NCBI GenBank assembly: GCA_029961745.1
Contig: CP124680.1
Coordinates: 5,456,001-5,520,000 of the forward strand
Direction: 5' to 3'
DNA from: Nocardioides sp. L-11A
GTDB taxonomy: Bacteria; Actinomycetota; Actinomycetes; Propionibacteriales; Nocardioidaceae
DNA: 64,000 nucleotides
Shown here: positions 1 to 64,000 of the stretch, piece by piece
How positions within the stretch are numbered: position 1 is the stretch's first letter
Layout: each line of letters starts with the position of its first letter
Translations under genes and position numbers: made by a program
The notes under the pieces: model-generated
Databases searched by the model: none
Told to the model about the DNA's origin: nothing
What the model saw: only the letters and a program-made list of their open reading frames with translations

Positions 1-740
1 GCCGCCACCCGGGCCAGGTCGACGGCGGTGCCGGTCCGGAGCAGGTCGGCCGCGTCGTGCAGGCGCCGGCGCTGGACCAGCCACTTCGGGGACAGGCCGA
101 TGCGGCGCCGGGTCAGCCGCTGCAGCGCCCGCTCGCCGAGGTCGAACTTGGCGCACACCTGCGCGACCCGCTGCACCTCGCGGTCGCCCTCGACGTACTC
201 GACGACGGCGTTGACCAGCCGCCCCTCCTCGTCCACCGGCACCAGTACGCCGAGCGCCTCGGCCACCCGTGCGCACGCCTCTCGCTGGCGGTCGATCTCG
301 GCGGGGTCGTCCCCGAGGGCATCGGCGACCGCCCGGACCAGCCCGGGCGCGTCGAGGCCGGGGACCGTGACCAGGTCGCGTCGCCGGTCGGTCAGCTCCG
401 CGACCGGCCCGCCGGCCAGGGCGAGGCCGACGGCCGGCTGCATCATCACCCCGACGACCCAGCCGGAGCCGCTCAGCTCCTCGGTGCTCAGCCCGGCATG
501 CGGCCCGACCAGCTGGCCGCCGTCCGGACCGACGACGACCTGGCACACGGGGTACTGCAGCACCCGTTGGACCGAGCGCTCCCCCGGCGGCAGCGACCAG
601 ACCGGCACCCAGAACCGGCGGACCGCGTCGGCCAGCGACGGCGGCGGGGCGTAGCGCCGCAGCGAGGGCGCGTACCCATGGACGTCGCGCAGCTGCGCGG
701 GCTCGACCACGTCCAGGGGTCCGTCGGGCGTCCAGCGCAT
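1..740 (-). CDS. AraC-family transcriptional regulator (3' end cut by window edge)
   Basis: A reading frame opens at an ATG at 740 and runs leftward to the window edge without a stop, so the C-terminus is missing. The distal part has the AraC-type helix-turn-helix pattern (FDLGERALQRLTRRRIGLSP, then KWLVQRRRLHDAADLL). The N-terminal ~150 residues look like the DUF6597-type sensor half of small one-component AraC regulators. It diverges from the VOC gene starting at 792 across about 50 nt, so it may control that gene, which is inference. The family call is solid; the ligand is unknown. Confidence 0.82.
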   Translation of the reverse strand, partial: MRWTPDGPLDVVEPAQLRDVHGYAPSLRRYAPPPSLADAVRRFWVPVWSLPPGERSVQRVLQYPVCQVVVGPDGGQLVGPHAGLSTEELSGSGWVVGVMMQPAVGLALAGGPVAELTDRRRDLVTVPGLDAPGLVRAVADALGDDPAEIDRQREACARVAEALGVLVPVDEEGRLVNAVVEYVEGDREVQRVAQVCAKFDLGERALQRLTRRRIGLSPKWLVQRRRLHDAADLLRTGTAVDLARVA

Positions 741-791
741 GTGTCGGATTCTTTCAAGACACCGGTCGGCGATGCCGGCAAGGTGGGTCGC

Positions 792-1181
792 ATGACCACT
801 CCCGTGACCGAGCTCATCGCGTTCACCATCGACTCCGCCGACGCCGCCCGGCTGGCCCGCTTCTACGCCGAGCTGACCGGCGGCGAGGTGACCGGCGACT
901 ATCCGGAGTACGGGTACGCCTCCGCGGCCGTGCTCGGAGCCACCTTCAACTTCCAGACCGTCAAGGACTTCGCTCGCCCGCAGTGGCCCGGCCAGACCCA
1001 CCCGCAGCAGTTCCACCTCGACTTCCGGGTGCCCGACCTCGAGGCCGCGACCGAGCACGCCCGCTCACTGGGGGCGACCGTCGCCGAGACCCAGCCGGCC
1101 GCCGAGATGGGCGGCTCGTGGCGGGTCATGCTCGACCCCGACGGGCACCCGTTCTGCCTGTGCCCGCCGCAGGAGGGCTGA
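792..1181 (+). CDS. VOC-family (glyoxalase/bleomycin-resistance fold) protein
   Basis: This 129-residue protein has one vicinal-oxygen-chelate domain. It begins with a strand of the type ITIDSADAARLARFYAEL and ends DPDGHPFCL, the usual close of actinobacterial single-domain VOC proteins. The ATG at 792 was chosen over a much longer upstream frame because the VOC fold begins there and the extension is antisense to the AraC-type gene. VOC proteins include metal-dependent dioxygenases, isomerases and drug-binding proteins. The sequence does not show which applies. Confidence 0.85.
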   Translation: MTTPVTELIAFTIDSADAARLARFYAELTGGEVTGDYPEYGYASAAVLGATFNFQTVKDFARPQWPGQTHPQQFHLDFRVPDLEAATEHARSLGATVAETQPAAEMGGSWRVMLDPDGHPFCLCPPQEG

Positions 1182-1240
1182 GCGCCCACGGGTCCGGCGA
1201 AATCGGTGACAGGTCGGCACATCCGGGCGCATGATGGGGC

Positions 1241-1519
1241 ATGCGCCGGGTGCACCCACCTCTTCCGAGCGCGGGCGCGGCCTACCTGGACCCCCGTGGC
1301 GACGGCCGCGCGCTGCGCGTCAGCTGGCACGCGGAGGCCGACGTCGTCGTGCTCTCCCTGTGGCGCGACAACGTCTGCACCGGCACCTTCCAGCTCGCCC
1401 TCGAGGACGTGCCCGGCCTGGTCGACCTGCTCGCGTCCCGCTATTCCGACGCACCCGGCGAATGGGCTGTCTACCGTCCCGATACGGAGCCCATATGCCG
1501 GGTGCGTGACGGAGCCTGA
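1241..1519 (+). CDS. Small conserved actinobacterial protein, function unknown
   Basis: A 92-residue soluble protein with no signal peptide or membrane segment. The core (YLDPRGDGRALRVSWH, then VVVLSLWRDNVCTGTF) resembles small conserved hypothetical proteins I associate with Nocardioides-type genomes. The ATG at 1241 is preceded by the hexamer CATGAT rather than a clear ribosome-binding site. It lies between the VOC gene and the convergent aldehyde dehydrogenase gene. No function can be assigned. Confidence 0.65.
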   Translation: MRRVHPPLPSAGAAYLDPRGDGRALRVSWHAEADVVVLSLWRDNVCTGTFQLALEDVPGLVDLLASRYSDAPGEWAVYRPDTEPICRVRDGA

Positions 1520-1528
1520 GCCCCGCGC

Positions 1529-2872
1529 TCAGCCGACCGTGCGGATCAGCTTCTTGTTGACGAACTCCTCCATGCCGTAGCGGCTCAGCTCGCGGCCGAA
1601 GCCGGAGCGCTTGATGCCGCCGAAGGGCAGCTCGGCGGCGTCGAGGCCGACGCCGTTGACGAAGACCATGCCGGCCTCGATCCGGTCGGCGACCCGCTGC
1701 GCCTGGGCGGCGTCGGTGGAGAAGACGTAGGAGCCGAGGCCGTACGGCGTGTCGTTGGCGATCCGCACCGCGTCGTCCTCGTCGCTCGCGCGGAACACCA
1801 TGGCGACCGGGCCGAAGAGCTCCTGGCGGTACGCCGGGTTGTCGGTCGTGATGCCCGAGAGCACGCCGCTCGGGTAGAAGGCGCCGTCGCGCTCGCCCGC
1901 GGTCGCCAGGGTCGCACCGCCGGCGACGGCCGCGTCGACCTGGGTCGCGAGGGTGTCCGCGGCGGTCACCGAGGAGAGCGGGGAACCGCCCGAGGCCGCG
2001 AGCACGGCGTCGGTGAACCTGCCGACGAACTCGTCGTACAGGCCGTCGACCACGATGAACCGCTTGCCGCCGTTGCAGACCTGGCCGGCGTTGTCCATGC
2101 GGGCGAAGACCGCGGCCTCGACCGTGGCGTCGAGGTCGTCGGTGGAGAGCACGATGAACGGGTCGGAGCCGCCGAGCTCGAGGACGACCTTCTTCAGGTT
2201 GCGGCCGGCGATCTCGGCGACCGCCGCGCCGGCGCGCTCGGATCCGGTGAGCGAGACACCCTGGACGCGGGGGTCGGCGATGATGTCGGCGACCTGGTCG
2301 TTGGTGGCATAGATGTTGACGTAGGCGCCCTCGGGGAAGCCGGCGTCGCGGAAGATCTGCTCCTGCAGCGCCGCCGAGCGCGGGCACTGCGGCGCGTGCT
2401 TGAGCAGGATCGTGTTGCCGGTGATCAGGTTGGGGCCGGCGAAGCGGGCGATCTGGTAGACGGGGAAGTTCCACGGCATGATCCCGAGCAGGACGCCGAC
2501 CGGCGTCCGGCGGATGACCGCGGTGCCCTCGCCCTCGCCGAGCTCGATCGGCTCGTCGGCGAGGAAGCGCTCGGCGTTGTCGGCGTAGAACTCGTAGATC
2601 GAGGCGGAGAAGTCGACCTCGCCCTCGGCGTCGGCCAGCGGCTTGCCCATCTCCTCGACCATCGCGGCGGACAGCTCGGCGCTGCGCTCACGGTGCAGCT
2701 CGGCGACCCGGCGGATCAGCGCGGCGCGGTCGGCGACGCCGGAGGTACGACCCCAGGAGCCGTACGCCGCGGCGGCCGCGTCGATCGCGGCGGCGATGTC
2801 GGCGTCGGTGGCGGTCGGGAAGGTCTCGACCAGCTCCCCGGTCGCGGGGTTGCGGACGGCGTACTCGGTCAT
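1529..2872 (-). CDS. NAD(P)-dependent aldehyde dehydrogenase, succinate-semialdehyde dehydrogenase type
   Basis: This 447-residue protein covers a complete ALDH fold. It shows the substrate-channel motif MPWNFPVYQ (~132-140), the general base Glu232 in LELGG, and the nucleophile Cys266 in GQVCNGG. Length and sequence resemble GabD-type succinate-semialdehyde dehydrogenases, though other short-chain aldehydes are possible. A GAAGGAG ribosome-binding site precedes the ATG at 2872. It is the last gene of the polyamine-transporter operon (45 nt after the second permease). Oxidation of an aldehyde from imported polyamine or GABA is the likely role, which is inference from context. Confidence 0.88.
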   Translation of the reverse strand: MTEYAVRNPATGELVETFPTATDADIAAAIDAAAAAYGSWGRTSGVADRAALIRRVAELHRERSAELSAAMVEEMGKPLADAEGEVDFSASIYEFYADNAERFLADEPIELGEGEGTAVIRRTPVGVLLGIMPWNFPVYQIARFAGPNLITGNTILLKHAPQCPRSAALQEQIFRDAGFPEGAYVNIYATNDQVADIIADPRVQGVSLTGSERAGAAVAEIAGRNLKKVVLELGGSDPFIVLSTDDLDATVEAAVFARMDNAGQVCNGGKRFIVVDGLYDEFVGRFTDAVLAASGGSPLSSVTAADTLATQVDAAVAGGATLATAGERDGAFYPSGVLSGITTDNPAYRQELFGPVAMVFRASDEDDAVRIANDTPYGLGSYVFSTDAAQAQRVADRIEAGMVFVNGVGLDAAELPFGGIKRSGFGRELSRYGMEEFVNKKLIRTVG

Positions 2873-2917
2873 GGGGTGGGACTCCTTCGGGCGGGGTGGG
2901 TAGGCGGGGCGGGTGGG

Positions 2918-3718
2918 TCAGCGGGCGGCTTCGACGTCCGAGGACAGCCGCTGCGCGAGCCAGACGGGGAGGATCGAGAACACGATCAGGACGACGGCGA
3001 CGACGTTGACGACCGGCGCCTGGTTGGGGCGGAACATGTTGTTGAGGATCCAGATGGGCAGGGTGGTGGCGCCGTTGCCGGCGGTGAACGTGGTCACGAT
3101 GATCTCGTCGAAGCTCAGTGCGAAGGCCAGCATGCCACCGGCGAGAAGGGCCGAGCGGAGCTGCGGGAGCGTGACCAGCCGGAAGGTGGTGAACACGCCC
3201 GCGCCGAGGTCGGCCGAGGCCTCCTCGAGACTGGTGCCCAGTCGGCGCAGCCGGGCCTGCACGTTGTTGAACACGGTGACGATGCAGAAGGTCGCGTGCG
3301 CGACCACGATCGTCCAGATGGACAGGTCGACGCCGAGGATCCCCTTGAAGCCGTTGTTGAGCGCGATGCCGGTCACGACGCCGGGCAACGCGATCGGCAG
3401 GATGACCAGCAGGTTCACCGAGTTCTTGCCGAAGAACGAGTAGCGCTGGAGGGCCAGGGCGAGCAGGGTGCCGAGCACGAGCGCGAGCAGGGTCGCGATC
3501 ACCGCCACCTGCAGGCTGGTCACCAGCGCGTCCCGGGCCCCGGCGCTGTGCGCGGCGCGCCGCCACCACTCGAGGGTCACACCGTCGGGCGGCCAGGTCA
3601 TCGACTGGCTGGGGTTGACCGAGTTCGCGACGACGACGAGCAGCGGCAGGTAGATCAGCGCGAGGACGCCGAAGGTGAGGCCGGCCAGGACCCGGCGGGA
3701 GAGCGGGCTGAGGGTCAT
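2918..3718 (-). CDS. potC: ABC transporter permease, spermidine/putrescine type (PotC-like)
   Basis: A 266-residue inner-membrane permease with about six hydrophobic segments. It carries the EAA-loop motif contacting the ATPase (EEASADLGAGVFTTFRLVTL, ~180-199). The first helix starts within 15 residues of the N-terminus, as in PotC/PotI. It lies 13 nt downstream of the other permease in the same operon as the PotD- and PotA-like genes. Import of a polyamine or related cation is the best guess; the exact substrate cannot be read from a permease. Confidence 0.87.
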   Translation of the reverse strand: MTLSPLSRRVLAGLTFGVLALIYLPLLVVVANSVNPSQSMTWPPDGVTLEWWRRAAHSAGARDALVTSLQVAVIATLLALVLGTLLALALQRYSFFGKNSVNLLVILPIALPGVVTGIALNNGFKGILGVDLSIWTIVVAHATFCIVTVFNNVQARLRRLGTSLEEASADLGAGVFTTFRLVTLPQLRSALLAGGMLAFALSFDEIIVTTFTAGNGATTLPIWILNNMFRPNQAPVVNVVAVVLIVFSILPVWLAQRLSSDVEAAR

Positions 3719-3731
3719 CGGTGGGCCTCCA

Positions 3732-4655
3732 TCACAGGTTGTCCAGGGCGCCGGTCCGGCGGATGGCGCTCAGCAGCACCAGCATCACGACGATCGGGAT
3801 CATCGCGATGGCCGCCGCGAGGGGCAGGTTGTTGGCCGCGCCCGCGTTGATGAAGACGAGGTTGCCGAGCATCTGGCTGGCGCCGCCGACGATGTTGACG
3901 GTGATGTAGTCGCCCATCGTGAGCGAGAAGCTGAAGATGGCACCGGCGACGATGCCGGGGACCAACAGCGGCAGCACCACCGAGCGCAGCACCATGCCGG
4001 TCGGCGCCCCGAGGTCGCCGGCCGCCTCCAGCAGCGAGTCGGGGACCCGCTCCAGGGCGGCGAAGATCGGCAGGATGACGTAGGGCAGCCAGATGTAGGC
4101 CTGGGTGATGACGACGGCGGTGAGCCCGTAGCCGGGCGAGCCGAGGCCGGTCCACTCGGCGAGGCCGCCCTCGGAGAGCACCACCCGCCAGGAGAAGACC
4201 TTGACCAGGTAGCTGGCCCACAGCGGGGTGAGCACGGCGACGACGAGCATCCGGCGCGCCCGGGGCGAGGCCACCTTCGCCATGTAGAAGGCGATGGGGA
4301 GCGCGATCGCGACGTCGACCACCGTCACGGCGGCGGCGACACCGAGGGTGCGGAGCGTGACATTGCGGTACACCTCGCTCTCGAGGAGCGTGCGGAAGTT
4401 GTCCAGCGTCCACGAGCGGTCGATCTCGCTGCTGAGGCTGTCGACCGACCACAGCGAGGTGATGAGCAGCGCCGCCAGCGCGACGACGTAGACCAGCACC
4501 ATCCAGGCGAGCGGTGCGGAGAGCAGGAGGGACAGGCGCAGCCACACCATCCGGTGCAGCAGCCGGGACCCCGGCCGGGCCACCGGGCCCCGCAGTGCGG
4601 GGTCGGTGGTCCGGCCGGGCCGGGTGTCGCTGGGCGACGTCGACGTGACGGACAT
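3732..4655 (-). CDS. potB: ABC transporter permease, spermidine/putrescine type (PotB-like)
   Basis: A 307-residue permease with six or more membrane segments and an EAA-type loop (LLEAAGDLGAPTGMVLRSVV). I start it at the ATG at 4655, two bases after the binding-protein stop, because a longer upstream frame would overlap the binding-protein gene by over 100 nt. The ~40-residue hydrophilic N-terminus before the first helix is typical of PotB/PotH. It should pair with the PotC-like protein as the membrane core of the importer. Confidence 0.87.
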   Translation of the reverse strand: MSVTSTSPSDTRPGRTTDPALRGPVARPGSRLLHRMVWLRLSLLLSAPLAWMVLVYVVALAALLITSLWSVDSLSSEIDRSWTLDNFRTLLESEVYRNVTLRTLGVAAAVTVVDVAIALPIAFYMAKVASPRARRMLVVAVLTPLWASYLVKVFSWRVVLSEGGLAEWTGLGSPGYGLTAVVITQAYIWLPYVILPIFAALERVPDSLLEAAGDLGAPTGMVLRSVVLPLLVPGIVAGAIFSFSLTMGDYITVNIVGGASQMLGNLVFINAGAANNLPLAAAIAMIPIVVMLVLLSAIRRTGALDNL

Positions 4656-4657
4656 GA

Positions 4658-5839
4658 TCAGCCCTTGATCTCCGTCCACGCCTCGGTCCACTGGGCGTAG
4701 TTGGTGCACTGCACGTCGGTCCGCCCGTCGAGGCACTTCTCGATCGGCGTGCGCCAGAACCACAGCTGCTTCGCGTACTCCTCGTCACCGGCGTGGAAGG
4801 TCTCGCAGTGCTTCGGGTCGGTCGTCTGCGCACAGGCCTCGGGGCTGTTGGGCGCCTCGCCGAAGTACTCGGTCGCCTGCGCGTTGGCCTCGGGGGACAG
4901 GATGTAGTCCATCCACTTGTAGGCGCAGTTCGGGTTCTTCGCCTGCGACGACAGCATCCAGGTGTCGTTCCACGCCGTGGCGCCCTCGGTGGGCAGCGTG
5001 ACGTCGACGTCCGGGTTCTCGATGCTGTTCTTGATCACCTGCCAGGTAGTGCCGACGACCGAGTCGCCGGTCTCGAAGGCCTGGACCTCCTTGAGGTAGT
5101 CCGACCAGTACTCGCCGACGTACTGGCGCTGCTCCTTGAGCAGCGCCACGGCCGCGTCGAGCTGGTCCTGGTCGAGCGCGTACGGGTTCTCGATGCCCAG
5201 GTCGGGCTGGGTCTTCATGAGGTACAGCGCGGCGTCGGCGATGTAGATCGGCGAGTCGTACGCCGTCACCTTGCCCTTGTTGGCGGCGAGCTGGTCCTTC
5301 TCGAAGACCGCGCCCCACGAGGTCGGCGCCTCGGCGAAGTTCTTCTTGTTGAACATCAAGAGGTTGGCGCCGTAGCCGTGCGGGACGCCGTAGTTCTTGC
5401 CGTCCACCGAGTTCCACTCGGTGTCCTTGAGGAAGTCGTAGACGTTGGCGTAGTTGGGCACCAGGTCGGTGTTGATCTCCTGCGCCTCGTTCGACGCGAT
5501 CAGCCGCAGCGACAGGTCGCCGGAGGCCGCGATGACGTCGTACTCCCCGGACTTGGCGAGGTTGAGCGCCTCGTCGGAGGTGCCGTAGACCTTGCTGGTC
5601 ACCTCGCAGCCGGTGTCCTTCTCGAAGGCGGAGACCCAGTCGACGGCGGGGTCGTTGCTGCCGTCCTCGACGTAGCCGGGCCAGGCCAGGATCGAGACCT
5701 TGCCCTCGGTCTTGCCGACCTTCTCGACGGCCTCGGTCTTCTTGTCGTCGTCGCTGCTGCCGCAGGCGCTCAGTACGGACACCGAGACCAGGGCCAGGCA
5801 GGCCGTGGCCACGCGGCCCTTGCGGAGGGTGTTCTTCAT
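4658..5839 (-). CDS. potD: Extracellular polyamine-type substrate-binding lipoprotein (PotD-like)
   Basis: A 393-residue lipoprotein. A basic, hydrophobic signal ends in a lipobox (LSAC, Cys ~26) followed by a Ser/Asp/Lys-rich linker. The mature part is a type 2 periplasmic binding fold of the PotD family (ILAWPGYVEDGS near the start). A GGGGAG ribosome-binding site precedes the ATG at 5839. Compared with E. coli PotD it is slightly longer and has several extra cysteines near its C-terminus (PEACAQ, KHCETF, EKCLDG, VQCTNY), which may form disulfides outside the cell. Confidence 0.88.
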   Translation of the reverse strand: MKNTLRKGRVATACLALVSVSVLSACGSSDDDKKTEAVEKVGKTEGKVSILAWPGYVEDGSNDPAVDWVSAFEKDTGCEVTSKVYGTSDEALNLAKSGEYDVIAASGDLSLRLIASNEAQEINTDLVPNYANVYDFLKDTEWNSVDGKNYGVPHGYGANLLMFNKKNFAEAPTSWGAVFEKDQLAANKGKVTAYDSPIYIADAALYLMKTQPDLGIENPYALDQDQLDAAVALLKEQRQYVGEYWSDYLKEVQAFETGDSVVGTTWQVIKNSIENPDVDVTLPTEGATAWNDTWMLSSQAKNPNCAYKWMDYILSPEANAQATEYFGEAPNSPEACAQTTDPKHCETFHAGDEEYAKQLWFWRTPIEKCLDGRTDVQCTNYAQWTEAWTEIKG

Positions 5840-5910
5840 CGGGTTCTCCCCTTCTTCTCTGGATGGAGACTCGTTGGGTTGCTGATGGGTGGGAGCACGG
5901 GTGGAGGGCG

Positions 5911-6993
5911 TCAGGAGCCGCTCGAGAGAGGGACGACGTCGGCGCGCGCGAACCGGACCGTGACGTCGTCGCCGCGGTGCTCGGCGGAGTCGAGCGAACC
6001 GGTCGACTGCTCGAGCGCGACCAGCTCGACGCCGTCGGAGGTGCGCAGGTGCACGCGGTTGCCGGTCCCCAGGTAGATCGTCTCCACGACGACCGCGTCG
6101 AGCCGGACCTCGTCGCCGCGCGCGCCCTCGGGACCCTCCGGGTCGGTGGCGGCGGACAGGCGCAGCCGCTCGGGGCGCACGGCATGCTCGCCGGCCACGC
6201 CGAGGATCCGCTGGGACGTGGCGCTGTCGAAGAGGTTGGTGGTGCCGACGAACCCGGCGACGTACGCCGAGGCGGGGTTCTCGTAGATCTCGCGCGGCGT
6301 GCCGAGCTGCTGGATCCGGCCGGCGTCGAAGACCGCGATCCGGTCGCTGAGCGTGAGCGCCTCCTCCTGGTCGTGGGTGACGAAGACGAAGGTGATGCCG
6401 AGCTCGCGCTGGAGCTGCTTGAGCTCGACCTGCATCTGCTCGCGCAGCTTGAGGTCGAGGGCTCCCAGCGGCTCGTCGAGCAGCAGCACCCGCGGCTGCA
6501 GCACGATCGCGCGCGCCAGCGCGACCCGCTGCCGTTGGCCGCCGGAGAGCTGGGCCGGGCGGCGGGTACCGAGGTGCCCGAGCCGGACCGTCTCCAGGGC
6601 GTGCTGGGCGCGCTCGCGACGCTCCGCCTTCTTCAGCCCGCGCACCCGCAGCCCGTAGGCGACGTTGTCGAGGACGCTCATGTGGGGGAAGAGCGCGTAG
6701 TCCTGGAAGACGGTGTGGACGTCGCGCTCGAAGGGTGCGCTGCGGGTGACGTCGGCGCCGCCGAGCCGGACCGTGCCGGCGGTGGCCTGCTCGAACCCGG
6801 CGATCAGTCGCAGCACCGTGGTCTTGCCGGAGCCCGACGGGCCGAGCATCGAGAAGAACTCGCCGTCGGCGATGTCGAGGTCGACGTCGTCGACCGCGAC
6901 CACGTCACCGAAGGTCTTGCGGAGACCGCGCAGGGTGATCGCGGGGGTGTCGACGGCAGCCGCCTCGGCGGGAGCACTGGTCGAGAGGGACAT
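5911..6993 (-). CDS. potA: ABC transporter ATPase, spermidine/putrescine type (PotA-like)
   Basis: A 360-residue ATPase with Walker A GPSGSGKT (51-58), the Q-loop in FQDYALFPH, signature LSGGQ (149-153), Walker B LLLDEP and the D-loop GALDLKLR. These are followed by a C-terminal TOBE-type domain (~270-355). It is the first gene of the five-gene operon potA-potD-potB-potC-aldehyde dehydrogenase. It faces the GntR-type gene at 7124 across 130 nt, so repression by that regulator is plausible. Confidence 0.9.
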   Translation of the reverse strand: MSLSTSAPAEAAAVDTPAITLRGLRKTFGDVVAVDDVDLDIADGEFFSMLGPSGSGKTTVLRLIAGFEQATAGTVRLGGADVTRSAPFERDVHTVFQDYALFPHMSVLDNVAYGLRVRGLKKAERRERAQHALETVRLGHLGTRRPAQLSGGQRQRVALARAIVLQPRVLLLDEPLGALDLKLREQMQVELKQLQRELGITFVFVTHDQEEALTLSDRIAVFDAGRIQQLGTPREIYENPASAYVAGFVGTTNLFDSATSQRILGVAGEHAVRPERLRLSAATDPEGPEGARGDEVRLDAVVVETIYLGTGNRVHLRTSDGVELVALEQSTGSLDSAEHRGDDVTVRFARADVVPLSSGS

Positions 6994-7123
6994 CGGATGT
7001 GCCTTTCGTCACGTTCAGATTGGCGTTAACATATGACTTCACAGTTCAAAGCACAAGAGCGTCCGGCAAGATTGCCCCGGAAGGGGACTCGCGGGGGTCG
7101 CCGGGGACTGAGGAGGAGAGACG
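6994..7123. promoter_or_regulatory. Divergent promoter region of the polyamine importer and GntR/cache genes
   Basis: The 130-nt gap is richer in A and T than its surroundings around 7015-7060 and contains a GTTAAC palindrome and the nearby AACATATG. These are plausible -10/operator elements for both directions. A strong AGGAGGAG ribosome-binding site at 7111-7118 serves the GTG start at 7124. No GntR consensus operator could be fixed by eye. Confidence 0.45.
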
Positions 7124-7870
7124 GTGGCCGTGCCGTTCTACGGACGCGCATCCGCGGCGGTGTTCTCGCCGCTCGAGTCGCTGAGCCGTTCGGAGCTCGT
7201 CGTCCGACGCCTCACGGACGCGATCGCGCTCGGCCTCCTGCCCGACGCCGAACAGCTCCCCGGCGAGCTCGACCTCGCCGGGATCTTCGGCGTCTCCACC
7301 GTCACCGTGCGCGAGGCGCTGTCCGTGCTGCGCTCCGAGGGGCTGATCGAGACCCGGCGCGGCCGCGGCGGCGGCAGCTTCGTGCGCACCCCCGAGAACG
7401 GCGTCAGCCACCTGGCCCGGCGCCGGCTCGACGGGTTCAGCCTCGGCGAGCTGCGCGACCTCGGCGACGTGTACGCCGCCATCTGCGGCGCCAGCGCGGC
7501 CCTCGCCGCCCGCCGGTCCAGCCCCGACGACGTGGACCGGCTGCAACGGGTCGCCGACGCGCTCGAGCACGCCGAGAAGCCCGACGCCCGGCGCCGGGCC
7601 GACGCGCAGTTCCACATCGAGGTGGCCGCTGCCGCCCAGTCCCCCCGGCTCTACCACGAGGAGGTCAGCCTCCAGGCCGAGTTCGGGACCCTGCTGTGGC
7701 TCGCCTTCGGCGATGATGACAGTCACGCCCAGATGGTCCGCAGCTGCCGGGCCGTCGTCGCCGCGATCGCCGACCGCGATCCCCACGCCGCCCGCGAGGC
7801 GGCCGAGCAGCGGGTGGCCGACTCCACCGCCCGTCTCATCGACTACCAGCTCAGCGAGGTCCACCGATGA
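7124..7870 (+). CDS. GntR-family (FadR-type) transcriptional regulator
   Basis: A 248-residue regulator. The N-terminal winged helix-turn-helix (~18-85) has the GntR pattern LPGELDLAGIFGVSTVTVREA followed by RGRGGGSFVR. The all-helical C-terminal domain has the metal/ligand-binding histidine pattern of the FadR/FCD group (FHIEVAAAA). The GTG start at 7124 has an AGGAGGAG site. It is divergent from the polyamine importer operon and overlaps the Cache-domain gene by 4 nt, so these two proteins are probably made together. The effector is unknown. Confidence 0.85.
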   Translation: MAVPFYGRASAAVFSPLESLSRSELVVRRLTDAIALGLLPDAEQLPGELDLAGIFGVSTVTVREALSVLRSEGLIETRRGRGGGSFVRTPENGVSHLARRRLDGFSLGELRDLGDVYAAICGASAALAARRSSPDDVDRLQRVADALEHAEKPDARRRADAQFHIEVAAAAQSPRLYHEEVSLQAEFGTLLWLAFGDDDSHAQMVRSCRAVVAAIADRDPHAAREAAEQRVADSTARLIDYQLSEVHR

Positions 7871-8589
7871 AGTCCTCGAAGAACCAGCTCCGCCTCTCCC
7901 CCGCCGAGATCGCGCCCGTGCACGCCGCGGTCGTCGAGCTCGCCGACCACGCCTTCGGGCTCGCCGACCGGATCGCCGCGACCGTGACCCGCGCCCTCGC
8001 CGGGCGCACGGCGCCGCGGCGCGCCGATCTCGCCCCGGTCGAGCCCCTCGTCCTGCCAGTCCTCGGCGACGGCCGGCAGCCCGTCCAGGGCGCCGGTTTC
8101 GTCGCCGCCCCGAACATCCTCCAGGACGCCGAGTGGTGGCTGGAGTGGTTCGCGCGCGACGCCGACGGCCGGCCCCAGCGCCTGGTCACCCACTCCGAGC
8201 CCCAGGCGATCGGGTTCTACGACTACGAGCACCTGCCGTGGTTCGTCGTCCCGCGCGACACGGGGCACCGCCACGTGACGGGTCCCTACGTCGACTACCT
8301 GTGCACCGAGGAGTACACCCTCACCTTCACCCTGCCCGTCGTGGTCGGGGACCGGTTCTGCGGCGTCGCCGGCGCCGACATCGCGGTCAAGAACGCCGAG
8401 CAGGCTCTGCTCCCGCCGCTGCGCGCCGTCGGGGCCCGGACGGCGGTCGTCAACAACTTCGGCCGGATCCTGTCCAGCAACAGCGGACGCCACCTGTGCG
8501 GCGACCTGCTCGAGGGCGTCGCCTTCGACACGCTGCCGGCGGAGCAGCGGGTCGGCGACCTGCCGCTCGCCGTGGTCGCCCTGGACTGA
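7867..8589 (+). CDS. Cache-domain-containing protein (soluble small-molecule sensor)
   Basis: This 240-residue protein lacks a signal peptide and membrane segments. The region ~100-215 has features of Cache ligand-binding domains (GFYDYEHLPWF, then YVDYLCTEEYTLTFTLPV and GVAGADI). Cache domains normally sense amino acids or amines outside the cell, but here the domain stands alone and appears cytoplasmic. Coupling with the GntR gene through an ATGA overlap suggests it senses or modulates the imported ligand. That is inference. Confidence 0.7.
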   Translation: MKSSKNQLRLSPAEIAPVHAAVVELADHAFGLADRIAATVTRALAGRTAPRRADLAPVEPLVLPVLGDGRQPVQGAGFVAAPNILQDAEWWLEWFARDADGRPQRLVTHSEPQAIGFYDYEHLPWFVVPRDTGHRHVTGPYVDYLCTEEYTLTFTLPVVVGDRFCGVAGADIAVKNAEQALLPPLRAVGARTAVVNNFGRILSSNSGRHLCGDLLEGVAFDTLPAEQRVGDLPLAVVALD

Positions 8590-8592
8590 CAG

Positions 8593-9192
8593 CTACGGCC
8601 GGCGGTAGGTCAGGTGGGTGACCTGCGGCGTCTGCCGGGTCGCGACCGGCACCAGCCCAAGCGGACCGACCCCGTCGAACATCCGCGAGCCGGCGGCCAG
8701 CCCGGCGACGTACGGCACGACGTGGAGCCGCAGCTCGTCGAGCTCGCCCGCCGCCAGGCAGGCGTTGATCGTGGACGCCCCGCCGGCGATCGCGACATTG
8801 CGCTCCCCGGCGGCGGCGCGCGCCTGCGCGAGCGCCGACGCGAGTCCGTCGGTGACGAAGTGGAAGGTCGTGCCGCCCTCCATCGGCAGCGGGGGACGCG
8901 CGTGATGGGTCAGCACGAAGACCGGCGCGTGGTACGGCGGGTCCTCGCCCCACCAGCCGCGCCAGGCGAGGTCCGGGGCCCCGCGGCCGGGGTCGAACAT
9001 GTGGCGGCCCATGACGAAGGCGCCGGCGTCGACGATCGCCGCGACCTCGGCCGCGTTGTCGTCGCCGTGCTCGAACATCCAGCTGTGCAGCCGGCGCTCG
9101 TCGAGCGAGCCGAAGGGGTGCTCCAGCGACTGGTCGGCCGCCGCACCGAAGCCGTCGAGGGTGATGCCGATGTCCGCGGTCACGATGCCCAT
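8593..9192 (-). CDS. Dihydrofolate reductase-like / RibD C-terminal domain reductase
   Basis: A 199-residue single-domain protein of the RibD_C/DHFR-like fold: an N-terminal strand and SLDGF-like motif (TLDGFGAAAD), a central FVMGRHMFDPG loop and a GGASTINACLAAGELDEL segment. Such stand-alone proteins are probable NADPH-dependent reductases of unknown substrate and are common in actinobacteria. It ends 3 nt from the Cache-domain gene, facing it. Confidence 0.82.
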   Translation of the reverse strand: MGIVTADIGITLDGFGAAADQSLEHPFGSLDERRLHSWMFEHGDDNAAEVAAIVDAGAFVMGRHMFDPGRGAPDLAWRGWWGEDPPYHAPVFVLTHHARPPLPMEGGTTFHFVTDGLASALAQARAAAGERNVAIAGGASTINACLAAGELDELRLHVVPYVAGLAAGSRMFDGVGPLGLVPVATRQTPQVTHLTYRRP

Positions 9193-9281
9193 GCCGGTGC
9201 TGACCGGCGGTCGCGGCTGGACTCATCGAGCCGACGGAAACGAATCGCGGCGACGGACCGACGCGTGGGAGGATCCGGTCC

Positions 9282-9956
9282 GTGCTGGGCATCACCGACC
9301 TGTCGACGTACCTCGTCGGTCTCGTGCTGATCATCCTGCTGCCCGGCCCCAACTCGCTCTACGTCCTCTCGGTCGCGGCACGGCGCGGGGTCCGGGACGG
9401 CTACACCGCCGCGGCGGGGGTCTGGACGGGCGACGCGGTGCTCATGACGCTGTCCGCCGCCGGCGTGGCCTCCCTGCTCAAGACCAACGACGTCGCGTTC
9501 GGGATCGTGAAGTTCGCGGGGGCGACCTACCTCGGCTGGCTGGCCTTCACGATGCTGCGCGCGGCGGTCGCGATGTGGCGCTCGCGGCGTACCGTCGCGG
9601 AGGTGGCCGCCGACGCGGCCGACGCGGCGACCCCGACGGGTTCGGCCGGCCGCGGGGAGCGGCCCTACCGCCGGGCGCTGGTGATCAGCCTGCTCAACCC
9701 GAAGGCGATCTTGTTCTTCGTCGCCTTCTTCGTGCAGTTCGTCGACCCCGCCTACGCCCACCCGGCGGTGCCCTTCCTCGTGCTCGGCACCTTCGCGCAG
9801 ATCGCCAGCGTGGCCTACCTGAGCGCACTCATCTTCTTCGGGACCCGCCTGGCAGCGGCCTTCCGCCGCCGCCGGGCCCTCTCCGCGGGGGCGACCTCCG
9901 CGGTCGGTGCGGTCTTCCTCGGGTTCGCCGTCAAGCTCTCGCTCTCGCAGGCCTAG
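9282..9956 (+). CDS. leuE: LysE/RhtB-family amino-acid exporter, LeuE-like
   Basis: This 224-residue inner-membrane protein has about six hydrophobic segments and the family motif LLPGPNSLYVLSVAARRG near the N-terminus. A second conserved block is SLLNPKAILFFVAFFVQF. The opening (ITDLSTYLVGLV) is characteristic of LeuE leucine exporters. A GGGAGGA site lies before the GTG at 9282. It would export leucine or similar amino acids by proton antiport, as known for the family. Confidence 0.85.
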   Translation: MLGITDLSTYLVGLVLIILLPGPNSLYVLSVAARRGVRDGYTAAAGVWTGDAVLMTLSAAGVASLLKTNDVAFGIVKFAGATYLGWLAFTMLRAAVAMWRSRRTVAEVAADAADAATPTGSAGRGERPYRRALVISLLNPKAILFFVAFFVQFVDPAYAHPAVPFLVLGTFAQIASVAYLSALIFFGTRLAAAFRRRRALSAGATSAVGAVFLGFAVKLSLSQA

Positions 9957-9964
9957 GGTCGCGT

Positions 9965-10027
9965 CGTCGTACCCGGCGAACGGGTCGTCAGATCGGCGAT
10001 TTCACGACCCGTTCGCCGGGTACGACG
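9965..10027. repeat. 24-bp perfect inverted repeat with 15-nt loop
   Basis: Bases 9965-9988 and 10004-10027 are perfect reverse complements. The arm contains GTACCCGGCGAACGGGTCGT. The 15-nt loop CAGATCGGCGATTTC is not self-complementary. The element starts 9 nt after the leuE stop and ends just upstream of the next gene's start, so it could terminate leuE transcription. There is no U-tract, and the length is unusual for a terminator. It may be a dispersed palindromic repeat. Confidence 0.8.
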
Positions 10028-10048
10028 GCCACTATGCTCGGGGCCGTG

Positions 10049-10837
10049 ATGATGCGACCGGTCGAGCTCGAGGGCGTCCGCGACGGCACCGTCGACCTGG
10101 CCTTCCGCCGCTGGGACCGGGCCCGGGTGAAGGTCGGCAGCCGACTGCGCACCGCGATCGGCGTGGTCGAGGTGACCAGTGTCGAGGAGGTCGGGCTCTC
10201 CGCCCTGCGCGCCGACGACGCCCGCCGGGCGGGCGCCCCGTCCCTGGCCGCGCTCAAGGAGGCCCTGTCGGCGCGGGCGGACCGGCCGGTGTTCCGGGTC
10301 GGCCTGCGGTACGGCGGCCCCGACCCCCGCGAGGCGCTGCGCGCGGCGATCCCCGACGCCGCGGAGGTCCCGGGCATCCTCGCCGGCCTGGACCGCCTGG
10401 ACGCCGCCTCGGCGATCGGGCCGTGGACCCGCCCCACGCTGCGCATCATCGACCGCAACCCGGAGGTCCGGGCGCCCGATCTGGCCGCGGAACTGGGCCG
10501 CGAGACGCTCGACTTCAAGAAGGACGTGCGCAAGCTCAAGGAGCGCGGGCTGACCGAGTCGCTGGCGATCGGCTACCGCCTCTCCCCGCGCGGCGAGGCG
10601 GTGCTGGACCACGAGGACGGTCCGCGCAAACGGGCCCCGCGACGGTCCGGGTCCCCGCTGCCCCGCACCATCGGCGCCCCCGCGACCCGCGCCCTGCGGG
10701 CGGTCGACGTGCACACCCTCGAGGCGGTCAGCGGCTGGCGGCGGGCCGACCTCGCCGCCCTGCACGGCGTCGGGCCGATCGCGCTCGACCGGCTCGAGCA
10801 GGCGATGGCCGAGCTGGGCCTGGGCTATGCGCCCTGA
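10049..10837 (+). CDS. ASCH/PUA-like domain protein with C-terminal helix-hairpin-helix-like segment
   Basis: A 262-residue soluble protein. Residues ~1-60 resemble an ASCH (PUA-related, RNA-binding) domain (VELEGVRDGTVDLAFRRWDR, then GVVEVTSV). The C-terminal ~40 residues (WRRADLAALHGVGPIALDRL) look like a helix-hairpin-helix. The middle is basic near KRAPRRSG. In-frame starts exist at 10034, 10046 (GTG), 10049 and 10052, none with a clear ribosome-binding site. A CACTAT hexamer at 10030-10035 suggests a leaderless transcript. A nucleic-acid-binding role is inferred from the fold only. Confidence 0.62.
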   Translation: MMRPVELEGVRDGTVDLAFRRWDRARVKVGSRLRTAIGVVEVTSVEEVGLSALRADDARRAGAPSLAALKEALSARADRPVFRVGLRYGGPDPREALRAAIPDAAEVPGILAGLDRLDAASAIGPWTRPTLRIIDRNPEVRAPDLAAELGRETLDFKKDVRKLKERGLTESLAIGYRLSPRGEAVLDHEDGPRKRAPRRSGSPLPRTIGAPATRALRAVDVHTLEAVSGWRRADLAALHGVGPIALDRLEQAMAELGLGYAP

Positions 10838-11489
10838 CCGGCGCCGGGGCACCGGGATCGCCGGGGCCGCCGTCGCGGCCACCGGCCTGCTCGCGCTCGG
10901 GGTCGGCCTCGCCGGGTGCGGCGACGACGGGCCGGCGCCACGGCCCGCGACGGTCGAGACCGCCCGCAACGGGGACGTCTTCAACAGCGCGGATGTGGCG
11001 TTCGCGACCGCGATGATCCCGCACCACGCGCAGGCCCTGCGGATGGCGCTGCTCGCCGAGGACCGCCCGCTGGAGCCGGAACTCAGCGCGGTCGTCGCCC
11101 GGATCCAGGACGTGCAGGTGCCGGAGGTGGAGACCATGGCCACCTGGCTGACCGCCTGGGGCAAGGACGTCCCGGCCACGTCGATGGACCACGCCAACGC
11201 CGGTCACGACGCAGGGGCGGCCGGGGATCCGGACGACGACGTACCGGGCCACGACCTGCCGGGGATGATGTCCGCGGCACGGATGGCCGAGCTCGCGAGG
11301 TCCTCCGACGCCGACTTCGCCGGCCACTGGCTGGCGATGATGATCGAGCACCACGAGGGCGCGATCGCGCTGTCCGAGACCCAACGCGCGGACGGGAGGT
11401 TCGCCGACGCCGTCGCGCTCGCCGGGACGATCGCCGAGGACCTGGCCGAGGAAGTGGCCACCCTCGAGGAGCTGCTCGGACGGCGGTGA
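10827..11489 (+). CDS. DUF305-domain lipoprotein
   Basis: A 220-residue exported protein. The signal ends in a lipobox (LAGC, Cys ~31). Two DUF305 half-motifs with paired histidines follow (MIPHHAQAL and MIEHHEGAI), within a ferritin-like helical fold that probably binds metal, often copper. A His/Asp-rich linker (SMDHANAGHDAG) joins them. It overlaps the upstream ASCH-like gene by 11 nt. The metal and physiological role are not established. Confidence 0.85.
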   Translation: MRPDRRRGTGIAGAAVAATGLLALGVGLAGCGDDGPAPRPATVETARNGDVFNSADVAFATAMIPHHAQALRMALLAEDRPLEPELSAVVARIQDVQVPEVETMATWLTAWGKDVPATSMDHANAGHDAGAAGDPDDDVPGHDLPGMMSAARMAELARSSDADFAGHWLAMMIEHHEGAIALSETQRADGRFADAVALAGTIAEDLAEEVATLEELLGRR

Positions 11490-11501
11490 CGCGCCGGCGG
11501 C

Positions 11502-11530
11502 TGTCACATCCGCCGGACGGGCGGTGTCTT
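11502..11530 (+). promoter_or_regulatory. Probable ECF41 sigma-factor promoter
   Basis: TGTCACA at 11502-11508 is followed after 16 nt by TGTCTT at 11525-11530. ECF41 promoters are described as TGTCACA in the -35 region with a CGTC-like -10. The site lies 33 nt upstream of the AhpD-like gene, whose downstream neighbour encodes an ECF41 sigma factor, matching the usual autoregulated arrangement. Only the -35 element is a full match. Confidence 0.65.
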
Positions 11531-11562
11531 CATGTCGAACCCACCCCCACGAGGAGGACGAC

Positions 11563-12171
11563 ATGACCACCACCCCCACCGCCGCCCGCATCCCGGCCGC
11601 GCCGATCACCGGGCTCTACGGCGCCCTGGTCAAGAAGTTCGCCGGCCGGATGTTCGGCCGCGTGCCCGAGTCCCTCGGCGTGATGTGGCACCACCTGCCG
11701 GCCCTCAAGGCGAGCATGGCCTACGGCCAGAAGCTGCAGAAGTGGGACGCCTGCGACGAGACGCTGAAGACCTACGCGCACATGGCCGTCGCGTCGCTCG
11801 TCGGCTGCTCGTGGTGCCTGGACTTCAACTACTTCATGACCAGGGACAAGGGCCTCGACGAGGACAAGGCGCGCGAGGTCCCGCGCTGGCGGGACTCCGA
11901 CGTCTTCTCCCCGCTGGAGCGCCAGGTGCTGGAGTACGCCGAGGCGGCGACCCGGACCCCGCCGACGGTCACCGACGAGATGGTCGCGCCGCTGCTCGCC
12001 GCGCTCGGCCCGGCGGGCCTGCTGGAGCTGACGAGCGTGATCGGCTTCGCCAACCTGACCACCCGTGGCAACACGGCGCTCGGCATCGAGTCCGAGGGCT
12101 TCGCCGCGGCCTGCGGGATGAAGCCGCTGGCGCAGCCCGGTCCCTCGGCCGCCGTAGGCTCGTCGGCATGA
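11563..12171 (+). CDS. Carboxymuconolactone decarboxylase (AhpD-like) family protein
   Basis: A 202-residue helical protein with the AhpD-type redox motif CSWC in SLVGCSWCLDFNYF, followed by the conserved proton-relay region. The ATG at 11563 follows GAGGAGGA; an earlier in-frame start lacks such a site and lies over the predicted promoter. CMD proteins are the classic partners of ECF41 sigma factors, and this gene overlaps the ECF41 gene by 4 nt. A disulfide-reductase or peroxide-related function is likely, but the substrate is unknown. Confidence 0.87.
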   Translation: MTTTPTAARIPAAPITGLYGALVKKFAGRMFGRVPESLGVMWHHLPALKASMAYGQKLQKWDACDETLKTYAHMAVASLVGCSWCLDFNYFMTRDKGLDEDKAREVPRWRDSDVFSPLERQVLEYAEAATRTPPTVTDEMVAPLLAALGPAGLLELTSVIGFANLTTRGNTALGIESEGFAAACGMKPLAQPGPSAAVGSSA

Positions 12172-13043
12172 GCGGAGCCGACCCCTTCGTCGCCCACCGC
12201 AACCTGCTCTTCACCGTCGCCTACGAGATGCTCGGCTCGGCGGCGGACGCGGAGGACGTCGTCCAGGAGACCTGGCTGCGGTGGGCCGGGGTCGACACCG
12301 GCGAGGTGCGCGACGCCCGCGCCTACCTGGTCCGCATCGTCACCCGGCAGGCCCTCAACCGGCTGCGCAGCCTGGCCCGGCGCCGGGAGGACTACGTCGG
12401 CGAGTGGCTGCCCGAGCCGCTGCTGACCGCGCCCGACGTCGCCGAGGACGTCGAGCTCGCCGAGAGCGTCTCGATGGCGATGCTGACGGTGCTGGAGACC
12501 CTCGGACCGACCGAGCGCGCGGTGTTCGTGCTGCGCGAGGTCTTCGACACGCCGTACGACGAGATCGCGGCGGCCGTCGACAAGACGCCGGCGGCGGTCC
12601 GCCAGATCGCGGTGCGGGCGCGCAACCACGTGGCCGCGCGACGTCCGCGGGTCGACGTGGACCGCACCGAGCAGCAGGCGGTGGTGGAGCGCTTCCTCGC
12701 CGCGGTGCGCACCGGCGACCTCCAGGCCCTGCTCGACGCGCTCGCTCCCGACGTCGTGATGCTGGCCGACCACGGCGGCGTGGCGCAGGCGATCCGCAAG
12801 CCGCTGCACGGACCCGAGCCGGTCGCGCGGCTGCTGGCGAACTTCGCGGTCTTCGCCCCCGGCGGGACGGTCGAGTCGGTCTGGCTCAATGGCGCGCCCG
12901 GCGCCCGGATCGATGCGCGCGGCGAGCTCACGGCCGTCAGCCTGGAGATCGAGGGCGGCCGGATCAGCCGGATCCTGGTGATCCGGAACCCGGCCAAGCT
13001 GACCGCCCTCGACGAGGAGGCGGGCCTCAGTCGCGACCGCTGA
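12168..13043 (+). CDS. sigJ: ECF41-type RNA polymerase sigma factor (SigJ-like) with SnoaL-like C-terminal domain
   Basis: A 291-residue sigma factor. It contains sigma-70 region 2 (~8-75, DAEDVVQETWLRW), the ECF41 linker motif WLPEP (80-84), region 4 (~105-160) and a SnoaL-like NTF2-fold domain from ~165. The C-terminal ECF41 signature, NPDKL in the literature, appears here as NPAKL (274-278). The extra domain is known to modulate ECF41 activity in place of an anti-sigma factor. The ATG at 12168 overlaps the CMD stop, and a TAGGCT hexamer 7 nt upstream could give a second, leaderless transcript. Confidence 0.9.
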   Translation: MSGADPFVAHRNLLFTVAYEMLGSAADAEDVVQETWLRWAGVDTGEVRDARAYLVRIVTRQALNRLRSLARRREDYVGEWLPEPLLTAPDVAEDVELAESVSMAMLTVLETLGPTERAVFVLREVFDTPYDEIAAAVDKTPAAVRQIAVRARNHVAARRPRVDVDRTEQQAVVERFLAAVRTGDLQALLDALAPDVVMLADHGGVAQAIRKPLHGPEPVARLLANFAVFAPGGTVESVWLNGAPGARIDARGELTAVSLEIEGGRISRILVIRNPAKLTALDEEAGLSRDR

Positions 13044-13084
13044 GGCCCTGGTGCGACACAGCGTCGCATGTAAGGATCCCGGCC

Positions 13085-14044
13085 ATGGACCGGACCTACG
13101 CCGACCAACCGCAGTGGCGCGCCATCCAGGACTTCCTGCCGCCCGCGTTCCGGATCGGGCCCGGCCAGGAGCCGGCCGAGGAGTGGTGGGAGCACGAGGG
13201 CCACCGGATCCACCTCGACACCTATCGCGACCCGGCCGCGCCCACCAAGGTGGTCCTGCTCCACGGCGTCGGCACCAACGGCCGGCAGATGATGACCATC
13301 CTCGGCAAGCCCCTGGCCGACCGCGGCTACGAGACGATCGCCGCGGACATGCCCACCTACGGGCTCACCGAGGTCGCCCCCGGCGTGCTGGTGACGTACG
13401 ACGACTGGGTGCGGATCGCCTCCGCGCTGGTCGCCGCCGAGCGGGCGCGCGACGACCGGCCGATCGTGCTCTACGGGCTGTCCGCCGGGGGCATGCAGGC
13501 CTATCACGTGGCCGCGGTCGACGGGCGGGTCCGCGGGATCGTCGGCATGACCTTCCTCGACCAGCGCGACCGACAGGTGGCGACGGAGACGGCGGTGACG
13601 CGCCTGGCCGGCCGGCTCGGCACGCCGGTGGTCGCGGCCGCCGGCGGATCCTTCCTCCGACGGCTGCGGGTGCCGATGCGGCTGGTCAGCAAGATGCACG
13701 CGCTGGTCAACGACCGGGCGGCAGCGCGGGCGTGCTATCGGGACCGGACCTCGGCGGGCAACCGGGTCACCCTGGCCTTCCTCCGGTCCTACCTGCGCTA
13801 TGTCCCGGCGGTCGAACCGGCGGACTTCGACGTCTGTCCCGTCCTGCTGACCCAGCCCGCCGCCGACCGCTGGACGCCGCTCCACCTCAGCCGGCCGTTC
13901 CTCGACGCGCTCGTCCGGGTGCCGGTCGACACGGTGCTGCTGGAGAACGCCGGCCACTACCCGCTCGAGCAGCCCGGGCTGGACCAGCTCGTCGCGGCGG
14001 TCGACGCCTTCTGCGCCGGCGCCACCGCTCCGTCCGGCGACTGA
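13085..14044 (+). CDS. Alpha/beta-hydrolase
   Basis: A 319-residue hydrolase. It has the oxyanion strand VVLLHGVGTN (~56-65), the nucleophile elbow GLSAGG (Ser133), a probable acid in TQPAADRWTPLHL and the catalytic His in LENAGHYPLE. There is no signal peptide. A short dyad (TGCGAC-ACAGC-GTCGCA) lies just upstream and could be an operator. It points at the TetR gene ending at 14062. The substrate is unknown; esterase or lipase chemistry is likely. Confidence 0.83.
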   Translation: MDRTYADQPQWRAIQDFLPPAFRIGPGQEPAEEWWEHEGHRIHLDTYRDPAAPTKVVLLHGVGTNGRQMMTILGKPLADRGYETIAADMPTYGLTEVAPGVLVTYDDWVRIASALVAAERARDDRPIVLYGLSAGGMQAYHVAAVDGRVRGIVGMTFLDQRDRQVATETAVTRLAGRLGTPVVAAAGGSFLRRLRVPMRLVSKMHALVNDRAAARACYRDRTSAGNRVTLAFLRSYLRYVPAVEPADFDVCPVLLTQPAADRWTPLHLSRPFLDALVRVPVDTVLLENAGHYPLEQPGLDQLVAAVDAFCAGATAPSGD

Positions 14045-14061
14045 ACCGGGGCCAGCCGGGC

Positions 14062-14676
14062 TCAGGACGCCAGCAGCAGCGGCATCAGTCGGTGCACCTG
14101 CGCGTGCAGGTCGTCGAGCACGCCCTCGCTCTCGCACAGGTGGCCGAGCAGCGCCTGCTGGAACAGCCCGTCGAGCAGGCCGTAGGTGACCTTCGGCGTC
14201 ATCGCCGCGGGCCGGCCGGCCAGCTCGGCGTAGGTCGCGACCACCCGCCAGACCATGTCCTCGAGCGTCTGGTCGATCTGCAGCACCGCCTCGCGCAGGC
14301 TCTCCTCGAACATGCTCTGCGCGCGCAGGTCGTACCAGAGCCGGTGCATCGGCGCCTCGTCGACGATCGTCTCGACGAGCTTGTCGGCGAAGGCCGCGAC
14401 CAGGCCGTCGGCGGTCGTGGCGTCGGCGACCACGCCGTCGTACCGGTGCACGCAGGTGGCCTTGTACTGACGCACGCAGTAGACGATCAGGTCCAGCTTG
14501 TCGTGGAAGTAGTAGTGGACGACGCCGTGGGAGAACTCCGAGTTGTTCGCGATCTCGCGCAGGCTGGCCCGGGCGTAGCCGAGCTCGCCGAGGGTCCGCA
14601 GGGCGGAGTCGGCCAGCGCGCGGCGGCGCGCGTCGTGCTTGTCGGCGGGCGTACGACGCGCCGTGGCTGTCGTCAT
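14062..14676 (-). CDS. TetR-family repressor of the SDR/acyl-CoA synthetase operon
   Basis: This 204-residue protein has the TetR helix-turn-helix near the N-terminus (ALRTLGELGYARASLREIAN, then FSHGVVHYYF) and a helical ligand domain. The ATG at 14676 was chosen because the longer upstream frame only reads antisense to the divergent SDR gene. The 147-nt divergent region carries two copies of an inverted-repeat operator (see 14733-14768), so it probably represses the operon starting at 14824 and perhaps itself. Confidence 0.86.
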   Translation of the reverse strand: MTTATARRTPADKHDARRRALADSALRTLGELGYARASLREIANNSEFSHGVVHYYFHDKLDLIVYCVRQYKATCVHRYDGVVADATTADGLVAAFADKLVETIVDEAPMHRLWYDLRAQSMFEESLREAVLQIDQTLEDMVWRVVATYAELAGRPAAMTPKVTYGLLDGLFQQALLGHLCESEGVLDDLHAQVHRLMPLLLAS

Positions 14677-14732
14677 GGGGCCCGAGGCTACCGGCTCGCT
14701 CGGCTCTTCGTGGCCGAGTGACAAGAGAAATC

Positions 14733-14768
14733 TTGACACTTGTCCAGAGAAGTCTTGACAGTCGTCAA
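14733..14768 (+). promoter_or_regulatory. Tandem TetR operator overlapping TTGACA promoter elements
   Basis: Two copies of TTGAC-N4-GTCAA occur in tandem, 22 bp apart: 14733-14746 (one mismatch) and 14755-14768 (perfect). They lie in a 21-nt imperfect direct repeat starting at 14724 and 14746. Each contains a TTGACA hexamer usable as a -35 box for the SDR operon. A 22-bp spacing puts two repressor dimers on nearly the same DNA face. Confidence 0.7.
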
Positions 14769-14823
14769 GGCGACCGGGTTGGGTGTGGCGCACATCACCA
14801 CCGACCCCGAAGGAGCCGCATCC

Positions 14824-15627
14824 ATGTCCTCCCCCGAATCCACCACGGCCGAGCTGGCCGGACGCACGGCGCTGGTGACCGGCGGCGCCCAGGGCCTGGG
14901 CCGGAAGTTCGCCGAGTTCCTCACCGCCGCCGGCGCGCACGTCGTGGTCGCGGACCTCCAGGACGAGAAGGGCAAGGAGGTCGCCGCGGCGATCGGCGGC
15001 AGCTACGTCCACCTCGACGTCACCGACGACGCCTCGTGGGAGGCGGCGGTGGCGCAGACCGTCAGCGAGACTGGCGGCCTCGACATCGTCGTCAACAACG
15101 CGGGCATCGAGATCGCGTCGCTCTTCGTGAACCTCGACCCCGACGTCTCGCGGCGGATCTTCGACGTCAACGTCGTCGGCACCTCGCTCGGCATCAAGCA
15201 CGCGTTCCGCACCATGGGTCCGGGTGGAGCGGCGGGCAAGGGCGGTTCGGTCGTCAACGTCGCCTCGGTCGCGGCGCACATCGCCTTCCCGGCACTGTCT
15301 CAGTACTCGGCGTCGAAGTCGGCGGTCGACCGGATCACCCGGGTGGCTGCGATGGAGGCCGGCAAGCTCGGGCTCGGCGTGCGGGTCAACTGCGTCTCGC
15401 CGGGCCTGATCCCCAACGAGATGGGCGCGGGCCTGGCCAACGAGCTGACCGGCATGGGGCTCTTCGAGTCGCCCGATGCCGCCGTCGGCCAGGTCGTCGA
15501 GCTCACGCCGTCAGGTGGGCTGGCCACCGAGGAGGACATCGCCGAGGCCGTGGTCTTCCTCGCTTCGGACCGCTCGAAGTTCATCAATGGCGTCGACCTG
15601 TCGGTCGACGGCGGAATGGGGATGTGA
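14824..15627 (+). CDS. Short-chain dehydrogenase/reductase (SDR)
   Basis: A 267-residue classical SDR. The cofactor loop is TGGAQGLG (~19-26), NNAG is at ~95, the catalytic Ser lies in VVNVASVAAH, and YSASK supplies the Tyr and Lys. It ends with the FINGVDLSVDGGMGM strand. GAAGGAG precedes the ATG at 14824. It is the first gene of a TetR-controlled operon with the saccharopine-dehydrogenase-like gene and the acyl-CoA synthetase. That suggests oxidation of an alcohol or hydroxyacyl intermediate in lipid, steroid or terpenoid breakdown, which is inference. Confidence 0.88.
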   Translation: MSSPESTTAELAGRTALVTGGAQGLGRKFAEFLTAAGAHVVVADLQDEKGKEVAAAIGGSYVHLDVTDDASWEAAVAQTVSETGGLDIVVNNAGIEIASLFVNLDPDVSRRIFDVNVVGTSLGIKHAFRTMGPGGAAGKGGSVVNVASVAAHIAFPALSQYSASKSAVDRITRVAAMEAGKLGLGVRVNCVSPGLIPNEMGAGLANELTGMGLFESPDAAVGQVVELTPSGGLATEEDIAEAVVFLASDRSKFINGVDLSVDGGMGM

Positions 15628-15632
15628 CCGCC

Positions 15633-16775
15633 ATGACAGCCACCCAGGGCACCAGCAAGCCCGTCGTCGTCTACGGCGCCTCCGGCTACACCGGCCGGCT
15701 GATCTGCGAGTACCTGCGCGAGTTCGGCGTCCCGTTCGTCGCCGCCGGCCGCTCGGCCGACAAGCTCAAGGCCTCGATGGAGGCCAACGTCCCCGGCATC
15801 GAGACCGCCGACTACGACATCGTCGAGGCCGAGCACTCGGTCGAGGCGCTCACCGAGCTGTTCCGGGGCGCGTCGGTCGTGTGCAACACGGTCGGGCCGT
15901 TCTCCAAGTACGGCCCCGAGGTGGTCGAGGCGTGCCTCGCCGCCGGCACCCACTACCTCGACACGACCGGCGAGCAGGACTGGCTGATCACCTGCGACGA
16001 GCGCTGGGGCGCCGACTTCGCCGCCGCCGGGCTGCTGCTCTCACCGGGCATCGCGCAGATGTACACGACCGGCGAGATCGCCGCCGAGCTGTGCCTCGAG
16101 AAGCCGGGCCTGGACACCCTCGACATCGCCGTGTTCTGGGGCGGTTCGCCGACGATCGCATCAACCCAGACGATCCTGGTCAACGCCGCCACGTCGCGCG
16201 CGCACTACCTCCAGCAGAACCAGTACGTCGAGTTCGATCCCACCCAGGGCCTGGTGCCGCTCGTCGTCCCCGGCCAGCACGAGCTCGCCCTCTCGCTGCC
16301 GTGGGGCGGCACCTCGCACCCGGTCTGGTACCGCAAGGACCCCCGGGTCGCGAACTGCAAGGCGCAGGGCGGCGTCTTCAACGCGGCGCTGATGAACGGC
16401 GTCCCGCAGATCGTCGCGGGCGCGCTGGAGGCGACCAAGGACATGACCGACGCCGAGCGCGACGAGGCGCTCACCGCCACGGCGGCGCAGGTGATGAACC
16501 AGATGCCGCCGCGGGAGAACCCCCGGCTCAACAAGTCGCTCGACTCGGTGCACGCCTCCGGCCCGCTCGGCCGCGCGCACTGCGTGATCCACGGCAACCA
16601 GAACTACAAGCAGACCGGGCTCCTGCAGGCCTACGCGGCGTACTCCCTGCTCCAGCAGCCGCCACTGCGCGTCGGCTTCGCCTCGGCCTGCAAGGCGTTC
16701 GGGCACCGTGAGCTGCTGGGCCAGCTGCGCGCGTTCGGCCTGGTCGCCGAGCCCGTGCTGACGGTCGAGGCCTGA
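15633..16775 (+). CDS. Saccharopine dehydrogenase-like NAD(P)-binding oxidoreductase
   Basis: A 380-residue protein whose N-terminus is a Rossmann strand and loop of the saccharopine dehydrogenase-like type (VVYGASGYTGRLICEYL), followed by SVVCNTVGPFSKYGPEVVEA. Actinobacterial relatives are often annotated as trans-acting enoyl reductases or DUF5938 proteins, so lysine metabolism is not implied. It starts 5 nt after the SDR stop (ATG 15633; an upstream GTG at 15624 is possible) and precedes the acyl-CoA synthetase. A reductase acting on a CoA- or protein-bound intermediate is a reasonable guess. Confidence 0.75.
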   Translation: MTATQGTSKPVVVYGASGYTGRLICEYLREFGVPFVAAGRSADKLKASMEANVPGIETADYDIVEAEHSVEALTELFRGASVVCNTVGPFSKYGPEVVEACLAAGTHYLDTTGEQDWLITCDERWGADFAAAGLLLSPGIAQMYTTGEIAAELCLEKPGLDTLDIAVFWGGSPTIASTQTILVNAATSRAHYLQQNQYVEFDPTQGLVPLVVPGQHELALSLPWGGTSHPVWYRKDPRVANCKAQGGVFNAALMNGVPQIVAGALEATKDMTDAERDEALTATAAQVMNQMPPRENPRLNKSLDSVHASGPLGRAHCVIHGNQNYKQTGLLQAYAAYSLLQQPPLRVGFASACKAFGHRELLGQLRAFGLVAEPVLTVEA

Positions 16776-16785
16776 GGCCGGCGCG

Positions 16786-18357
16786 GTGCGGCTGGTCGAC
16801 TACCTGGACAAGGGCGCGTCGCTCGGGGGTGGCGCGCCCTGCCTGGTCTGCGACGGACGGACGTGGTCCTACGACGAGGTGGGAGGCCTCGCCGACCGGA
16901 TCGCGTCCGCCCTCGCAGCACGGGGCGTGGCGCCCGGGGACAAGGTGGCGATCCTCGCCGCCAACGACCCGGTGGCCTTCACCTGCGTGTTCGGGATCAG
17001 CCGGGCCGGCGCGGTCTGGTGTCCCGTCAACCCGCGCAACGAGGCGGCGGAGAACCGCGACCTGCTCGACCTGTTCGAGTGCACGACGCTGATCTTCCAG
17101 TCGTCCTACGCCGGGCTGGTGGACCAGATCCGCGGCGATCTGCCCGCCCTGACGACGCTGGTGTGTCTCGATGCCGACCACGACGGGGCGCTGGGCTGGG
17201 AGGAGTTCCTGGCGGCCGGCAGCGAGGCCGTCGACCGCCCGGCCGACGACGACCTCGCGATGATCGTCGGCACCGGCGGCACCACCGGCCGCCCCAAGGG
17301 CGTCATGCTGACGGGCACGAACCTCGAGACGATGACGGCGATCACGCTGATGAGCTACCCGTGGCCGGAGCGACCGGCCCGGCCGGCGTACCTCGCGCTG
17401 GCGCCGCTGACCCACGCGGCCGGCGTGCTCTGCTTCCCCGTGCTGGCCTCGGGCGGGTCGATCGTGATCATGCGGACACCGGATGTCGGCGGCTTCCTGT
17501 CCGCGGTCGCCGAGCACCGGGTGACCCACACCTTCCTGCCGCCGACGCTGATCTACATGGTGCTCGACCATCCGGCGCTGGAGTCGACGGATCTCTCGTC
17601 CCTGCAGTGCTTCTGGTACGGCGCCGCGCCGATGTCGGCGCAGCGGCTGGAGGAGGCGCTCACCCGGATCGGTCCGGTCATGGCGCAGCTGTTCGGCCAG
17701 ACCGAGGCACCGATGATGATCTCCACGATGGCTCCGCGCGACCACGTCCGCCCCGACGGGACGATCGCCTCCGAGCGGCTGTCATCGGCGGGGCGACCCG
17801 CACCGCTGGTCACGGTCGCCATCATGGACGCCGACGGCACGCGTCTGCCTCCTGGCGAGCGCGGGGAGATCGTGGTCCGCAGCTCGCTGGTGATGCGGGG
17901 CTACTTCAAGAACCCGGAGGCGACGGCGGAGGCCTCGGCGTACGGCTGGCACCACACCGGCGACATCGGCTATCTGAGCGACGACCCGGGCGAGGAGGGC
18001 TTCCTGCACATCGTCGACCGGGCCAAGGACATGGTGATCACCGGCGGCTTCAACGTCTACTCGACCGAGGTCGAGCAGGCGCTGATGGCGCACCCCGCCG
18101 TCGCCGACTGTGCCGTGATCGGACTGCCGGACGAGAAGTGGGGCGAGCGGCTCACCGCCGTCCTCCAGCTGCGGCCGGGTCAGACGGCCACGCCGGAGGA
18201 CGTCCGGGCCTTCGTCAAGGAGCGGCTCGGCAGCGTGAAGACGCCCAAGCAGATCGAGGTCTGGGAGGACCTGCCCCGCTCGAAGGTGGGCAAGGTCCTC
18301 AAGACCGAGATCAAGGAGGTGCTCAGGCAGCAGGATCCCGCAGCGGCGCACCCGTGA
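16786..18357 (+). CDS. AMP-forming acyl-CoA synthetase (FadD-like)
   Basis: This 523-residue adenylate-forming enzyme has the P-loop motif [11 protein letters not shown] (162-172), the adenosine-binding region around FGQTEAPMM, the hinge and motif [12 protein letters not shown], and the C-terminal catalytic Lys in [10 protein letters not shown]. It activates a carboxylic acid to its CoA thioester through an acyl-adenylate. The GTG at 16786 lies 10 nt after the previous stop. Its 3' end overlaps the convergent CoA-transferase gene by 35 nt. Substrate range (fatty, aromatic or steroid-derived acids) cannot be read from the sequence. Confidence 0.88.
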
Positions 18358-18961
18358 GCTCACGGACCTTGTCGGCGTCGGTGCCGGGGGCGACGTCGAC
18401 GAGGACCAGGCCCTCGTCGGTGACGTCCAGCACCGCGAGGTCGGTGATGATCCGGTCGACCACGCCGGCGCCGGTCAGCGGCAGGGTGCACTGCTCGACG
18501 ATCTTCGGGGTGCCGTCTTTGGCGACGTGGTCGGTGATGACGACGACGCGACGGGTGCCGGCGACCAGGTCCATCGCGCCACCCATGCCCTTGACCATCT
18601 TGCCCGGGACCATCCAGTTCGCGAGGTCGCCGTTGGCGGCGACCTGGAGCGCGCCGAGGATCGCGATGTCGACGTGGCCGCCGCGGATCATGGCGAAGCT
18701 GGTCGCGGAGTCGAAGAAGGACGCCCCCGGTGTCGTGGTCACCGTCTGCTTGCCGGCGTTGATCAGGTCGGCGTCCTCCTCGCCCTCGTAGGGGAACGGG
18801 CCGATGCCGAGCAGGCCGTTCTCGCTCTGCAGCATGACGTTGACGCCCGGCGGCAGGTGGTCGGCCACCAGCGTCGGGATGCCGATGCCGAGGTTGACGT
18901 AGTCACCGTCGTTGAGCTCGCGGGCGGCGATGGCCGCCATCTCCTCACGGGTCCAGGGCAT
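18323..18961 (-). CDS. 3-oxoacid CoA-transferase, subunit B
   Basis: A 212-residue beta subunit with the catalytic glutamate in the [10 protein letters not shown] motif (Glu47) and [11 protein letters not shown] near the N-terminus. It ends [20 protein letters not shown] as in PcaJ/ScoB/AtoA. I start it at the ATG at 18961, one base after the alpha-subunit stop; the longer frame would read into the alpha subunit. With subunit A it transfers CoA from succinyl- or acetyl-CoA to a 3-oxoacid such as 3-oxoadipate or acetoacetate. Confidence 0.9.
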
Positions 18962-18962
18962 G

Positions 18963-19691
18963 TCAGGCTCCCACTCCGGCGTCGGCCGCCGCGGCACTGC
19001 GCGGGCGGACGATGCGCTGCTCGATGTCCTTGGGTCGGTCGCTGGCGAGGACGGTGACATCGACGAAGATGCCCGGCGTCATCACCTCGTCGGGGTCGAG
19101 GAAGCCGTCGAGGACGGTCTCGGCCTCGGCGATGCAGACCCGCCCGCTCATCGCGACGAGCGGGTTGAAGTTGCGCGCGGTGGCGCGGTAGCGCAGGTTG
19201 CCCTCCGCGTCGGCGGTGTTGGCGTGGACCAGGGCCAGGTCGGCGACGATGCCGCGCTCGAGGACGAACGTCTCGCCGTCGAAGGTCTCGTGCGGCTTGC
19301 CCTCGGCGACCTCGGTGCCGACGCCGGTGCGGGTGTAGAAGCCCGCGATGCCGGAGCCGCCGGCGCGCAGCCGCTCGGCGAGCGTGCCCTGGGGGCAGAA
19401 CTCCACCTCGAGCGCGCCGTCGAGGTACTGCTGGGCGAAGAGCTTGTTCTCACCGACGTACGACGCGATGACCTTGCGCACCTGGCTGTTCTCCAGGAGC
19501 ACGCCCAGGCCCTTGCCGTCGACGCCCATGTTGTTGGAGACGATGGTCAGGTCCCGCACGCCACTGTCGCGGACCGCCTCGATCAGGTCACGCGGGATGC
19601 CGCACAGGCCGAACCCCCCGACCGCGATCGTCATCCCGTCCCGGACCCGCTCGGCCACCGCGGTCCGCGGGTCCGCCGCCAGCTTCCTCAT
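18963..19691 (-). CDS. 3-oxoacid CoA-transferase, subunit A
   Basis: A 242-residue alpha subunit of the PcaI/ScoA/AtoD type. The N-terminal [13 protein letters not shown] carries the glycine-rich CoA-binding loop, and [19 protein letters not shown] is a conserved block. It is the first gene of a two-gene operon divergent from the IclR regulator at 19824, an arrangement known for beta-ketoadipate and acetoacetate CoA-transferases. No other beta-ketoadipate genes are nearby, so the substrate stays open. Confidence 0.9.
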
Positions 19692-19794
19692 CGCGCACTC
19701 CTGCTCGTCTGCTCACCGGATGCACCCAGTTCATCGCTCCCCTCCCCGGTGCGGTCAAGGAAGTGGTCACTCGGCGGATGCCCACCGGGACCCG

Positions 19795-19817
19795 CGTCCA
19801 CTCAGTGGACGTAACAT
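19795..19817 (+). promoter_or_regulatory. IclR palindromic operator with overlapping -10 (TAACAT)
   Basis: An 8-bp perfect palindrome, CGTCCACT-C-AGTGGACG, lies at 19795-19811. It is followed at once by TAACAT (19812-19817), a plausible -10 box 6 nt before the GTG start of the IclR gene. An operator sitting between -10 and -35 fits negative autoregulation and could also affect the divergent CoA-transferase operon. Confidence 0.65.
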
Positions 19818-19823
19818 CGAGGC

Positions 19824-20573
19824 GTGTCCCGCGCACCCGGAGTCCTCGAGAAGGCCGCCGCCCTGCTGCGCGCCCTCTCCGCCACCGAGACCGGCGCGAC
19901 CACCACGGACCTCGCCTCGACCACCGCACAGCCGCGCGCGACCACCCACCGGCTGCTCGAGTCGCTGGCCGCCGAGGGCCTCGCCGACCGCGACCCCACC
20001 ACCGGTCGCTGGTACCTCGGCCCCGAGACCTACGTCCTCGGCGTGGCCGCCGCCGCTCGCTACGACCTCACCAACGAGGCCCGGACCAGCGTGCACCGGC
20101 TGGCGAAGGAGACCGGCGAGAGCGCGTTCTTCTCGGTGCGGCGCGGCGACGAGGTCGTGGTCCTGCTCCGCGAGGACGGCGACTTCCCCATCCGCTCCTA
20201 CGTGCTCTACGAGAGCGCCCGGTTCCCGCTCGCCGTCGTCTCCGCCGGCCTCGCGATCCTCGCCCACCTGCCGGACCGCGACATCGACGCCTACTTCGCG
20301 CGCTCGGACGCCGCCGCCGAGTGGGGGCGGCAGCACGCCGAGCGACTGGTGCGCGAGCGGCTCGCCGCCACCCGGCGTACCGGCTGGTCGCTCAACCCCG
20401 GCCACGTCGTCGAGGGATCCTGGGGGATGGCCGCCGCCGTCTTCGACAAGGCCGGGCGCCCCGAGTGGGCGCTCACCCTCACCGGTGTGGAGCAGCGGTT
20501 CCGGGCCGACCGGCAGCCGCTGTTGGGCCGCCTGCTGCTGGAGGAGGCGCACCGGCTGTCCCGGCTGGCCTGA
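19824..20573 (+). CDS. IclR-family transcriptional regulator
   Basis: This 249-residue protein has an N-terminal winged helix (~5-65: LEKAAALLRALSATETGATT, then PRATTHRLLESLAAEGL) and a C-terminal GAF-like effector domain (~80-245). It is divergent from the CoA-transferase genes, so regulation of that pair (PcaR/PobR style) is likely. The GTG at 19824 probably starts a leaderless mRNA, since TAACAT lies 6 nt upstream and no Shine-Dalgarno site is present. Confidence 0.87.
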   Translation: MSRAPGVLEKAAALLRALSATETGATTTDLASTTAQPRATTHRLLESLAAEGLADRDPTTGRWYLGPETYVLGVAAAARYDLTNEARTSVHRLAKETGESAFFSVRRGDEVVVLLREDGDFPIRSYVLYESARFPLAVVSAGLAILAHLPDRDIDAYFARSDAAAEWGRQHAERLVRERLAATRRTGWSLNPGHVVEGSWGMAAAVFDKAGRPEWALTLTGVEQRFRADRQPLLGRLLLEEAHRLSRLA

Positions 20574-20581
20574 GCATCGGC

Positions 20582-21703
20582 TCAGCGACGGCGGATCCGG
20601 CGAGCCAGCCAGCCCGGCGCCCTCGCCGGCGCGACGCCCTCCGCGTCGCCAGCGGCGGGTCGGCGGGCCCGTTGGAGGCCGGCCGCCACCCCGATGCCGA
20701 CGCTGGCGGCGAGGTCGGGATCCACCGTGGCGGGGACCACCGTGGCCTCGGCGCCGGTGAGGGAGACCGCGGTCAGGGACGCGAGGTCGCCGTGGACCCG
20801 GACACCGAGGGCGCGGATGTTGTCGGCCATCTCCGCTGCCACCTCGTTGGCCCGGAGCACCGCCCAGTCCGGGGTCACGATCCGGACCTCGTCGCCGCGG
20901 GGGACCCGGTCCTTGAGGTGATTGCCGATGTCGATCAGCACCCGGGCATGCGACTCCGGGCGCAGGCCGGCCCGGCGGTACTGGACGTTGAACAGCCGGA
21001 TCACCTCCGCCTCCTCGGCGGTGAGCGACCGGTTCTCCAGCGCTTCCTTGGCCGCGAGGGTGCCACGGGTCAGCCCCAGCAGGTCCTCGAACGCGCGAGG
21101 CAGGAACTCCCGGTCGGTGGGATCGAGGACGACCACGACGACGCGGTCCGGCCCGATCCGCTCGGCCCAACGCGTCACCAAAGCATCGTGGCGATGACGC
21201 AGCCAGAACTGACGGGGGGCCGGACGCGGGTGCTCGGGATCGAAGATCGAGCGCAGCCACTCGTCGTACCCGCGGCGGCCACCGCTCTGCAGTCCCTGCT
21301 GATACTGCGAGGACAGGATGCGGGCCAACGGCCGCAGGGTGACCACCACCCAGAGATCCTCGCGTCCGATGCGGTCGAGGATCTCGTCGATCTGGTCGTC
21401 GGTCGCGTCGGAGAGGAACTCGCTGCTGAACAGCCGCCGCTGCGGACCGGGCGAGCGGAGCTCGGCCACGACCCGCTCCCAGCGACGCTCGGCCGCGGCC
21501 GCGTCCGACCCCAGGACGAGTCGACGCGTCACCCACCGCGCGGCGGACGCATCGTGCCGACCGCGCGAGAGGTAGCGGACGCCCTGGGCCTCCAACTCGC
21601 CGCGCGCCTGGTGCAGGCTGCTCTGCAGTGCGGTGGTGCCGGTCTTGTGTGGACCCACATGCAGGATGCGCGCCCCCGCGGGAAGGGGATCGATGGTCGT
21701 CAC
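20582..21703 (-). CDS. Sulfotransferase-family protein
   Basis: This 373-residue protein opens with a P-loop-like 5'-phosphosulfate-binding motif (ILHVGPHKTGTTALQSSLHQ, ~14-33) typical of bacterial PAPS-dependent sulfotransferase-fold proteins. A later VVVTLRPLARILSSQYQQGL block resembles the 3'-phosphate-binding region (Arg/Ser). There is no signal peptide. The GTG at 21703 is used. Such genes often belong to surface polysaccharide clusters, but none is seen here, so the acceptor is unknown. Confidence 0.75.
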   Translation of the reverse strand: MTTIDPLPAGARILHVGPHKTGTTALQSSLHQARGELEAQGVRYLSRGRHDASAARWVTRRLVLGSDAAAAERRWERVVAELRSPGPQRRLFSSEFLSDATDDQIDEILDRIGREDLWVVVTLRPLARILSSQYQQGLQSGGRRGYDEWLRSIFDPEHPRPAPRQFWLRHRHDALVTRWAERIGPDRVVVVVLDPTDREFLPRAFEDLLGLTRGTLAAKEALENRSLTAEEAEVIRLFNVQYRRAGLRPESHARVLIDIGNHLKDRVPRGDEVRIVTPDWAVLRANEVAAEMADNIRALGVRVHGDLASLTAVSLTGAEATVVPATVDPDLAASVGIGVAAGLQRARRPAAGDAEGVAPARAPGWLARRIRRR

Positions 21704-21749
21704 GCCACCAGGCTATCGAGCGGGATCCGGCCCGTCGGCCCGGTCGGGG

Positions 21750-23960
21750 TCAGGTTCCGGCTCGCGTGGCGACGAAGCGATCGATCACGTTCTGGGTCAT
21801 CCGCGAGACGCCGTTCTCGGTGCCGTTCTCCAGCAGTGAGCCCGACCACGCGATCGAGCCCGTGCTGAAGACCTCGCCGCCCTCGGGCGTGCGGAAGTAG
21901 ACGATGTCGGCATGGACCTCCGGGTCCTGCTCACCACCGCCGTGATCGGGCAGGTTCATGCCGATCTCCTCGAGCACCCGCTGGTAGAAGTTCGAGTGGC
22001 CGCGCGAGGAGGCCAGCACGACGGCATGCTCGGGCGTGCCCAGGCTGACGTCCGCTCGGTCGATCTCGTCTCCTGCCGCGCCCCCCATGACGGCGCCGTA
22101 CGCACCGATCGGGTCCTCCTCCACTCCTTCGAACACCCACGCCCACCGCGGGTCGGCGGCCGCCTCGGCACGGTGGTACGGCTCGGAGCGCCCCCAGCCC
22201 TGGGCGGCGAAACCGACCCCGGAGAGCACCTGCGGAGCGCGACCACGGTGCCGCCACAGCCCGCCCGGCAGTCCGGTCGACATCAGCGTCAGCTCACCGG
22301 GGTAGGACTCCCAGCAGCGGATGCCTGCGTGGCCACGGCGGATCTCGGCGACGAGCGGCGCGGTGCTGAGCAGGCCGGTCACCCAGTACCAGCCGTTCCC
22401 GCCGAGATAGAGCAGGCCGCCGCCGGCGTCGCGGTACTCCATCAGGCCGTCGAGCATCTCCTCCGTCGTGTACTCCGGATGCGAGCCGGAGATCACGGCG
22501 GCATAGGGCGCGAGGTACGCCGCCCCGCGCTCGTGCACCTCGAGGTCGGTGACCACGTCGCAGTCGATGCCGCGGCGGGCGAGCCACTCGACGAGGTACA
22601 TGTCGGAGGAGAACGACCGGCCCGCGTCCACCAGCCACATCCGGTAGCCGCGACGCATGTTGACGATCTGACGACGGGCGGACGAGAGCATCACGCCACT
22701 GCCATCGGGGTGGGTGTCGTACATCGAGAGACCGAACGACGCGTCGCCGACATGCGCCTGGTCCGCCGACTCGACGACCACCTCCTGGTCGGTCATCGCA
22801 CTCGGGTCGAGCCCGTTGAAGAGCGCCTCGTTGGCATAGGCCAGGTAGGTGAGCGTCGGCAGGACGACGAGCACCTTGCGCCGCGGGTCCTCGGCCCGGG
22901 GCACGACCGTGATCGGCACGACGTCCGAGCCGTGCTCGTTCTCCACCACGACGCCGTAGACACCGCTCGGCAGGTCCTCCGGCAGTCCCGCCTCGAGGAC
23001 CTGGTCCCATCCGGCGTCCAGCAGGTCGGTGCTGTGGAAGTGCGCCGCGGCGAACTCGGTGGGCGCGTCGTTGAAGTCGAGCGCACGACCGGTGAAGCGC
23101 CGACCGGTGACGCCGCGGCCGGGACCGTTGACCAGCGTGCCGTGCGGCTGCCGGGCAGCGACCGCCGCGGCCAGTGCCGGCTCCTCGCCGTGCCGGAAGG
23201 AGAGGTCCCAGCCGGCGACCAGATCGAGGTCGGACAGGTCCACATCGCCGCTGACGACGGCCGCCGCCTGATCCGCGCCGACCGCTGCGATGCAGACGAA
23301 CGGGTCCTCGAGCTTGCCGTTGAACCCGTCCCGTGCCACGCCGCGCGCCCCGTTCTCCCCCGGTACGACGTCGCGGCCGTCGCGCGCGCCGACGGTGACC
23401 GGGCCGCGCGGAGCGAACGGACCGAACGACCCGTCGGCCACGACCTCGGCGGTCCGGCCGCGCACCCGGTCCACCGCCGTGACCGTGATCCGGGCCGCAT
23501 CCGGCTCGAGACTGGCCACCACGAGGTGCCAGGTGTGGTCGTTCAGGCGCGGCCCCGTGACGAGCACGGCTCCGGCCTCGTCCACGATCGTCGGGCGGCC
23601 GTCCTGCAGCGCCAGGGTCGGCCCGCCGGCCAGCGACACCAGCGCCTGGGTCGGACTCGCCGCGTGGTCGGCGGACCACACGAAGGCGCCCAGACTGAGC
23701 GTCGGGGTGCTGTCCGGCGCCGACGGCGCGAGCTCGCCGAGCAGGAACGAGCCGACGCAGGTCTCCTGGGGCGACGCGTCGTAGGAGCCGGCGGCCGACC
23801 AGATGACGCCCTCGTCGAGCGCGGTGTCGCCGGCGTCCGCGCTGCGCATCCGGATCAGCCGGACCTCGACGGGCGCGGTGGCGTCGACGTGCAGGCGCAG
23901 CGTCTGGCCGCGCTCGTAGGACAGGGCGTCGGTGTAGGCGCGGACCGGGAGGGTGGACAT
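21750..23960 (-). CDS. N,N-dimethylformamidase large-subunit-like hydrolase
   Basis: A 736-residue protein resembling the large (beta) subunit of N,N-dimethylformamidase. Residues ~1-330 form a beta-rich half with a LamG-like part; ~360-735 form the catalytic half. The mononuclear iron ligands I recall for the Paracoccus enzyme (Tyr399, Tyr440, Glu521) have counterparts with near-identical spacing: Tyr372, Tyr414 (SMYDTH) and Glu496 (SHPEYT), plus His494, Asn522 and Glu632 matching His519, Asn547 and Glu657. An AAGGAG site precedes the ATG at 23960. It follows the importer genes at 24.0-27.5 kb by 47 nt. No small-subunit gene is present in the window, which is unlike known DMFases. Confidence 0.82.
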   Translation of the reverse strand: MSTLPVRAYTDALSYERGQTLRLHVDATAPVEVRLIRMRSADAGDTALDEGVIWSAAGSYDASPQETCVGSFLLGELAPSAPDSTPTLSLGAFVWSADHAASPTQALVSLAGGPTLALQDGRPTIVDEAGAVLVTGPRLNDHTWHLVVASLEPDAARITVTAVDRVRGRTAEVVADGSFGPFAPRGPVTVGARDGRDVVPGENGARGVARDGFNGKLEDPFVCIAAVGADQAAAVVSGDVDLSDLDLVAGWDLSFRHGEEPALAAAVAARQPHGTLVNGPGRGVTGRRFTGRALDFNDAPTEFAAAHFHSTDLLDAGWDQVLEAGLPEDLPSGVYGVVVENEHGSDVVPITVVPRAEDPRRKVLVVLPTLTYLAYANEALFNGLDPSAMTDQEVVVESADQAHVGDASFGLSMYDTHPDGSGVMLSSARRQIVNMRRGYRMWLVDAGRSFSSDMYLVEWLARRGIDCDVVTDLEVHERGAAYLAPYAAVISGSHPEYTTEEMLDGLMEYRDAGGGLLYLGGNGWYWVTGLLSTAPLVAEIRRGHAGIRCWESYPGELTLMSTGLPGGLWRHRGRAPQVLSGVGFAAQGWGRSEPYHRAEAAADPRWAWVFEGVEEDPIGAYGAVMGGAAGDEIDRADVSLGTPEHAVVLASSRGHSNFYQRVLEEIGMNLPDHGGGEQDPEVHADIVYFRTPEGGEVFSTGSIAWSGSLLENGTENGVSRMTQNVIDRFVATRAGT

Positions 23961-24007
23961 GGCGGGCTCCTTGTTCTCCGAGTGGACGGTTGAGGGACGA
24001 GTGAGGG

Positions 24008-25002
24008 TCAGCCGCGCCGGCGCGCGGCGACGGCCACGGCCTCGAGCGCGGCAGCCACGACGAGGACGGCGCCGGTGACCATGCCGGCGACCTCGGGGCC
24101 GTAGTTGAGGAGGGTGAGGCCGTTCTTCAGGACCGCGATCAGCCACACGCCGACGAGGACCCGCCACATGCTGCCCCGCCCACCGGTGAAGGGGATGCCG
24201 CCGAGCAGGACCGCGGTGAGCACGGTGACCTCGAACCCGACGCCCAGCGTGCCGGACGGCGCGCTGTCGAGACGGGCGACCTGGAGCAGGGCCGCGAGAC
24301 CGACGGCGAGACCGACGACGGCATACAGGCCCAGGACCGTTCCCTTGACCCTGATGCCGACCAGGAAGGCGGCGCGGGCGTTGACGCCGATCGCCTGGAT
24401 GTGGCGGCCCAGCGGGAGCAGCGCCATCGCGGCGACCGCGACGACGCACACGACGATCGCGATCCAGGCGATCCAGGTCAGGCCGAGGAAGCGGCCGATC
24501 GCGAAGTCCCCGACGGCGTCGGGGAAGCCGAAGACGGAGTCGGGGGCGAGATACTGCGCCAGGGCGCGCCACGCGGCGAGGCCGCCGAGCGTCACGACGA
24601 TCGGCGACATCTCGAAGACGCCGATCAGGACACCGTTGAGGGTGCCGACCACCAGGCCGACCAGCAGGCCGACGACCAGACCGGCGACCACCCCGTGCTC
24701 GGTGAACGCCAGTCCGGCGCTGACGCCGGCGAGCGCCATCATCGAGCCGACCGACAGGTCGGCGTATCCGGCCATCAACAGCATCGCCGCCGCGGCCGCG
24801 ACGATGAAGACCGCCGCGTTCTGGGTCAGGACGGCTGCCAGGTTGTCGAAGGTCAGGAAGTTGCTGGTCGCGGCGGAGAAGTACGCCATCAGCAGGATGG
24901 TCGCGGACGGCATCACCCAGCCGACGACCGCACTGGTGCGCGACGTACGACGGCGCGGCAGCACGGCCTCGGGCTGGGCGGCCAGGGTGGCGGGCGGGGT
25001 CG

Positions 25003-25006
<4 letters not shown>
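24008..25006 (-). CDS. Sugar-type ABC transporter permease (RbsC/XylH-like)
   Basis: A 332-residue permease with about 8-10 hydrophobic segments of the BPD_transp_2 family (AMLLMAGYADLSVGSMMALA; GVLIGVFEMSPIVVTLGGLA; IQAIGVNARAA). The GTG at 25006 overlaps the ATPase stop by 4 nt, and a longer upstream frame was discarded. Family members import ribose, xylose, autoinducer or other small neutral solutes. Here the neighbouring DMFase-like gene suggests an amide or formamide-type substrate, which is inference. Confidence 0.87.
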
Positions 25007-26535
<1,529 letters not shown>

Positions 26536-26547
26536 GTCGCCGCCGCG

Positions 26548-27534
26548 TCAGCCGTTGAGCTGCGCGAGCAGCTCGTCGATGGTCGCGTCGTCGCCGGTCT
26601 TGGCCAGCACGGCCGGCGTGAGCGAGCTCGTCTCACCGTCGCCGGTGATCGCCGCGAGGGAGTTGTCGACGATGTCGTGGGCCAATGAGAGCACCTCGAG
26701 CGCGGCCGTCGTGCGGAAGGCGCCCGCACCCGGGTCCTTGATGTTCTCCAGCGCCTCAGGAGCGCCGTCGGAGCCGGCGATGTAGACGTCCTCGGCGCTG
26801 AGACCGGCGTTCTCGAAGGCCTTCTGGGCGCCGAGCGCGGCATCGTCGTTGAGCCCGATGAACACCCGGAGATCCGGATTCTCCCGCAGCGCGTCCTCGG
26901 CGATCTGCAGACCGCAGGTCTGGTCGGCGCAATCCTGCATCGAGACCACGGGAACGCCCAGCCGCTTCAGGGCCGCCTCCGGCTTCTCCCAGCGACCGGT
27001 GATCGTGGTGAGCGCCTTGAGCGTGGTGACCGCGGCCGAGATGCCGCCGTCCGGATGGTGCTCCTCGATCCAGGCGGACATGTCGTCGGCGACGATCGTT
27101 CCGGCCTGCTCGCTGTCGAAGCCGACTCCTCCGTCCTCCCCCTCCATCGGAGTGGCGTAGGTCAGCCAGGCGATGCCCTGCTCCTGTGCCTGACTCTGCA
27201 GATTGGTGAAGGCCGACGGATCCACGGGGAAGAGCAGGATGGCGTCGACCTTCTGGGTGATCCAACCCTCCACCGTCGCTCGCTGGCTCTCGAGGTTGCT
27301 GGCCGTGGTGTTGTCGAGGAGGAAGTCGATGCAGCCCTTCTCCTCGGCGTACTCGGCGGCCATCCGCTTGATCGCCTTCGGAGCCGCGGCCTCCCCGACG
27401 GGGTGGCTGAAGCCGATCGTGTACGACGTCTCGCAGCCGGCCAGCGACGTGGCCTCCTGACTGCAGGCGGTCAGGCCCGCCGCGGCGAGCAGGCTGGTCA
27501 CGACGGCGATCCCGTGGGAGGAAGTGCGGCGCAT
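26548..27534 (-). CDS. Sugar-type ABC substrate-binding lipoprotein
   Basis: A 328-residue exported protein. Its signal ends in a lipobox (LTAC, Cys ~24). The mature part is a type 1 periplasmic-binding fold (Peripla_BP_4): YTIGFSHPVGEAAAPKAI, KVDAILLFPVDP and VFIGLNDDAALGAQKAFENA. Two further cysteines in QDCADQTCG may form a disulfide. It is the first gene of the four-gene importer/DMFase-like operon and is divergent from the LuxR regulator, so its promoter lies in the gap upstream. Confidence 0.88.
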   Translation of the reverse strand: MRRTSSHGIAVVTSLLAAAGLTACSQEATSLAGCETSYTIGFSHPVGEAAAPKAIKRMAAEYAEEKGCIDFLLDNTTASNLESQRATVEGWITQKVDAILLFPVDPSAFTNLQSQAQEQGIAWLTYATPMEGEDGGVGFDSEQAGTIVADDMSAWIEEHHPDGGISAAVTTLKALTTITGRWEKPEAALKRLGVPVVSMQDCADQTCGLQIAEDALRENPDLRVFIGLNDDAALGAQKAFENAGLSAEDVYIAGSDGAPEALENIKDPGAGAFRTTAALEVLSLAHDIVDNSLAAITGDGETSSLTPAVLAKTGDDATIDELLAQLNG

Positions 27535-27743
27535 GGTCTCTCCTCGATGTCCCGTGGCCCCGAGCTCGGAGCCGATGGACGAGACCGTAGGAGAGTCGAA
27601 GGACCACCGGTATCGGTAGATCGACGTAATTGGACTCAGAAATAGTCCTTTTCTGAGGCGTCACCGAACCGCGCCACATCGGCGCGGCCGACCTGCACGC
27701 GACAGCAATGCGGTCGAAACAATGGACCCTTACACTCGGTGAC
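27535..27743. promoter_or_regulatory. Divergent control region between the DMFase-like operon and its LuxR-type regulator
   Basis: The gap is visibly less GC-rich than the neighbours around 27605-27655. It contains two short dyads: ACCG-GTAT-CGGT at 27606-27617 and GGACT-N7-AGTCC at 27632-27648. A TACACT hexamer at 27731-27736 is followed 7 nt later by an in-frame GTG, a leaderless-type promoter for the LuxR gene. The dyads are candidate operators, not proven ones. Confidence 0.5.
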
Positions 27744-28463
27744 GTGTATCACACGAGTTTCGACGATCTCGTCGAGCTGGCCTCGGCCACCTCGGCCGGC
27801 GACAAGTGCCGTCGACTCGGGGAGCACATGCTGCGGAGCACCCAGGCCTCGGCCATCGGACTGATGGCGGTCTCGGCCGAGGACGGCTCCCATCGCGAGA
27901 TGCTCAACCTCGAGTACCCGCCGGAGACCGCCCAGCACCACCTGACCTCCCGCTACACCCGTCACTGCGAAGGGCTGCGGCAGATCTTCCGGCAACCGGA
28001 GCGGATGCACTGCTGGGAGGATCTGCCGCACTTCCGGGAGAGCTACGAGGCGCGGTCGGTCTACGGCCCGGCCGGCTTCCGCAACGGGACGTCGATCGTG
28101 CTCCTGTCCCCCGCGGGACGCAGCATCGCGCTGCTGCACGTCAGTGTCCGGGATCCGCTGATCGGCGCCGAGACCCGGGCGGCGATCCTCGCCGTTCGAC
28201 CGGTCCTGACCGCCTGGGCGGCGATCCTCGCCCGCTTCGACGCCGCCCGGCTCAGCGCGCGGGAGAGTCAGGTCCTGGCCCTGATCCGCGACGGGCTGTC
28301 GAACGCCCAGATCGCCGAGGAGCTGGTGCTCGCTCCGCGCACGGTGACCACCCACGTCGAGAGCATCCTGCGCAAGCTGGCCGCGAGCAATCGCACCGAA
28401 GCGGCCGTGCTCGCGGAGCGGTGCGGGATCGTGCCGTCAGGCGACGCCGTTCAGCCGCGCTGA
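27744..28463 (+). CDS. LuxR-family transcriptional regulator with GAF-like sensor region
   Basis: A 239-residue protein (251 if the ATG at 27708 is used). Residues ~1-165 resemble a GAF-type sensory domain. The C-terminal ~60 residues are a LuxR helix-turn-helix (LSARESQVLALIRDGLSNAQ, then VLAPRTVTTHVESILRKL). GTG 27744 is preferred because TACACT lies 7 nt upstream and no ribosome-binding site precedes 27708. It is divergent from the DMFase-like operon and so probably activates it. A LuxR-type regulator is also reported for bacterial dmf genes, as I recall. The 3' end overlaps the CNNM-family gene by 13 nt. Confidence 0.83.
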   Translation: MYHTSFDDLVELASATSAGDKCRRLGEHMLRSTQASAIGLMAVSAEDGSHREMLNLEYPPETAQHHLTSRYTRHCEGLRQIFRQPERMHCWEDLPHFRESYEARSVYGPAGFRNGTSIVLLSPAGRSIALLHVSVRDPLIGAETRAAILAVRPVLTAWAAILARFDAARLSARESQVLALIRDGLSNAQIAEELVLAPRTVTTHVESILRKLAASNRTEAAVLAERCGIVPSGDAVQPR

Positions 28464-29806
28464 TCGGAGACGTCGGTCGGACCGCCGTCCGCCCCATCAG
28501 GCTGCTCCCCGGCCTCGGCCGGCGGCGGGACGATCTCGACCTGCGTGATCCGGCGCCCGTCGACGGCGGCCACCCGCAGGACGGCGTCGCCGACCTCGAC
28601 CCGGTCGTCGACCTCCGCGACCCGGCCGAGGCGGGCGAGCAGGTAGCCCGCCACCGTCTCGTAGTCGCCGTCCGGGAGCTCCACGCCGGTCTCCTCGGCG
28701 ACGTCCTCGATGGTCAGTCCGCCGGAGACGAAGGTGGGGCCGGTGGGGCCGCCGGCGTGGCGGACGAGGAGGCTGTCGGGCTCCTGGTCGTACTCGTCGC
28801 GGATGTCGCCGACGATCTCCTCGACCAGGTCCTCCAGGGTCACGATGCCGTCGGTGCCGCCGAACTCGTCGACGACGATCGCGAGGTGGGTGCCCTCCTT
28901 GCGGAGCAGCACGACCGTGGGCAGCACCTTGTTGGTGCCGGGCAGGTGCAGCACCTCGCGCTGGACGTCGCCGACGGTCCGGTCGGTCGCGCGGTCGCCG
29001 AGCAGGTCGCGGACGTGCACGAAGCCGGTGATGTCGTCGAAGTCCTCGCCGATCACGGGGAAGCGGGAGTAGGGCTGGTCGGCGACCCAGGTGGCGGCCT
29101 CGGCGAGCGCCATGCTGCCGCGCACGAAGACGACGTCGCCGCGCGGGCGCATGACCTCCTTGAGGTTGCTGCGGGTCGCGGCGAAGACGTCGCCGAGGAT
29201 CTGCCGCTCCTCGACGGCGAGGCCCTCGTGGCTGGCCACGATCTCGCGCAGCTCCTCCTTGCTCACCTCCTCCGACGTCGCGTTCGGATCGCCGCCGAGC
29301 AGGCGCACCAGCGCGTTGGTGGAGACCGAGAGCAGCCAGATCACCGGACGCATCAGGGTCGCGAACCGGTCGAGCACCGGCCCGGTGAGCATCGCCACCC
29401 CGGCCGCGCGCTGCAGTGCGAGCCGCTTGGGGACCAGCTCGCCGAGCACCAGCGAGAGATAGGCGATCAGCAGCGTCATCACGATCAGCGCGGCCGTGTC
29501 CGCGGCGTCCGGGCCGAGCCCGAGGTCCACGAGGTACGGCGCCACGTCGGGCGCGAGCGTCGAGCCGCCGTACGCGGCGGAGAGGAAGCCGGCGACCGTG
29601 ACGCCGATCTGGACCGCCGACAGGAAGCGGTTGGGGTCGCGCGCGATCGCGGCGACCCGCAGGCCGCGGGCGCCGCGCTGCGCGAGCTGGTTGACCTGGG
29701 TGTCCCGCAACGAGACCAGGGCCAGCTCGGTGGCCGCGAACACGCCGCCGACCAGCACGAAGGCCACGACGAGCCCGAGGTTCACGAAGGTCTGAGTATC
29801 GATCAT
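28451..29806 (-). CDS. Hemolysin/CNNM-family membrane protein (DUF21-CBS-CorC)
   Basis: This 451-residue protein has an N-terminal DUF21/CNNM domain with about four membrane segments (~1-185). A CBS pair follows (~200-330, including VVFVRGSMALAEAATWV and TNKVLPTVVLL, then VVDEFGGTDGIVTLEDLVEE). A C-terminal CorC/HlyC domain covers ~345-425. The family is linked to magnesium and cobalt efflux or homeostasis. The acidic C-terminal tail is typical. The gene stands alone, converging on the LuxR gene. Confidence 0.88.
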   Translation of the reverse strand: MIDTQTFVNLGLVVAFVLVGGVFAATELALVSLRDTQVNQLAQRGARGLRVAAIARDPNRFLSAVQIGVTVAGFLSAAYGGSTLAPDVAPYLVDLGLGPDAADTAALIVMTLLIAYLSLVLGELVPKRLALQRAAGVAMLTGPVLDRFATLMRPVIWLLSVSTNALVRLLGGDPNATSEEVSKEELREIVASHEGLAVEERQILGDVFAATRSNLKEVMRPRGDVVFVRGSMALAEAATWVADQPYSRFPVIGEDFDDITGFVHVRDLLGDRATDRTVGDVQREVLHLPGTNKVLPTVVLLRKEGTHLAIVVDEFGGTDGIVTLEDLVEEIVGDIRDEYDQEPDSLLVRHAGGPTGPTFVSGGLTIEDVAEETGVELPDGDYETVAGYLLARLGRVAEVDDRVEVGDAVLRVAAVDGRRITQVEIVPPPAEAGEQPDGADGGPTDVSDQRG

Positions 29807-29879
29807 CGCCGTTCACCCGCCCGCGGCGCGACAGGTGAACGGAAGGGACATCGGGACTCATCCATGGGCGGATCCTAAT

Positions 29880-29903
29880 GGTGCGCCCCGAGCGGGGCGC
29901 ACC
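29880..29903 (-). terminator. GC-rich hairpin, probable terminator of the CDF gene
   Basis: GGTGCGCCCC (29880-29889) and GGGGCGCACC (29894-29903) form a perfect 10-bp stem with a 4-nt loop. It lies 7 nt past the CDF stop on the minus strand. There is no real U-tract, as is common for actinobacterial hairpin terminators. Confidence 0.65.
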
Positions 29904-29910
29904 CTGGCGC

Positions 29911-30933
29911 TCAGCAGACGGTCGCGGGGTGCGGGTGGTGGCCCAGCATCGCGTGGAAGTCCCGGCCGTCGACCGGACCGGGGCTGACGTGCACCGTCAC
30001 GTCGACCAGCTTGGCCACCCCGTGCAGCAGCCGGTGATGCACCTCGTTGGCGATCTCGTGCGCGGCCACCACGTCGAGCCGATGGTCGACGAGGATCCCG
30101 GTCTCGGCATGGAGCCGGTGTCCGATCCAGCGCACCCGGAAGGACTCGACGTCCACCACGCCCGGCGTCGCCCGGACGACGTCGAGCGCGTCGGCGGTGA
30201 GGTGCGGGTCGACCGCGTCCATCAGCCGCCGGTAGATGTCCCGGGCGGCGCTGCGGAGCACGACGAGGATCGCCACGGTGATGACCAGGCCGATGATCGG
30301 GTCCGCGAGAGGCAGCCCGACCAGCACCCCGAGGGCGCCGAGGACGACGGCGAGGGACGTGAAGCCGTCCGTGCGGGCGTGATGCCCGTCGGCGACGAGG
30401 GCGGCCGAGCCGATCCGCCGGCCGATCCGGATCCGGTACGCCGCGACCCACTCGTTGCCGAGGAACCCGATCACCCCGGCGCCGGCCACGACCCAGGGCA
30501 GGTCGATCGGCCGCGGGTCGAGCAGGCGGCTGACCGACTGGTAGCCCGCCAGGACGGCCGACAGCGCGATCATGGCGACGATGAAGATGCCCGCGAGGTC
30601 CTCCGCCCGGCCGTAGCCGTAGGTGTGCGACCGGGTCGGCCGGCGCCGGCCGAGCACGAACGCGATCCACAGCGGCACCGCGGTCAGCGCGTCGGACAGG
30701 TTGTGGATCGTGTCGGCCAGCAGTGCGACCGAACCGGTCAGCACGACGAGCCCCGCCTGCGCCACGGCCGTCACGCCGAGCACCACGAGGCTGACCTTGA
30801 CCGCGCGGATGCCCTCGCTGCTGGCCTCGAGCGCGTCGTCGACCGCATCAGCGTGCCCGTGACCGTGCCCGTGCCCGTGACCGTGCCCCCGGCGCCCGTG
30901 TCCGTGTCCGTGTCCGGCGCCGCGGATCCTCAT
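29911..30933 (-). CDS. Cation diffusion facilitator (CzcD/ZitB-type metal exporter)
   Basis: A 340-residue inner-membrane exporter. The His-rich N-terminus alternates His and Gly (residues ~7-27) and should bind Zn/Co/Ni-type ions. Six membrane segments follow with the CDF metal site HNLSD and HARTD (in VADGHHARTD). A cytoplasmic C-terminal domain covers ~225-335. The ATG at 30933 overlaps the ArsR stop by 4 nt, so exporter and metal sensor are co-translated. Zinc or cobalt is the likeliest substrate. Confidence 0.9.
   Translation of the reverse strand: MRIRGAGHGHGHGRRGHGHGHGHGHGHADAVDDALEASSEGIRAVKVSLVVLGVTAVAQAGLVVLTGSVALLADTIHNLSDALTAVPLWIAFVLGRRRPTRSHTYGYGRAEDLAGIFIVAMIALSAVLAGYQSVSRLLDPRPIDLPWVVAGAGVIGFLGNEWVAAYRIRIGRRIGSAALVADGHHARTDGFTSLAVVLGALGVLVGLPLADPIIGLVITVAILVVLRSAARDIYRRLMDAVDPHLTADALDVVRATPGVVDVESFRVRWIGHRLHAETGILVDHRLDVVAAHEIANEVHHRLLHGVAKLVDVTVHVSPGPVDGRDFHAMLGHHPHPATVC
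30853..30914 (-). repeat. Hexanucleotide-type repeat coding for (His-Gly)n
   Basis: Tandem 6-nt units of the GTGCCC/GTGTCC/GTGACC type (plus-strand view) encode the alternating His-Gly N-terminus of the CDF exporter. Repeat number could change by slippage in 6-nt steps without a frameshift, altering the metal-binding tail. Confidence 0.7.
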
Positions 30934-31304
30934 CGGCCCGCCTCCGCGCCGGCCGAGGCATGGTGCGCCGGTACGCCGGGCCCGAGGTGCTCGGCGTGCC
31001 GGACGCCGTCGACGACCAGCTGACTCACGTGCTCGTTGGTCAGGGCGTAGAACACCTGCGCCCCCTGCCGGCGGGTGGTCACCAGGCGGGCCAGGCGCAG
31101 CTTCGCGAGGTGCTGGGAGACCGCGGTCTGCGGCTTGCCCACCTCCTCGGCCAGCCGCAGCACCGGGGCCTCTCCGGCCCGCAGCAGCCACAGCAGCCGG
31201 ACCCGGGTCGGGTCGGCCAGCATCCGGAACACCTCGACGGCGAGCTCGACCTGCTCGGCGGCGGGGAGCGGGCTCGCCTGCTCATCATATTCGTGCATGC
31301 GCAT
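30930..31304 (-). CDS. ArsR/SmtB-family metal-responsive repressor
   Basis: A 124-residue winged-helix repressor (MLADPTRVRLLWLLRAGEAP; KPQTAVSQHLAKLRLARLV). The alpha3 cysteine site of ArsR is absent. The C-terminal helix and tail supply candidate ligands (VVDGVRHAEHLGPGVPAHH), as in alpha5-type Zn/Ni/Co sensors. Possible starts are ATG 31298, ATG 31304 and GTG 31331; all lie in or near the predicted operator, so 31304 is provisional. It shares a 4-nt overlap with the CDF exporter it probably controls. Confidence 0.83.
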   Translation of the reverse strand: MRMHEYDEQASPLPAAEQVELAVEVFRMLADPTRVRLLWLLRAGEAPVLRLAEEVGKPQTAVSQHLAKLRLARLVTTRRQGAQVFYALTNEHVSQLVVDGVRHAEHLGPGVPAHHASAGAEAGR

Positions 31305-31308
31305 ATGA
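31285..31308 (-). promoter_or_regulatory. Probable ArsR/SmtB operator
   Basis: An imperfect dyad with outer arms TCATAT (31285-31290) and ATATGA (31303-31308) and inner matching CG pairs. It is AT-rich in a GC-rich context and sits across the start region of the arsR-type gene. The form fits SmtB/CzrA-type operators and implies autoregulation of the sensor-exporter pair. Confidence 0.6.
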
Positions 31309-31364
31309 TGACACGTGATGATGCTCCGCACCAGGGCGATCCGGCTCCCCGCCGACCGCGGGCC

Positions 31365-31517
31365 TCAGCAGCAGGCCGACGGGCCCGATCCGCGACTCGT
31401 CCCGACCAGCCCGCGCCGGTCGGCCGCCCCGGACGACCCGACCGACCGGACCACCGCCACCGCCGCGCACCGCAGCGCACAGGCGGCCGCGACCTTGAGG
31501 ACGTCCCGGCCGGTCAT
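31365..31517 (-). CDS. Possible small 50-residue protein coupled to the exporter gene
   Basis: An ATG at 31517 overlaps the stop of the DHA2-type exporter by 4 nt (ATGA), the coupling seen throughout this window. The 50-residue product has a weakly hydrophobic N-terminal half (VLKVAAACALRCAAVAVV) with two cysteines and ends SACC. No family is recognised. It may be a chance frame; only its position supports it. Confidence 0.3.
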   Translation of the reverse strand: MTGRDVLKVAAACALRCAAVAVVRSVGSSGAADRRGLVGTSRGSGPSACC

Positions 31518-32914
31518 GATCGGCTCCCCCGCAGGGCGAGTGCGGCCAGGGCCCCGACGCCGGCCACGATCGCGGCACCGACGAAGGCGGCGGCATACCC
31601 CTCCGTGAGCGCGACCGGGTCGCCGAGCCGATCGGCGCCGGCGGCCGCGGCGATCGCGGTCATCACGGCGAGACCCAGGGCCGAGCCGATCTGGTAGCTC
31701 GTGTTCACGATGCCGGACGCGAGGCCGCCCTCCTCCGGCGGCGCCGCGGAGATCGCGGTGCCGAGGGTGGGGATGAAGGCGAGCGACATGCCGAGCGCGG
31801 CGACCAGGGACGCCGGCAGGACGTCGACGGCGTAGCTGCCGTCCGGGTCGATCGTGGCCAGCCAGGCCATGCCGACGGCCAGCAGGACCATCCCGCTCGC
31901 GGTCGCGGTGCGGGCGCCGACCGCGGCCAGCACCCGGGGCGCCAGCACGATCATGCCGACCATGATCAGCAGGGTCATCGGCAGCAGCGCGGCACCGCTG
32001 GGGAAGGCCGTGAAGCCGAGGACCTGCTGGAGGTAGAGGTTCAGGAAGAACCACATCGGGATCCACGCGGCGCCGAGCAGCAGCTGGGCGAGGTTCGCCG
32101 CGGCGAGGTCGGGCGCGCGGAAGATGCCGAGCCGCACCAGCGGGTCGCGGCCGCGGGCCTGCTGGACGACGAAGACGGCGAGCAGGACGACGCCCGCCGC
32201 GAGCACCCACCATGTGCGCGGTGCGTCCCAGCCCACCTCGGGAGCCTGGACGACGGCGTAGACGACGGCGGCGAGACCGGCGGTCACGGTGACCGCGCCG
32301 GCCAGGTCCACGCGTCGGGTGCCGCCGGCGCGGCCACCCGGCATCGAGGCGGGCACGAGGGCCAGGATGACGATCGCGATCGGGATGTTGATCGCGAAGA
32401 CCCACGGCCAGCTGAGGTACTCGGTGATCACGCCGCCGAGGAAGACACCGGCCGTCCCGCCCGCGGGCGCAGCCGCGCCGTACAGGGCCAGGGCCTTGGT
32501 CAGCTCGCGCGGCTCGCTGCCGAAGAGCATCATCAGCAGGGTCAGCGCGGCCGGCGCGATGAGTGCCGCCCCCGCGCCCTGCACCGCGCGGCCGGTGAGC
32601 TCGACCCCGACATCGCCGGCGACGGCCGCGACCAGGGAGCCGACGGCGAGGATCACCCAGCCGGCGACGAAGACGTTGCGCGCGCCCAGGACGTCGGAGA
32701 CCTTGCCGCCGAGCAGGAGCAGGCCGCCGAGGGCGACGACATAGGCGTTGAACACCCAGGACAGGTTCTCGGGCGTGAAGCCCAGCTCGCGCTGCATCTC
32801 CGGCAGCGCGACGCCGATGATCGAGGTGTCCATGATGACCATGAACTGGGCGGCGGCGATGACCGCGAGCCCGAGCCAGCGCCGGTTGGTCACCGGCGCA
32901 GTCGTGACTGACAT
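31514..32914 (-). CDS. MFS drug/ion exporter, DHA2 (EmrB/QacA, 14-TM) family
   Basis: This 466-residue membrane protein has 14 or so hydrophobic segments and the DHA2 opening FMVIMDTSIIGVALPEMQ, with GGKVSDVLGARN (motif A) and GRAVQGAGAA. I start it at the ATG at 32914 rather than the longer frame, which would run through a CsoR-type operator and the divergent csoR promoter. The operator at 32944-32961 suggests copper-responsive expression, unusual for this family. Confidence 0.87.
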   Translation of the reverse strand: MSVTTAPVTNRRWLGLAVIAAAQFMVIMDTSIIGVALPEMQRELGFTPENLSWVFNAYVVALGGLLLLGGKVSDVLGARNVFVAGWVILAVGSLVAAVAGDVGVELTGRAVQGAGAALIAPAALTLLMMLFGSEPRELTKALALYGAAAPAGGTAGVFLGGVITEYLSWPWVFAINIPIAIVILALVPASMPGGRAGGTRRVDLAGAVTVTAGLAAVVYAVVQAPEVGWDAPRTWWVLAAGVVLLAVFVVQQARGRDPLVRLGIFRAPDLAAANLAQLLLGAAWIPMWFFLNLYLQQVLGFTAFPSGAALLPMTLLIMVGMIVLAPRVLAAVGARTATASGMVLLAVGMAWLATIDPDGSYAVDVLPASLVAALGMSLAFIPTLGTAISAAPPEEGGLASGIVNTSYQIGSALGLAVMTAIAAAAGADRLGDPVALTEGYAAAFVGAAIVAGVGALAALALRGSRS

Positions 32915-32943
32915 CTGAATCTCTCCTTCTTCCGACTTGACTT

Positions 32944-32961
32944 TATACCCTAGGGGGGTAT
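32944..32961 (-). promoter_or_regulatory. CsoR-type copper operator for the DHA2 exporter
   Basis: TATACCC-TAGG-GGGGTAT is an inverted repeat matching the known CsoR consensus (TATACCC, central CTA/TAG, GGGTATA). It lies 30 nt upstream of the exporter ATG in the divergent region with csoR. Confidence 0.78.
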
Positions 32962-32992
32962 CGTTTGCGTCAAGCCGGGAGGCTACCACGGA

Positions 32993-33009
32993 ATACCGCA
33001 GGGGGGTAT
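32993..33009 (+). promoter_or_regulatory. CsoR-type copper operator for the csoR-copZ-copA operon
   Basis: ATACC-GCAGGGG-GGTAT is a second CsoR-like dyad with outer arms ATACC and GGTAT, about 48 nt upstream of the csoR start. Its left arm is less perfect than the exporter-side site. The two boxes are about 49 bp apart centre to centre. Confidence 0.75.
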
Positions 33010-33056
33010 CCTGTTCAGGAAGGTCGAATCCCCCAGCACACGAAGGACACAGGGCA

Positions 33057-33374
33057 ATGGCACACACCGGATCCGGCGCGGAGCACCAGCACAGCTACAT
33101 CGCCAACCGCACCAAGGACGACTACCTCAAGCGGCTGCGCCGCATCGAGGGCCAGGCGCGGGGGCTGCAGCGGATGGTCGAGGAGGAGCAGTACTGCATC
33201 GACATCCTCACCCAGGTCTCCGCGATGACGAAGGCGCTCCAGTCCGTTGCCCTCGGCCTGCTCGACGAGCACATGGCGCACTGCGTCGTGGACGCCGCCA
33301 AGGAAGGGGGCGAGGAGGCCGCGATCAAGCTCAAGGAGGCCTCCGACGCCATCGCCCGCCTGGTCCGATCCTGA
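33057..33374 (+). CDS. csoR: Copper-sensing transcriptional repressor CsoR
   Basis: A 105-residue all-helical repressor of the DUF156 family. The copper-binding triad is intact: Cys47 (EEQYC), His72 and Cys76 (HMAHC), with the same spacing as Cys36-His61-Cys65 of M. tuberculosis CsoR. Cu(I) binding releases it from DNA. It starts at the ATG at 33057, is divergent from the DHA2 exporter, and heads the copper operon csoR-copZ-secreted protein-copA. Confidence 0.93.
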   Translation: MAHTGSGAEHQHSYIANRTKDDYLKRLRRIEGQARGLQRMVEEEQYCIDILTQVSAMTKALQSVALGLLDEHMAHCVVDAAKEGGEEAAIKLKEASDAIARLVRS

Positions 33375-33418
33375 CGCCTCCCGCACGTTCCCACCCGCAC
33401 CACAGGAAGGAGCTCGCC

Positions 33419-33625
33419 ATGAGCACCACCCGGACCTTCACCGTCACCGGCATGACCTGCGGCCACTGCGTCGCCTCCGTCACCGAGGAGGTGCAGGAGA
33501 TCGACGGCGTCGAGAACGTCACGGTCGACCTGCCCACCGGTGCGGTCACGATCACCAGCGCCGCACCCCTCGACGAGTCCGCCGTGCAGGCGGCCGTCGA
33601 GGAGGCCGGCTACCAGCTCGCATGA
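33419..33625 (+). CDS. copZ: Copper chaperone CopZ (HMA domain)
   Basis: A 68-residue single heavy-metal-associated domain with the Cu(I)-binding motif MTCGHC (Cys14, Cys17), a ferredoxin-like beta-alpha-beta fold and a C-terminal VQAAVEEAGYQL helix. It delivers Cu(I) to the P-type ATPase in the cytoplasm. A GGAAGGAG site precedes the ATG at 33419. Its stop overlaps the next gene by 4 nt. Confidence 0.93.
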   Translation: MSTTRTFTVTGMTCGHCVASVTEEVQEIDGVENVTVDLPTGAVTITSAAPLDESAVQAAVEEAGYQLA

Positions 33626-34599
33626 ACACCCCGACGCGGCTCGCCGGCTTCGGAGCCGTCGCCGCCGGCGTGTTCGGCATCGCGCTCCTCGTCGGCCAGG
33701 CCGTCGGCCCGGTCGCCGCCAGCGACACCGGGCCACCCAGCCACGACACGCATGCCGGCGCCACCGACACCAGCGGCGACACCGGGGGTGACCCCGCGCA
33801 GGGCTCCGCCGAGGCGGAGACCGAGATCCCAGGAGGACTCATGACATCGCAGGACGGATACACCCTCACCCTCGACCGGGCCCGGGCCAACCCCGGCGAC
33901 GCGGTCCCGGTGAGCTTCACCATCACCGGTCCCGACGGCACCCCCGTGACGTCGTACGACGTGCAGCACGAGAAGCAGCTCCACCTGATCGCGGTCCGCC
34001 GCGACTTCACCGGCTTCCAGCACGTCCACCCCACCCTCGACGGCGGCACCTGGTCGATCGACCTGGCCCTCACGCCCGGGACCTGGCGGCTCTTCGCGGA
34101 CTTCAAGGCCACCGACGGCGAGGCGCTCACCCTGGGTGCCGACCTCGCGGTGGACGGTGCCTTCGAGGCCGCGCCGCCCGCGCCGGAGACCCGCACCGTC
34201 ACGGTCGACGGCTACCAGGTCACCCTCGACGGCGACGTGGAGGCCGGTGCCCACGCGAAGCTCACGCTGAGCGTGAGCAAGGACGGGAGGCCGGTCACCG
34301 ACCTGCAGCCCTACCTCGGCGCCTACGGCCACCTGGTGGCCCTGCGCTCCGGCGACCTCGCCTACCTGCACGTCCACCCCGACGGCGAGCCCGGCGACGG
34401 TACGACGCAGCCGGGGCCGGACATCGTGTTCCACACGGCCGTCCCCAGCGCCGGGACCTACCACCTCTACCTCGACTTCCAGCACGACGGCGTCGTCCGC
34501 ACCGCGGCCTTCGCGGTCAGCGCCGGGGGCGAGGCGAGCCCGAAGCCGGCCGGCGAGCCGAGCACAGGACAAGGAGAGAGCAGTGGCCACGCACACTGA
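33622..34599 (+). CDS. Exported protein of the copper operon with duplicated HVHP domains
   Basis: A 325-residue exported protein. A hydrophobic N-terminal segment (~10-30) serves as signal or anchor and is followed by a His/Thr/Asp-rich linker. Two related beta-rich halves follow, ~115-165 and ~235-290. Each has a hydrophobic strand, an HVHP motif (134-137 and 250-253) and a [13 protein letters not shown] strand. The tail ends GHAH. Coupling to copZ (ATGA overlap) and a 17-nt overlap with copA imply an extracytoplasmic copper-binding role, which is inference. I do not recognise a named family. Confidence 0.72.
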
Positions 34600-36901
34600 C
34601 CCCGCCACGCCCGCCACGCCCGACAGCCCCGAGCAGCAGGTCGAGCTCGCCCTCACCGGGATGACCTGCGCCTCCTGCGCCAACCGCATCGAGCGCAAGC
34701 TCAACAAGCTCGACGGCGTCACCGCGACGGTCAACTACGCGACGGAGAAGGCGAAGGTCTCCTACGCCGACAGCGTCTCCACCGACGACCTGCTCGCCGC
34801 CGTCGAGGCGGCCGGGTACGGCGCGTCGCTGCCCAAGCCGCCCGCCTCGGCGGGCGGCGGGGACGAGGCCGGTGACCAGGCGGCTGACGACCCGATCCGA
34901 CCGTTGCGGCAGCGGCTGGTGATCTCCGCCGTGCTGTCGGTGCCGGTGATCGCGATGGCGATGGTGCCGGCACTCCAGTTCGACTACTGGCAGTGGCTCT
35001 CGCTCACCCTGGCCGCGCCGGTCGTGCTGTGGGGCGCCTACCCGTTCCACAAGGCGGCCTGGACCAACCTGCGCCACGGCACGTCCACCATGGACACGCT
35101 GATCTCGCTCGGCACCCTCGCCGCGCTGGGCTGGTCGCTCTACGCCCTGTTCTGGGGCACCGCCGGCGTGACCGGCATGACGCACCCCTTCGAGCTCACC
35201 ATCGAGCGCAGTGACGGCAGCGGCAACATCTACCTCGAGGCCGCAGCGGGCGTCACGACGTTCATCCTGGCCGGGCGCTACTTCGAGCAGCGCTCGAAGC
35301 GGCGGGCGGGGGCGGCGCTCAAGGCGCTGCTCGAGCTCGGCGCCAAGGAGGTCGCGGTCCTCGGGCCCGACGGTGTCACCGAGACGAAGATCCCCGTGGA
35401 GCAGCTGGCCGTGGGCGACCTGTTCGTCGTCCGGCCGGGCGAGAAGATCGCGACCGACGGAGTGGTCGAGCGCGGCAGCTCCGCCGTCGACGCCTCGATG
35501 CTCACCGGGGAGTCCGTGCCCGTCGAGGTCGGCGAGGGCGATGCGGTCGTCGGCGCGACGGTCAACGCGGGCGGCCGGCTGGTCGTCCGGGCCACCCGGG
35601 TCGGCGGCGACACCCAGCTCGCCCAGATGGCGCGCCTGGTCGAGGACGCCCAGAACGGCAAGGCCCAGGTCCAGCGCCTGGCCGACCGGATCTCCGGCAT
35701 CTTCGTCCCGATCGTGATCGTGCTCGCGGCCGGCACCCTCGGCTTCTGGCTGGGCACCGGCAACGGGCTCGCGGCGGCCTTCACGGCGGCGGTCGCCGTC
35801 CTCATCATCGCCTGCCCCTGCGCCCTCGGACTGGCCACGCCGACCGCCCTCATGGTCGGCACCGGCCGCGGCGCGCAGCTCGGCATCCTGATCAAGGGAC
35901 CCGAGGTGCTGGAGTCGACCCGCTCGGTCGACACCGTCGTCCTCGACAAGACCGGCACGGTCACCACCGGCAGGATGACGCTGCGCGACGTGATCGCGGG
36001 CGAGGACGAGGACGCCGCCGAGGTCCTGCGGTACGCCGGCGCGCTCGAGGACGCCTCCGAGCACCCGATCGCCCGGGCCATCGCCGACGCGGCGCGCGAG
36101 CAGCACGGCACGCTCCCGGCGGTCGAGGACTTCGCCAACGTCGAGGGCCTCGGGGTGCAGGGCGTGCTGGTGGACGACAGCGACGAGGGGACCAGCCACG
36201 CCGTCCTGGTCGGGCGGCCGCAGCTCCTCGCGGAGTGGTCGCAGCGCCTCTCCCCCGCGCTGCAGGAGGCGCTCGAGCAGGCCCAGGCGACCGGCGGCAC
36301 CGCCGTCGCGGTCGGCTGGGACGGGCAGGCCCGGGGCGTGGTCGTGGTCGCGGACGCGATCAAGCCGACCTCGGCCACCGCCATCGCCCAGTTGCGCGAG
36401 CTCGGTCTGCGCCCGGTGCTGCTGACCGGCGACAACGCCGTCGTGGCCCGGACCGTCGCCGCCGAGGTCGGCATCGACGAGGCCGACGTCATCGCCGACG
36501 TACTGCCGGCCGACAAGGTCGACGTCGTCAAGGGGCTGCAGGGCGAGGGCAAGGTCGTCGCCATGGTCGGCGACGGTGTCAACGACGCCGCCGCGCTCGC
36601 CCAGGCCGATCTCGGCCTGGCCATGGGCACCGGCACCGACGTGGCGATCGAGGCCAGCGACCTCACCCTGGTGCGCGGCGACCTCCAGGTCGCGGTCGAC
36701 GCGATCCGGCTCTCGCGCCGGACGCTCGCCACGATCAAGGGCAACCTGTTCTGGGCCTTCGCCTACAACGTCGCCGCCCTGCCACTGGCCGCCGCCGGCC
36801 TGCTCAACCCGATGCTGGCCGGCGCCGCGATGGCGTTCTCGTCCGTGTTCGTGGTGTCCAACAGCCTGCGGTTGCGGCGGTTCAAGGCCACCGCCGCCTG
36901 A
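34583..36901 (+). CDS. copA: Copper-exporting P1B-type ATPase
   Basis: This 772-residue pump has one N-terminal HMA domain with CASC (Cys29, Cys32), eight or so membrane helices, the TGE actuator motif (308-310), the Cu(I) transport motif CPC (411-413), phosphorylation site DKTGT (Asp455), the nucleotide-binding HP motif (SEHPIA) and [10 protein letters not shown] in the hinge. The inter-domain linker (~83-105) is Gly/Asp rich. The GTG at 34583 follows AAGGAGAG. It exports Cu(I) from the cytoplasm and is the last gene of the operon. Confidence 0.94.
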
Positions 36902-36913
36902 GCAGCGGAGTCC

Positions 36914-36947
36914 ACGGTCCCGGTCGCCCCTCGGCGGCCGGGACCGT
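36914..36947. terminator. Bidirectional hairpin terminator between copA and the SMR gene
   Basis: ACGGTCCCGG (36914-36923) and CCGGGACCGT (36938-36947) form a perfect 10-bp stem with a 14-nt loop that can fold further (GCC/GGC). It sits exactly in the 48-nt gap between two convergent genes. Confidence 0.72.
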
Positions 36948-36949
36948 CG

Positions 36950-37276
36950 TCAGTCCGCGGTCCCGAGCTCGAGGGCGATGACCCCGCCGACGATGAGGGC
37001 GATGCCCGCGACCTGGACGCCGGAGAGGCGCTCGCCGAGGAAGGCGGCGCCGATCCCGGCGACGGCGATGATCCCGACCGCGGACCACACGGCGTAGGCG
37101 ACCGCGACCGGGACGCCGCGGTTGAGCACCTGGGCCAGCAGGAAGAAGGCGAGGGCGTAGCAGACGACGACCACGGTCGTGGCGACCGGCTGGGTGAAGC
37201 CCTGGGACTTCTTCAGCGACATCGTCGCGGCCACCTCGGCGGCGATGGCCGCGGCCAGGAGAAGATAGGTCGTCAT
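36950..37276 (-). CDS. Small multidrug resistance (SMR) family transporter
   Basis: A 108-residue protein with four membrane helices and the essential Glu14 (AAAIAAEVAATMSLK), plus the signature AYAVWSAVGI. It is of the EmrE/QacC type: a proton-coupled exporter of cationic drugs, or of guanidinium in the Gdx subtype. The W-S-A-V-G block does not by itself separate the subtypes. It converges on copA and has no visible partner gene, so a homodimer is expected. Confidence 0.9.
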   Translation of the reverse strand: MTTYLLLAAAIAAEVAATMSLKKSQGFTQPVATTVVVVCYALAFFLLAQVLNRGVPVAVAYAVWSAVGIIAVAGIGAAFLGERLSGVQVAGIALIVGGVIALELGTAD

Positions 37277-37372
37277 GCCCGCGGCTCCTCGATCTCGACC
37301 ATGGCGGCAGCGTAGTCAGCGGCACCGGCCGGCCCCGGCCACCCACCGCCGCCCACGACCCACGGAGACCCC

Positions 37373-38245
37373 ATGAGCACCGCCCGGCCGACGATCGTCG
37401 ACGCCCACGCCCACCTGTGGGACCCGGCCGCGAACCCCTGGTACCCGCGCCTGCACGCCTTCGCCGAGGGGACGGCGAGCCCCTGGCTGCTCGACCGGCA
37501 CCGGTACGCCGACCTCGCCGCGCACCACCCGGCGGTCACCCTGGCCGGTCTGGTGCACGTGGCAGCGAGCTCGGCACCGCACGCCTATCTCGACGAGGCT
37601 GGCTGGCTGGACGCGGAGCGCGCCTCCGCCCCGGTGCCGATCGTCTCGATCGGCACGGTCGACCCGGACCTCCCCGCCGCCGAGCTCGTCGCGCACCTCG
37701 ACCAGCAGGCGGCGTACGACCACCTCCGCGGGATCCGGGTCTTCACCGGGATCGAGCCCGACGCCCCCGGGACCGCGCCGCTCCTGGACTGGCTCGCCGA
37801 GCGCGAGCTGGTCTTCGACCTGGTCGCGACGCCCGGCACGCTGCCCGCCTGGGCATCGCTGCTGGCCGGGCGGCCGGGCCTGCGCGTGGTGCTGGAGCAC
37901 CTCGGGTCGCCGCAGGACCTCAGCCCGGAGGGGTACGCCGCCTGGCGGGACGCGATGCGGCGCGCGGCCGAGGAGACCGACTGGGCGTGCAAGTTCTCCG
38001 GGCTCGGCATGGTGCTGCCGAGCGTGACGGCGGCGACCCTGCGGCCGTGGCTGGAGGACGCCGCGGCGGCCTGGGGCTGGGAGCGGCTCCTGTTCGGCTC
38101 GAACATGCCGATCGACGCGCGGCGGGTCCGACACCCCGACCTGCTGGCCGCGATCGTGCCGCTGGTCGGCGAGCTGGCGAGCGCCGCGGAGGGCGCGCGG
38201 TTCTTCGCGGACAACGCCCGCGCCGCCTACGACCTGCCCGCCTGA
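37373..38245 (+). CDS. Amidohydrolase family 2 (TIM-barrel metal-dependent hydrolase/decarboxylase)
   Basis: A 290-residue TIM-barrel protein of the COG3618 type. It has DAHAHLWDP (~10-18, metal-binding HxH), GIRVF, VLEHLGSPQ (His) and GSNMPIDARR (Asp near the C-terminus). The family includes lactonases acting on sugar or aromatic lactones and decarboxylases. It is not obviously part of an operon: upstream is the divergent SMR gene and downstream is a VOC gene with its own promoter. Confidence 0.82.
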   Translation: MSTARPTIVDAHAHLWDPAANPWYPRLHAFAEGTASPWLLDRHRYADLAAHHPAVTLAGLVHVAASSAPHAYLDEAGWLDAERASAPVPIVSIGTVDPDLPAAELVAHLDQQAAYDHLRGIRVFTGIEPDAPGTAPLLDWLAERELVFDLVATPGTLPAWASLLAGRPGLRVVLEHLGSPQDLSPEGYAAWRDAMRRAAEETDWACKFSGLGMVLPSVTAATLRPWLEDAAAAWGWERLLFGSNMPIDARRVRHPDLLAAIVPLVGELASAAEGARFFADNARAAYDLPA

Positions 38246-38321
38246 CCCGTCGACCGGATCTTCCCGCCGACCCCTGCGGCAGGTCGTCAGGAATCGAGAA
38301 GCGGCGCGGTGCCGGCGCGCC

Positions 38322-38334
38322 TAGCGTCGGGGAC
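38322..38334 (+). promoter_or_regulatory. Leaderless-type -10 element of the two-domain VOC gene
   Basis: TAGCGT at 38322-38327 lies 7 nt before the ATG at 38335 with no Shine-Dalgarno sequence between. The same hexamer and spacing recur before the genes starting at 48374 and 49533. Confidence 0.55.
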
Positions 38335-39012
38335 ATGAACTCCATCCAGATCCTCACCCTCGAGGTGGCCGACCCGGCCGCCGCCCGCGACTTCTACACC
38401 CGCGCCTTCGGGCCGGAGCTCCCGCTCTCCTTCCGCGCCGGTCAGTCGCCGACCGACGGCTTCCGCGGCTTCCACATCTCGCTGACCATGGCCCAGCCGG
38501 CCGACGTGGACGGGCTCGTGGCGACGGCCCTGGAGGCGGGCGCAACCACGATCAAGCCGGTCACCAAGTCGCTGTGGGGCTACGGCGGCGTGCTCCGCGC
38601 GCCCGACGGCGCGATCTGGAAGGTGGTCAGCTCCTCGAAGAAGAACACCCGGCCGGTCAGCCGGGAGATCGAGAGCATCGTGCTGCTCCTCGGCGCGGAC
38701 GACGTGGCGGCGAGCAAGCGCTTCTACGTCGAGCGCGGCTTCGGCGTCGCGAAGAGCTTCGGCAGGAAGTACGTCGAGTTCGAGCCCGGCGCGGGCGCGG
38801 TCACCCTCGGCCTGCTCAGCCGCAAGGCCCTCGCCAAGGACGCCGGCGTCGCGATGGAGGGCAGCGGCTCGCACCGGATCACGCTGTCCGACGGCGGTGC
38901 CGCGGCGAGCGACCCGGACGGCTTCGCGTGGGAGCCCGCGCTCCCGGCTCAGCGCCAGGCGCCGGAGACGACCTCGTCGAGCGCGGCGCCGATCAGCTCC
39001 AGCAGCGACTGA
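38335..39012 (+). CDS. Two-domain VOC-family protein
   Basis: A 225-residue protein with two glyoxalase-like modules: residues ~1-105 (LEVADPAAARDFYTRAFGPE, then APDGAIWKVV) and ~115-205 (VLLLGADDVAASKRFYVERG, then DPDGFAWEPAL). The tail is Ser/Thr rich. The ATG at 38335 follows a leaderless-type -10. The last 64 nt overlap the convergent TetR gene, so the Ser-rich tail is encoded by DNA that also codes the repressor's C-terminus. The substrate is unknown. Confidence 0.82.
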   Translation: MNSIQILTLEVADPAAARDFYTRAFGPELPLSFRAGQSPTDGFRGFHISLTMAQPADVDGLVATALEAGATTIKPVTKSLWGYGGVLRAPDGAIWKVVSSSKKNTRPVSREIESIVLLLGADDVAASKRFYVERGFGVAKSFGRKYVEFEPGAGAVTLGLLSRKALAKDAGVAMEGSGSHRITLSDGGAAASDPDGFAWEPALPAQRQAPETTSSSAAPISSSSD

Positions 39013-39527
39013 TCCTCGACGGCCAGCCAGCGGCGATAGGCGTACTCCGCCGCCGCGAGCACCACCTCGACGGCGATGCCCGCCCGCACGTCGTCGTCGG
39101 GCACGCCCATCCGCCCGGCGGCGAGCGCGACCAGCGCGGTGCGGTCGTCGTCGGCGATGAGCACCACCCGCGGGGCCAGCTCCGGCGCGGTCCGCATCGC
39201 CGCCCGCCAGTGCCGGAGCTCGACGTCGGGCACCTCGGCGCTCCGCTCGCGGATCACCGCGGCCAGCGCCGGCGCCACGGGCTCGCCGTCGGGCCGCTCG
39301 GCGTACGTCGCGACGATCTCGGCGCTGCTCACGAGCAGGGGCTGGAGCAGCAGGTCCTCCTTCGCGGCGACGTAGCGGAAGTAGGTGCTCGTCGAGACCC
39401 CCGCCGCCGCCGCGATCTCGTCGGTCGTGACCGCCGCGAAGCCGCGCTCGGCGAACAGCGTCCAGGCGGCGTCCTGGATGTCGCGGCGCACCCGGAGCCG
39501 GTTGCGCTCACGCAGGGTCAGGGCCAT
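38949..39527 (-). CDS. TetR-family repressor of the KstD-like gene
   Basis: This 192-residue protein has the TetR helix-turn-helix (TLFAERGFAAVTTDEIAAAA, then VSTSTYFRYVAAKEDLL) and a helical C-terminal ligand domain. The start is the ATG at 39527; the larger frame extends antisense into the flavoprotein gene. It is divergent from the KstD-like gene, and the 81-nt gap holds a strong dyad operator (39564-39598). Steroid- or CoA-thioester-type effectors are known for TetR regulators beside kstD genes, but none can be assigned here. Confidence 0.87.
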   Translation of the reverse strand: MALTLRERNRLRVRRDIQDAAWTLFAERGFAAVTTDEIAAAAGVSTSTYFRYVAAKEDLLLQPLLVSSAEIVATYAERPDGEPVAPALAAVIRERSAEVPDVELRHWRAAMRTAPELAPRVVLIADDDRTALVALAAGRMGVPDDDVRAGIAVEVVLAAAEYAYRRWLAVEDQSLLELIGAALDEVVSGAWR

Positions 39528-39563
39528 CCGGCGACCCTCCCACGTTGCGGTACCGCTCACAAG

Positions 39564-39598
39564 TTGATAGAAACTCCCAAATTCGGAGTGACTATCAA
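39564..39598 (+). promoter_or_regulatory. TetR dyad operator upstream of the KstD-like gene
   Basis: A long dyad, symmetric about 39581: outer arms TTGATAG (39564-39570) and CTATCAA (39592-39598), inner arms ACTCC (39573-39577) and GGAGT (39585-39589). It is markedly AT-rich. The right arm abuts the AAGGAGTG ribosome-binding site of the gene at 39609, so a bound repressor would block transcription start. Confidence 0.78.
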
Positions 39599-39608
39599 GG
39601 AGTGAGCA

Positions 39609-41327
39609 ATGACCGACGAGACGTACGACGTGGTCGTGGTCGGCTCGGGCGGCGCGGGCATGGCGGCCGCGATCACCGCGGCCGCGCACGGGCTGTCGAC
39701 GGTGGTGCTGGAGAAGGCCGCCGCGTGGGGCGGCACCACCGCCCGGTCCGGCGGCGGGGTCTGGATCCCCGGCAACGACGTCCTCCGCCGGCACCTGCCG
39801 GCGGACGACCTCGACGACGCGCGCCGCTACCTGCACGCGATCGTCGACCCCGACGCGGGCGTCGCCCCGACCCGGATCGACACCTATCTCGACCGGGGCG
39901 CGGAGGCGCTGCGCTTCCTCACCGAGCACTCGGCCCTGGACCTGGAGTGGGTGCGCGGCTACTCCGACTACTTCCCCGAGGCGCCGGGCGGGCGGGCCGG
40001 CGGGCGCTCCTGCGAGCCGCGACCCTTCGACACCCGGCGCATCGGCGCGGACGCCGCGACCATGCAGCCGTTCTACACGAAGGCGCCGCTGAACGTCGTG
40101 GTCAAGCAGTCCGACTACCGGTGGCTCAGCACCGGTCTGCGGCACTGGCGCGGGCCGCTGCACATGCTCCGGGTCGGCCTGCGGACCGTGCTCGCCCGGC
40201 TCCGCGGCCGCCGCCTGGTCGGGCTCGGCAGCGCGCTGTCGTCATCGCTGCTGGTCGGGGTGCGCGACCTCGGCGTACCGCTCCGCCTCGACACCGCGCT
40301 GGCCGAGCTGATCCGCGACGGCGACCGGGTGACCGGCGTCCGGACGGCGTCGGGTGATCGGATCATGGCCCGACGAGGAGTCGTCCTCGCCTGCGGTGGC
40401 TTCGACCACTCCGCCGCGATGCGTGCCGAGCACCAGCGCGAACCCGCCGGGCCGCAGCTCTCGCTCGGCGCCGTCACCAACACCGGCGACGGCATCCGCG
40501 CCGCGGTCGAGGCCGGCGCTGCGACCGCCCTCATGGACGACGCCTGGTGGGCACCGTCGATCCCGCTCCCCCGCGGCCCGTGGTTCGCGCTCGCCGAGCG
40601 CTCACTGCCCGGCAGCATCATGGTCAACGCCCGCGGCGAGCGGTTCATGAACGAGTCGCTGCCGTACGTCGAGGCGACGCACCGCATGTTCGGCGGCCGG
40701 TACGGCGCCGGGGCCGGTCCGGCCGAGAACCTCCCCTGCTGGCTGGTGTTCGACCAGACCTACCGCGACCGCTACCTCTTCGCCGGCGTCACCGGCGGCC
40801 GCCCGCTCCCGAAGTCCTGGCTGGCCGACGGGGCGATCACCCGCGCCGGGAGTCTCGACGGGCTGGCCGCCGCGATCGGCGTACCGCCCGCGGCGCTGGC
40901 CCGGACCGTCGACCGCTTCAACGGGTTCGCCCGGGCGGGCGTCGACGCGGACTTCCACCGCGGCGAGTCGGCGTACGACCACTACTACGGCGACACCACG
41001 AACAAGCCCAACCCGAGCCTCGGCGTCCTCGCCAAGGGACCCTTCTACGCGGCCCGGATGGTGCCCGCGGACCTCGGCACCAAGGGCGGCGTGGTCACCG
41101 ACGAGCGGGCGCGGGCGCTGCGTGCCGACGGCAGCGTGATCGAGGGTCTGTACGCCGCGGGCAACGTCAGTGCCGCGGTCATGGGCCACACCTACGCCGG
41201 GCCCGGCGCGACGATCGGGCCGGCGCTGGTGTTCGGCTATCTCGCGGCGCTGGACTGTGCGGGCGACGGCGCGACTCCCGCGGGAGGCGTCAGCGGATCG
41301 CGAACCCGAGCCAGGAGCCGAGGATGA
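39609..41327 (+). CDS. 3-ketosteroid-delta1-dehydrogenase-like FAD oxidoreductase
   Basis: A 572-residue flavoprotein. The FAD-binding loop VVVVGSGGAGMAAA lies at the N-terminus. The KstD catalytic residues are in place: Tyr121 (SDYFPE), Tyr353 (ESLPYVE), Tyr529 and Gly533 (HTYAGPGATIG). They match Tyr119, Tyr318, Tyr487 and Gly491 of the Rhodococcus enzyme. It would introduce the 1,2 double bond into a 3-ketosteroid using a quinone-type acceptor. A strong ribosome-binding site precedes the ATG. The gene stands alone under a TetR regulator, with no other steroid-ring genes nearby. Confidence 0.85.
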   Translation: MTDETYDVVVVGSGGAGMAAAITAAAHGLSTVVLEKAAAWGGTTARSGGGVWIPGNDVLRRHLPADDLDDARRYLHAIVDPDAGVAPTRIDTYLDRGAEALRFLTEHSALDLEWVRGYSDYFPEAPGGRAGGRSCEPRPFDTRRIGADAATMQPFYTKAPLNVVVKQSDYRWLSTGLRHWRGPLHMLRVGLRTVLARLRGRRLVGLGSALSSSLLVGVRDLGVPLRLDTALAELIRDGDRVTGVRTASGDRIMARRGVVLACGGFDHSAAMRAEHQREPAGPQLSLGAVTNTGDGIRAAVEAGAATALMDDAWWAPSIPLPRGPWFALAERSLPGSIMVNARGERFMNESLPYVEATHRMFGGRYGAGAGPAENLPCWLVFDQTYRDRYLFAGVTGGRPLPKSWLADGAITRAGSLDGLAAAIGVPPAALARTVDRFNGFARAGVDADFHRGESAYDHYYGDTTNKPNPSLGVLAKGPFYAARMVPADLGTKGGVVTDERARALRADGSVIEGLYAAGNVSAAVMGHTYAGPGATIGPALVFGYLAALDCAGDGATPAGGVSGSRTRARSRG

Positions 41328-41631
41328 CGGTGGCCACGACCACCTCGACCCGGCGGGCGAGGCGGGAGGGGTAGACCCGGTCCTCGAAGTAGTGGGCGAT
41401 GAACCCGCGCTCGTCCATCCGCGGCTTGCCGGCGCCCTCGCGCCCCCAGTCCTCGAGCCGGGACAGCGGGCAGGCCGCGTCGGTCGCAGCCATCCGACCG
41501 CCCCAGATCGCGGCGGCGAGATGCGGGATGAACACCCACGGCATCAGCCAGGCGAGGAAGCCGCCGACCACCGTGAAGCCGACGAACAGGACGTGCGCCA
41601 CGAAGGCTCCTGCTGCGACGACCCGGTGCAT
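41290..41631 (-). CDS. DUF2784-family small membrane protein
   Basis: A 113-residue protein with three or so hydrophobic segments (VVAAGAFVAHVLFVGFTVVG; WVFIPHLAAAIWGG; VVVATVILGSWLGF) separated by a loop with CPLSRLEDWGREGAG. This is the DUF2784 pattern, where the C-P-L-x-x-x-E-x-W block is conserved. Function unknown. Its 3' end overlaps the convergent KstD-like gene by 38 nt. Confidence 0.83.
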   Translation of the reverse strand: MHRVVAAGAFVAHVLFVGFTVVGGFLAWLMPWVFIPHLAAAIWGGRMAATDAACPLSRLEDWGREGAGKPRMDERGFIAHYFEDRVYPSRLARRVEVVVATVILGSWLGFAIR

Positions 41632-41672
41632 GGCACAGATTGTAGGTACGCCGATCGTGCGATCATCGGCGG

Positions 41673-42101
41673 GTGCTGCTCGAGATCCGCGGACACCGTC
41701 TGCCCGGCCGGAGCTGGCAGGTCACCGACGCACCCCACGGCAACGTCCACGTCGGCCTCCAGGTCGGCCGGGAGCCCCATGACCTGGTGCCCGGTGACGC
41801 GGCCGAGGCCGTCTGGTCGACCGAGCTCACCCTCGTCGACAAGGACGGGACGACCGACGTCCGCGGGCCCGCCGTCCAGGGTCCGCGTGGCGCACGGTTC
41901 GTCTACCTCACCTGGGGCGACGTCGGGCCGGACGGCGGCTTCGCCATGTTCCGCCGCGCCAAGCTGATGCTCGACGACGTCCTCGCGGTCGGCGCCGGCC
42001 CGGGAGGGCGGGTGATCGCCACCGTCGACCTCACCGACGAGCGCGGCGGGCCGCGGTGCGCGCGGCTGAAGCCGCCCGCCCTGGTGCTCACCGCCGGCTG
42101 A
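41673..42101 (+). CDS. DUF5990-family protein, function unknown
   Basis: A 142-residue soluble beta-rich protein (LLEIRGHRLPGRSW; NVHVGLQVGREPHDLVPGDA; RFVYLTWG). It resembles the DUF5990 family of small actinobacterial proteins. The GTG at 41673 has the hexamer GATCAT upstream and no clear ribosome-binding site. It is divergent from the DUF2784 gene and convergent with the grpB-type gene. Confidence 0.7.
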   Translation: MLLEIRGHRLPGRSWQVTDAPHGNVHVGLQVGREPHDLVPGDAAEAVWSTELTLVDKDGTTDVRGPAVQGPRGARFVYLTWGDVGPDGGFAMFRRAKLMLDDVLAVGAGPGGRVIATVDLTDERGGPRCARLKPPALVLTAG

Positions 42102-42113
42102 GCGCGCCGACGG

Positions 42114-42719
42114 TCAGGTCAATCCGGTCGCCGCGAACGCCCGGGCGTAGATCTCCCGCACCACCCGCTCCTTGCGGGCGTTGTACTGCATGCCGTGCTC
42201 CCCCGCGGCGGTCGAGGCGGCGGACGCGGCGAGCTTGGCCGCGGCGTACCGCTCACGCTCGTCGGGGTTGCCGCGCAGCCAGTCGCGGAAGATCCGGTGC
42301 CGGACGACCTCGGGGCTCTCGGGGCCGAAGACGTGCAGGTGGCTCACCGGCTCCGCGCCGCGCAGCAGCCGGTGCTCGTGCCACCACGGCTCACGGATCC
42401 GCAGCGCGAATCCGACCTCCTCCAACGCCGGCACGTACGCCGCCTCGTCGGCCGGGTCGGCGACGACGAGGTCGATGTCGATGACCGGCTTGGCGGGCAG
42501 GCCGGGGACGGCGGTGGAGCCGACGTGCTCGACGGTGAGCGCCCGCCAGCCGAGGGCGTCCCTGACCGCGGCGGCGATCTCCGCGAACCGCGCCGGCCAC
42601 GCGGGGTCGGGAGGGACGACGGCGACGTCCGGGCTGGGTCCGGCACCATCGACCCACGGCGAGGAGCCGGGCGGGGCGGGCTCCTCGTGGAAGGTGACGA
42701 TCTCGGCGCGGGTGGGCAC
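42114..42719 (-). CDS. GrpB-family nucleotidyltransferase-fold protein
   Basis: A 201-residue protein with the nucleotidyltransferase-like motif VEHVGSTAVPGLPAKPVIDI, followed by LHVFGPESPEVVRHRIFRDW, as in the GrpB/UPF0157 family. The GTG at 42719 lies 2 nt after the response-regulator stop, so it is the last gene of the VanX-like/racemase/ligase/two-component operon. Some family members are fused to CoaE-type kinases; this one is free-standing. Its function in the operon is unknown. Confidence 0.83.
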   Translation of the reverse strand: MPTRAEIVTFHEEPAPPGSSPWVDGAGPSPDVAVVPPDPAWPARFAEIAAAVRDALGWRALTVEHVGSTAVPGLPAKPVIDIDLVVADPADEAAYVPALEEVGFALRIREPWWHEHRLLRGAEPVSHLHVFGPESPEVVRHRIFRDWLRGNPDERERYAAAKLAASAASTAAGEHGMQYNARKERVVREIYARAFAATGLT

Positions 42720-42721
42720 GA

Positions 42722-43387
42722 TCAGCCCACCAGGCCGTGCTCGTGGGCGAAGACCACGATCTGCACCCGGTCGCGCAGGCCCAGCTTGCGCAAGATGGCG
42801 CCGACGTGGGTCTTGACCGTCGACTCGCTGAGGAACACCCGCCCGGCGATCTCCTGGTTGGACAGGCCCTTCGCGACCGCCCCGAAGACCTCGCGCTCCT
42901 TGTCGGTGAGGCCGAGGTACGCCGGCGGCGGGGTCACGGCGGCCTGGAACTGGCTGTCGAGCAGGGTGGACAGGTCGGCCGGGGCGAGCACCGCGTTGCC
43001 GGAGTGGACCGTGCGGATCGCGTCGCGCAGCATCACCGGCGTGGTGCCCTTGAGGAGGAACCCGCTGGCGCCGTACCGGATCGCGGTGGCGGCCCGGTCG
43101 TCGAGGTTGAAGGTGGTCAGCACGATCACCCGCACCGGGCGCTCGCGGCGGGCGGTGCGGTCGGGCAGGAAGATCTGGCGGGTCGCCTCGACCCCGTCCA
43201 TCTCCGGCATCCGGATGTCCATCAGCACCACGTCGGGCGCGAGCTCGTCGACCTGGCGCACGGCCTCGACGCCGTCGGCCGCGGTGCCGATCACCCCCAT
43301 GCCCTCCTGGGCGTCGACGATCACCCGCACTCCCTCGCGGAACAGCTCCTGGTCGTCGACGAGAAGGACCTTGATCGGCTCGCTCAC
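42722..43387 (-). CDS. NarL/FixJ-type response regulator
   Basis: A 221-residue regulator. The receiver domain (~1-130) has the acidic pair (LLVDD, Asp11 and Asp12), phospho-acceptor Asp57 (VVLMDIRMPEMDG) and the conserved Lys in FLLKG. The C-terminal LuxR helix-turn-helix (~155-215) has LTDKEREVFGAVAKGLSNQE and SESTVKTHVGAILRKL. It pairs with the histidine kinase 8 nt upstream. Known VanR proteins are OmpR-type, so this would be a different control logic for the cell-wall genes. Confidence 0.9.
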   Translation of the reverse strand: MSEPIKVLLVDDQELFREGVRVIVDAQEGMGVIGTAADGVEAVRQVDELAPDVVLMDIRMPEMDGVEATRQIFLPDRTARRERPVRVIVLTTFNLDDRAATAIRYGASGFLLKGTTPVMLRDAIRTVHSGNAVLAPADLSTLLDSQFQAAVTPPPAYLGLTDKEREVFGAVAKGLSNQEIAGRVFLSESTVKTHVGAILRKLGLRDRVQIVVFAHEHGLVG

Positions 43388-43395
43388 ACCCGCGA

Positions 43396-44679
43396 TTATC
43401 GCGCCCGCACCGGCACCCAGGCGGTCGCGGTGAAGGTCGGCGGGTCGGTGCGCCGGCGGACGTCCAGTCGGCCGCCGACCGCCTCGAGCCGTCGCCGCAT
43501 GCCGTCCAGTCCCTGGCCACCTGCCGGCGGAGGCTGGACCGGAGGCGGCGGGGGCGGAGGCAGCGGGACCGCGATCGGGTGGGTCACGTCGAGTGCCGGG
43601 TCGGGCTCGGCGACGGGCTCCGGCAGCGCGTTGCGCACCTCGATCCGCAGGTCGCCGTCCCAGTGCCGCTCGACGTGCACCGGCTGATCGCGCGGTCCGT
43701 GCTTGATCGCGTTCGTGAGCATCTCCTGGAGGACCCGGAAGGCCACGACGGCGAGCTCGGGCGGCATCGGCTGCGGCGTACCGACCTCGGTCGTGAGCAC
43801 CTGGTGACCGCTGGCCCGCACGCCCTCGATCAGGCTGTCGAGATCGGCCTGCGGTCCGGCCGACGCCGCCGCCCCCGGCCGCTGCGCCGTGGAGGCGAGC
43901 ACCTGGCGGACGTCGTCGAGCGAGGACCGGGCCGAGGTGGCGATATTGGCCATCGTGAGCTTGAGGCCCTGGGTGTCGGCGTCCTCGAGGTACTGCGCGG
44001 ACTCGGCCTGCGCGAGGATCACGGCCAGCGAGTGACCGACGACGTCGTGCACGTCACGGGCCAGCTGGGCCTGCTCCTCCCGGAGCCGCGCGATCTCCTC
44101 GGCCTGGTCGCGCTGAGCCTCGGCGGCCACCTGCGAGCGGCGCGAGTCCTGCGAGCGGGAGGCGAAGCGCAGGGCCAGGCCGAGCAGCCAGGGCGTGGCG
44201 AGCAGCGCGATGCCGAGGATGCCCGCCGTCGCCCGCACGCCGTAGCCGCCGGCCCGGTACGCGTCCTCGGCCAGGCCGCCGATGCCCAGGTTGTCGAGTC
44301 CCTCGTAGAAGGAGTACGGCGAGAGCCAGACGACCGCGATCACCGCCCCGGCCGGGATGGACAGACCGCTGAGCCAGACCGTCGGGAGCCGTCCCCATCG
44401 CGCACACCCGAACGCGACGACGGCGAGCAGCACCTCGGTCACCATCGGGTCGACGCCGGTGAGCACCTGGAGCAGGCCGGTGAACCAGGCGACGGCGAGC
44501 GCGGCGCCGGGCAGTGCCCGCGACAGGCCGACCGCGACCGCGACGCCGGTGATGACCACGAGCGGTGGCCACAGCTCGACGTAGTAGTACCGGTTGATCT
44601 CGACCAGGCCGACCAGGAAGGCGGCGACGCCGGCCAGGAGGTCCGGCGCCCAGCGGGCCGCGCGGCTCGCCGGACTCAT
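43396..44679 (-). CDS. Membrane sensor histidine kinase (HisKA_3/NarX-DesK type)
   Basis: A 427-residue kinase with about five membrane segments in residues ~12-170, a coiled-coil (~180-205), a HisKA_3 dimerisation domain with phospho-acceptor His211 (LARDVHDVVGHSLAVI), and a HATPase_c domain containing EMLTNAIKHG and a late GGQGLDGMRRR. Inserted between them is a proline-rich loop (PLPPPPPPPVQPPP). The ATG at 44679 overlaps the acyltransferase stop by 4 nt. The ligand is unknown; the membrane part resembles no VanS sensor I know. Confidence 0.87.
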   Translation of the reverse strand: MSPASRAARWAPDLLAGVAAFLVGLVEINRYYYVELWPPLVVITGVAVAVGLSRALPGAALAVAWFTGLLQVLTGVDPMVTEVLLAVVAFGCARWGRLPTVWLSGLSIPAGAVIAVVWLSPYSFYEGLDNLGIGGLAEDAYRAGGYGVRATAGILGIALLATPWLLGLALRFASRSQDSRRSQVAAEAQRDQAEEIARLREEQAQLARDVHDVVGHSLAVILAQAESAQYLEDADTQGLKLTMANIATSARSSLDDVRQVLASTAQRPGAAASAGPQADLDSLIEGVRASGHQVLTTEVGTPQPMPPELAVVAFRVLQEMLTNAIKHGPRDQPVHVERHWDGDLRIEVRNALPEPVAEPDPALDVTHPIAVPLPPPPPPPVQPPPAGGQGLDGMRRRLEAVGGRLDVRRRTDPPTFTATAWVPVRAR

Positions 44680-45647
44680 GCCGTGACCTCGGCCCCGGTC
44701 GGTCGGCGCGTCCACCGACGCTGGAGCGGCGCCTCGACGTACCGCCAGGAGAGCATGGCCGCGACCAGGGTCAGCAGCACCGCGGGGAGCGGGGGCAGCC
44801 AGAGCGAGAGCGGGTAGTTCCACAGGTACGCCGCGTAGGACACGGTGCCCAGCGCCACGAGCACCCGGAGCGGCCCGGTCACCGTGACCCGGCTCCGGCA
44901 GGCGAGGATCAGCACACCGGTCAGCGCGGCGATGGCCGGACCTCCTGCCAGGTAGGTGAGGGCATGTCCCCGCAAGGGAACCACACTCAGCACCGCGAGG
45001 GCGGCCAGGGCCGCGGGCGCCGCCCGGGCCGGGAGCCGGGGCGCCAGCCGGTCGCCGTAGAGCCGCACGGCGGCGCCGATCACGAAGCACCCGGCCCAGC
45101 TGGTGGGCAGCGCGTACGCGAGATCGGGGTCCTCGGCCAGCCACCAGGTCGTCGCCAGGCAGGCCAGGGCGGTGCCGACGGCGGCGACGAGCAGGGCCCG
45201 GCCGCGGCCGAGCAGGAGCAGGGCGGCGGGCCACAACAGGTAGAACTGCTCCTCGGTCGCCAGGGTCCACAGGTGGAAGGTCGCGTCGCTGGCGTGGCCG
45301 AACGGCAGGTTGCCCGTCCAGGTCAACGCCCACAGCACGGTCCAGCCGAGCTCGTCCCGGTCGCCGAGTGGGTCGGCGACCAGCGTCACCAGCACCACGC
45401 CCGCGACCAGCACCAGCAGCGGCGGCACCAGGCGCCGGGCGCGGCGCAGGTAGAAGTCGCGCAGCGGCGGACGTCGCTCCAGCACGCCGGTGATGAGGTA
45501 GCCCGAGAGCGCGAAGAACATGACGACACCGACGACGCCGGCCCCCGGCGCGAGGTCGGGCAGCGCATGGCGCAACAGGACCAGACCGACCGCGATCCCC
45601 CGGAGCAGGTCCAGGCCGGCCACGCGCTCCGGGCGTGGCGGCCTCAC
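44676..45647 (-). CDS. Acyltransferase-3 family membrane protein (VanTm-like)
   Basis: A 323-residue membrane protein with about ten hydrophobic segments and acyltransferase_3 hallmarks: the N-terminal GLDLLRGIAVGLVLLRH with the catalytic-type His, then FFALSGYLITG and FYLRRARRLVPP. The GTG at 45647 overlaps the ligase stop by 4 nt. In VanT serine racemases this same domain is fused to the racemase as a membrane module. Here it is a separate gene in the same operon, as described for VanTm of VanL-type clusters. O-acylation of a surface glycan is the alternative. Confidence 0.82.
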   Translation of the reverse strand: MRPPRPERVAGLDLLRGIAVGLVLLRHALPDLAPGAGVVGVVMFFALSGYLITGVLERRPPLRDFYLRRARRLVPPLLVLVAGVVLVTLVADPLGDRDELGWTVLWALTWTGNLPFGHASDATFHLWTLATEEQFYLLWPAALLLLGRGRALLVAAVGTALACLATTWWLAEDPDLAYALPTSWAGCFVIGAAVRLYGDRLAPRLPARAAPAALAALAVLSVVPLRGHALTYLAGGPAIAALTGVLILACRSRVTVTGPLRVLVALGTVSYAAYLWNYPLSLWLPPLPAVLLTLVAAMLSWRYVEAPLQRRWTRRPTGAEVTA

Positions 45648-46582
45648 CGGTGGGCGCCGCGGACCAGCTCGTCGAGCAGGTCCGGGTAGGTCATGCCGGC
45701 GGCGGCGAACATGCGGGGTGCTTGGGAGTGCTCGGTCATGCCGGGCATCGTGTTCACCTCGTTGAGCACGGGGCCGGCCTCGGTGAGGAAGAAGTCGACC
45801 CGGGCGACCCCCGCGCAGCCCAGCGCCTCGAACACCCCGGTCGCCGCGTCCTGCAGGGCCTTGGCGTCGGTGTCGGCCAGCGCCGCGGGGATCCGGAAGT
45901 CCGCGTGCCCGCCGTACTTCGCGTCGTAGTCGAAGATGCCGTCGGTCACGATCTCCAGCGCGGGCGGGACGAACAGGCTGCCGTCCGCCCGGCGCAGCAC
46001 CGCCACGTCGACCTCCCGGCCGACGACCAGGTCCTCCACCAGCACCCGGTCGTCGAGCGCGAAGGCGGCCTCCAGGGCCGGTGCCAGCGCCTCGGGTACG
46101 TCGACCCGGCTCACGCCCTGGCTCGATCCGGCGGCGACCGGCTTCACCACCACCGGATGGGTCCAGCGCCGGTGGGCCGCGGTCGCGGGCGTGACCAGGA
46201 CGCCGGGCGCCGTCGCGATGCCGACCGCCTGGGCGACCAGCTTGGTGGCCCACTTGTCCATCGCCAGCGCACCGGGGCGGATGCCGCTGCCGACGTACGG
46301 GAGGCCGGCGAGCTCGCACAGCGCGGCGAGCGCACCGTCCTCGCCGCGCGGACCGTGCACGACCGGGAACACGACGTCGCAGCCGCGCAGCACCTGGGCC
46401 GCGCCGCTGAGCCCGATCGGGCGCAGGCCGCGGTCGCGCCAGGTGCCGTCCCGGCCGATGGTCAGCGAGACGACGTCGTAGGTCGCCGGGTCGAGCGCCC
46501 CCGCGACCGACGCGGCGGAGGCCAGCGACACGTCGTGCTCGCAGTTCGCGCCGCCGCCGATGACGGCCACCCGGGTCCTCAT
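45644..46582 (-). CDS. D-Ala-D-X ligase (ATP-grasp; D-alanine-D-alanine or D-alanine-D-serine type)
   Basis: This 312-residue ATP-grasp ligase matches Ddl/Van ligases. Glu15 (CEHDVSL) corresponds to DdlB Glu15, GSSQG (152-156) to the Ser150 region, and the omega-loop FDYDAKYGG carries Lys222-Tyr223 like DdlB Lys215-Tyr216. The metal and phosphate site is NEVNTMPGMTEHS (274-286). The KY omega loop argues for D-Ala-D-Ala or D-Ala-D-Ser and against VanA-type D-lactate ligation. I use the ATG at 46582, in a 4-nt overlap with the racemase. It also overlaps the acyltransferase gene by 4 nt. Confidence 0.87.
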   Translation of the reverse strand: MRTRVAVIGGGANCEHDVSLASAASVAGALDPATYDVVSLTIGRDGTWRDRGLRPIGLSGAAQVLRGCDVVFPVVHGPRGEDGALAALCELAGLPYVGSGIRPGALAMDKWATKLVAQAVGIATAPGVLVTPATAAHRRWTHPVVVKPVAAGSSQGVSRVDVPEALAPALEAAFALDDRVLVEDLVVGREVDVAVLRRADGSLFVPPALEIVTDGIFDYDAKYGGHADFRIPAALADTDAKALQDAATGVFEALGCAGVARVDFFLTEAGPVLNEVNTMPGMTEHSQAPRMFAAAGMTYPDLLDELVRGAHR

Positions 46583-47754
46583 GCCCCGCTCCGCGTGGAC
46601 AGCGGCCGCAGGTACGGCGCGGCGAGGGTCCGGCGCTCGACACGAGCTCCGATGCCCGTGACGATCTCGTGCTCGATGGTGTCCGCCCAGGCCGCCCATT
46701 CGGCGACCGTGGGCTCACCGGCGGCACCGGGACCGAAGACGGTGACCTGCTCCCCGGCCTCCGCGCCGGTCCGGCCGAGATCGACGACCACCTGGTCCAT
46801 CGAGATCCGGCCGACGACGGGGCAGCGGGTGCCGCGGACCAGTACCTCGGCACGGCCGGAGGCGACGCGCGGCAGGCCGTCGGCGTACCCCAGCGGGAGC
46901 AGGCCGAGCCGGGTGGCGCGGGTCGTGCGGTGCGCGTGGCGGTAGCCGACCGGGGTACCGGCGCGGACCCGACGCACCTGCACCAGCGGGGCGGTCAGCG
47001 TCATCGCCGGCTCCAGGACCGTGGTCCCGGAAGGGTCGATGCCGACCAGGCCGGCGCCCACCCGGCTCATCGTGTGGTGGGCACGCGGGTCGGTGAGGGT
47101 GGCGGCGGTCGCGGCGAGATGCCGCTCGCGCGGACGCAGGCCGGCGCCGCGAGCGGCCTCGACGGCCCACGCGAACCGCGTGCGGCCGAGGGCGTTGCAG
47201 TCGTCGGCGGGATCCTCGGCGCAGCCGAGGTGGCCCATCACGCCGACGACCTCGAGCTGCCCGCGGAGCTCGGCGCGACGCGCGGCCCGGCACAGTGCGG
47301 CCCACTCCTCCGGCTCGGCCCCGTCCCGGGCCATGCCGGCGTCGACGTGGAGGTGGACCCGGTTGCGGCCCGGTCCGGCCGCGACCGCGGCCAGGTGCGT
47401 GAGGCTCGGAACCGCCACATCGACGTCCCGGACGGCGGCCGCGGGGAAGTCGGCGTCGACCGGGTTGAGCCAGCTAAGGATCGGCGCCACGAGGCCCGCG
47501 TCGCGCAGCACCCATGCCTCGGCCAGGCTGGTGACCCCGAGCCGGGTCGCGCCGTGGGCCAGTGTGGTCCGGGCCACGTCGACCGCGCCGTGACCGAAGC
47601 CGTCGGCCTTGACCACGGCCATCAGCTCGCCCGACGCACGGTCGGCGAGGGTCCGGGTGTTGCGGGCGACGGCGCCCAGGTCGACGGCGAGCCGCGGCTC
47701 CGACCGCGACGCCGGGTCGAGCGGTCGCACGGCGAGGCTGCCCGGGCCGGTCAT
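46579..47754 (-). CDS. Alanine/serine racemase (fold-type III PLP; VanTr-like)
   Basis: A 391-residue PLP racemase. The PLP lysine is Lys49 in VVKADGFGHG (canonical KANAYGHG), Arg143 lies in DAGMARDG, the catalytic Tyr is Tyr271, and GRISMDQ is intact (315-321). The position equal to Tyr354 of Geobacillus Alr, Asn in the VanT serine racemase, is His362 here (DTIEHEI in place of TINYEV). A substrate other than L-alanine, such as L-serine, is therefore possible. It overlaps the dipeptidase and ligase genes by 4 nt each. A housekeeping Alr role cannot be excluded. Confidence 0.86.
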   Translation of the reverse strand: MTGPGSLAVRPLDPASRSEPRLAVDLGAVARNTRTLADRASGELMAVVKADGFGHGAVDVARTTLAHGATRLGVTSLAEAWVLRDAGLVAPILSWLNPVDADFPAAAVRDVDVAVPSLTHLAAVAAGPGRNRVHLHVDAGMARDGAEPEEWAALCRAARRAELRGQLEVVGVMGHLGCAEDPADDCNALGRTRFAWAVEAARGAGLRPRERHLAATAATLTDPRAHHTMSRVGAGLVGIDPSGTTVLEPAMTLTAPLVQVRRVRAGTPVGYRHAHRTTRATRLGLLPLGYADGLPRVASGRAEVLVRGTRCPVVGRISMDQVVVDLGRTGAEAGEQVTVFGPGAAGEPTVAEWAAWADTIEHEIVTGIGARVERRTLAAPYLRPLSTRSGA

Positions 47755-48374
47755 GCCGCCACGGCCGAGGCGAGGGGGCCGTAGAGCCCGTGGGGAGCAC
47801 CGGTCGTCAGGGCCCAGTACCGGTCGCCGTAGCTCCAGTGCCACCACTCCGTCGGGTAGTTCACCAGCCCCTGCGAGCGGAGCACCCGGGCGAGCACGGT
47901 GCGGTGCGCCCGGGCGTCGGCACCGATCCCCGCTGCCGCGAACCAGCAGCGGCCGTCGCTCTGCTCCGGCGTCGCGTCGATCGCCGTGCCGAGGTCGAGC
48001 TCGTCGCCGCAGACGTCCACCAGGGTGAGGTCGACCGCCGCGCCCGCCACGTGCGGTGCCACGTCGACGGGCGCCACGAACCGGCTGGTCAGCCGCTCCA
48101 GCGCCTGGTCGCCGATGCCCGGGTGCAGCGCGGCCAGCTCGGCGCCGTACGACGCCACGATGGCGCGCTGCTCCGCCATCGGTCGGAAGCCCTCGACCAC
48201 GCGGAGCCGGATGCCGGCGGGCAGCAGCCGGTCGGCCGCGTCGAGGCGGTCCGCGAGTCCGGCGCGGACCACGGCACCGGCCGGCGAGAGGTCCCGAGGG
48301 AGGCGCACCAGCGGCTCCCCGCACTCGACGACGGGCACCGCGCGGACGCGGGGATCGGACAGGAGGATCGTCAT
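47751..48374 (-). CDS. D-Ala-D-Ala dipeptidase, VanX-like (peptidase M15D)
   Basis: A 207-residue cytoplasmic-type zinc dipeptidase with the VanX catalytic set: Arg64 (VEGFRPMAEQR), His108 and Asp115 (HVAGAAVDLTLVD), Glu176 and His179 (EWWHW). Spacings agree with VanX Arg71, His116, Asp123, Glu181 and His184 to within one residue. There is no signal peptide. The ATG at 48374 lies 7 nt after a TAGCGT -10, preferred over a GTG at 48383. As first gene of the operon it would hydrolyse D-Ala-D-Ala while the ligase makes a variant dipeptide; dipeptide salvage is the alternative. Confidence 0.87.
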   Translation of the reverse strand: MTILLSDPRVRAVPVVECGEPLVRLPRDLSPAGAVVRAGLADRLDAADRLLPAGIRLRVVEGFRPMAEQRAIVASYGAELAALHPGIGDQALERLTSRFVAPVDVAPHVAGAAVDLTLVDVCGDELDLGTAIDATPEQSDGRCWFAAAGIGADARAHRTVLARVLRSQGLVNYPTEWWHWSYGDRYWALTTGAPHGLYGPLASAVAA

Positions 48375-48387
48375 GCGGACCACGCTA
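48375..48387 (-). promoter_or_regulatory. Leaderless-type -10 element of the VanX-like operon
   Basis: On the minus strand TAGCGT (48387-48382) is followed after 7 nt by the ATG at 48374, with no Shine-Dalgarno site. No good -35 match and no clear operator was seen upstream, so control by the operon's own response regulator is not evident. Confidence 0.55.
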
Positions 48388-48414
48388 GGAAGGAGGGACC
48401 CCTCACCACCTCCG

Positions 48415-48442
48415 CCTGAGGTGCCGGTCGGCAGTCCTCAGG
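48415..48442 (-). terminator. Hairpin, possible terminator of the Calx-beta gene
   Basis: CCTGAGG (48415-48421) and CCTCAGG (48436-48442) form a 7-bp stem with a 14-nt loop, 12 nt downstream of the Calx-beta stop on the minus strand. A direct repeat (AGGTGCCGG twice) overlaps it. There is no U-tract. Confidence 0.45.
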
Positions 48443-48453
48443 TGCCGGAGCGC

Positions 48454-49533
48454 TCAGCCCGCGGGTGGGTACGCCGCCACGCCGCTCCCGCTCAGGCTCC
48501 AGCTGTTGTCGTAGGTCAGCGTGGGTGGGTTCGCCGTACCGGCGTAGGTGTAGCGGTCGACGGACACCCGGTTGCTCACCGGCTGCTCGGGCGTGGCATG
48601 GCTGTTGTAGACGAGCGCTCCTCCGAACCCGCCCTGGCCGACCCGCCCGGCGGCGTTGCCCGGACTGCCGCCGCACGACACCGGCATGTCGCCGGCATCG
48701 GTGTTCACCGGAGCGAGGAGGAGGCTGTAGTCCCAGGCGGCCGGATCCTCGTCGTACCCGAGGCCGGCGGCGGTGACGTCGACGGTGAACGCTCCCGTGA
48801 GCTGGGGGCCGGTGAGGGTGCCTGCTCCGGTGCAGGATCCGCTCGCGGTCCAGTTCACGGTGGCGGACTGGACGACGTAGTGGACCTGCTGGTCCGCCCA
48901 CGGCGTGCCCAGCACCGGGTCGTTCGGCTGGAACACGTAGGTGATGGTGCCGCTCCACTCCACGTGCAGGCTGTCCGGCACCGTGCCGCCGCTGTAGACG
49001 GCGGTCTTCGTGGTGCCCGACAGCGAGCCCGAGATGGTCTGCGGGAAGGGCGTGGCGCCGGGGCCTCCCGGTCCCGAGCCGCCGGGGCCGTCGTCGTCGA
49101 GGATCGTGACCGGCACCTTGGCCGGCCGCACCTTCGCGGCTCCCTTGACCTTGACGTAGAACGTCTCGGTCGGCTCGGCCACCGTGTCGTCGAGGATCGC
49201 CACCTTCACCTTCGCGCTCTTGCGTCCCTTCTTGATCGTGACGCTGCCCCGGGCCGCCTTGAAGTCGCTCCCCGCCTTCGCCGATCCGGCAACGGTCGAC
49301 CAGGACAGGGCGAGACTCCGCGGCGCCTTCTTCGCCAGCCTCAACCTCACGATCGCCGTGCCGGCCTGTTCCGACACGGTCACCGGAGTGGCCGTGGCCC
49401 CGGGCTTGGCCAGGACCATGGCCGGGAGTGCGGTCGCCGGGGTCGCTGCGAGCACCGCGGGTACGACGAGTGGTCCGGTCGCGAGGAGGACGGCGGCACG
49501 GCGCAGGCATGGGCGCAGGCGTGGGGAGACCAT
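48454..49533 (-). CDS. Secreted protein with Calx-beta domain
   Basis: A 359-residue exported protein. The signal peptide (~1-36) ends near ATPATALPA. A Calx-beta-type domain follows (~45-150: AGTAIVRLRLAKKAPRSLAL, GSDFKAARGSVTIKKGRK, ILDDTVAEPTETFYV). A Gly/Pro linker (DDDGPGGSGPGGPG) leads to a C-terminal beta-rich domain of unknown type with a possible Cys pair (~230 and ~300). Calx-beta domains bind calcium and are common in adhesins. There is no sortase motif, so it is probably released or loosely attached. Confidence 0.78.
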   Translation of the reverse strand: MVSPRLRPCLRRAAVLLATGPLVVPAVLAATPATALPAMVLAKPGATATPVTVSEQAGTAIVRLRLAKKAPRSLALSWSTVAGSAKAGSDFKAARGSVTIKKGRKSAKVKVAILDDTVAEPTETFYVKVKGAAKVRPAKVPVTILDDDGPGGSGPGGPGATPFPQTISGSLSGTTKTAVYSGGTVPDSLHVEWSGTITYVFQPNDPVLGTPWADQQVHYVVQSATVNWTASGSCTGAGTLTGPQLTGAFTVDVTAAGLGYDEDPAAWDYSLLLAPVNTDAGDMPVSCGGSPGNAAGRVGQGGFGGALVYNSHATPEQPVSNRVSVDRYTYAGTANPPTLTYDNSWSLSGSGVAAYPPAG

Positions 49534-49545
49534 GCGGCCACGCTA
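49534..49545 (-). promoter_or_regulatory. Leaderless-type -10 element of the Calx-beta gene
   Basis: On the minus strand TAGCGT (49545-49540) precedes the ATG at 49533 by 6 nt, with no ribosome-binding site. It matches the elements before the genes at 38335 and 48374. Confidence 0.5.
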
Positions 49546-49604
49546 GGAATCCGCCCGGCGTCGGGCGTCAGGGTCACACCCCAAGGTTTCGGCCTCGGCC
49601 GGTC

Positions 49605-51014
49605 TCAGGCGGCGCGTGGTCGGGCGGGGTGGTAGGTGATCTTGCCGTGGAGTGAGGTGAGGGTGGCGCGGGGTGGTGGGGTCCACACGGGTTGACCTGT
49701 GTCGGGGTCGATGTGGACGGCCCAGGGGGTCTGGTGGATGAGTGTGTGGTGGTAGCGGCAGAGCATGACGAGGTTGTCGAGACTGGTGGGGCCGCCGTCG
49801 GCCCAATGCACGACGTGGTGGGCGTCGCAGGCCAGGGGCATGCGGGTGCAGCCGGGGAAGGCGCAGTGCCGGTCGCGGGCGATCAGGGCGGTCCACAGGG
49901 CGGTGGTGACGAGGCGTTGGGTGCGTCCGACGTCGAGGACCTGGCTGGTGGTGCCGAGGACGGCGGGGATGATCTCGGCGTCGCAGGCCATGCGGCGTAC
50001 GGCGCTCGCGGAGAGTCGGGCGCCGGTGGGGGTCTGGCCCTCGCGGGCGAGTCCGGCGTCGATGACCTGTTGGCGGAGGGATTCTTGGTCGATGAGCACG
50101 ATCACGCGGGGTTTGGTGCCGTGGTCGCGGGGGAGGTCGTCGTCGCTGTTGGCGAGTCGCTCGCAGGCGTCGACGAGCGCGTCCCACAGGCGGGCGCCGG
50201 CGTCGCGGGGGTCGCGGCCGTCGTGGCCGCAGCCCGGGGTCAGGCACGGGGTCTGGGTCGAGATGCCGTCGTTGTCGAACATCGGCTCGCCCGGTTGGCG
50301 GTTGGTCCCGCCGCAGGCGCCGGGCTCCGAAGTCGCGGGGGCGGCCAAGGGATGCAGGGTGGCTTTGATCTTCTCGGCGTCCTCGAGGGTGCCGTAGCCG
50401 GTGACCTTGACCCCGCCGTGGCCGTCTTCGGCGAAGCGGAGGTGGCGGGCGTGGTGGGCGCCGCGTTCGGCCTTGACACGTTCCTTGTCCGCGTTGACGA
50501 GCGCCGCGTCGGGGTCGAGGTCGCGCACGACCTCACCGAACCTGGCCTGCAGGTCGGTTGCGTCGAGGCCCTCGCTGGTGGCCAGGTCGAGCATCCCGCC
50601 GGCGACCTGCTCACGGAACTCGGGCACCCGGGGCAGGGTGGCGACCCTGTCCGCGATCGCGCGTGCCTGGGGGAGGGTGATCCGCCCGTCCTCCAAGGCC
50701 TCGCGCACCGCGGGAAGCCCGGCGAGCCGACCGGCAGCACGGACCAGTCCCCCACCCATCCCTTTGTGGCCACCGAGGAGGTGGGTGAGGAGGTCCTTCG
50801 CGGAGGCCCAGCCGGTCTCGAGCAGCGCGTCGTCGCCGTCCAAGCGGCCGGCGATCCCGACCAGCGCCGCATCGACCAGCCCCCGTGCTGCGGCCACCGC
50901 GGTGGCGACCTCGACCGTCTCGGCGCCGGACAACTCGGACCACGGTGTCTGGGCTAGCTCCTGGGCGTGCGCGACCACGGCGGTGGCCGTGTCGAGCGCT
51001 CCGGGAGAAGGCAT
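49605..51014 (-). CDS. DUF222 / HNH endonuclease-domain protein (13E12-repeat type)
   Basis: This 469-residue protein has an N-terminal DUF222 region (~10-330) and a C-terminal HNH nuclease domain (~375-440): CAFPGCTRMPLACDAHHVVH with LDNLVMLCRYHHTLIH, giving the zinc cysteines and catalytic His. Such genes are multicopy in Nocardioides and mycobacteria (the 13E12 family of M. tuberculosis). Its promoter carries a perfect SOS box (51027-51042), implying induction by DNA damage. Its cellular function is not known. Confidence 0.9.
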   Translation of the reverse strand: MPSPGALDTATAVVAHAQELAQTPWSELSGAETVEVATAVAAARGLVDAALVGIAGRLDGDDALLETGWASAKDLLTHLLGGHKGMGGGLVRAAGRLAGLPAVREALEDGRITLPQARAIADRVATLPRVPEFREQVAGGMLDLATSEGLDATDLQARFGEVVRDLDPDAALVNADKERVKAERGAHHARHLRFAEDGHGGVKVTGYGTLEDAEKIKATLHPLAAPATSEPGACGGTNRQPGEPMFDNDGISTQTPCLTPGCGHDGRDPRDAGARLWDALVDACERLANSDDDLPRDHGTKPRVIVLIDQESLRQQVIDAGLAREGQTPTGARLSASAVRRMACDAEIIPAVLGTTSQVLDVGRTQRLVTTALWTALIARDRHCAFPGCTRMPLACDAHHVVHWADGGPTSLDNLVMLCRYHHTLIHQTPWAVHIDPDTGQPVWTPPPRATLTSLHGKITYHPARPRAA

Positions 51015-51026
51015 GCGCTCATCCTA

Positions 51027-51042
51027 TCGAACACATGTTCGA
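51027..51042 (-). promoter_or_regulatory. LexA (SOS) box upstream of the DUF222-HNH gene
   Basis: TCGAAC-ACAT-GTTCGA exactly fits the actinobacterial LexA operator TCGAAC-N4-GTTCGA. It lies 13-28 nt upstream of the start at 51014. SOS boxes before 13E12-type genes are also reported in M. tuberculosis. Confidence 0.85.
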
Positions 51043-51077
51043 ATAGTCAAGGCCCGTCTCCGCCCTGTGGATGGTGA

Positions 51078-51139
51078 TGTCTCAGGACATCGGTGACAGT
51101 CCTGCATCAAGACATGCCTGACAGCAGGTGTCTCAGGAC
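51078..51139 (+). repeat. Pair of direct repeats, possible insertion-sequence end remnant
   Basis: TGTCTCAGGAC occurs at 51078-51088 and again at 51129-51139, each followed by a TTGACA- or GTGACAG-like string (GGTGACAG; TTCTTGACAT). The layout resembles sequence I associate with the ends of IS481-type elements in this group of actinobacteria. No transposase is present, so if real it is a solo remnant. Confidence 0.4.
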
Positions 51140-51282
51140 TTTCTTGACATTCTTCGCGTGCTGGTCCAAGGCCCTGTCACGGCACCGGGACCAGGACCGA
51201 CATCTCTTCCTCGCGCGCCACCCGCACGCCCTCGGCAGGTGCGCCGGCTCCCGCATCGCCTGCATTCACGAATGTGCGCCTG

Positions 51283-51316
51283 ATTGTTGACAATTTTGTT
51301 GTGCCGGTTCTACGGC
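51283..51316 (+). promoter_or_regulatory. Promoter and operator of the GntR-led catabolic operon
   Basis: ATTGT-TG-ACAAT (51283-51294) is a perfect dyad of the kind bound by FadR/VanR-type GntR regulators. It contains TTGACA (51287-51292) as a -35 box. TACGGC at 51311-51316 gives an 18-nt spacer to a weak -10. The overlap of operator and -35 points to autorepression. Confidence 0.62.
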
Positions 51317-51361
51317 TCCCCCACAGTTGCTCCGGCCGGCCGAACCAGTGAAGGGAGCCAC

Positions 51362-52048
51362 ATGGATCTGGAGCGCGACATCGATGCCTACGAGGCGATA
51401 CGTGCGTCGATCGTCGATGACACCCTTCGTGCTGGGCATCGACTGATCGAGGCAGACCTCGCGCTGGCGCTGAACACCAGCCGCAGCTACGTGCGCCAAG
51501 CGCTCGCACGGCTGGAGTTCGAGGGCCTGGTCGACAAGGCACCCGGTCACAGTGCGACTGTGCGCCGAGTCCCGAAGGCCGAGATCCTTGAGATCATCGA
51601 GGCGAGGATCGCGCTCGAGGCGATCGTGGTCCGTGCCGCAGCAGCGCGCCGTACCGATGCTCAGGCCCGCCAGCTCCTCGACGCCGCCAGGACGTTGGAA
51701 GCCAAGTTCGAGAAGTCCGACATCAGCGGGGTGCTGGAGGCACAGGCTGCGTTCCACCACATGGTGCTCGAGGCCGGCCGCAAGCCCGCCATCCAGCGCG
51801 TTGTCCACAACCTGGCGGCGCTGACAGTACAGACACGAATGCGAAGCATGTTGCTACCCGGTCGCATCCCAGCATCGGTCAAGGAACACGCGGCGATCGC
51901 CGCTGCCGTCGTAGCGCAGGACGCGGACGCCGCCGAGCGAGCCATGGTCGCCCACCTCCGCAGCGTTGCTCATGCCGTCAGCAAGCTTCCTGATTCCGTT
52001 CACCCCGTCAGCCTCACCCCTCGCAAGAAACAGGAGGTCACCCCATGA
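51362..52048 (+). CDS. GntR-family (FCD) regulator of the catabolic island
   Basis: A 228-residue regulator with a winged helix-turn-helix (~10-70: AGHRLIEADLALALNTSRSY, then VRQALARLEFEGLV) and an FCD ligand-binding domain (~80-215, with FHHMVLEAGRK and VKEHAAIAAAVV). GAAGGGAG precedes the ATG at 51362, which is preferred over an earlier frame that reads through the promoter. It overlaps the binding-protein gene by 4 nt and opens the ten-gene operon, so it probably responds to the island's substrate. Confidence 0.86.
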   Translation: MDLERDIDAYEAIRASIVDDTLRAGHRLIEADLALALNTSRSYVRQALARLEFEGLVDKAPGHSATVRRVPKAEILEIIEARIALEAIVVRAAAARRTDAQARQLLDAARTLEAKFEKSDISGVLEAQAAFHHMVLEAGRKPAIQRVVHNLAALTVQTRMRSMLLPGRIPASVKEHAAIAAAVVAQDADAAERAMVAHLRSVAHAVSKLPDSVHPVSLTPRKKQEVTP

Positions 52049-53025
52049 AGAACCTGCGCATCGCCGTGATCACGGCGGCCTTGGCGAGCATCGCACTCTC
52101 CGCATGCTCGAGCGATCCGGCGGACTCGCCGCGCGACGACGGTGTCATCGAGCTGGACGTCTCGGTGCTCCCCATCGCACACACCGCACCGATCCAGATC
52201 GCCATCTCGGAGGGCATCTTCGAGAAGCACGGGCTCGAGGTCACCGTCACGCAGGCAACGACCGGATCTGCCGTGGTGCCGTCGGTGATGAACGAGTCGG
52301 TCGACATCGCCTACGGGAACCTGACCTCCACACTCCAGGCCCGAGCCCAAGGTCTTCCGATCGTTTCGATCGCGACGAGCGACGGGGCGGCGAGCGTGCT
52401 CGAGAGCGACACCAACTGGATCATGGTCCGCGCCGACAGCGGCATCGCCGACGTGCAGGACCTCGCTGGCAAGACGATCGCGGTCAATGCCCTCAATGGC
52501 CTCGTCGACCTGATCACTCGCGCCACGATCGACGAACTCGGTGGCAACTCCGACGACGTCGAGCTCACGGAGATTCCCTTTCCCGACATGCTCGGAGCGC
52601 TGGAGGCCGGTCGCGTTGATGCCGTGAGCCTCACCGAGCCGTTCCGCACGATCGGCCTGCAGAACCAGGAGAACGTCGCACTCGCCCCGGTAGGGAGCAT
52701 CGGGGGCACGCGCCCGGGACTCATCGTGGACACCTACTTCACCTCCGAGGGCTTCCTGAGCAAGAACGAGGAGGCCGTCGAGCGCTTCCAGACGGCCATC
52801 TACGAGGCGCAGCAACTGGCTATCGACGACCCCGCCGTGGCGCGCGAGGCGATCTCGAGCTATCTGGACATCCCGGAACCGATCCTGCAGGCGATGAACC
52901 TCCCCCAGTGGGCCACCGACACCATGTCGGACTCGGACTTCCAGTTCATGGTCGACCTGATGGTCACGTTCGGTCTGATGGACGAAGACTCGGCGCCTTC
53001 CTATGACGACGTCGTTCGTGAGTGA
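52045..53025 (+). CDS. NMT1/SsuA-type ABC substrate-binding lipoprotein
   Basis: A 326-residue lipoprotein (lipobox LSAC, Cys ~21) with a type 2 periplasmic-binding fold of the NMT1/THI5/SsuA group (PIAHTAPIQIAISEGIFEKHG at the start; LAGKTIAVNALNGLVDLITR; ALEAGRVDAVSLTEPF). The group binds taurine, sulfonates, nitrate, thiamine precursors, pyrimidines or riboflavin. It overlaps the GntR gene by 4 nt and the first permease gene by 23 nt. The ligand is unknown. Confidence 0.87.
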   Translation: MKNLRIAVITAALASIALSACSSDPADSPRDDGVIELDVSVLPIAHTAPIQIAISEGIFEKHGLEVTVTQATTGSAVVPSVMNESVDIAYGNLTSTLQARAQGLPIVSIATSDGAASVLESDTNWIMVRADSGIADVQDLAGKTIAVNALNGLVDLITRATIDELGGNSDDVELTEIPFPDMLGALEAGRVDAVSLTEPFRTIGLQNQENVALAPVGSIGGTRPGLIVDTYFTSEGFLSKNEEAVERFQTAIYEAQQLAIDDPAVAREAISSYLDIPEPILQAMNLPQWATDTMSDSDFQFMVDLMVTFGLMDEDSAPSYDDVVRE

Positions 53026-53830
53026 CTTGATCACCGCGCCCTCGGGGGCGGCCGCGAGACTTCGCCGGGTCGTCAATGGTCCAGCCGTGGTCTTCGGCGC
53101 GGCCATCCTCTTGATCTGGATGGCTACGACCGAGACGGGTCTGGTGGGTGCGGCAGTTCTTCCGAGCCCGGCAGCACTGGGCACGGCCTTCGTCGATCTC
53201 GTGGGGTCGGCCGTGCTGTGGTCCGCGGTCTGGGCGACCCTGAGCACCTGGATCGTCTCCCTGATCATCGCGGTGCTCCTGGCCGCCGTCCTGGGTGTGC
53301 TGCTCGGGTCGAGCGCCGGCCTCTACCGGGCCGTGTCCGGCCTCATCGAGTTCTTCCGGCCTATCCCGTCGGTCGCGATCCTGCCGCTGTTCCTCCTGCT
53401 CTACGGAGCGACGGACTCGACCAAGATCCTCCTGACCGCCTACACGGCGTTCTGGCCGATGATCGTGCAGACGATCTACGGCGTCCTGGGCACCGATCCG
53501 GTGCTCAAGGACGTCGCCGCGACCTTGAACCTCGGTCCGGTCGCGACGCGGTGGCGCATCGCTCTGCCGAGCGCGTTGCCCTCCATGGCTGTCGGTTTCC
53601 GCATCGGCGCCTCGGTCAGCCTGATCCTCTGCGTCACGCTCGAGATCATCGTCGGAATGGAAGGGCTCGGCCGGGAGATCTTCGTGGCGCAGAGCAGCGG
53701 GGCAACCGACCGGATGCACACCTTGATCGCGGTGACGGGACTGCTCGGCTGGGGAGTCAATGCGCTCTTCCAGCGGGTGGAACGGGCCACGCTGCACTGG
53801 CACTCGGCACATCGGAACGGGCCACGGTGA
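53003..53830 (+). CDS. ABC transporter permease, nitrate/taurine type (first copy)
   Basis: This 275-residue membrane protein has about six segments and a BPD_transp_1 EAA loop (KDVAATLNLGPVATRWRIAL). It resembles SsuC/TauC-type permeases (LPSPAALGTAFVDLV, ARPIPSVA-like FFRPIPSVAILPLFLLLYG). The start at 53003 lies inside the 3' end of the binding-protein gene, and its stop overlaps the second permease by 4 nt (GTGA). Two different permeases imply a heterodimeric channel, unlike the usual SsuC homodimer. Confidence 0.87.
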   Translation: MTTSFVSDLITAPSGAAARLRRVVNGPAVVFGAAILLIWMATTETGLVGAAVLPSPAALGTAFVDLVGSAVLWSAVWATLSTWIVSLIIAVLLAAVLGVLLGSSAGLYRAVSGLIEFFRPIPSVAILPLFLLLYGATDSTKILLTAYTAFWPMIVQTIYGVLGTDPVLKDVAATLNLGPVATRWRIALPSALPSMAVGFRIGASVSLILCVTLEIIVGMEGLGREIFVAQSSGATDRMHTLIAVTGLLGWGVNALFQRVERATLHWHSAHRNGPR

Positions 53831-54603
53831 GCGGCGTGCGCAAGATCGCGCTTCTCCTCTCCCCGGCGATCGTCCCCGTTCTTCTGGTCGTGCTGTGGTG
53901 GAACCTCGCCGCCCATGCGACGTCGATCTACTTCCCCGCACCGGAACGCATCTGGGGTTCCTTCCAGGACCTGTGGCTGTTCGAGCGGTGGAGCTCCGAC
54001 GTGCTGCCCAGCCTACGACGCATGGGGATCGGCCTACTGGTCGCCGCCGTCCTAGGGATCGGCCTCGGGACGCTCATCGGTCTGGTCCCGATCGCCTACC
54101 GCGCCGTGAACCCGTACCTGGAGTTCCTCCGCGCGATCCCGCCGGCCGCGCTGATCCCGGCAGCGATCCTTGCCGTCGGCATCGGCGACCAGATGAAGAT
54201 CGTCATCGTCGTGTTCGGCGCCGTCTGGCCGATCCTGCTCAACACCGTCGAGGGAGTGCGCGGTGTGCACTCGACCTTGCGTGCCACGATGCAGACCTTC
54301 GGCGTCGGCCGGGCCCGATACGTGCTCCGTGTCGTGATCCCGGCAGCCGGGCCGAGCATCTCGGCCGGCATCCGTTCAGCTCTCTCGCTGGGGATCATCC
54401 TGATCGTCGTCAGCGAGATGGTCGCGTCGACGAACGGCCTGGGCTACTTCATCTTGATCTCGCAGCGCAGCTTCGCCATCCCCGACATGTGGTCGGGGAT
54501 CATCCTCCTCGGTCTCCTCGGCGTCGTCCTGAACTGCTGCTACGTCCTTCTCGAACGGCTGGTCCTTCGCTGGTACTGGCAGTCACAACGAATGGAGCGA
54601 TGA
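53827..54603 (+). CDS. ABC transporter permease, nitrate/taurine type (second copy)
   Basis: A 258-residue permease related to the first (YFPAPERIWGSFQDLW; EFLRAIPPAALIPAAILAVG; RATMQTFGVGRARYVLRVVI as EAA loop). The GTG at 53827 overlaps the previous stop; a longer upstream frame is only an overlap artefact. One base separates its stop from the ATPase ATG. Together the two permeases should form the membrane pore of the island's importer. Confidence 0.87.
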   Translation: MSGVRKIALLLSPAIVPVLLVVLWWNLAAHATSIYFPAPERIWGSFQDLWLFERWSSDVLPSLRRMGIGLLVAAVLGIGLGTLIGLVPIAYRAVNPYLEFLRAIPPAALIPAAILAVGIGDQMKIVIVVFGAVWPILLNTVEGVRGVHSTLRATMQTFGVGRARYVLRVVIPAAGPSISAGIRSALSLGIILIVVSEMVASTNGLGYFILISQRSFAIPDMWSGIILLGLLGVVLNCCYVLLERLVLRWYWQSQRMER

Positions 54604-54604
54604 C

Positions 54605-55443
54605 ATGCCCGTCGTCGAAGTCTCGCACCTGGGCAAGACCTACGGCTCCGGCCGCGCCACCTACGAGGCGCTGGGCGACGTCAGCTTCGCCGTCGATCGC
54701 GGCGAGCTCGCCGCGATCGTCGGGCCGTCGGGCCGTCGGGCGCAGGCAAGACCACGCTGCTGAAATGCCTGTCCGGACTGATGGCGCCCACCGCCGGGTC
54801 GGTCTCGGTACTGGGCACGGAGGTGACCAAACCACCGAGAGAGGTGGGCGTCGTCTTCCAGGACTACTCACGCTCCCTCATGCCGTGGTTGTCGGTGCGT
54901 AAGAACGTGGAGTTCCCGATCGGTCGCTCGGCCCGTCGTGATCCGCGCAAGCGTCGCCGTGTCGACGCAGCCCTGGAATCGGTGGGCTTGGCCGATGTGC
55001 CGTCGCGGTATCCGTGGCAGCTGTCCGGGGGCATGCAGCAACGCGTGGCGATCGCCCGCGCGCTGGCCTACGAGCCATCGATCCTGATCATGGACGAGCC
55101 GTTCGCCTCGGTCGACGCGCAGACCCGGTTCGAGCTCGAGGACCTGGTGCTGCGGGTTCGAGACGAGTTCGGGGTGACGATCCTGTTCGTCACCCATGAC
55201 ATCGACGAGGCCGTCTACCTGTCGAGCCGCATCGTCGTCCTCGGCGGCCGACCGACCGGCGTGCGATCCGAGATCGTCAACGCGTTGCCGTGGCCCCGCA
55301 GCCAGACCACCACGCGCGACCTACCGGAGTTCGCACACCTGCGGACCGAGCTCTACCGGTTGCTGGTCAAGCAGCCGCCTGGAGCGCCTGCCCGGCCCGA
55401 CCGTGCCGGCGTCGACGGTTCCCCCACCCTGACCCACCCATGA
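54605..55443 (+). pseudogene. ABC transporter ATPase (SsuB/TauB type), frameshifted in the Walker A codons
   Basis: The frame opening at ATG 54605 encodes VSHLGKTYGSGRATYEALGD and reaches IVGPSG. An 8-bp tandem duplication (54722-54737) then shifts it, giving a stop at 54761-54763 after 52 codons. Removing 8 bp restores IVGPSGAGKTTLLKCLSG and joins the downstream frame, which has FQDYSRSLMPW, LSGGMQQRVAIARAL, ILIMDEPFASVDAQTR and VTHDIDEAVYL. A restart at ATG 54781 would lack the P-loop. The copy cannot make a working ATPase unless the repeat contracts or the duplication is a sequencing error. All neighbours are intact. Confidence 0.88.
54722..54737 (+). repeat. 8-bp tandem duplication causing the ATPase frameshift
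   Basis: GGGCCGTC occurs twice in direct tandem (54722-54729 and 54730-54737), followed by a third partial copy GGGC. Loss of one unit restores the reading frame and the Walker A motif exactly. Adjacent repeats of this length can arise and revert by slipped-strand mispairing. Confidence 0.9.
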
Positions 55444-55469
55444 ACGACTCTCGAGGAGACACGACCACC

Positions 55470-55952
55470 ATGGCCACCGCGCCCACGGTTCCGACCCGCG
55501 AAGTGATCACCAACGGTGATAGCCGCATTTCCATCATCCGCCCGGCCGCACCGATCGCAGGTGCCGAAGCAGACCGCATGTTGACGGTCTTCGATATCAA
55601 CCATCCGAGCATCTCGCCGGACAACTACAACAAGGCCGACGGTGCGCCGCTGCGGGTGCTGTACTCCTCGGCCGCGAAGCTCGACATCTCCAAGCGCAGC
55701 CACGAGGACATGGGCTTCTGGCACCGCAGTGTCGACCACAGCGAGATCATCATCTGCATCCAGGGCGCGCTGCGCTGGGAGACCGAGCTCGGCACGCACG
55801 TGCTGCGGTCGGGGCAGGCGCTCGTGATCCCGCGCGGCGTCGCCCACCGCTCGGCCCTCGCTCCAGAGTCGGCCGAGGAGAACATTCTCCTGGAGATCAA
55901 GGTGGCGGCCGACCTGGACTACGTCGGTCCTGACGGCGCGCTGATCCCGTGA
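55470..55952 (+). CDS. Cupin-domain protein
   Basis: This 160-residue single-domain cupin has the beta-barrel core ~65-150 (RSVDHSEIIICIQGALRWET, LRSGQALVIPRGVAHRS). The second cupin motif has the P-x-G-x-x-H form; the first shows only His and Glu, so metal binding is uncertain. The ATG at 55470 follows GAGGAG. An ATG at 55440, overlapping the ATPase stop by 4 nt, is equally possible and adds 10 residues. It may act as an isomerase, lyase or dioxygenase on an island intermediate. Confidence 0.78.
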   Translation: MATAPTVPTREVITNGDSRISIIRPAAPIAGAEADRMLTVFDINHPSISPDNYNKADGAPLRVLYSSAAKLDISKRSHEDMGFWHRSVDHSEIIICIQGALRWETELGTHVLRSGQALVIPRGVAHRSALAPESAEENILLEIKVAADLDYVGPDGALIP

Positions 55953-57367
55953 CCGCCATGTCTGGCCCGATCGACCTACTGATCGACAACATCGGCAGTC
56001 TCATCACTGTCGACGACCGACGCCGGGTCATCGCCGGCGCGGCCGTCGCGGTGCGCGACGGGAGCATCGTCGCGATCGGCAAGGCCGACGAGGTAGCCGC
56101 CACCCTGGGTGACGCCGTCATCGCACGGCGTCACGACGCGCGGGGCGCCGTCGTCACCCCCGGCTTCATCGATCTGCACCTGCACTCCTCCTTCCACCTG
56201 GCGCGCGGGCTGGCCGACGAGGCGAACGCACGAGAGTTCCTCGTCCAGCGCATGTACCCCTACGAGGCGGCTCTGTCGGCGTCTGACGTCGAGCTGAGTG
56301 CCCGCCTCGCCGCCCGGGAGATGCTGCGACACGGCACGACGTGCTTCGTCGACCCCGGCAACGTGCACCCGCACAGCACCCTGACCGGCATCGCGCCGGT
56401 CGGCATCCGCGCAGTGCTGGCCAGGAGCGCGTTCGACCTGGCGGGATCGGAGTTCGGTGCTATCCCGGCCGAGCTGATCTCGACTCCCGAGCAGGCCGCC
56501 GACGAGGCCGGCGCTCTGATCGAGTCCTACCGGGGCGAGCTCGGCGGCCGTGTCGACGTGTCGGTCTCCTTCCGCGGGCTCAACAACTCCAGCGATGAGC
56601 TCATCGGCGGATTGCTGGCGGTCAGCGCGGAGCACGACGCGGTTCTCCAGATGCACGCCTGCTTCGCGCAGTCGACACACGACTCCTCGATCGGCAAGTT
56701 CGGCGAGCCCGAGATCGAACGGCTCGATCGCCTTGGTGCTCTGGGCCCGCGAACGTTGATCGCGCACGCAGGTTGGCTGGAGCCGCACGAGGTGCGGCTG
56801 ATCCGTGACTCCGGGAGCAGCGTGACGCTGAATCCGAGCTCGAGCATGCACAACGGCTACGGCGTGATCAAGATGGGCATGGTCCCGGAGATGCTGGCCG
56901 ACGGTGTCAACATCGGGCTCGGCTGCGACCACGCGTCGTCGGGATCGGTCGACATGGTGCGCGAGATGTTCCTCGCGACGTGCGGCTACAAGGAGGTCCG
57001 GCTGATCCCCCGAGTCATGCCGCCGGAGACCGCCCTGGAGATGGCCACGATCAATGCCGCCCGGGCGATCGGTCGCAGTCATGACCTGGGATCGCTCGAG
57101 GTCGGGAAACGAGCAGACCTCGTGCTGTTCGACGCCGACGCGCCCGCGTGGGTCCCTCTGCACAACCCCGTGTCGAACCTCGTGTACTCCGCCACTGGGG
57201 CGACTGTCTCGACGGTCTTCGTCGACGGCGAGCGCGTCGTTGACGAAGGTCGTCTGACCGGTCTCGACGAGGCAGAGCTGCTGGCTCAGGTCCGCGACCT
57301 GCTGCCGGAATTCACCCAGCGGCTAGAACTCGAGCCGCTGACGACCGCGCTGTGGCCGCAAGAGTGA
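55949..57367 (+). CDS. Amidohydrolase-superfamily deaminase/hydrolase (AtzB/TrzA-like)
   Basis: A 472-residue metal-dependent hydrolase. The N- and C-terminal strands form a small beta-sandwich around a TIM barrel. Metal and catalytic residues are visible: His77 and His79 (GFIDLHLHSS), His236 (LQMHACF), His273 (LIAHAGW) and Asp327 (GLGCDHASSG). It resembles the subtype-III group with AtzB, TrzA, guanine/8-oxoguanine and cytosine deaminases. The GTG at 55949 overlaps the cupin stop by 4 nt; ATG 55958 is an alternative. It probably removes an amino or substituted-amine group, or opens a ring. The substrate is not known. Confidence 0.85.
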   Translation: MTAMSGPIDLLIDNIGSLITVDDRRRVIAGAAVAVRDGSIVAIGKADEVAATLGDAVIARRHDARGAVVTPGFIDLHLHSSFHLARGLADEANAREFLVQRMYPYEAALSASDVELSARLAAREMLRHGTTCFVDPGNVHPHSTLTGIAPVGIRAVLARSAFDLAGSEFGAIPAELISTPEQAADEAGALIESYRGELGGRVDVSVSFRGLNNSSDELIGGLLAVSAEHDAVLQMHACFAQSTHDSSIGKFGEPEIERLDRLGALGPRTLIAHAGWLEPHEVRLIRDSGSSVTLNPSSSMHNGYGVIKMGMVPEMLADGVNIGLGCDHASSGSVDMVREMFLATCGYKEVRLIPRVMPPETALEMATINAARAIGRSHDLGSLEVGKRADLVLFDADAPAWVPLHNPVSNLVYSATGATVSTVFVDGERVVDEGRLTGLDEAELLAQVRDLLPEFTQRLELEPLTTALWPQE

Positions 57368-57381
57368 GTGAGGACACCACC

Positions 57382-59016
57382 ATGGCGAATCTGCGCCGCG
57401 TCGACGTCGTCATCGTCGGCGCTGGAATGGCGGGCTTGTACTCAGCCTTTCTGTTGAGGGCCAAGGGGCTGTCCGTCCGGGTGCTCGAGGCCGGAAGCGG
57501 GGTCGGCGGCACGTGGTTCTGGAACCGCTATCCGGGTGCTCGCTGCGACATCGACAGCGTTGACTACTCCTACTCCTTCTCCTCCGAGCTCGAGAACGAG
57601 TGGGACTGGAAGGAGCGCTATGCCTCCCAGCCGGAACTTGAGGCCTACTTCAACCACGTGGCCGACCGGTTCGAGCTGCGCGAGCTGATCGACTTCGACA
57701 CGCAGGTACGCAGCGCCGTCTTCGACGAGGCCGAGCACGAGTGGACGGTGGGAACCGGCGACGACACTTACCGCGCCCGTTTCGTGGTCATGGCCACCGG
57801 CCCTCTGTCGCAGCCCTACCGTCCCGACCTGCCGGGCCTGGACGACTTCGTCGGCCGGGTGCTGCACTCGGCCCAGTGGCCCGAGGAACCGGTGGACTTC
57901 ACGGGCCGCCGCGTCGGCATCATCGGCACCGGTTCGACCGGGATCCAGATGATCCCGCTCATCGCCCGGCAGGCGGAGCACCTCCATGTGTTCCAGCGGA
58001 CTCCCAACTACAGCGTGCCCGCGCGCAACTGCGCGATGACCTCTGAGCAGCTGGCGCAGGTGCGCGCGACGTACCGCGAGCGTCGCCGGTTGGCCCGCGA
58101 ATCCAAGGCCGGCTTCCCGCCGCGCACGCCAGAGATCAGCGCGCGATCGGCGCTGGAGGTCACCGAGGAGCAACGGCGCGAGGTCTACGAACTCATGTGG
58201 GAGCAGGGCGGTGGCCTGGCGTTTCGGGCCGCGTTCGCCGATCTCAGCACGAGCGAGGACGCCAACGAGACCGCGGCCGAGTTCATCCGCGACAAGATCC
58301 GCCAGACGGTGACGCGGCCCGAGGTCGCCGAACTGCTGGTGCCGCACGATCACCCCTATGCCGCCAAGCGCCCGCCCGTCGACATCGAGTACTACGAGAC
58401 CTTCAACCGCGACGACGTCAGCCTGATCGACGTCCGGGCCGACCCGATCGAGGCCATCACCGCTGACGGCCTGCGGACGCGGGACCGCCACTTCACCTTC
58501 GACGACCTGGTGCTCGCGACCGGCTTCGACGCTGTGACCGGCGCCCTGTCCCGCATCGACATCCGCGGCGTGCGCGGCGAGACCCTTCAGGATGCCTGGG
58601 CGGACGGTCCCCGCACGCTGCTCGGCATGGCGACGGCGGGCTTTCCGAACCTGTTCCTGGTCAACGGTCCCGGCAGTCCAGCCGCCTTCACGAACATTGC
58701 CCTGCACACGGAGGTCAACGTCGAGTGGCTGGCCGGCCTGATCGAGAGCGCCACGTCCGCGGGGTCGACATGGGTCGAACCGCGCCGGGAAGCCGTCGAC
58801 GGCTGGGCCGAGACGGTGCGCGAAGCCGCTGACGCGACCCTCTATCCCCGGGCGGAGTCCTGGTACCTCGGCGCGAACATCCCGGGCAAGCCTCGCGTGT
58901 TCATGTTCTACGTCGGCGGGCTCGATCGCTTCTCCGCCCTACTCCGCCAGGAGGCCGCGGGCGGCTATCCCCAGTTCGCCTTGCGCGGACACGACAGACA
59001 AGAGGAGTCCGCATGA
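57382..59016 (+). CDS. Type I Baeyer-Villiger monooxygenase
   Basis: A 544-residue flavoprotein with the FAD-binding motif IVGAGMAGLYSAFLL, the BVMO fingerprint FVGRVLHSAQWP (156-167, FxGxxxHxxxWP) and a second Rossmann motif for NADPH (IIGTGSTGIQMIPLIA). The length matches cyclohexanone and phenylacetone monooxygenases. It should insert oxygen next to a ketone to give an ester or lactone. The ATG at 57382 follows GTGAGGAC; it overlaps the hydrolase gene by 4 nt. That order suggests ketone to ester to hydrolysis. Confidence 0.9.
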   Translation: MANLRRVDVVIVGAGMAGLYSAFLLRAKGLSVRVLEAGSGVGGTWFWNRYPGARCDIDSVDYSYSFSSELENEWDWKERYASQPELEAYFNHVADRFELRELIDFDTQVRSAVFDEAEHEWTVGTGDDTYRARFVVMATGPLSQPYRPDLPGLDDFVGRVLHSAQWPEEPVDFTGRRVGIIGTGSTGIQMIPLIARQAEHLHVFQRTPNYSVPARNCAMTSEQLAQVRATYRERRRLARESKAGFPPRTPEISARSALEVTEEQRREVYELMWEQGGGLAFRAAFADLSTSEDANETAAEFIRDKIRQTVTRPEVAELLVPHDHPYAAKRPPVDIEYYETFNRDDVSLIDVRADPIEAITADGLRTRDRHFTFDDLVLATGFDAVTGALSRIDIRGVRGETLQDAWADGPRTLLGMATAGFPNLFLVNGPGSPAAFTNIALHTEVNVEWLAGLIESATSAGSTWVEPRREAVDGWAETVREAADATLYPRAESWYLGANIPGKPRVFMFYVGGLDRFSALLRQEAAGGYPQFALRGHDRQEESA

Positions 59017-59870
59017 ATGTCGCTCCCCCTGGCATGGTCGAGAGGTTCGCGACGGTCGGGTCGTTCCGTATCCGCTTCCTCGACAACGAGGTGGGCGAAG
59101 CCGCCGAGGTGGTCGTCCTGCTCCATGACGGAGCGTGGGGTGCCAGCGCCGATGTCACGTGGCAGCGGACGTTCGCTCATCTGCCGGCCGACGTCCGCGT
59201 CATCGCGCCGGACCTGCTCGGATTCGGGGGCAGCGACAAGGCGGTCTTCCTCGATCGGTCACCCTACGGATTCCGTGCACTTGCGGTGTTCGACCTGCTC
59301 GACCACGTCGGGATCACCGGTCGGGTGCACCTGGTGGGCAACTCCTTCGGAGGTTCCGTCGCGCTGCGCGCCCTCGAGCTGCCCCAGGCGGACGAGCGGT
59401 TGGCATCGGTCACGACGATCTCCGGTACGGGCGGTCCCTGGCGCACTCCGCTCGCGCTGCGGGAGCTGGGTACGTTCGACGGCACCACGGCCGACATGGA
59501 CCGGCTGATGCGCCTGGTCACAGAGCCGTTCGTGGGTTGGCATGCCTACCTGGGCGAGCGGGTCGCCTGGGCCAAGGCGCCGGGTCATTTCCAGAGCATG
59601 ATGGCCCCGCACCACAAACCCGCACCGGCGCACCAGGTCGCGCGGCCGGCCGATCCGTTCCCGGCCTCACTCGTCGATGTCACGATTCCGGTGCACATCA
59701 TCGCGGGTCTGCGTGATCCGCTGGTCGAGCCTGGCTGGGCCTCGCTGTTGGCGGCCTCGTTCGCGAGCGAGGTGCGCGTGAGTGAGATGGACGCGAGCCA
59801 TAGTCCGAACCTGTCGCATCCGCAGGAGACGTGGCAGCTCGTGTGGGACTTCGTGTGCAGCGTCCGATGA
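59013..59870 (+). CDS. Alpha/beta-hydrolase (MhpC/BphD-like)
   Basis: A 285-residue hydrolase with oxyanion strand VVVLLHDGAWG, the nucleophile elbow GNSFGG (Ser111), an acid in AGLRDPLVEPGW and the catalytic His in SEMDASHSPNLSHP. The G-N-S-x-G-G elbow is shared with carbon-carbon bond hydrolases, but ester or lactone hydrolysis directly after the BVMO is the simplest reading. The oxyanion loop has H-D-G rather than the common H-G. It overlaps both neighbours by 4 nt. Confidence 0.85.
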   Translation: MNVAPPGMVERFATVGSFRIRFLDNEVGEAAEVVVLLHDGAWGASADVTWQRTFAHLPADVRVIAPDLLGFGGSDKAVFLDRSPYGFRALAVFDLLDHVGITGRVHLVGNSFGGSVALRALELPQADERLASVTTISGTGGPWRTPLALRELGTFDGTTADMDRLMRLVTEPFVGWHAYLGERVAWAKAPGHFQSMMAPHHKPAPAHQVARPADPFPASLVDVTIPVHIIAGLRDPLVEPGWASLLAASFASEVRVSEMDASHSPNLSHPQETWQLVWDFVCSVR

Positions 59871-60805
59871 GGCACGCGCCGCCGATCTCCGGGGTGATTC
59901 CGGCCCACCTGACCCCCATGCTCGCCGATGGCGCGATCGACTGGACGGCCCTGGGCGACCATGTCCGTTGGCTGGCTGGCATCGACGGCGTGCGCTGGAT
60001 CACGACCACGGCACACGCGTCGGAGGTGGCGACGCTTGATGATGACGAAAGGCAGCGGCTCATCGGCGCCGTCGCCACGAGCCTGGGTGACGACATCGGC
60101 GTGGTCGCCGGCATCTACGAGGACGGCAGCGCTCGGGCGGCTCGACAGGCGCGGCTCGCGGTCGACGCCGGCGCGCGGGCCCTCCTGCTGTTCCCTTCTG
60201 GGACGTTCGCCGGGGGTGGACCGAGCCACCCACGCACCCAGGTCGCGCACTACGAGACGATCGCCGAAGCGGTCGACGTGCCGCTGATCATCTTCAAGTA
60301 CGCCGTCAGCTCACCGCTCACCATGACGGCCGCCACCGTGCTGGAGATCCTCGCACGGATCCCCAACGTGACCGCGGTCAAGGAATGGTCCTACGACATC
60401 GTGGAGTACGAGGACACCTACCGCGCCGTCAAGGAGGTGCGGCCCGACGTGTCCGTCCTGAGCAGCTTCAGCCGTTCGCTCCTGTCCTCACTCGTCGTCG
60501 GGAGCGACGGCGTGCTCTCCGCACACGGGAGCATCGTGGGCGATCTCCAGGCCGAGTTGTGGACGATGGTGCAGAACCGTGACCTCGACCGGGCTCGCGA
60601 CCTCTGGGATCGCATCTACCCGCTGGCGGCAGCCTGCTACCGGCAGCCCTTCCTGGATCAGCACAACCGGATGAAGACGGTGCTCGGACTCCTCGGCCGC
60701 ATTCCGATGGGGTCCACATTCGTACGAGCGCCCCTGACGACCTTGCCGCCCGACGAACTCGCCGAGCTCGAGCGCGCCTGCCTGGCCGCGGGTCTGTCGG
60801 CATAG
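59867..60805 (+). CDS. DHDPS/NAL-family lyase (class I aldolase or dehydratase)
   Basis: A 312-residue TIM-barrel protein of the dihydrodipicolinate synthase/N-acetylneuraminate lyase family. The Schiff-base Lys172 is in TAVKEWSYD, and Tyr145 lies in IIFKYAVSS, where DHDPS has its catalytic Tyr. The usual GTTGE pyruvate-carboxylate motif is replaced by TTTAHASEV, so the substrate differs from DHDPS. The ATG at 59867 overlaps the hydrolase stop by 4 nt. As last gene of the island it could cleave a 2-oxo acid to pyruvate and an aldehyde, which is inference. Confidence 0.83.
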   Translation: MRHAPPISGVIPAHLTPMLADGAIDWTALGDHVRWLAGIDGVRWITTTAHASEVATLDDDERQRLIGAVATSLGDDIGVVAGIYEDGSARAARQARLAVDAGARALLLFPSGTFAGGGPSHPRTQVAHYETIAEAVDVPLIIFKYAVSSPLTMTAATVLEILARIPNVTAVKEWSYDIVEYEDTYRAVKEVRPDVSVLSSFSRSLLSSLVVGSDGVLSAHGSIVGDLQAELWTMVQNRDLDRARDLWDRIYPLAAACYRQPFLDQHNRMKTVLGLLGRIPMGSTFVRAPLTTLPPDELAELERACLAAGLSA

Positions 60806-60929
60806 CCGGCCACTCGATGCGAACCGGCTCCGGGTGGATGGGGTCGACCTGCAGTGATCGGGGTGCTCGGCCGACTGGCCACCGGCAGCGTTCTATCGGC
60901 GAGTCGTGATCCGACCGAGGCAGCCCTCG

Positions 60930-62405
60930 TCAGTCGACCCGCACCGCCCACCGGCGCAGCAGCCGCGTGGCGAGGATGTACGCGGTCGGCCCCTCCGGCC
61001 ACTGGGAGACGATCTTGCCGCTGCCGGCCTGGAAGTAGTTGTCCGTCGCGGCCCAGACGGTGCGCCGCAGCCGGCGCTGGATCCAGCTGTTGAACCGGCG
61101 CATGGCGTCCTCGCGCAGCCGGATCCGGCGGTGCTCGCCGTCGAGGCGGGCGATCAGGCTCGCCGCGAACCTGGCCTGCGCCTCGTAGAAGTGCACGAGC
61201 GGGATCGAGTTGGTGTTGGGGCCGTACATCATGAAGAAGTTCGGGAATCCGGGGACCATCAGGCCGAGGAACGCCTCGGGCTCGCCCTGCCAGTGGTCGT
61301 GCAGCGAGCGGCCACCCTCGCCGTACACCCGGAAGTTGCCGAGGTAGTTGGCCGCGTCGAAGCCGGTCGCCAACACGACCAGGTCGAGGTCGTGCTCGTC
61401 GCCGTTGGCATCGACGACGCCCGTGCGGGTGAGCTCCTTGACGCCGTGCGGGACCAGGGTGACCTTGGGGTCGAGCAGGGCCGGGTAGTAGGTGTCGCTG
61501 ATGACGGTGCGCCGGGCCTCGAAGGGGAAGTTCGGGGTGGCGTGCTCGATGAGCTCGGGGTGACCGGCCAGCGACGTGCGCAGGAACTCGAGGGACGCCT
61601 GCTTGCGCCGGGTGTTCGCGCGGCCGCCGACGCGGGCATGGCCGGAGCGGAACTGGCGCAGGTCGTAGTCGAGGTAGAGGCGCAGCCGACGCCACGCGTA
61701 GACCGGGGCGAGCCGGTTGAGCCGGCGCTCACGCGGGGTGAACTCCCGCGCGTCCTTGGGCAGCAGCCAGTTGGGCTCGAGCTGGAAGATCTTCACCTCG
61801 CGGGCCGCGCGGGCGGCCTCCTGGATGATCTGGACCGCCGAGCTCCCGGTACCGACGACGGCGACCGAGCGGCCGTCCATGCTCAGGCCCTCGGGCCAGG
61901 TGGAGGTGTGGCAGAGGTCGCCCTCGAAGGCGGTCTCGCCGCGCGCGAAGGGCGGAACGGCGGGGATGTTGAGGAAGCCCACGGCGCTGATCACCGCGAC
62001 GAACGGCCCGTGCTCGTCGCCGTCGGCGGTCCGTAGGGTGTGGGTCGCGGAGGCCTCGTCCCAGCGGACCTCCTCCACCTTCGTGTTCAGCCGGACGCGT
62101 GGGGTCACGCCCCACTTCGCGGCGGTGTCCTCCAGATAGCGCTGGAGCTCCTGCCACCCGGCGTGGGTGCGGGTCCAGTCGCTGCGCTCGAAGGAGAACG
62201 AGTAGACGTGCGACTCCAGGTCGACCTCGGCCCCGGGGTACCGGTTCTTCCACCAGGTGCCGCCGATGCCCTCGGCCGACTCGAAGACGACGTAGTCGAT
62301 GCCGCGCCGGCTCAGCGCGACGGCAGCGGCGATGCCGCTGAAGCCGGCCCCGATGATCGCGACCCGGTGTCCCGGTGCCCGGTGCGCGGGTGCTGCTGAG
62401 TTCAC
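60930..62405 (-). CDS. FAD-dependent monooxygenase of the Baeyer-Villiger type (second BVMO)
   Basis: A 491-residue flavoprotein with VAIIGAGFSGIAAAVAL (FAD), the fingerprint FEGDLCHTSTWP (160-171, FxGxxxHTxxWP) and VAVVGTGSSAVQIIQE (NADPH). It is more like the shorter, mycobacterial EthA/MymA-related BVMOs than like the island enzyme. I start it at GTG 62405, which has GGAGGAG six bases upstream; the ATG at 62420 lies inside that site. It converges on the island's last gene and is followed (upstream on this strand) by an SDR and a hydrolase. Confidence 0.87.
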   Translation of the reverse strand: MNSAAPAHRAPGHRVAIIGAGFSGIAAAVALSRRGIDYVVFESAEGIGGTWWKNRYPGAEVDLESHVYSFSFERSDWTRTHAGWQELQRYLEDTAAKWGVTPRVRLNTKVEEVRWDEASATHTLRTADGDEHGPFVAVISAVGFLNIPAVPPFARGETAFEGDLCHTSTWPEGLSMDGRSVAVVGTGSSAVQIIQEAARAAREVKIFQLEPNWLLPKDAREFTPRERRLNRLAPVYAWRRLRLYLDYDLRQFRSGHARVGGRANTRRKQASLEFLRTSLAGHPELIEHATPNFPFEARRTVISDTYYPALLDPKVTLVPHGVKELTRTGVVDANGDEHDLDLVVLATGFDAANYLGNFRVYGEGGRSLHDHWQGEPEAFLGLMVPGFPNFFMMYGPNTNSIPLVHFYEAQARFAASLIARLDGEHRRIRLREDAMRRFNSWIQRRLRRTVWAATDNYFQAGSGKIVSQWPEGPTAYILATRLLRRWAVRVD

Positions 62406-62420
62406 CGCTGTCTCCTCCAT

Positions 62421-62533
62421 CACGAGCCTGGTCAAAGGCTTATTGGTCTATTGTTTGGGTCTTTTGTGAGGGTGTCAAGGTGTGCCGGACGCCGCGCGGG
62501 CGACGTCCGTCACGCCGGCCGGACCGGCCGGCG
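62421..62533 (-). promoter_or_regulatory. AT-rich promoter region of the second BVMO gene
   Basis: Bases ~62430-62470 are much richer in A and T than the surroundings and contain TTGGTCT and TTGGGTCT as a spaced direct repeat. This fits a promoter with an operator for a TetR- or MarR-type regulator. No regulator gene is in view. Confidence 0.4.
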
Positions 62534-63268
62534 CTACTTGATCTGGGCCGTCCAGCCGCCGTCCACGACCAGATCGGTCGCGGTCACGAAGGCGGCGTCG
62601 TCGGAGAGCAGGAAGGCCACGGCGCCGGCGATGTCGTCCGGCAGGCCGAGGCGGCGCAGGGGCGTCCGACTCTCCATGTCGAGGCGGCGCTCGGGCGAGC
62701 GCTCGTACAGGAAGTCGATCATCGGCGTGAGCACGGCGCCCGGGCACACCGTGTTGCAGCGGATGCCCTCGGGCCCCAGCTGGAGCGCCAGCGAGCGCGA
62801 GAGCGAGACCACCGCGGCCTTGCTCACCTGGTAGGCGTCGAGCGGAGAGTCCATGCCACGGACGCCGGCGGTGCTGGCCACGTGCACGATGCTGCGCCCA
62901 CGGCCGTTGCGCACCAGGGGGACCGCCGCGGCGGTCAGCCGGCGCAGGGCATGGAGATTGACGCCCATCGTCGTCTCCCAGACCTCCTCGGAGGTCTCCA
63001 GGAACGAGCCGTCGTCGTCGAAGAGGGCGACCCCGGCCGCGTTCACGAGATGGTCCAGGCTGTCCCAGCCGGCGAGCAGGTCGCGGGGATCCCCGGACAG
63101 CAGGTCGAAGGGGACGTACTCCGCCCCCTCCGGCAGGGCCACCTCAGCGACGGGACGGACATCGGTCGCGCGCACCCGCATCCCGTCGGCGACCAGGCGG
63201 CGCACGATCGCCGCCCCGATCCCGCCGCCCGCCCCGGTGACGAGCGCGGTGCGGCCGGCGGCGGTCAT
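62534..63268 (-). CDS. Short-chain dehydrogenase/reductase (SDR)
   Basis: A 244-residue classical SDR: cofactor loop TGAGGGIG (~11-18), NAAG in the conserved NNAG position, VASTAGVRG with the catalytic Ser, YQVSK for Tyr and Lys, and the C-terminal TATDLVVDGGWTAQ. The longer frame is only read-through antisense of the hydrolase. Its ATG at 63268 shares one base with the hydrolase stop (TGATG). It probably oxidises the alcohol whose ketone is the BVMO substrate, which is inference. Confidence 0.87.
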   Translation of the reverse strand: MTAAGRTALVTGAGGGIGAAIVRRLVADGMRVRATDVRPVAEVALPEGAEYVPFDLLSGDPRDLLAGWDSLDHLVNAAGVALFDDDGSFLETSEEVWETTMGVNLHALRRLTAAAVPLVRNGRGRSIVHVASTAGVRGMDSPLDAYQVSKAAVVSLSRSLALQLGPEGIRCNTVCPGAVLTPMIDFLYERSPERRLDMESRTPLRRLGLPDDIAGAVAFLLSDDAAFVTATDLVVDGGWTAQIK

Positions 63269-64000
63269 CAGGAGCCGTCCCGCGAGAACGCCGCCGCGAG
63301 CCGCTCGCCGGCGAAGCGCATCGAGTCGACCGCGGTCGGGAACAGTTCCTCCAGGCCGAAGAAGCCGTGGATCATGCCCGGCGTCTCGCACACCTCGACC
63401 GGGACGCCCGCGTCGGCCAGCGCCTTCGCGAAGAGTGCGCCCTGCGGGCGGATCGGGTCGCACTCGGCCAGGACCACCGTCGCCTCGGGAAGGCCGGCCA
63501 GGTCGGCGTCGAGTACGGCGACCCGCGGGTCGGTCGCGTCGGCGGGCGAGGCCAGGTAGTTGTCCTGGTGCCACTGCAGCTCGTCGCGGTAGAGCATGAT
63601 GCCCTCGTAGTCGGCGTCGAAGCCGATGCTCAGGTCGCAGGTCGTGACCGGGTAGACCAGCAGCTGGTGACGCAGGGCGACAGCACCCGACGCGCGCAGC
63701 GCGAGGGCCGTGGCCGCGGCGAGGTTGCCGCCGGCGCTGTCGCCGGCGACGGCGATCCGGGTCACGTCGACCCCGGGCAGGTGACCGGGCTCGGCCGCCC
63801 AGACGACCGCGTCGTACGCGTCCTCGGCGGCGGTCGGGAAGCGGGACTCCGGCCCGCGCCGGTAGCCCACGCTGAGGACCGCGGCACCCGAGGCCAGCGC
63901 CAGGAGCCGGGTCGTCGTCTCGTGCGACTCGATGCTGCCCAGCAGCCACCCGCCACCGTGGAAGTAGACGGTCAGCGGCAGGTCGCCCGCGCCGTCCGGG
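63268..64000 (-). CDS. Alpha/beta-hydrolase of the hormone-sensitive-lipase family (N-terminus cut by window edge)
   Basis: The frame stays open to the right edge, so the start lies outside. The visible 243 residues have HGGGW (oxyanion hole), the nucleophile elbow GDSAGGN, a catalytic Asp in LAECDPIRPQG and His in CETPGMIHGFFG. This is the HSL/BFAE esterase group (NlhH/LipN-like). It is transcribed into the SDR gene and likely hydrolyses esters or lactones formed by a BVMO. Confidence 0.88.
   Translation of the reverse strand, partial: PDGAGDLPLTVYFHGGGWLLGSIESHETTTRLLALASGAAVLSVGYRRGPESRFPTAAEDAYDAVVWAAEPGHLPGVDVTRIAVAGDSAGGNLAAATALALRASGAVALRHQLLVYPVTTCDLSIGFDADYEGIMLYRDELQWHQDNYLASPADATDPRVAVLDADLAGLPEATVVLAECDPIRPQGALFAKALADAGVPVEVCETPGMIHGFFGLEELFPTAVDSMRFAGERLAAAFSRDGS

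What the first reader, a model, noticed from the sequence alone, without database searches (positions are those of the whole stretch)
43396..48374. Coupled operon of VanX-like dipeptidase, racemase, D-Ala-D-X ligase, acyltransferase and two-component system: a split VanT-type cassette
Five genes overlap successively by 4 nt. VanT serine racemases of D-Ala-D-Ser resistance are fusions of an acyltransferase-3 membrane domain and a racemase; here both halves are separate genes in one operon with the dipeptidase and ligase, as in VanL-type clusters. The ligase has a Lys-Tyr omega loop (not the D-lactate type). The kinase/regulator pair is NarL-type, unlike VanRS. This could be an uncharacterised peptidoglycan-precursor remodelling system or a vancomycin-resistance ancestor.
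Basis: partly seen in the sequence, partly recalled or inferred. Interest (0 to 1): 0.75.

Follow-up and report, generated by a model that had tools for sequence, protein, structure and literature searches.

The report
Inducible Van-like cell-wall precursor cassette
A soil bacterium related to Nocardioides carries a dedicated, separately regulated set of genes that looks built to swap the last building block of its cell-wall precursor for another D-amino acid, much as some vancomycin-resistant enterococci do, but apparently assembled independently; the chemistry is inferred, not yet shown.

Summary
The operon is real: dipeptidase (DIPX), racemase (RAC), ligase (LIG), acyltransferase (AT3) and kinase (HK) overlap by 4 nt each; the regulator (RR) follows 8 nt later. 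Housekeeping alr and ddl lie elsewhere. In 80 named actinobacterial loci RAC accompanies LIG in 79, DIPX in 65, AT3 in 36. LIG has Phe and Gln at two acceptor-site positions in 80/80 (29/29 control Ddl: Tyr, Met); RAC has His for the alanine-specificity tyrosine in 76/78 and lacks the carbamylated lysine in 77/77 readable (controls 29/29 Tyr, Lys). A tandem ACCTSAGG operator near -52 accompanies HK/RR (43/56 loci; 1/24 without) and has one zero-mismatch site in the genome. Best reading: an inducible D-Ala-D-X precursor-remodelling cassette, X probably D-Ser, built independently of VanC/E/G/L/N. 'Split VanT' is not supported: AT3 matches no VanT membrane model and RAC groups with actinobacterial Alr. 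Related racemase-Ddl-VanY and pdx sets are published (PMC8698665); I found no report of this one in the open library searched. All activities are inferred.

The parts
48434..48447 (-). distal half of the putative RR operator, CGGCACCTGAGGAC
   Evidence: read; GAGGACAG core within 2 mismatches in 38 of the 43 HK-positive loci with a good proximal site, 11% of shuffled stretches
48409..48426 (-). proximal operator, CGGCACCTCAGGCGGAGG, at -52 from the DIPX ATG
   Evidence: at most 2 mismatches to CGGCACCTSAGGYGGAGG in 43 of 56 HK/RR-positive loci and 1 of 24 others; only zero-mismatch site in the genome
48382..48387 (-). putative -10 element TAGCGT; first base 13 nt before the ATG, suggesting a leaderless transcript (inference)
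   Evidence: TAGCGT within 1 mismatch in 40 of 53 HK-positive non-edge loci, 32 of them at -13, and in 7 of 24 others
47751..48374 (-). DIPX, VanX-like M15 D,D-dipeptidase (ATG at 48374; an upstream GTG at 48383 is possible)
   Evidence: Pfam PF01427; catalytic R67, H111, D118, E179, H182 in 66 of 66
46579..47754 (-). RAC, fold-III amino-acid racemase with altered active site
   Evidence: Pfam PF01168/PF00842; residue counts
45644..46582 (-). LIG, D-Ala-D-X ligase (ATP-grasp, Ddl superfamily)
   Evidence: Pfam PF07478/PF01820; residues; model pLDDT 90.2 matching Ddl, VanA and VanG chains
44676..45647 (-). AT3, acyltransferase-3 membrane protein, optional in relatives
   Evidence: Pfam PF01757; present in 36 of 80 loci, directly after LIG in 36 of 36
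43396..44679 (-). HK, HisKA_3 sensor kinase with five or six predicted hydrophobic segments
   Evidence: Pfam PF07730; simple hydropathy
42722..43387 (-). RR, NarL/LuxR-type response regulator, best solved match VraR
   Evidence: Pfam; PDB search
42114..42719 (-). GrpB-family gene directly downstream; neighbour of this site rather than part of the cassette
   Evidence: Pfam PF04229; in the 80 named loci GrpB appears after RR in L061, L062, L064, L065 and, one gene further on, L067

Best explanation
The cassette is an inducible peptidoglycan-precursor remodelling system. HK and RR form a cell-wall-stress pair of the VraSR/LiaSR kind; phosphorylated RR binds the tandem ACCTSAGG sites just upstream of the promoter and switches on one polycistronic transcript. 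DIPX removes D-Ala-D-Ala made by the housekeeping ligase. RAC makes a D-amino acid other than D-Ala, most likely D-Ser. LIG joins D-Ala to it, and the housekeeping MurF puts D-Ala-D-X on the precursor, lowering binding of drugs or competitor peptides that recognise D-Ala-D-Ala. AT3, where present, probably adds an acyl group outside the membrane or aids supply, and is dispensable. Shown by sequence: gene order, conservation, altered active sites, co-occurrence of operator and HK/RR, intact dipeptidase residues. Inferred: every enzymatic activity, the identity of X, the inducer, and any resistance.
For: Separate housekeeping Ddl and Alr in the genome; an orthologue of the own Ddl at E<=1e-110 in 51 of the 54 genus genomes with LIG. 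Conserved unit: RAC 79, DIPX 65, RR 57, HK 55, AT3 36 of 80 named loci; 72 loci (71 named plus the window) with two or more flanking genes called on both sides fall into 27 genomic contexts. LIG: Phe at the DdlB Tyr210 equivalent, Tyr at Tyr216, Gln at Leu282, each 80 of 80; the 29 closest phylum-wide Ddl controls have Tyr/Tyr/Met in 29 of 29. VanG (4FU0) has Phe, Lys-Tyr and Arg there. RAC: His at BsAlr Tyr354 in 76 of 78 (one Asn, one gap), Lys129 replaced by His or Gln in 76 of 78 (one Phe, one gap), with Arg136, Arg219, Tyr265 in 78 of 78 and Lys39 in 77 (one gap); Alr controls have Tyr354 and Lys129 in 29 of 29. The one VanT in hand has also lost both (Asn, Ala). DIPX catalytic set 66 of 66. 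Operator and regulator co-occur, with one perfect genomic site. RR's nearest solved chain is VraR. One genome replaces DIPX by a VanY-type carboxypeptidase and the NarL-type pair by an OmpR-type pair next to RAC-LIG. A RAC-LIG fusion exists on a Streptomyces plasmid.
Against: No activity has been measured. [quoted passage not shown] Gln instead of the Arg of VanB, VanM and VanG at the Leu282 position means X need not be D-Ser. Phe at the Tyr210 position is not exclusive: a Nonomuraea ligase with Val at 282 also has it. RAC position 137 (Asp 78 of 78) also varies among ordinary Alr, and the distant members depart: the fusion keeps Lys129 and Asn-Ser, G403 has Gly at 137 and Tyr43. DIPX is absent in 15 of 80 loci (three of them, L077, L082 and L095, cut by contig ends), so it is not indispensable. 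More than 3 mismatches to the operator remain in 10 of 53 non-edge HK-positive loci as anchored by my script; the loci are related, so counts are not independent; at up to 3 mismatches the window alone has 1 match against 1.33 expected. In NCBIfam RR scores best with NarL (152 bits, below its cut-off), and DevR and NarL follow VraR in the PDB list. I have no phenotype for this organism.
Confidence: 0.6

Rival explanations
1. Drug-insensitive backup of the two D-cycloserine targets: RAC still makes D-Ala and LIG still makes D-Ala-D-Ala, but altered active sites resist D-cycloserine or similar inhibitors, and the two-component system induces them under stress.
For: Alr and Ddl are exactly the two D-cycloserine targets (recalled); integron-borne Ddl variants that make only D-Ala-D-Ala give D-cycloserine resistance (PMC7691350, abstract start and passages); LIG and RAC exceed Ddl and Alr family cut-offs; DIPX is missing in 15 of 80 loci.
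Against: A VanX-like dipeptidase with all catalytic residues is present in 65 of 80 loci, which would make a futile cycle. The changed residues lie where acceptor and amino-acid specificity are set, and they are fixed or nearly so.
Confidence: 0.16
2. A dipeptide-making unit for another product: D-Ala-D-X feeds a secondary metabolite, a surface polymer or a developmental cell-wall change, with DIPX for turnover and AT3 acylating the product.
For: AT3 follows LIG in 36 of 80 loci; 16 of 80 loci, among them the Lentzea ones, have DIPX-RAC-LIG-AT3 and no HK/RR; a racemase-ligase fusion exists.
Against: Neighbours differ among 27 contexts; I noticed no recurring biosynthetic genes by eye but did not search for them. 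RR is nearest to VraR among solved chains; one genome has a VanY-type carboxypeptidase beside RAC-LIG.
Confidence: 0.14
3. One reading: a split VanT-type cassette homologous to VanL-type clusters, or the ancestor of enterococcal D-Ala-D-Ser resistance.
For: Same set of part types as VanL-type clusters (as the finding describes them); Lys-Tyr omega loop and Phe as in VanG.
Against: AT3 is unlike VanT membrane domains; RAC groups with actinobacterial Alr (98/96 for that branch, one VanT in the tree) and LIG lies outside the VanG/VanB/VanM group.
Confidence: 0.05

Closest known systems
D-Ala-D-Ser vancomycin-resistance operons (VanC/E/G/L/N)
   Same: racemase + D-Ala-D-X ligase + D,D-peptidase + two-component system; Lys-Tyr omega loop; Phe at the DdlB Tyr210 position as in VanG; racemase has lost the specificity tyrosine and the carbamylated lysine as in the one VanT compared
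   Different: ligase has Gln, not Arg, at the Leu282 position and is a separate clade; racemase groups with actinobacterial Alr and has His; VanX-like dipeptidase rather than VanXY; NarL-type rather than OmpR-type regulator; AT3 not VanT-like and optional
vanRSY with racemase and Ddl-like genes in Allonocardiopsis opalescens, Murinocardiopsis flavida and some Geodermatophilales (PMC8698665, passages and section 10)
   Same: racemase and Ddl-like gene pair beside van-like genes; the authors already suggested a D-Ala-D-Ser-like mechanism; genome G403 found here looks the same (RAC-LIG, VanY, OmpR-type pair)
   Different: they report vanRS + VanY; here VanX-like DIPX leads the operon, with a NarL-type pair and its own operator. 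I did not compare their sequences
pdx operon of Micromonosporales (PMC8698665, passages)
   Same: PLP enzyme + Ddl-like ligase + VanX-like dipeptidase + two-component pair
   Different: its PLP enzyme is a PALP-type serine/threonine dehydratase-like protein and the pair is VanRS-like
VraSR/LiaSR cell-wall-stress two-component systems
   Same: HisKA_3 kinase and NarL-family regulator; VraR is the best solved match to RR
   Different: here the pair is encoded in, and apparently devoted to, one enzyme cassette; NCBIfam ranks NarL first
Housekeeping Alr and Ddl
   Same: fold, catalytic residues, family cut-offs
   Different: specificity residues replaced and conserved as such; separate housekeeping copies exist

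Membership tests
D-Ala-D-Ser Van operon | ligase over the curated D-Ala-D-Ser ligase score | tested here: not met
   NF000207 233 bits against 520; VanG model 239 against 495; a Subdoligranulum VanG passes the latter
D-Ala-D-Ser Van operon | Lys-Tyr omega loop (not D-lactate type) | tested here: met
   IFDYDAKY; Tyr216-equivalent Tyr in 80 of 80
D-Ala-D-Ser Van operon | Phe and Arg at the VanC2 250 and 322 positions (numbering recalled) | tested here: not met
   Phe 80 of 80, but Gln instead of Arg in 80 of 80; VanG 4FU0 has Phe and Arg
D-Ala-D-Ser Van operon | VanT racemase over curated score | tested here: not met
   NF033131 186 bits against 460
D-Ala-D-Ser Van operon | VanT membrane (AT3) domain or subunit | tested here: not met
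   no vanT-CELN or vanT-L-mem match for AT3; the AT3 profile scores -8.4 on one VanT membrane domain
D-Ala-D-Ser Van operon | VanRS (OmpR-type) regulation | tested here: not met
   Response_reg + GerE (LuxR) and HisKA_3
D-Ala-D-Ser Van operon | precursors ending in D-Ala-D-Ser | not testable with these tools
   needs mass spectrometry
VanX dipeptidase (M15D) | M15 family and Arg/His/Asp/Glu/His catalytic set (VanX roles recalled) | tested here: met
   PF01427 54 bits against 27; five residues 66 of 66, shared with VanX-B
VanX dipeptidase (M15D) | over the VanX equivalog score | tested here: not met
   35 bits against 320
VanHAX D-Ala-D-Lac operon | VanH dehydrogenase and non-Tyr omega loop | tested here: not met
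   no dehydrogenase family among the seven genes searched; Tyr retained
Housekeeping alanine racemase | Tyr354 and carbamylated Lys129 (BsAlr) | tested here: not met
   His 76 of 78; non-Lys 77 of 77 readable; controls 29 of 29 Tyr and Lys
Housekeeping D-Ala-D-Ala ligase | acceptor-site Tyr210 and hydrophobic residue at the Leu282 position | tested here: not met
   Phe and Gln 80 of 80; controls Tyr and Met 29 of 29
pdx operon | PALP-type dehydratase gene | tested here: not met
   PLP enzyme is of the Ala_racemase family
VraSR/LiaSR-type two-component system | HisKA_3 kinase with NarL-family regulator nearest VraR | tested here: inconclusive
   families met; nearest solved chain VraR but best NCBIfam model NarL; response to cell-wall drugs not tested

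The most novel reading that the evidence does not exclude
A third chemistry of target modification: the cassette ends precursors in a D-amino acid that is neither D-Ala, D-Lac nor D-Ser (the Gln of LIG and the Asp/His pair of RAC would suit a larger polar side chain). It would be a widespread, dedicated defence of Actinomycetota against molecules that bind D-Ala-D-Ala.
Probability: 0.2. Interest if true: 0.87.

Novelty: new variant of a known kind. Interest (0 to 1): 0.62.

Why it matters
If right, D-Ala-D-X precursor switching with an amino-acid X evolved at least twice, with matching active-site solutions (loss of the racemase tyrosine and carbamylated lysine, changed ligase acceptor site) in separate lineages, and soil actinobacteria keep a regulated version that homology searches with known van genes can overlook: the survey PMC8698665 found van-like genes, as it defined them, in 16 of 593 Propionibacteriales genomes and none in Actinopolysporales, while LIG is in 54 of 147 sampled genus genomes and the DIPX-RAC-LIG-AT3 set is in two Actinopolyspora, L131 and L139. 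It gives a directly testable pair of enzymes and a sensor with a single promoter.

Tried and rejected
Split VanT: rejected as homology after profile, family and tree tests. Plain housekeeping or salvage operon: rejected because separate alr and ddl exist and the specificity residues are changed. VanA-type cassette: no VanH among the genes searched, Tyr omega loop kept. A vanHAX cluster beside the cassette, suspected when a second ligase appeared about 4 kb away in G033, G042 and G146, turned out to be the housekeeping-type ddl by residues and neighbours (neighbours read by eye); in the own genome that site has ddl and no cassette. The residue after the GSS motif (Gln155): dropped as a determinant, since it varies (Q 25, H 24, F 20, L 6, R 4, K 1). 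Asn203 to Ala in RAC: not diagnostic, E. coli Alr also has Ala. Three borderline phylum hits at 44-49% (L152-L154) look like ordinary Ddl by their residues, read by eye. Regulon search: four further sites at two mismatches are below the reversed-pattern control (5 sites in all against 23). No relative in viral contigs. The AlphaFold model only confirmed the Ddl/Van fold; it ranks Ddl and Van chains alike and says nothing on X. Paper searches: aimed at this arrangement, at VanT and the residues; only PMC8698665 came close (passages, section 10; its figures and supplements not seen). The mBio 2015 VanT paper is not held. Other papers were seen as passages only: PMC12423673, PMC3485190, PMC6182600, PMC11273654, PMC12004154, PMC7691350, PMC8431993, PMC7325946. 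Gene calls in relatives come from my own simple caller; presence counts were redone by tblastn.

Rows dropped or missing before counts: the LIG set is 79 of 80 loci plus the window (L135 missed by my caller; its Phe217 and Gln287 are covered by the alignment). The RAC set is 77 loci plus the window (L082 starts inside LIG; L121 and L135 missed by the caller; read separately, L121 has IEHEI and L135 ISHTI at the Tyr354 site). DIPX set: 65 loci plus the window. The Ddl and Alr controls are the 29 best-scoring non-own genomes of 106 and 100 with a match, so they lean to the nearest homologues. Contexts: 29 for 79 named loci plus the window, 27 for the 72 with two or more flanking genes on both sides; eight were left out. 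Operator test: 56 HK/RR-positive loci include the window; three edge loci were set aside; of the 24 HK/RR-negative loci L079 is cut inside LIG, and L113 and L132 have a more distant regulator pair downstream.
Full report
What is there. On the - strand the window holds DIPX (48374-47751), RAC (47754-46579), LIG (46582-45644), AT3 (45647-44676) and HK (44679-43396), each overlapping the next by 4 nt, then RR (43387-42722) after 8 nt and a GrpB-family gene (42719-42114). Pfam assigns Peptidase_M15, Ala_racemase, Dala_Dala_lig, Acyl_transf_3, HisKA_3, Response_reg+GerE and GrpB. The genome is a single 5.68 Mb contig; its name is not given. The nearest named relatives of LIG are Nocardioides sp. 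LHD-245 (97%) and N. carbamazepini (94%), so a Nocardioides host is inferred.

Not the housekeeping copies. The genome has one other strong ligase match, at C1:2021697-2022818 (further PF07478 matches are at 47 bits or less), and one other racemase, at C1:4318065-4319237. Of the 147 genus genomes searched, 54 have LIG at 60% identity or more (counted from the match list), and 51 of these 54 also have an orthologue of the own Ddl at E<=1e-110; G018, G036 and G115 do not reach that threshold. DIPX is the only PF01427 match of the genome.

A travelling unit. A scan of named genomes gave 80 loci (the best 80 of 293) from Nocardioides, Pimelobacter, Jiangella, Actinopolymorpha, Motilibacter, Microlunatus, Lentzea, Saccharothrix, Actinophytocola, Actinokineospora, Actinopolyspora, Hamadaea, Gordonia, Nakamurella, Glutamicibacter and others. 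By tblastn RAC is beside LIG in 79 of 80 (in the other, L082, LIG starts at base 5 of its contig), DIPX in 65, AT3 in 36, HK in 55, RR in 57; AT3 comes directly after LIG in 36 of 36. Grouped by shared flanking genes, the 72 loci (71 named and the window) with two or more flanking genes on both sides fall into 27 contexts (29 when short contigs are kept). In a phylum sample of 396 genomes only G000 and G403 carry a LIG at 58% or more. The cassette is thus patchy and changes place, but the order is kept.

The ligase. Numbering is that of E. coli DdlB and VanC2, recalled. LIG keeps Glu15 (77 of 77 readable), and in 80 of 80 has Tyr at 216, Phe at 210 and Gln at 282. The 29 control Ddl have Tyr210 and Met282 in 29 of 29; E. 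coli DdlB has Tyr and Leu; VanB, VanM, VanG of Subdoligranulum and the VanG chain 4FU0 have Phe and Arg. A Nonomuraea ligase has Phe with Val, so Phe alone is not diagnostic. Among the references compared, Gln at 282 appears only in the racemase-ligase fusion. That VanC2 residues 250 and 322 set D-Ser specificity (Healy 1998) is recalled; I saw only the reference entry. LIG forms a clade of its own (100/100; 83/91 with the fused Streptomyces ligase), apart from VanB/VanM, two VanG-type and actinobacterial Ddl. Its family scores are best with Ddl models and below the cut-off of every van model shown (25 of 45 families shown): residues and membership point different ways, and I weigh the residues more.

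The racemase. Passages of PMC3485190 say that Tyr354 and Tyr265 of BsAlr confine the enzyme to alanine and that VanT has Asn at the Tyr354 place. RAC has His there in 76 of 78 (one Asn, one gap), His or Gln for Lys129 in 76 of 78 (one Phe, one gap), Asp at 137 in 78 of 78, Phe for Tyr43 in 75 of 78, and keeps Lys39 (77, one gap), Arg136, Arg219 and Tyr265 (78 each). Controls: Tyr354, Lys129 and Tyr43 in 29 of 29; position 137 varies among them. The Subdoligranulum VanT, which passes the curated VanT-G racemase score, has Asn and Ala at 354 and 129. RAC nevertheless groups with actinobacterial Alr (98/96), away from that VanT, though several reference branches are long and the tool warns of it. 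The likeness to VanT is therefore best read as convergence.

The dipeptidase. DIPX is a remote VanX relative (1r44, E=1.9e-6) with the five catalytic residues in 66 of 66. It would be wasteful beside a ligase that makes D-Ala-D-Ala. In G403, where my caller found no DIPX in the 16 kb fetched, a VanY-type carboxypeptidase (PF02557) stands next to RAC-LIG and an OmpR-type regulator/kinase pair is divergently placed: the same logic with other parts, and the arrangement that PMC8698665 reports for Allonocardiopsis and others.

The acyltransferase. A profile of 36 AT3 sequences does not find the membrane domain of the Subdoligranulum VanT (score -8.4 with filters off), and in NCBIfam AT3 hits only the SucT model, weakly. 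VanT's own AT3 domain is now thought to have an unrecognised function (PMC12423673, abstract and passages), so an accessory acylation is possible; I cannot say of what.

The switch. Upstream of DIPX lie CGGCACCTGAGGAC and, 21 bp on, CGGCACCTCAGGCGGAGG, then TAGCGT 13 nt before the ATG. CGGCACCTSAGGYGGAGG with at most two mismatches occurs in 43 of 56 loci with HK/RR, mostly at -50 to -52, against 1 of 24 without; that one (L079) ends inside LIG, so its HK/RR is unknown. Base-shuffled upstream regions average about 6 mismatches. With the window restricted and edges removed the counts are 42 of 53 and 1 of 24. Of the ten loci with more than three mismatches there, L080 has a perfect site at -132 from a start probably set too late and L122 has a one-mismatch site before its DIPX (read by eye). 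The distal core is found in 38 of 43 against 11% of shuffles. One zero-mismatch site exists in the genome; the four two-mismatch sites are below the reversed-pattern control. RR matches VraR best among solved chains (2e-41), followed by DevR and NarL. HK has five or six hydrophobic segments and no large outside domain by simple hydropathy. A dedicated, autoregulated cell-wall-stress circuit is the natural reading; the inducer is unknown.

Mechanism. HK senses a lesion at the membrane; RR activates a leaderless polycistron; DIPX clears D-Ala-D-Ala; RAC supplies D-X; LIG makes D-Ala-D-X; MurF (permissive, recalled) incorporates it. X is most likely D-Ser because the same sites are changed in VanT and VanG, but the Gln at 282 and Asp at 137 leave room for another polar D-amino acid. 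My probabilities: D-Ala-D-X with X not Ala 0.6; D-Ser itself about 0.4.

Known or new. PMC8698665 (passages and section 10) surveyed van-like genes across the phylum, found them in 16 of 593 Propionibacteriales genomes and none in Actinopolysporales, and described two neighbours of this idea: racemase-Ddl-VanY-RS sets, for which it already proposed a D-Ala-D-Ser-like mechanism, and the Micromonosporales pdx operon. Its Figure 7e, on Propionibacteriales arrangements, I could not see. My seven searches aimed at the arrangement listed no other description of the DIPX-RAC-LIG(-AT3) cassette with a NarL-type pair; subscription papers are largely outside that library. I therefore call it a new variant of a known kind.

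Noticed in passing
L143:4867-7068 (Streptomyces sp. SYP-A7193 plasmid, NZ_CP045548.1): A 733-aa racemase-ligase fusion, annotated alanine racemase, with His at the Tyr354 and Gln at the Leu282 position but Lys kept at 129.
   Followed up: partly
L157:6782-11430 (genome G403): RAC-LIG next to a VanY-type carboxypeptidase and a divergent OmpR-type regulator/kinase pair instead of DIPX and the NarL-type pair.
   Followed up: partly
L113 and L132 (Peterkaempfera, Actinacidiphila): RAC-LIG without DIPX, with a distant NarL-type regulator downstream (44-45% identical) and without the operator.
   Followed up: partly
L046:8432-10628 (genome G037): A second Ddl-like gene (28% to LIG) tail to tail with the housekeeping-type ddl.
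   Followed up: no
window 33057-36901: By eye: CsoR-like regulator, CopZ-like HMA protein, an unknown exported protein and a copper-type P-ATPase in a row.
   Followed up: no
window 48454-49533 and 49605-51014: By eye: a secreted Calx-beta-like protein just upstream of the cassette, ending 6 nt from the distal operator half, and a DUF222/HNH-type protein beyond it.
   Followed up: no
L156 (MT839293.1, unverified fecal phage contig): A ligase 41% identical to a VanG-type ligase on a 5.6 kb record labelled bacteriophage; possibly bacterial DNA.
   Followed up: no
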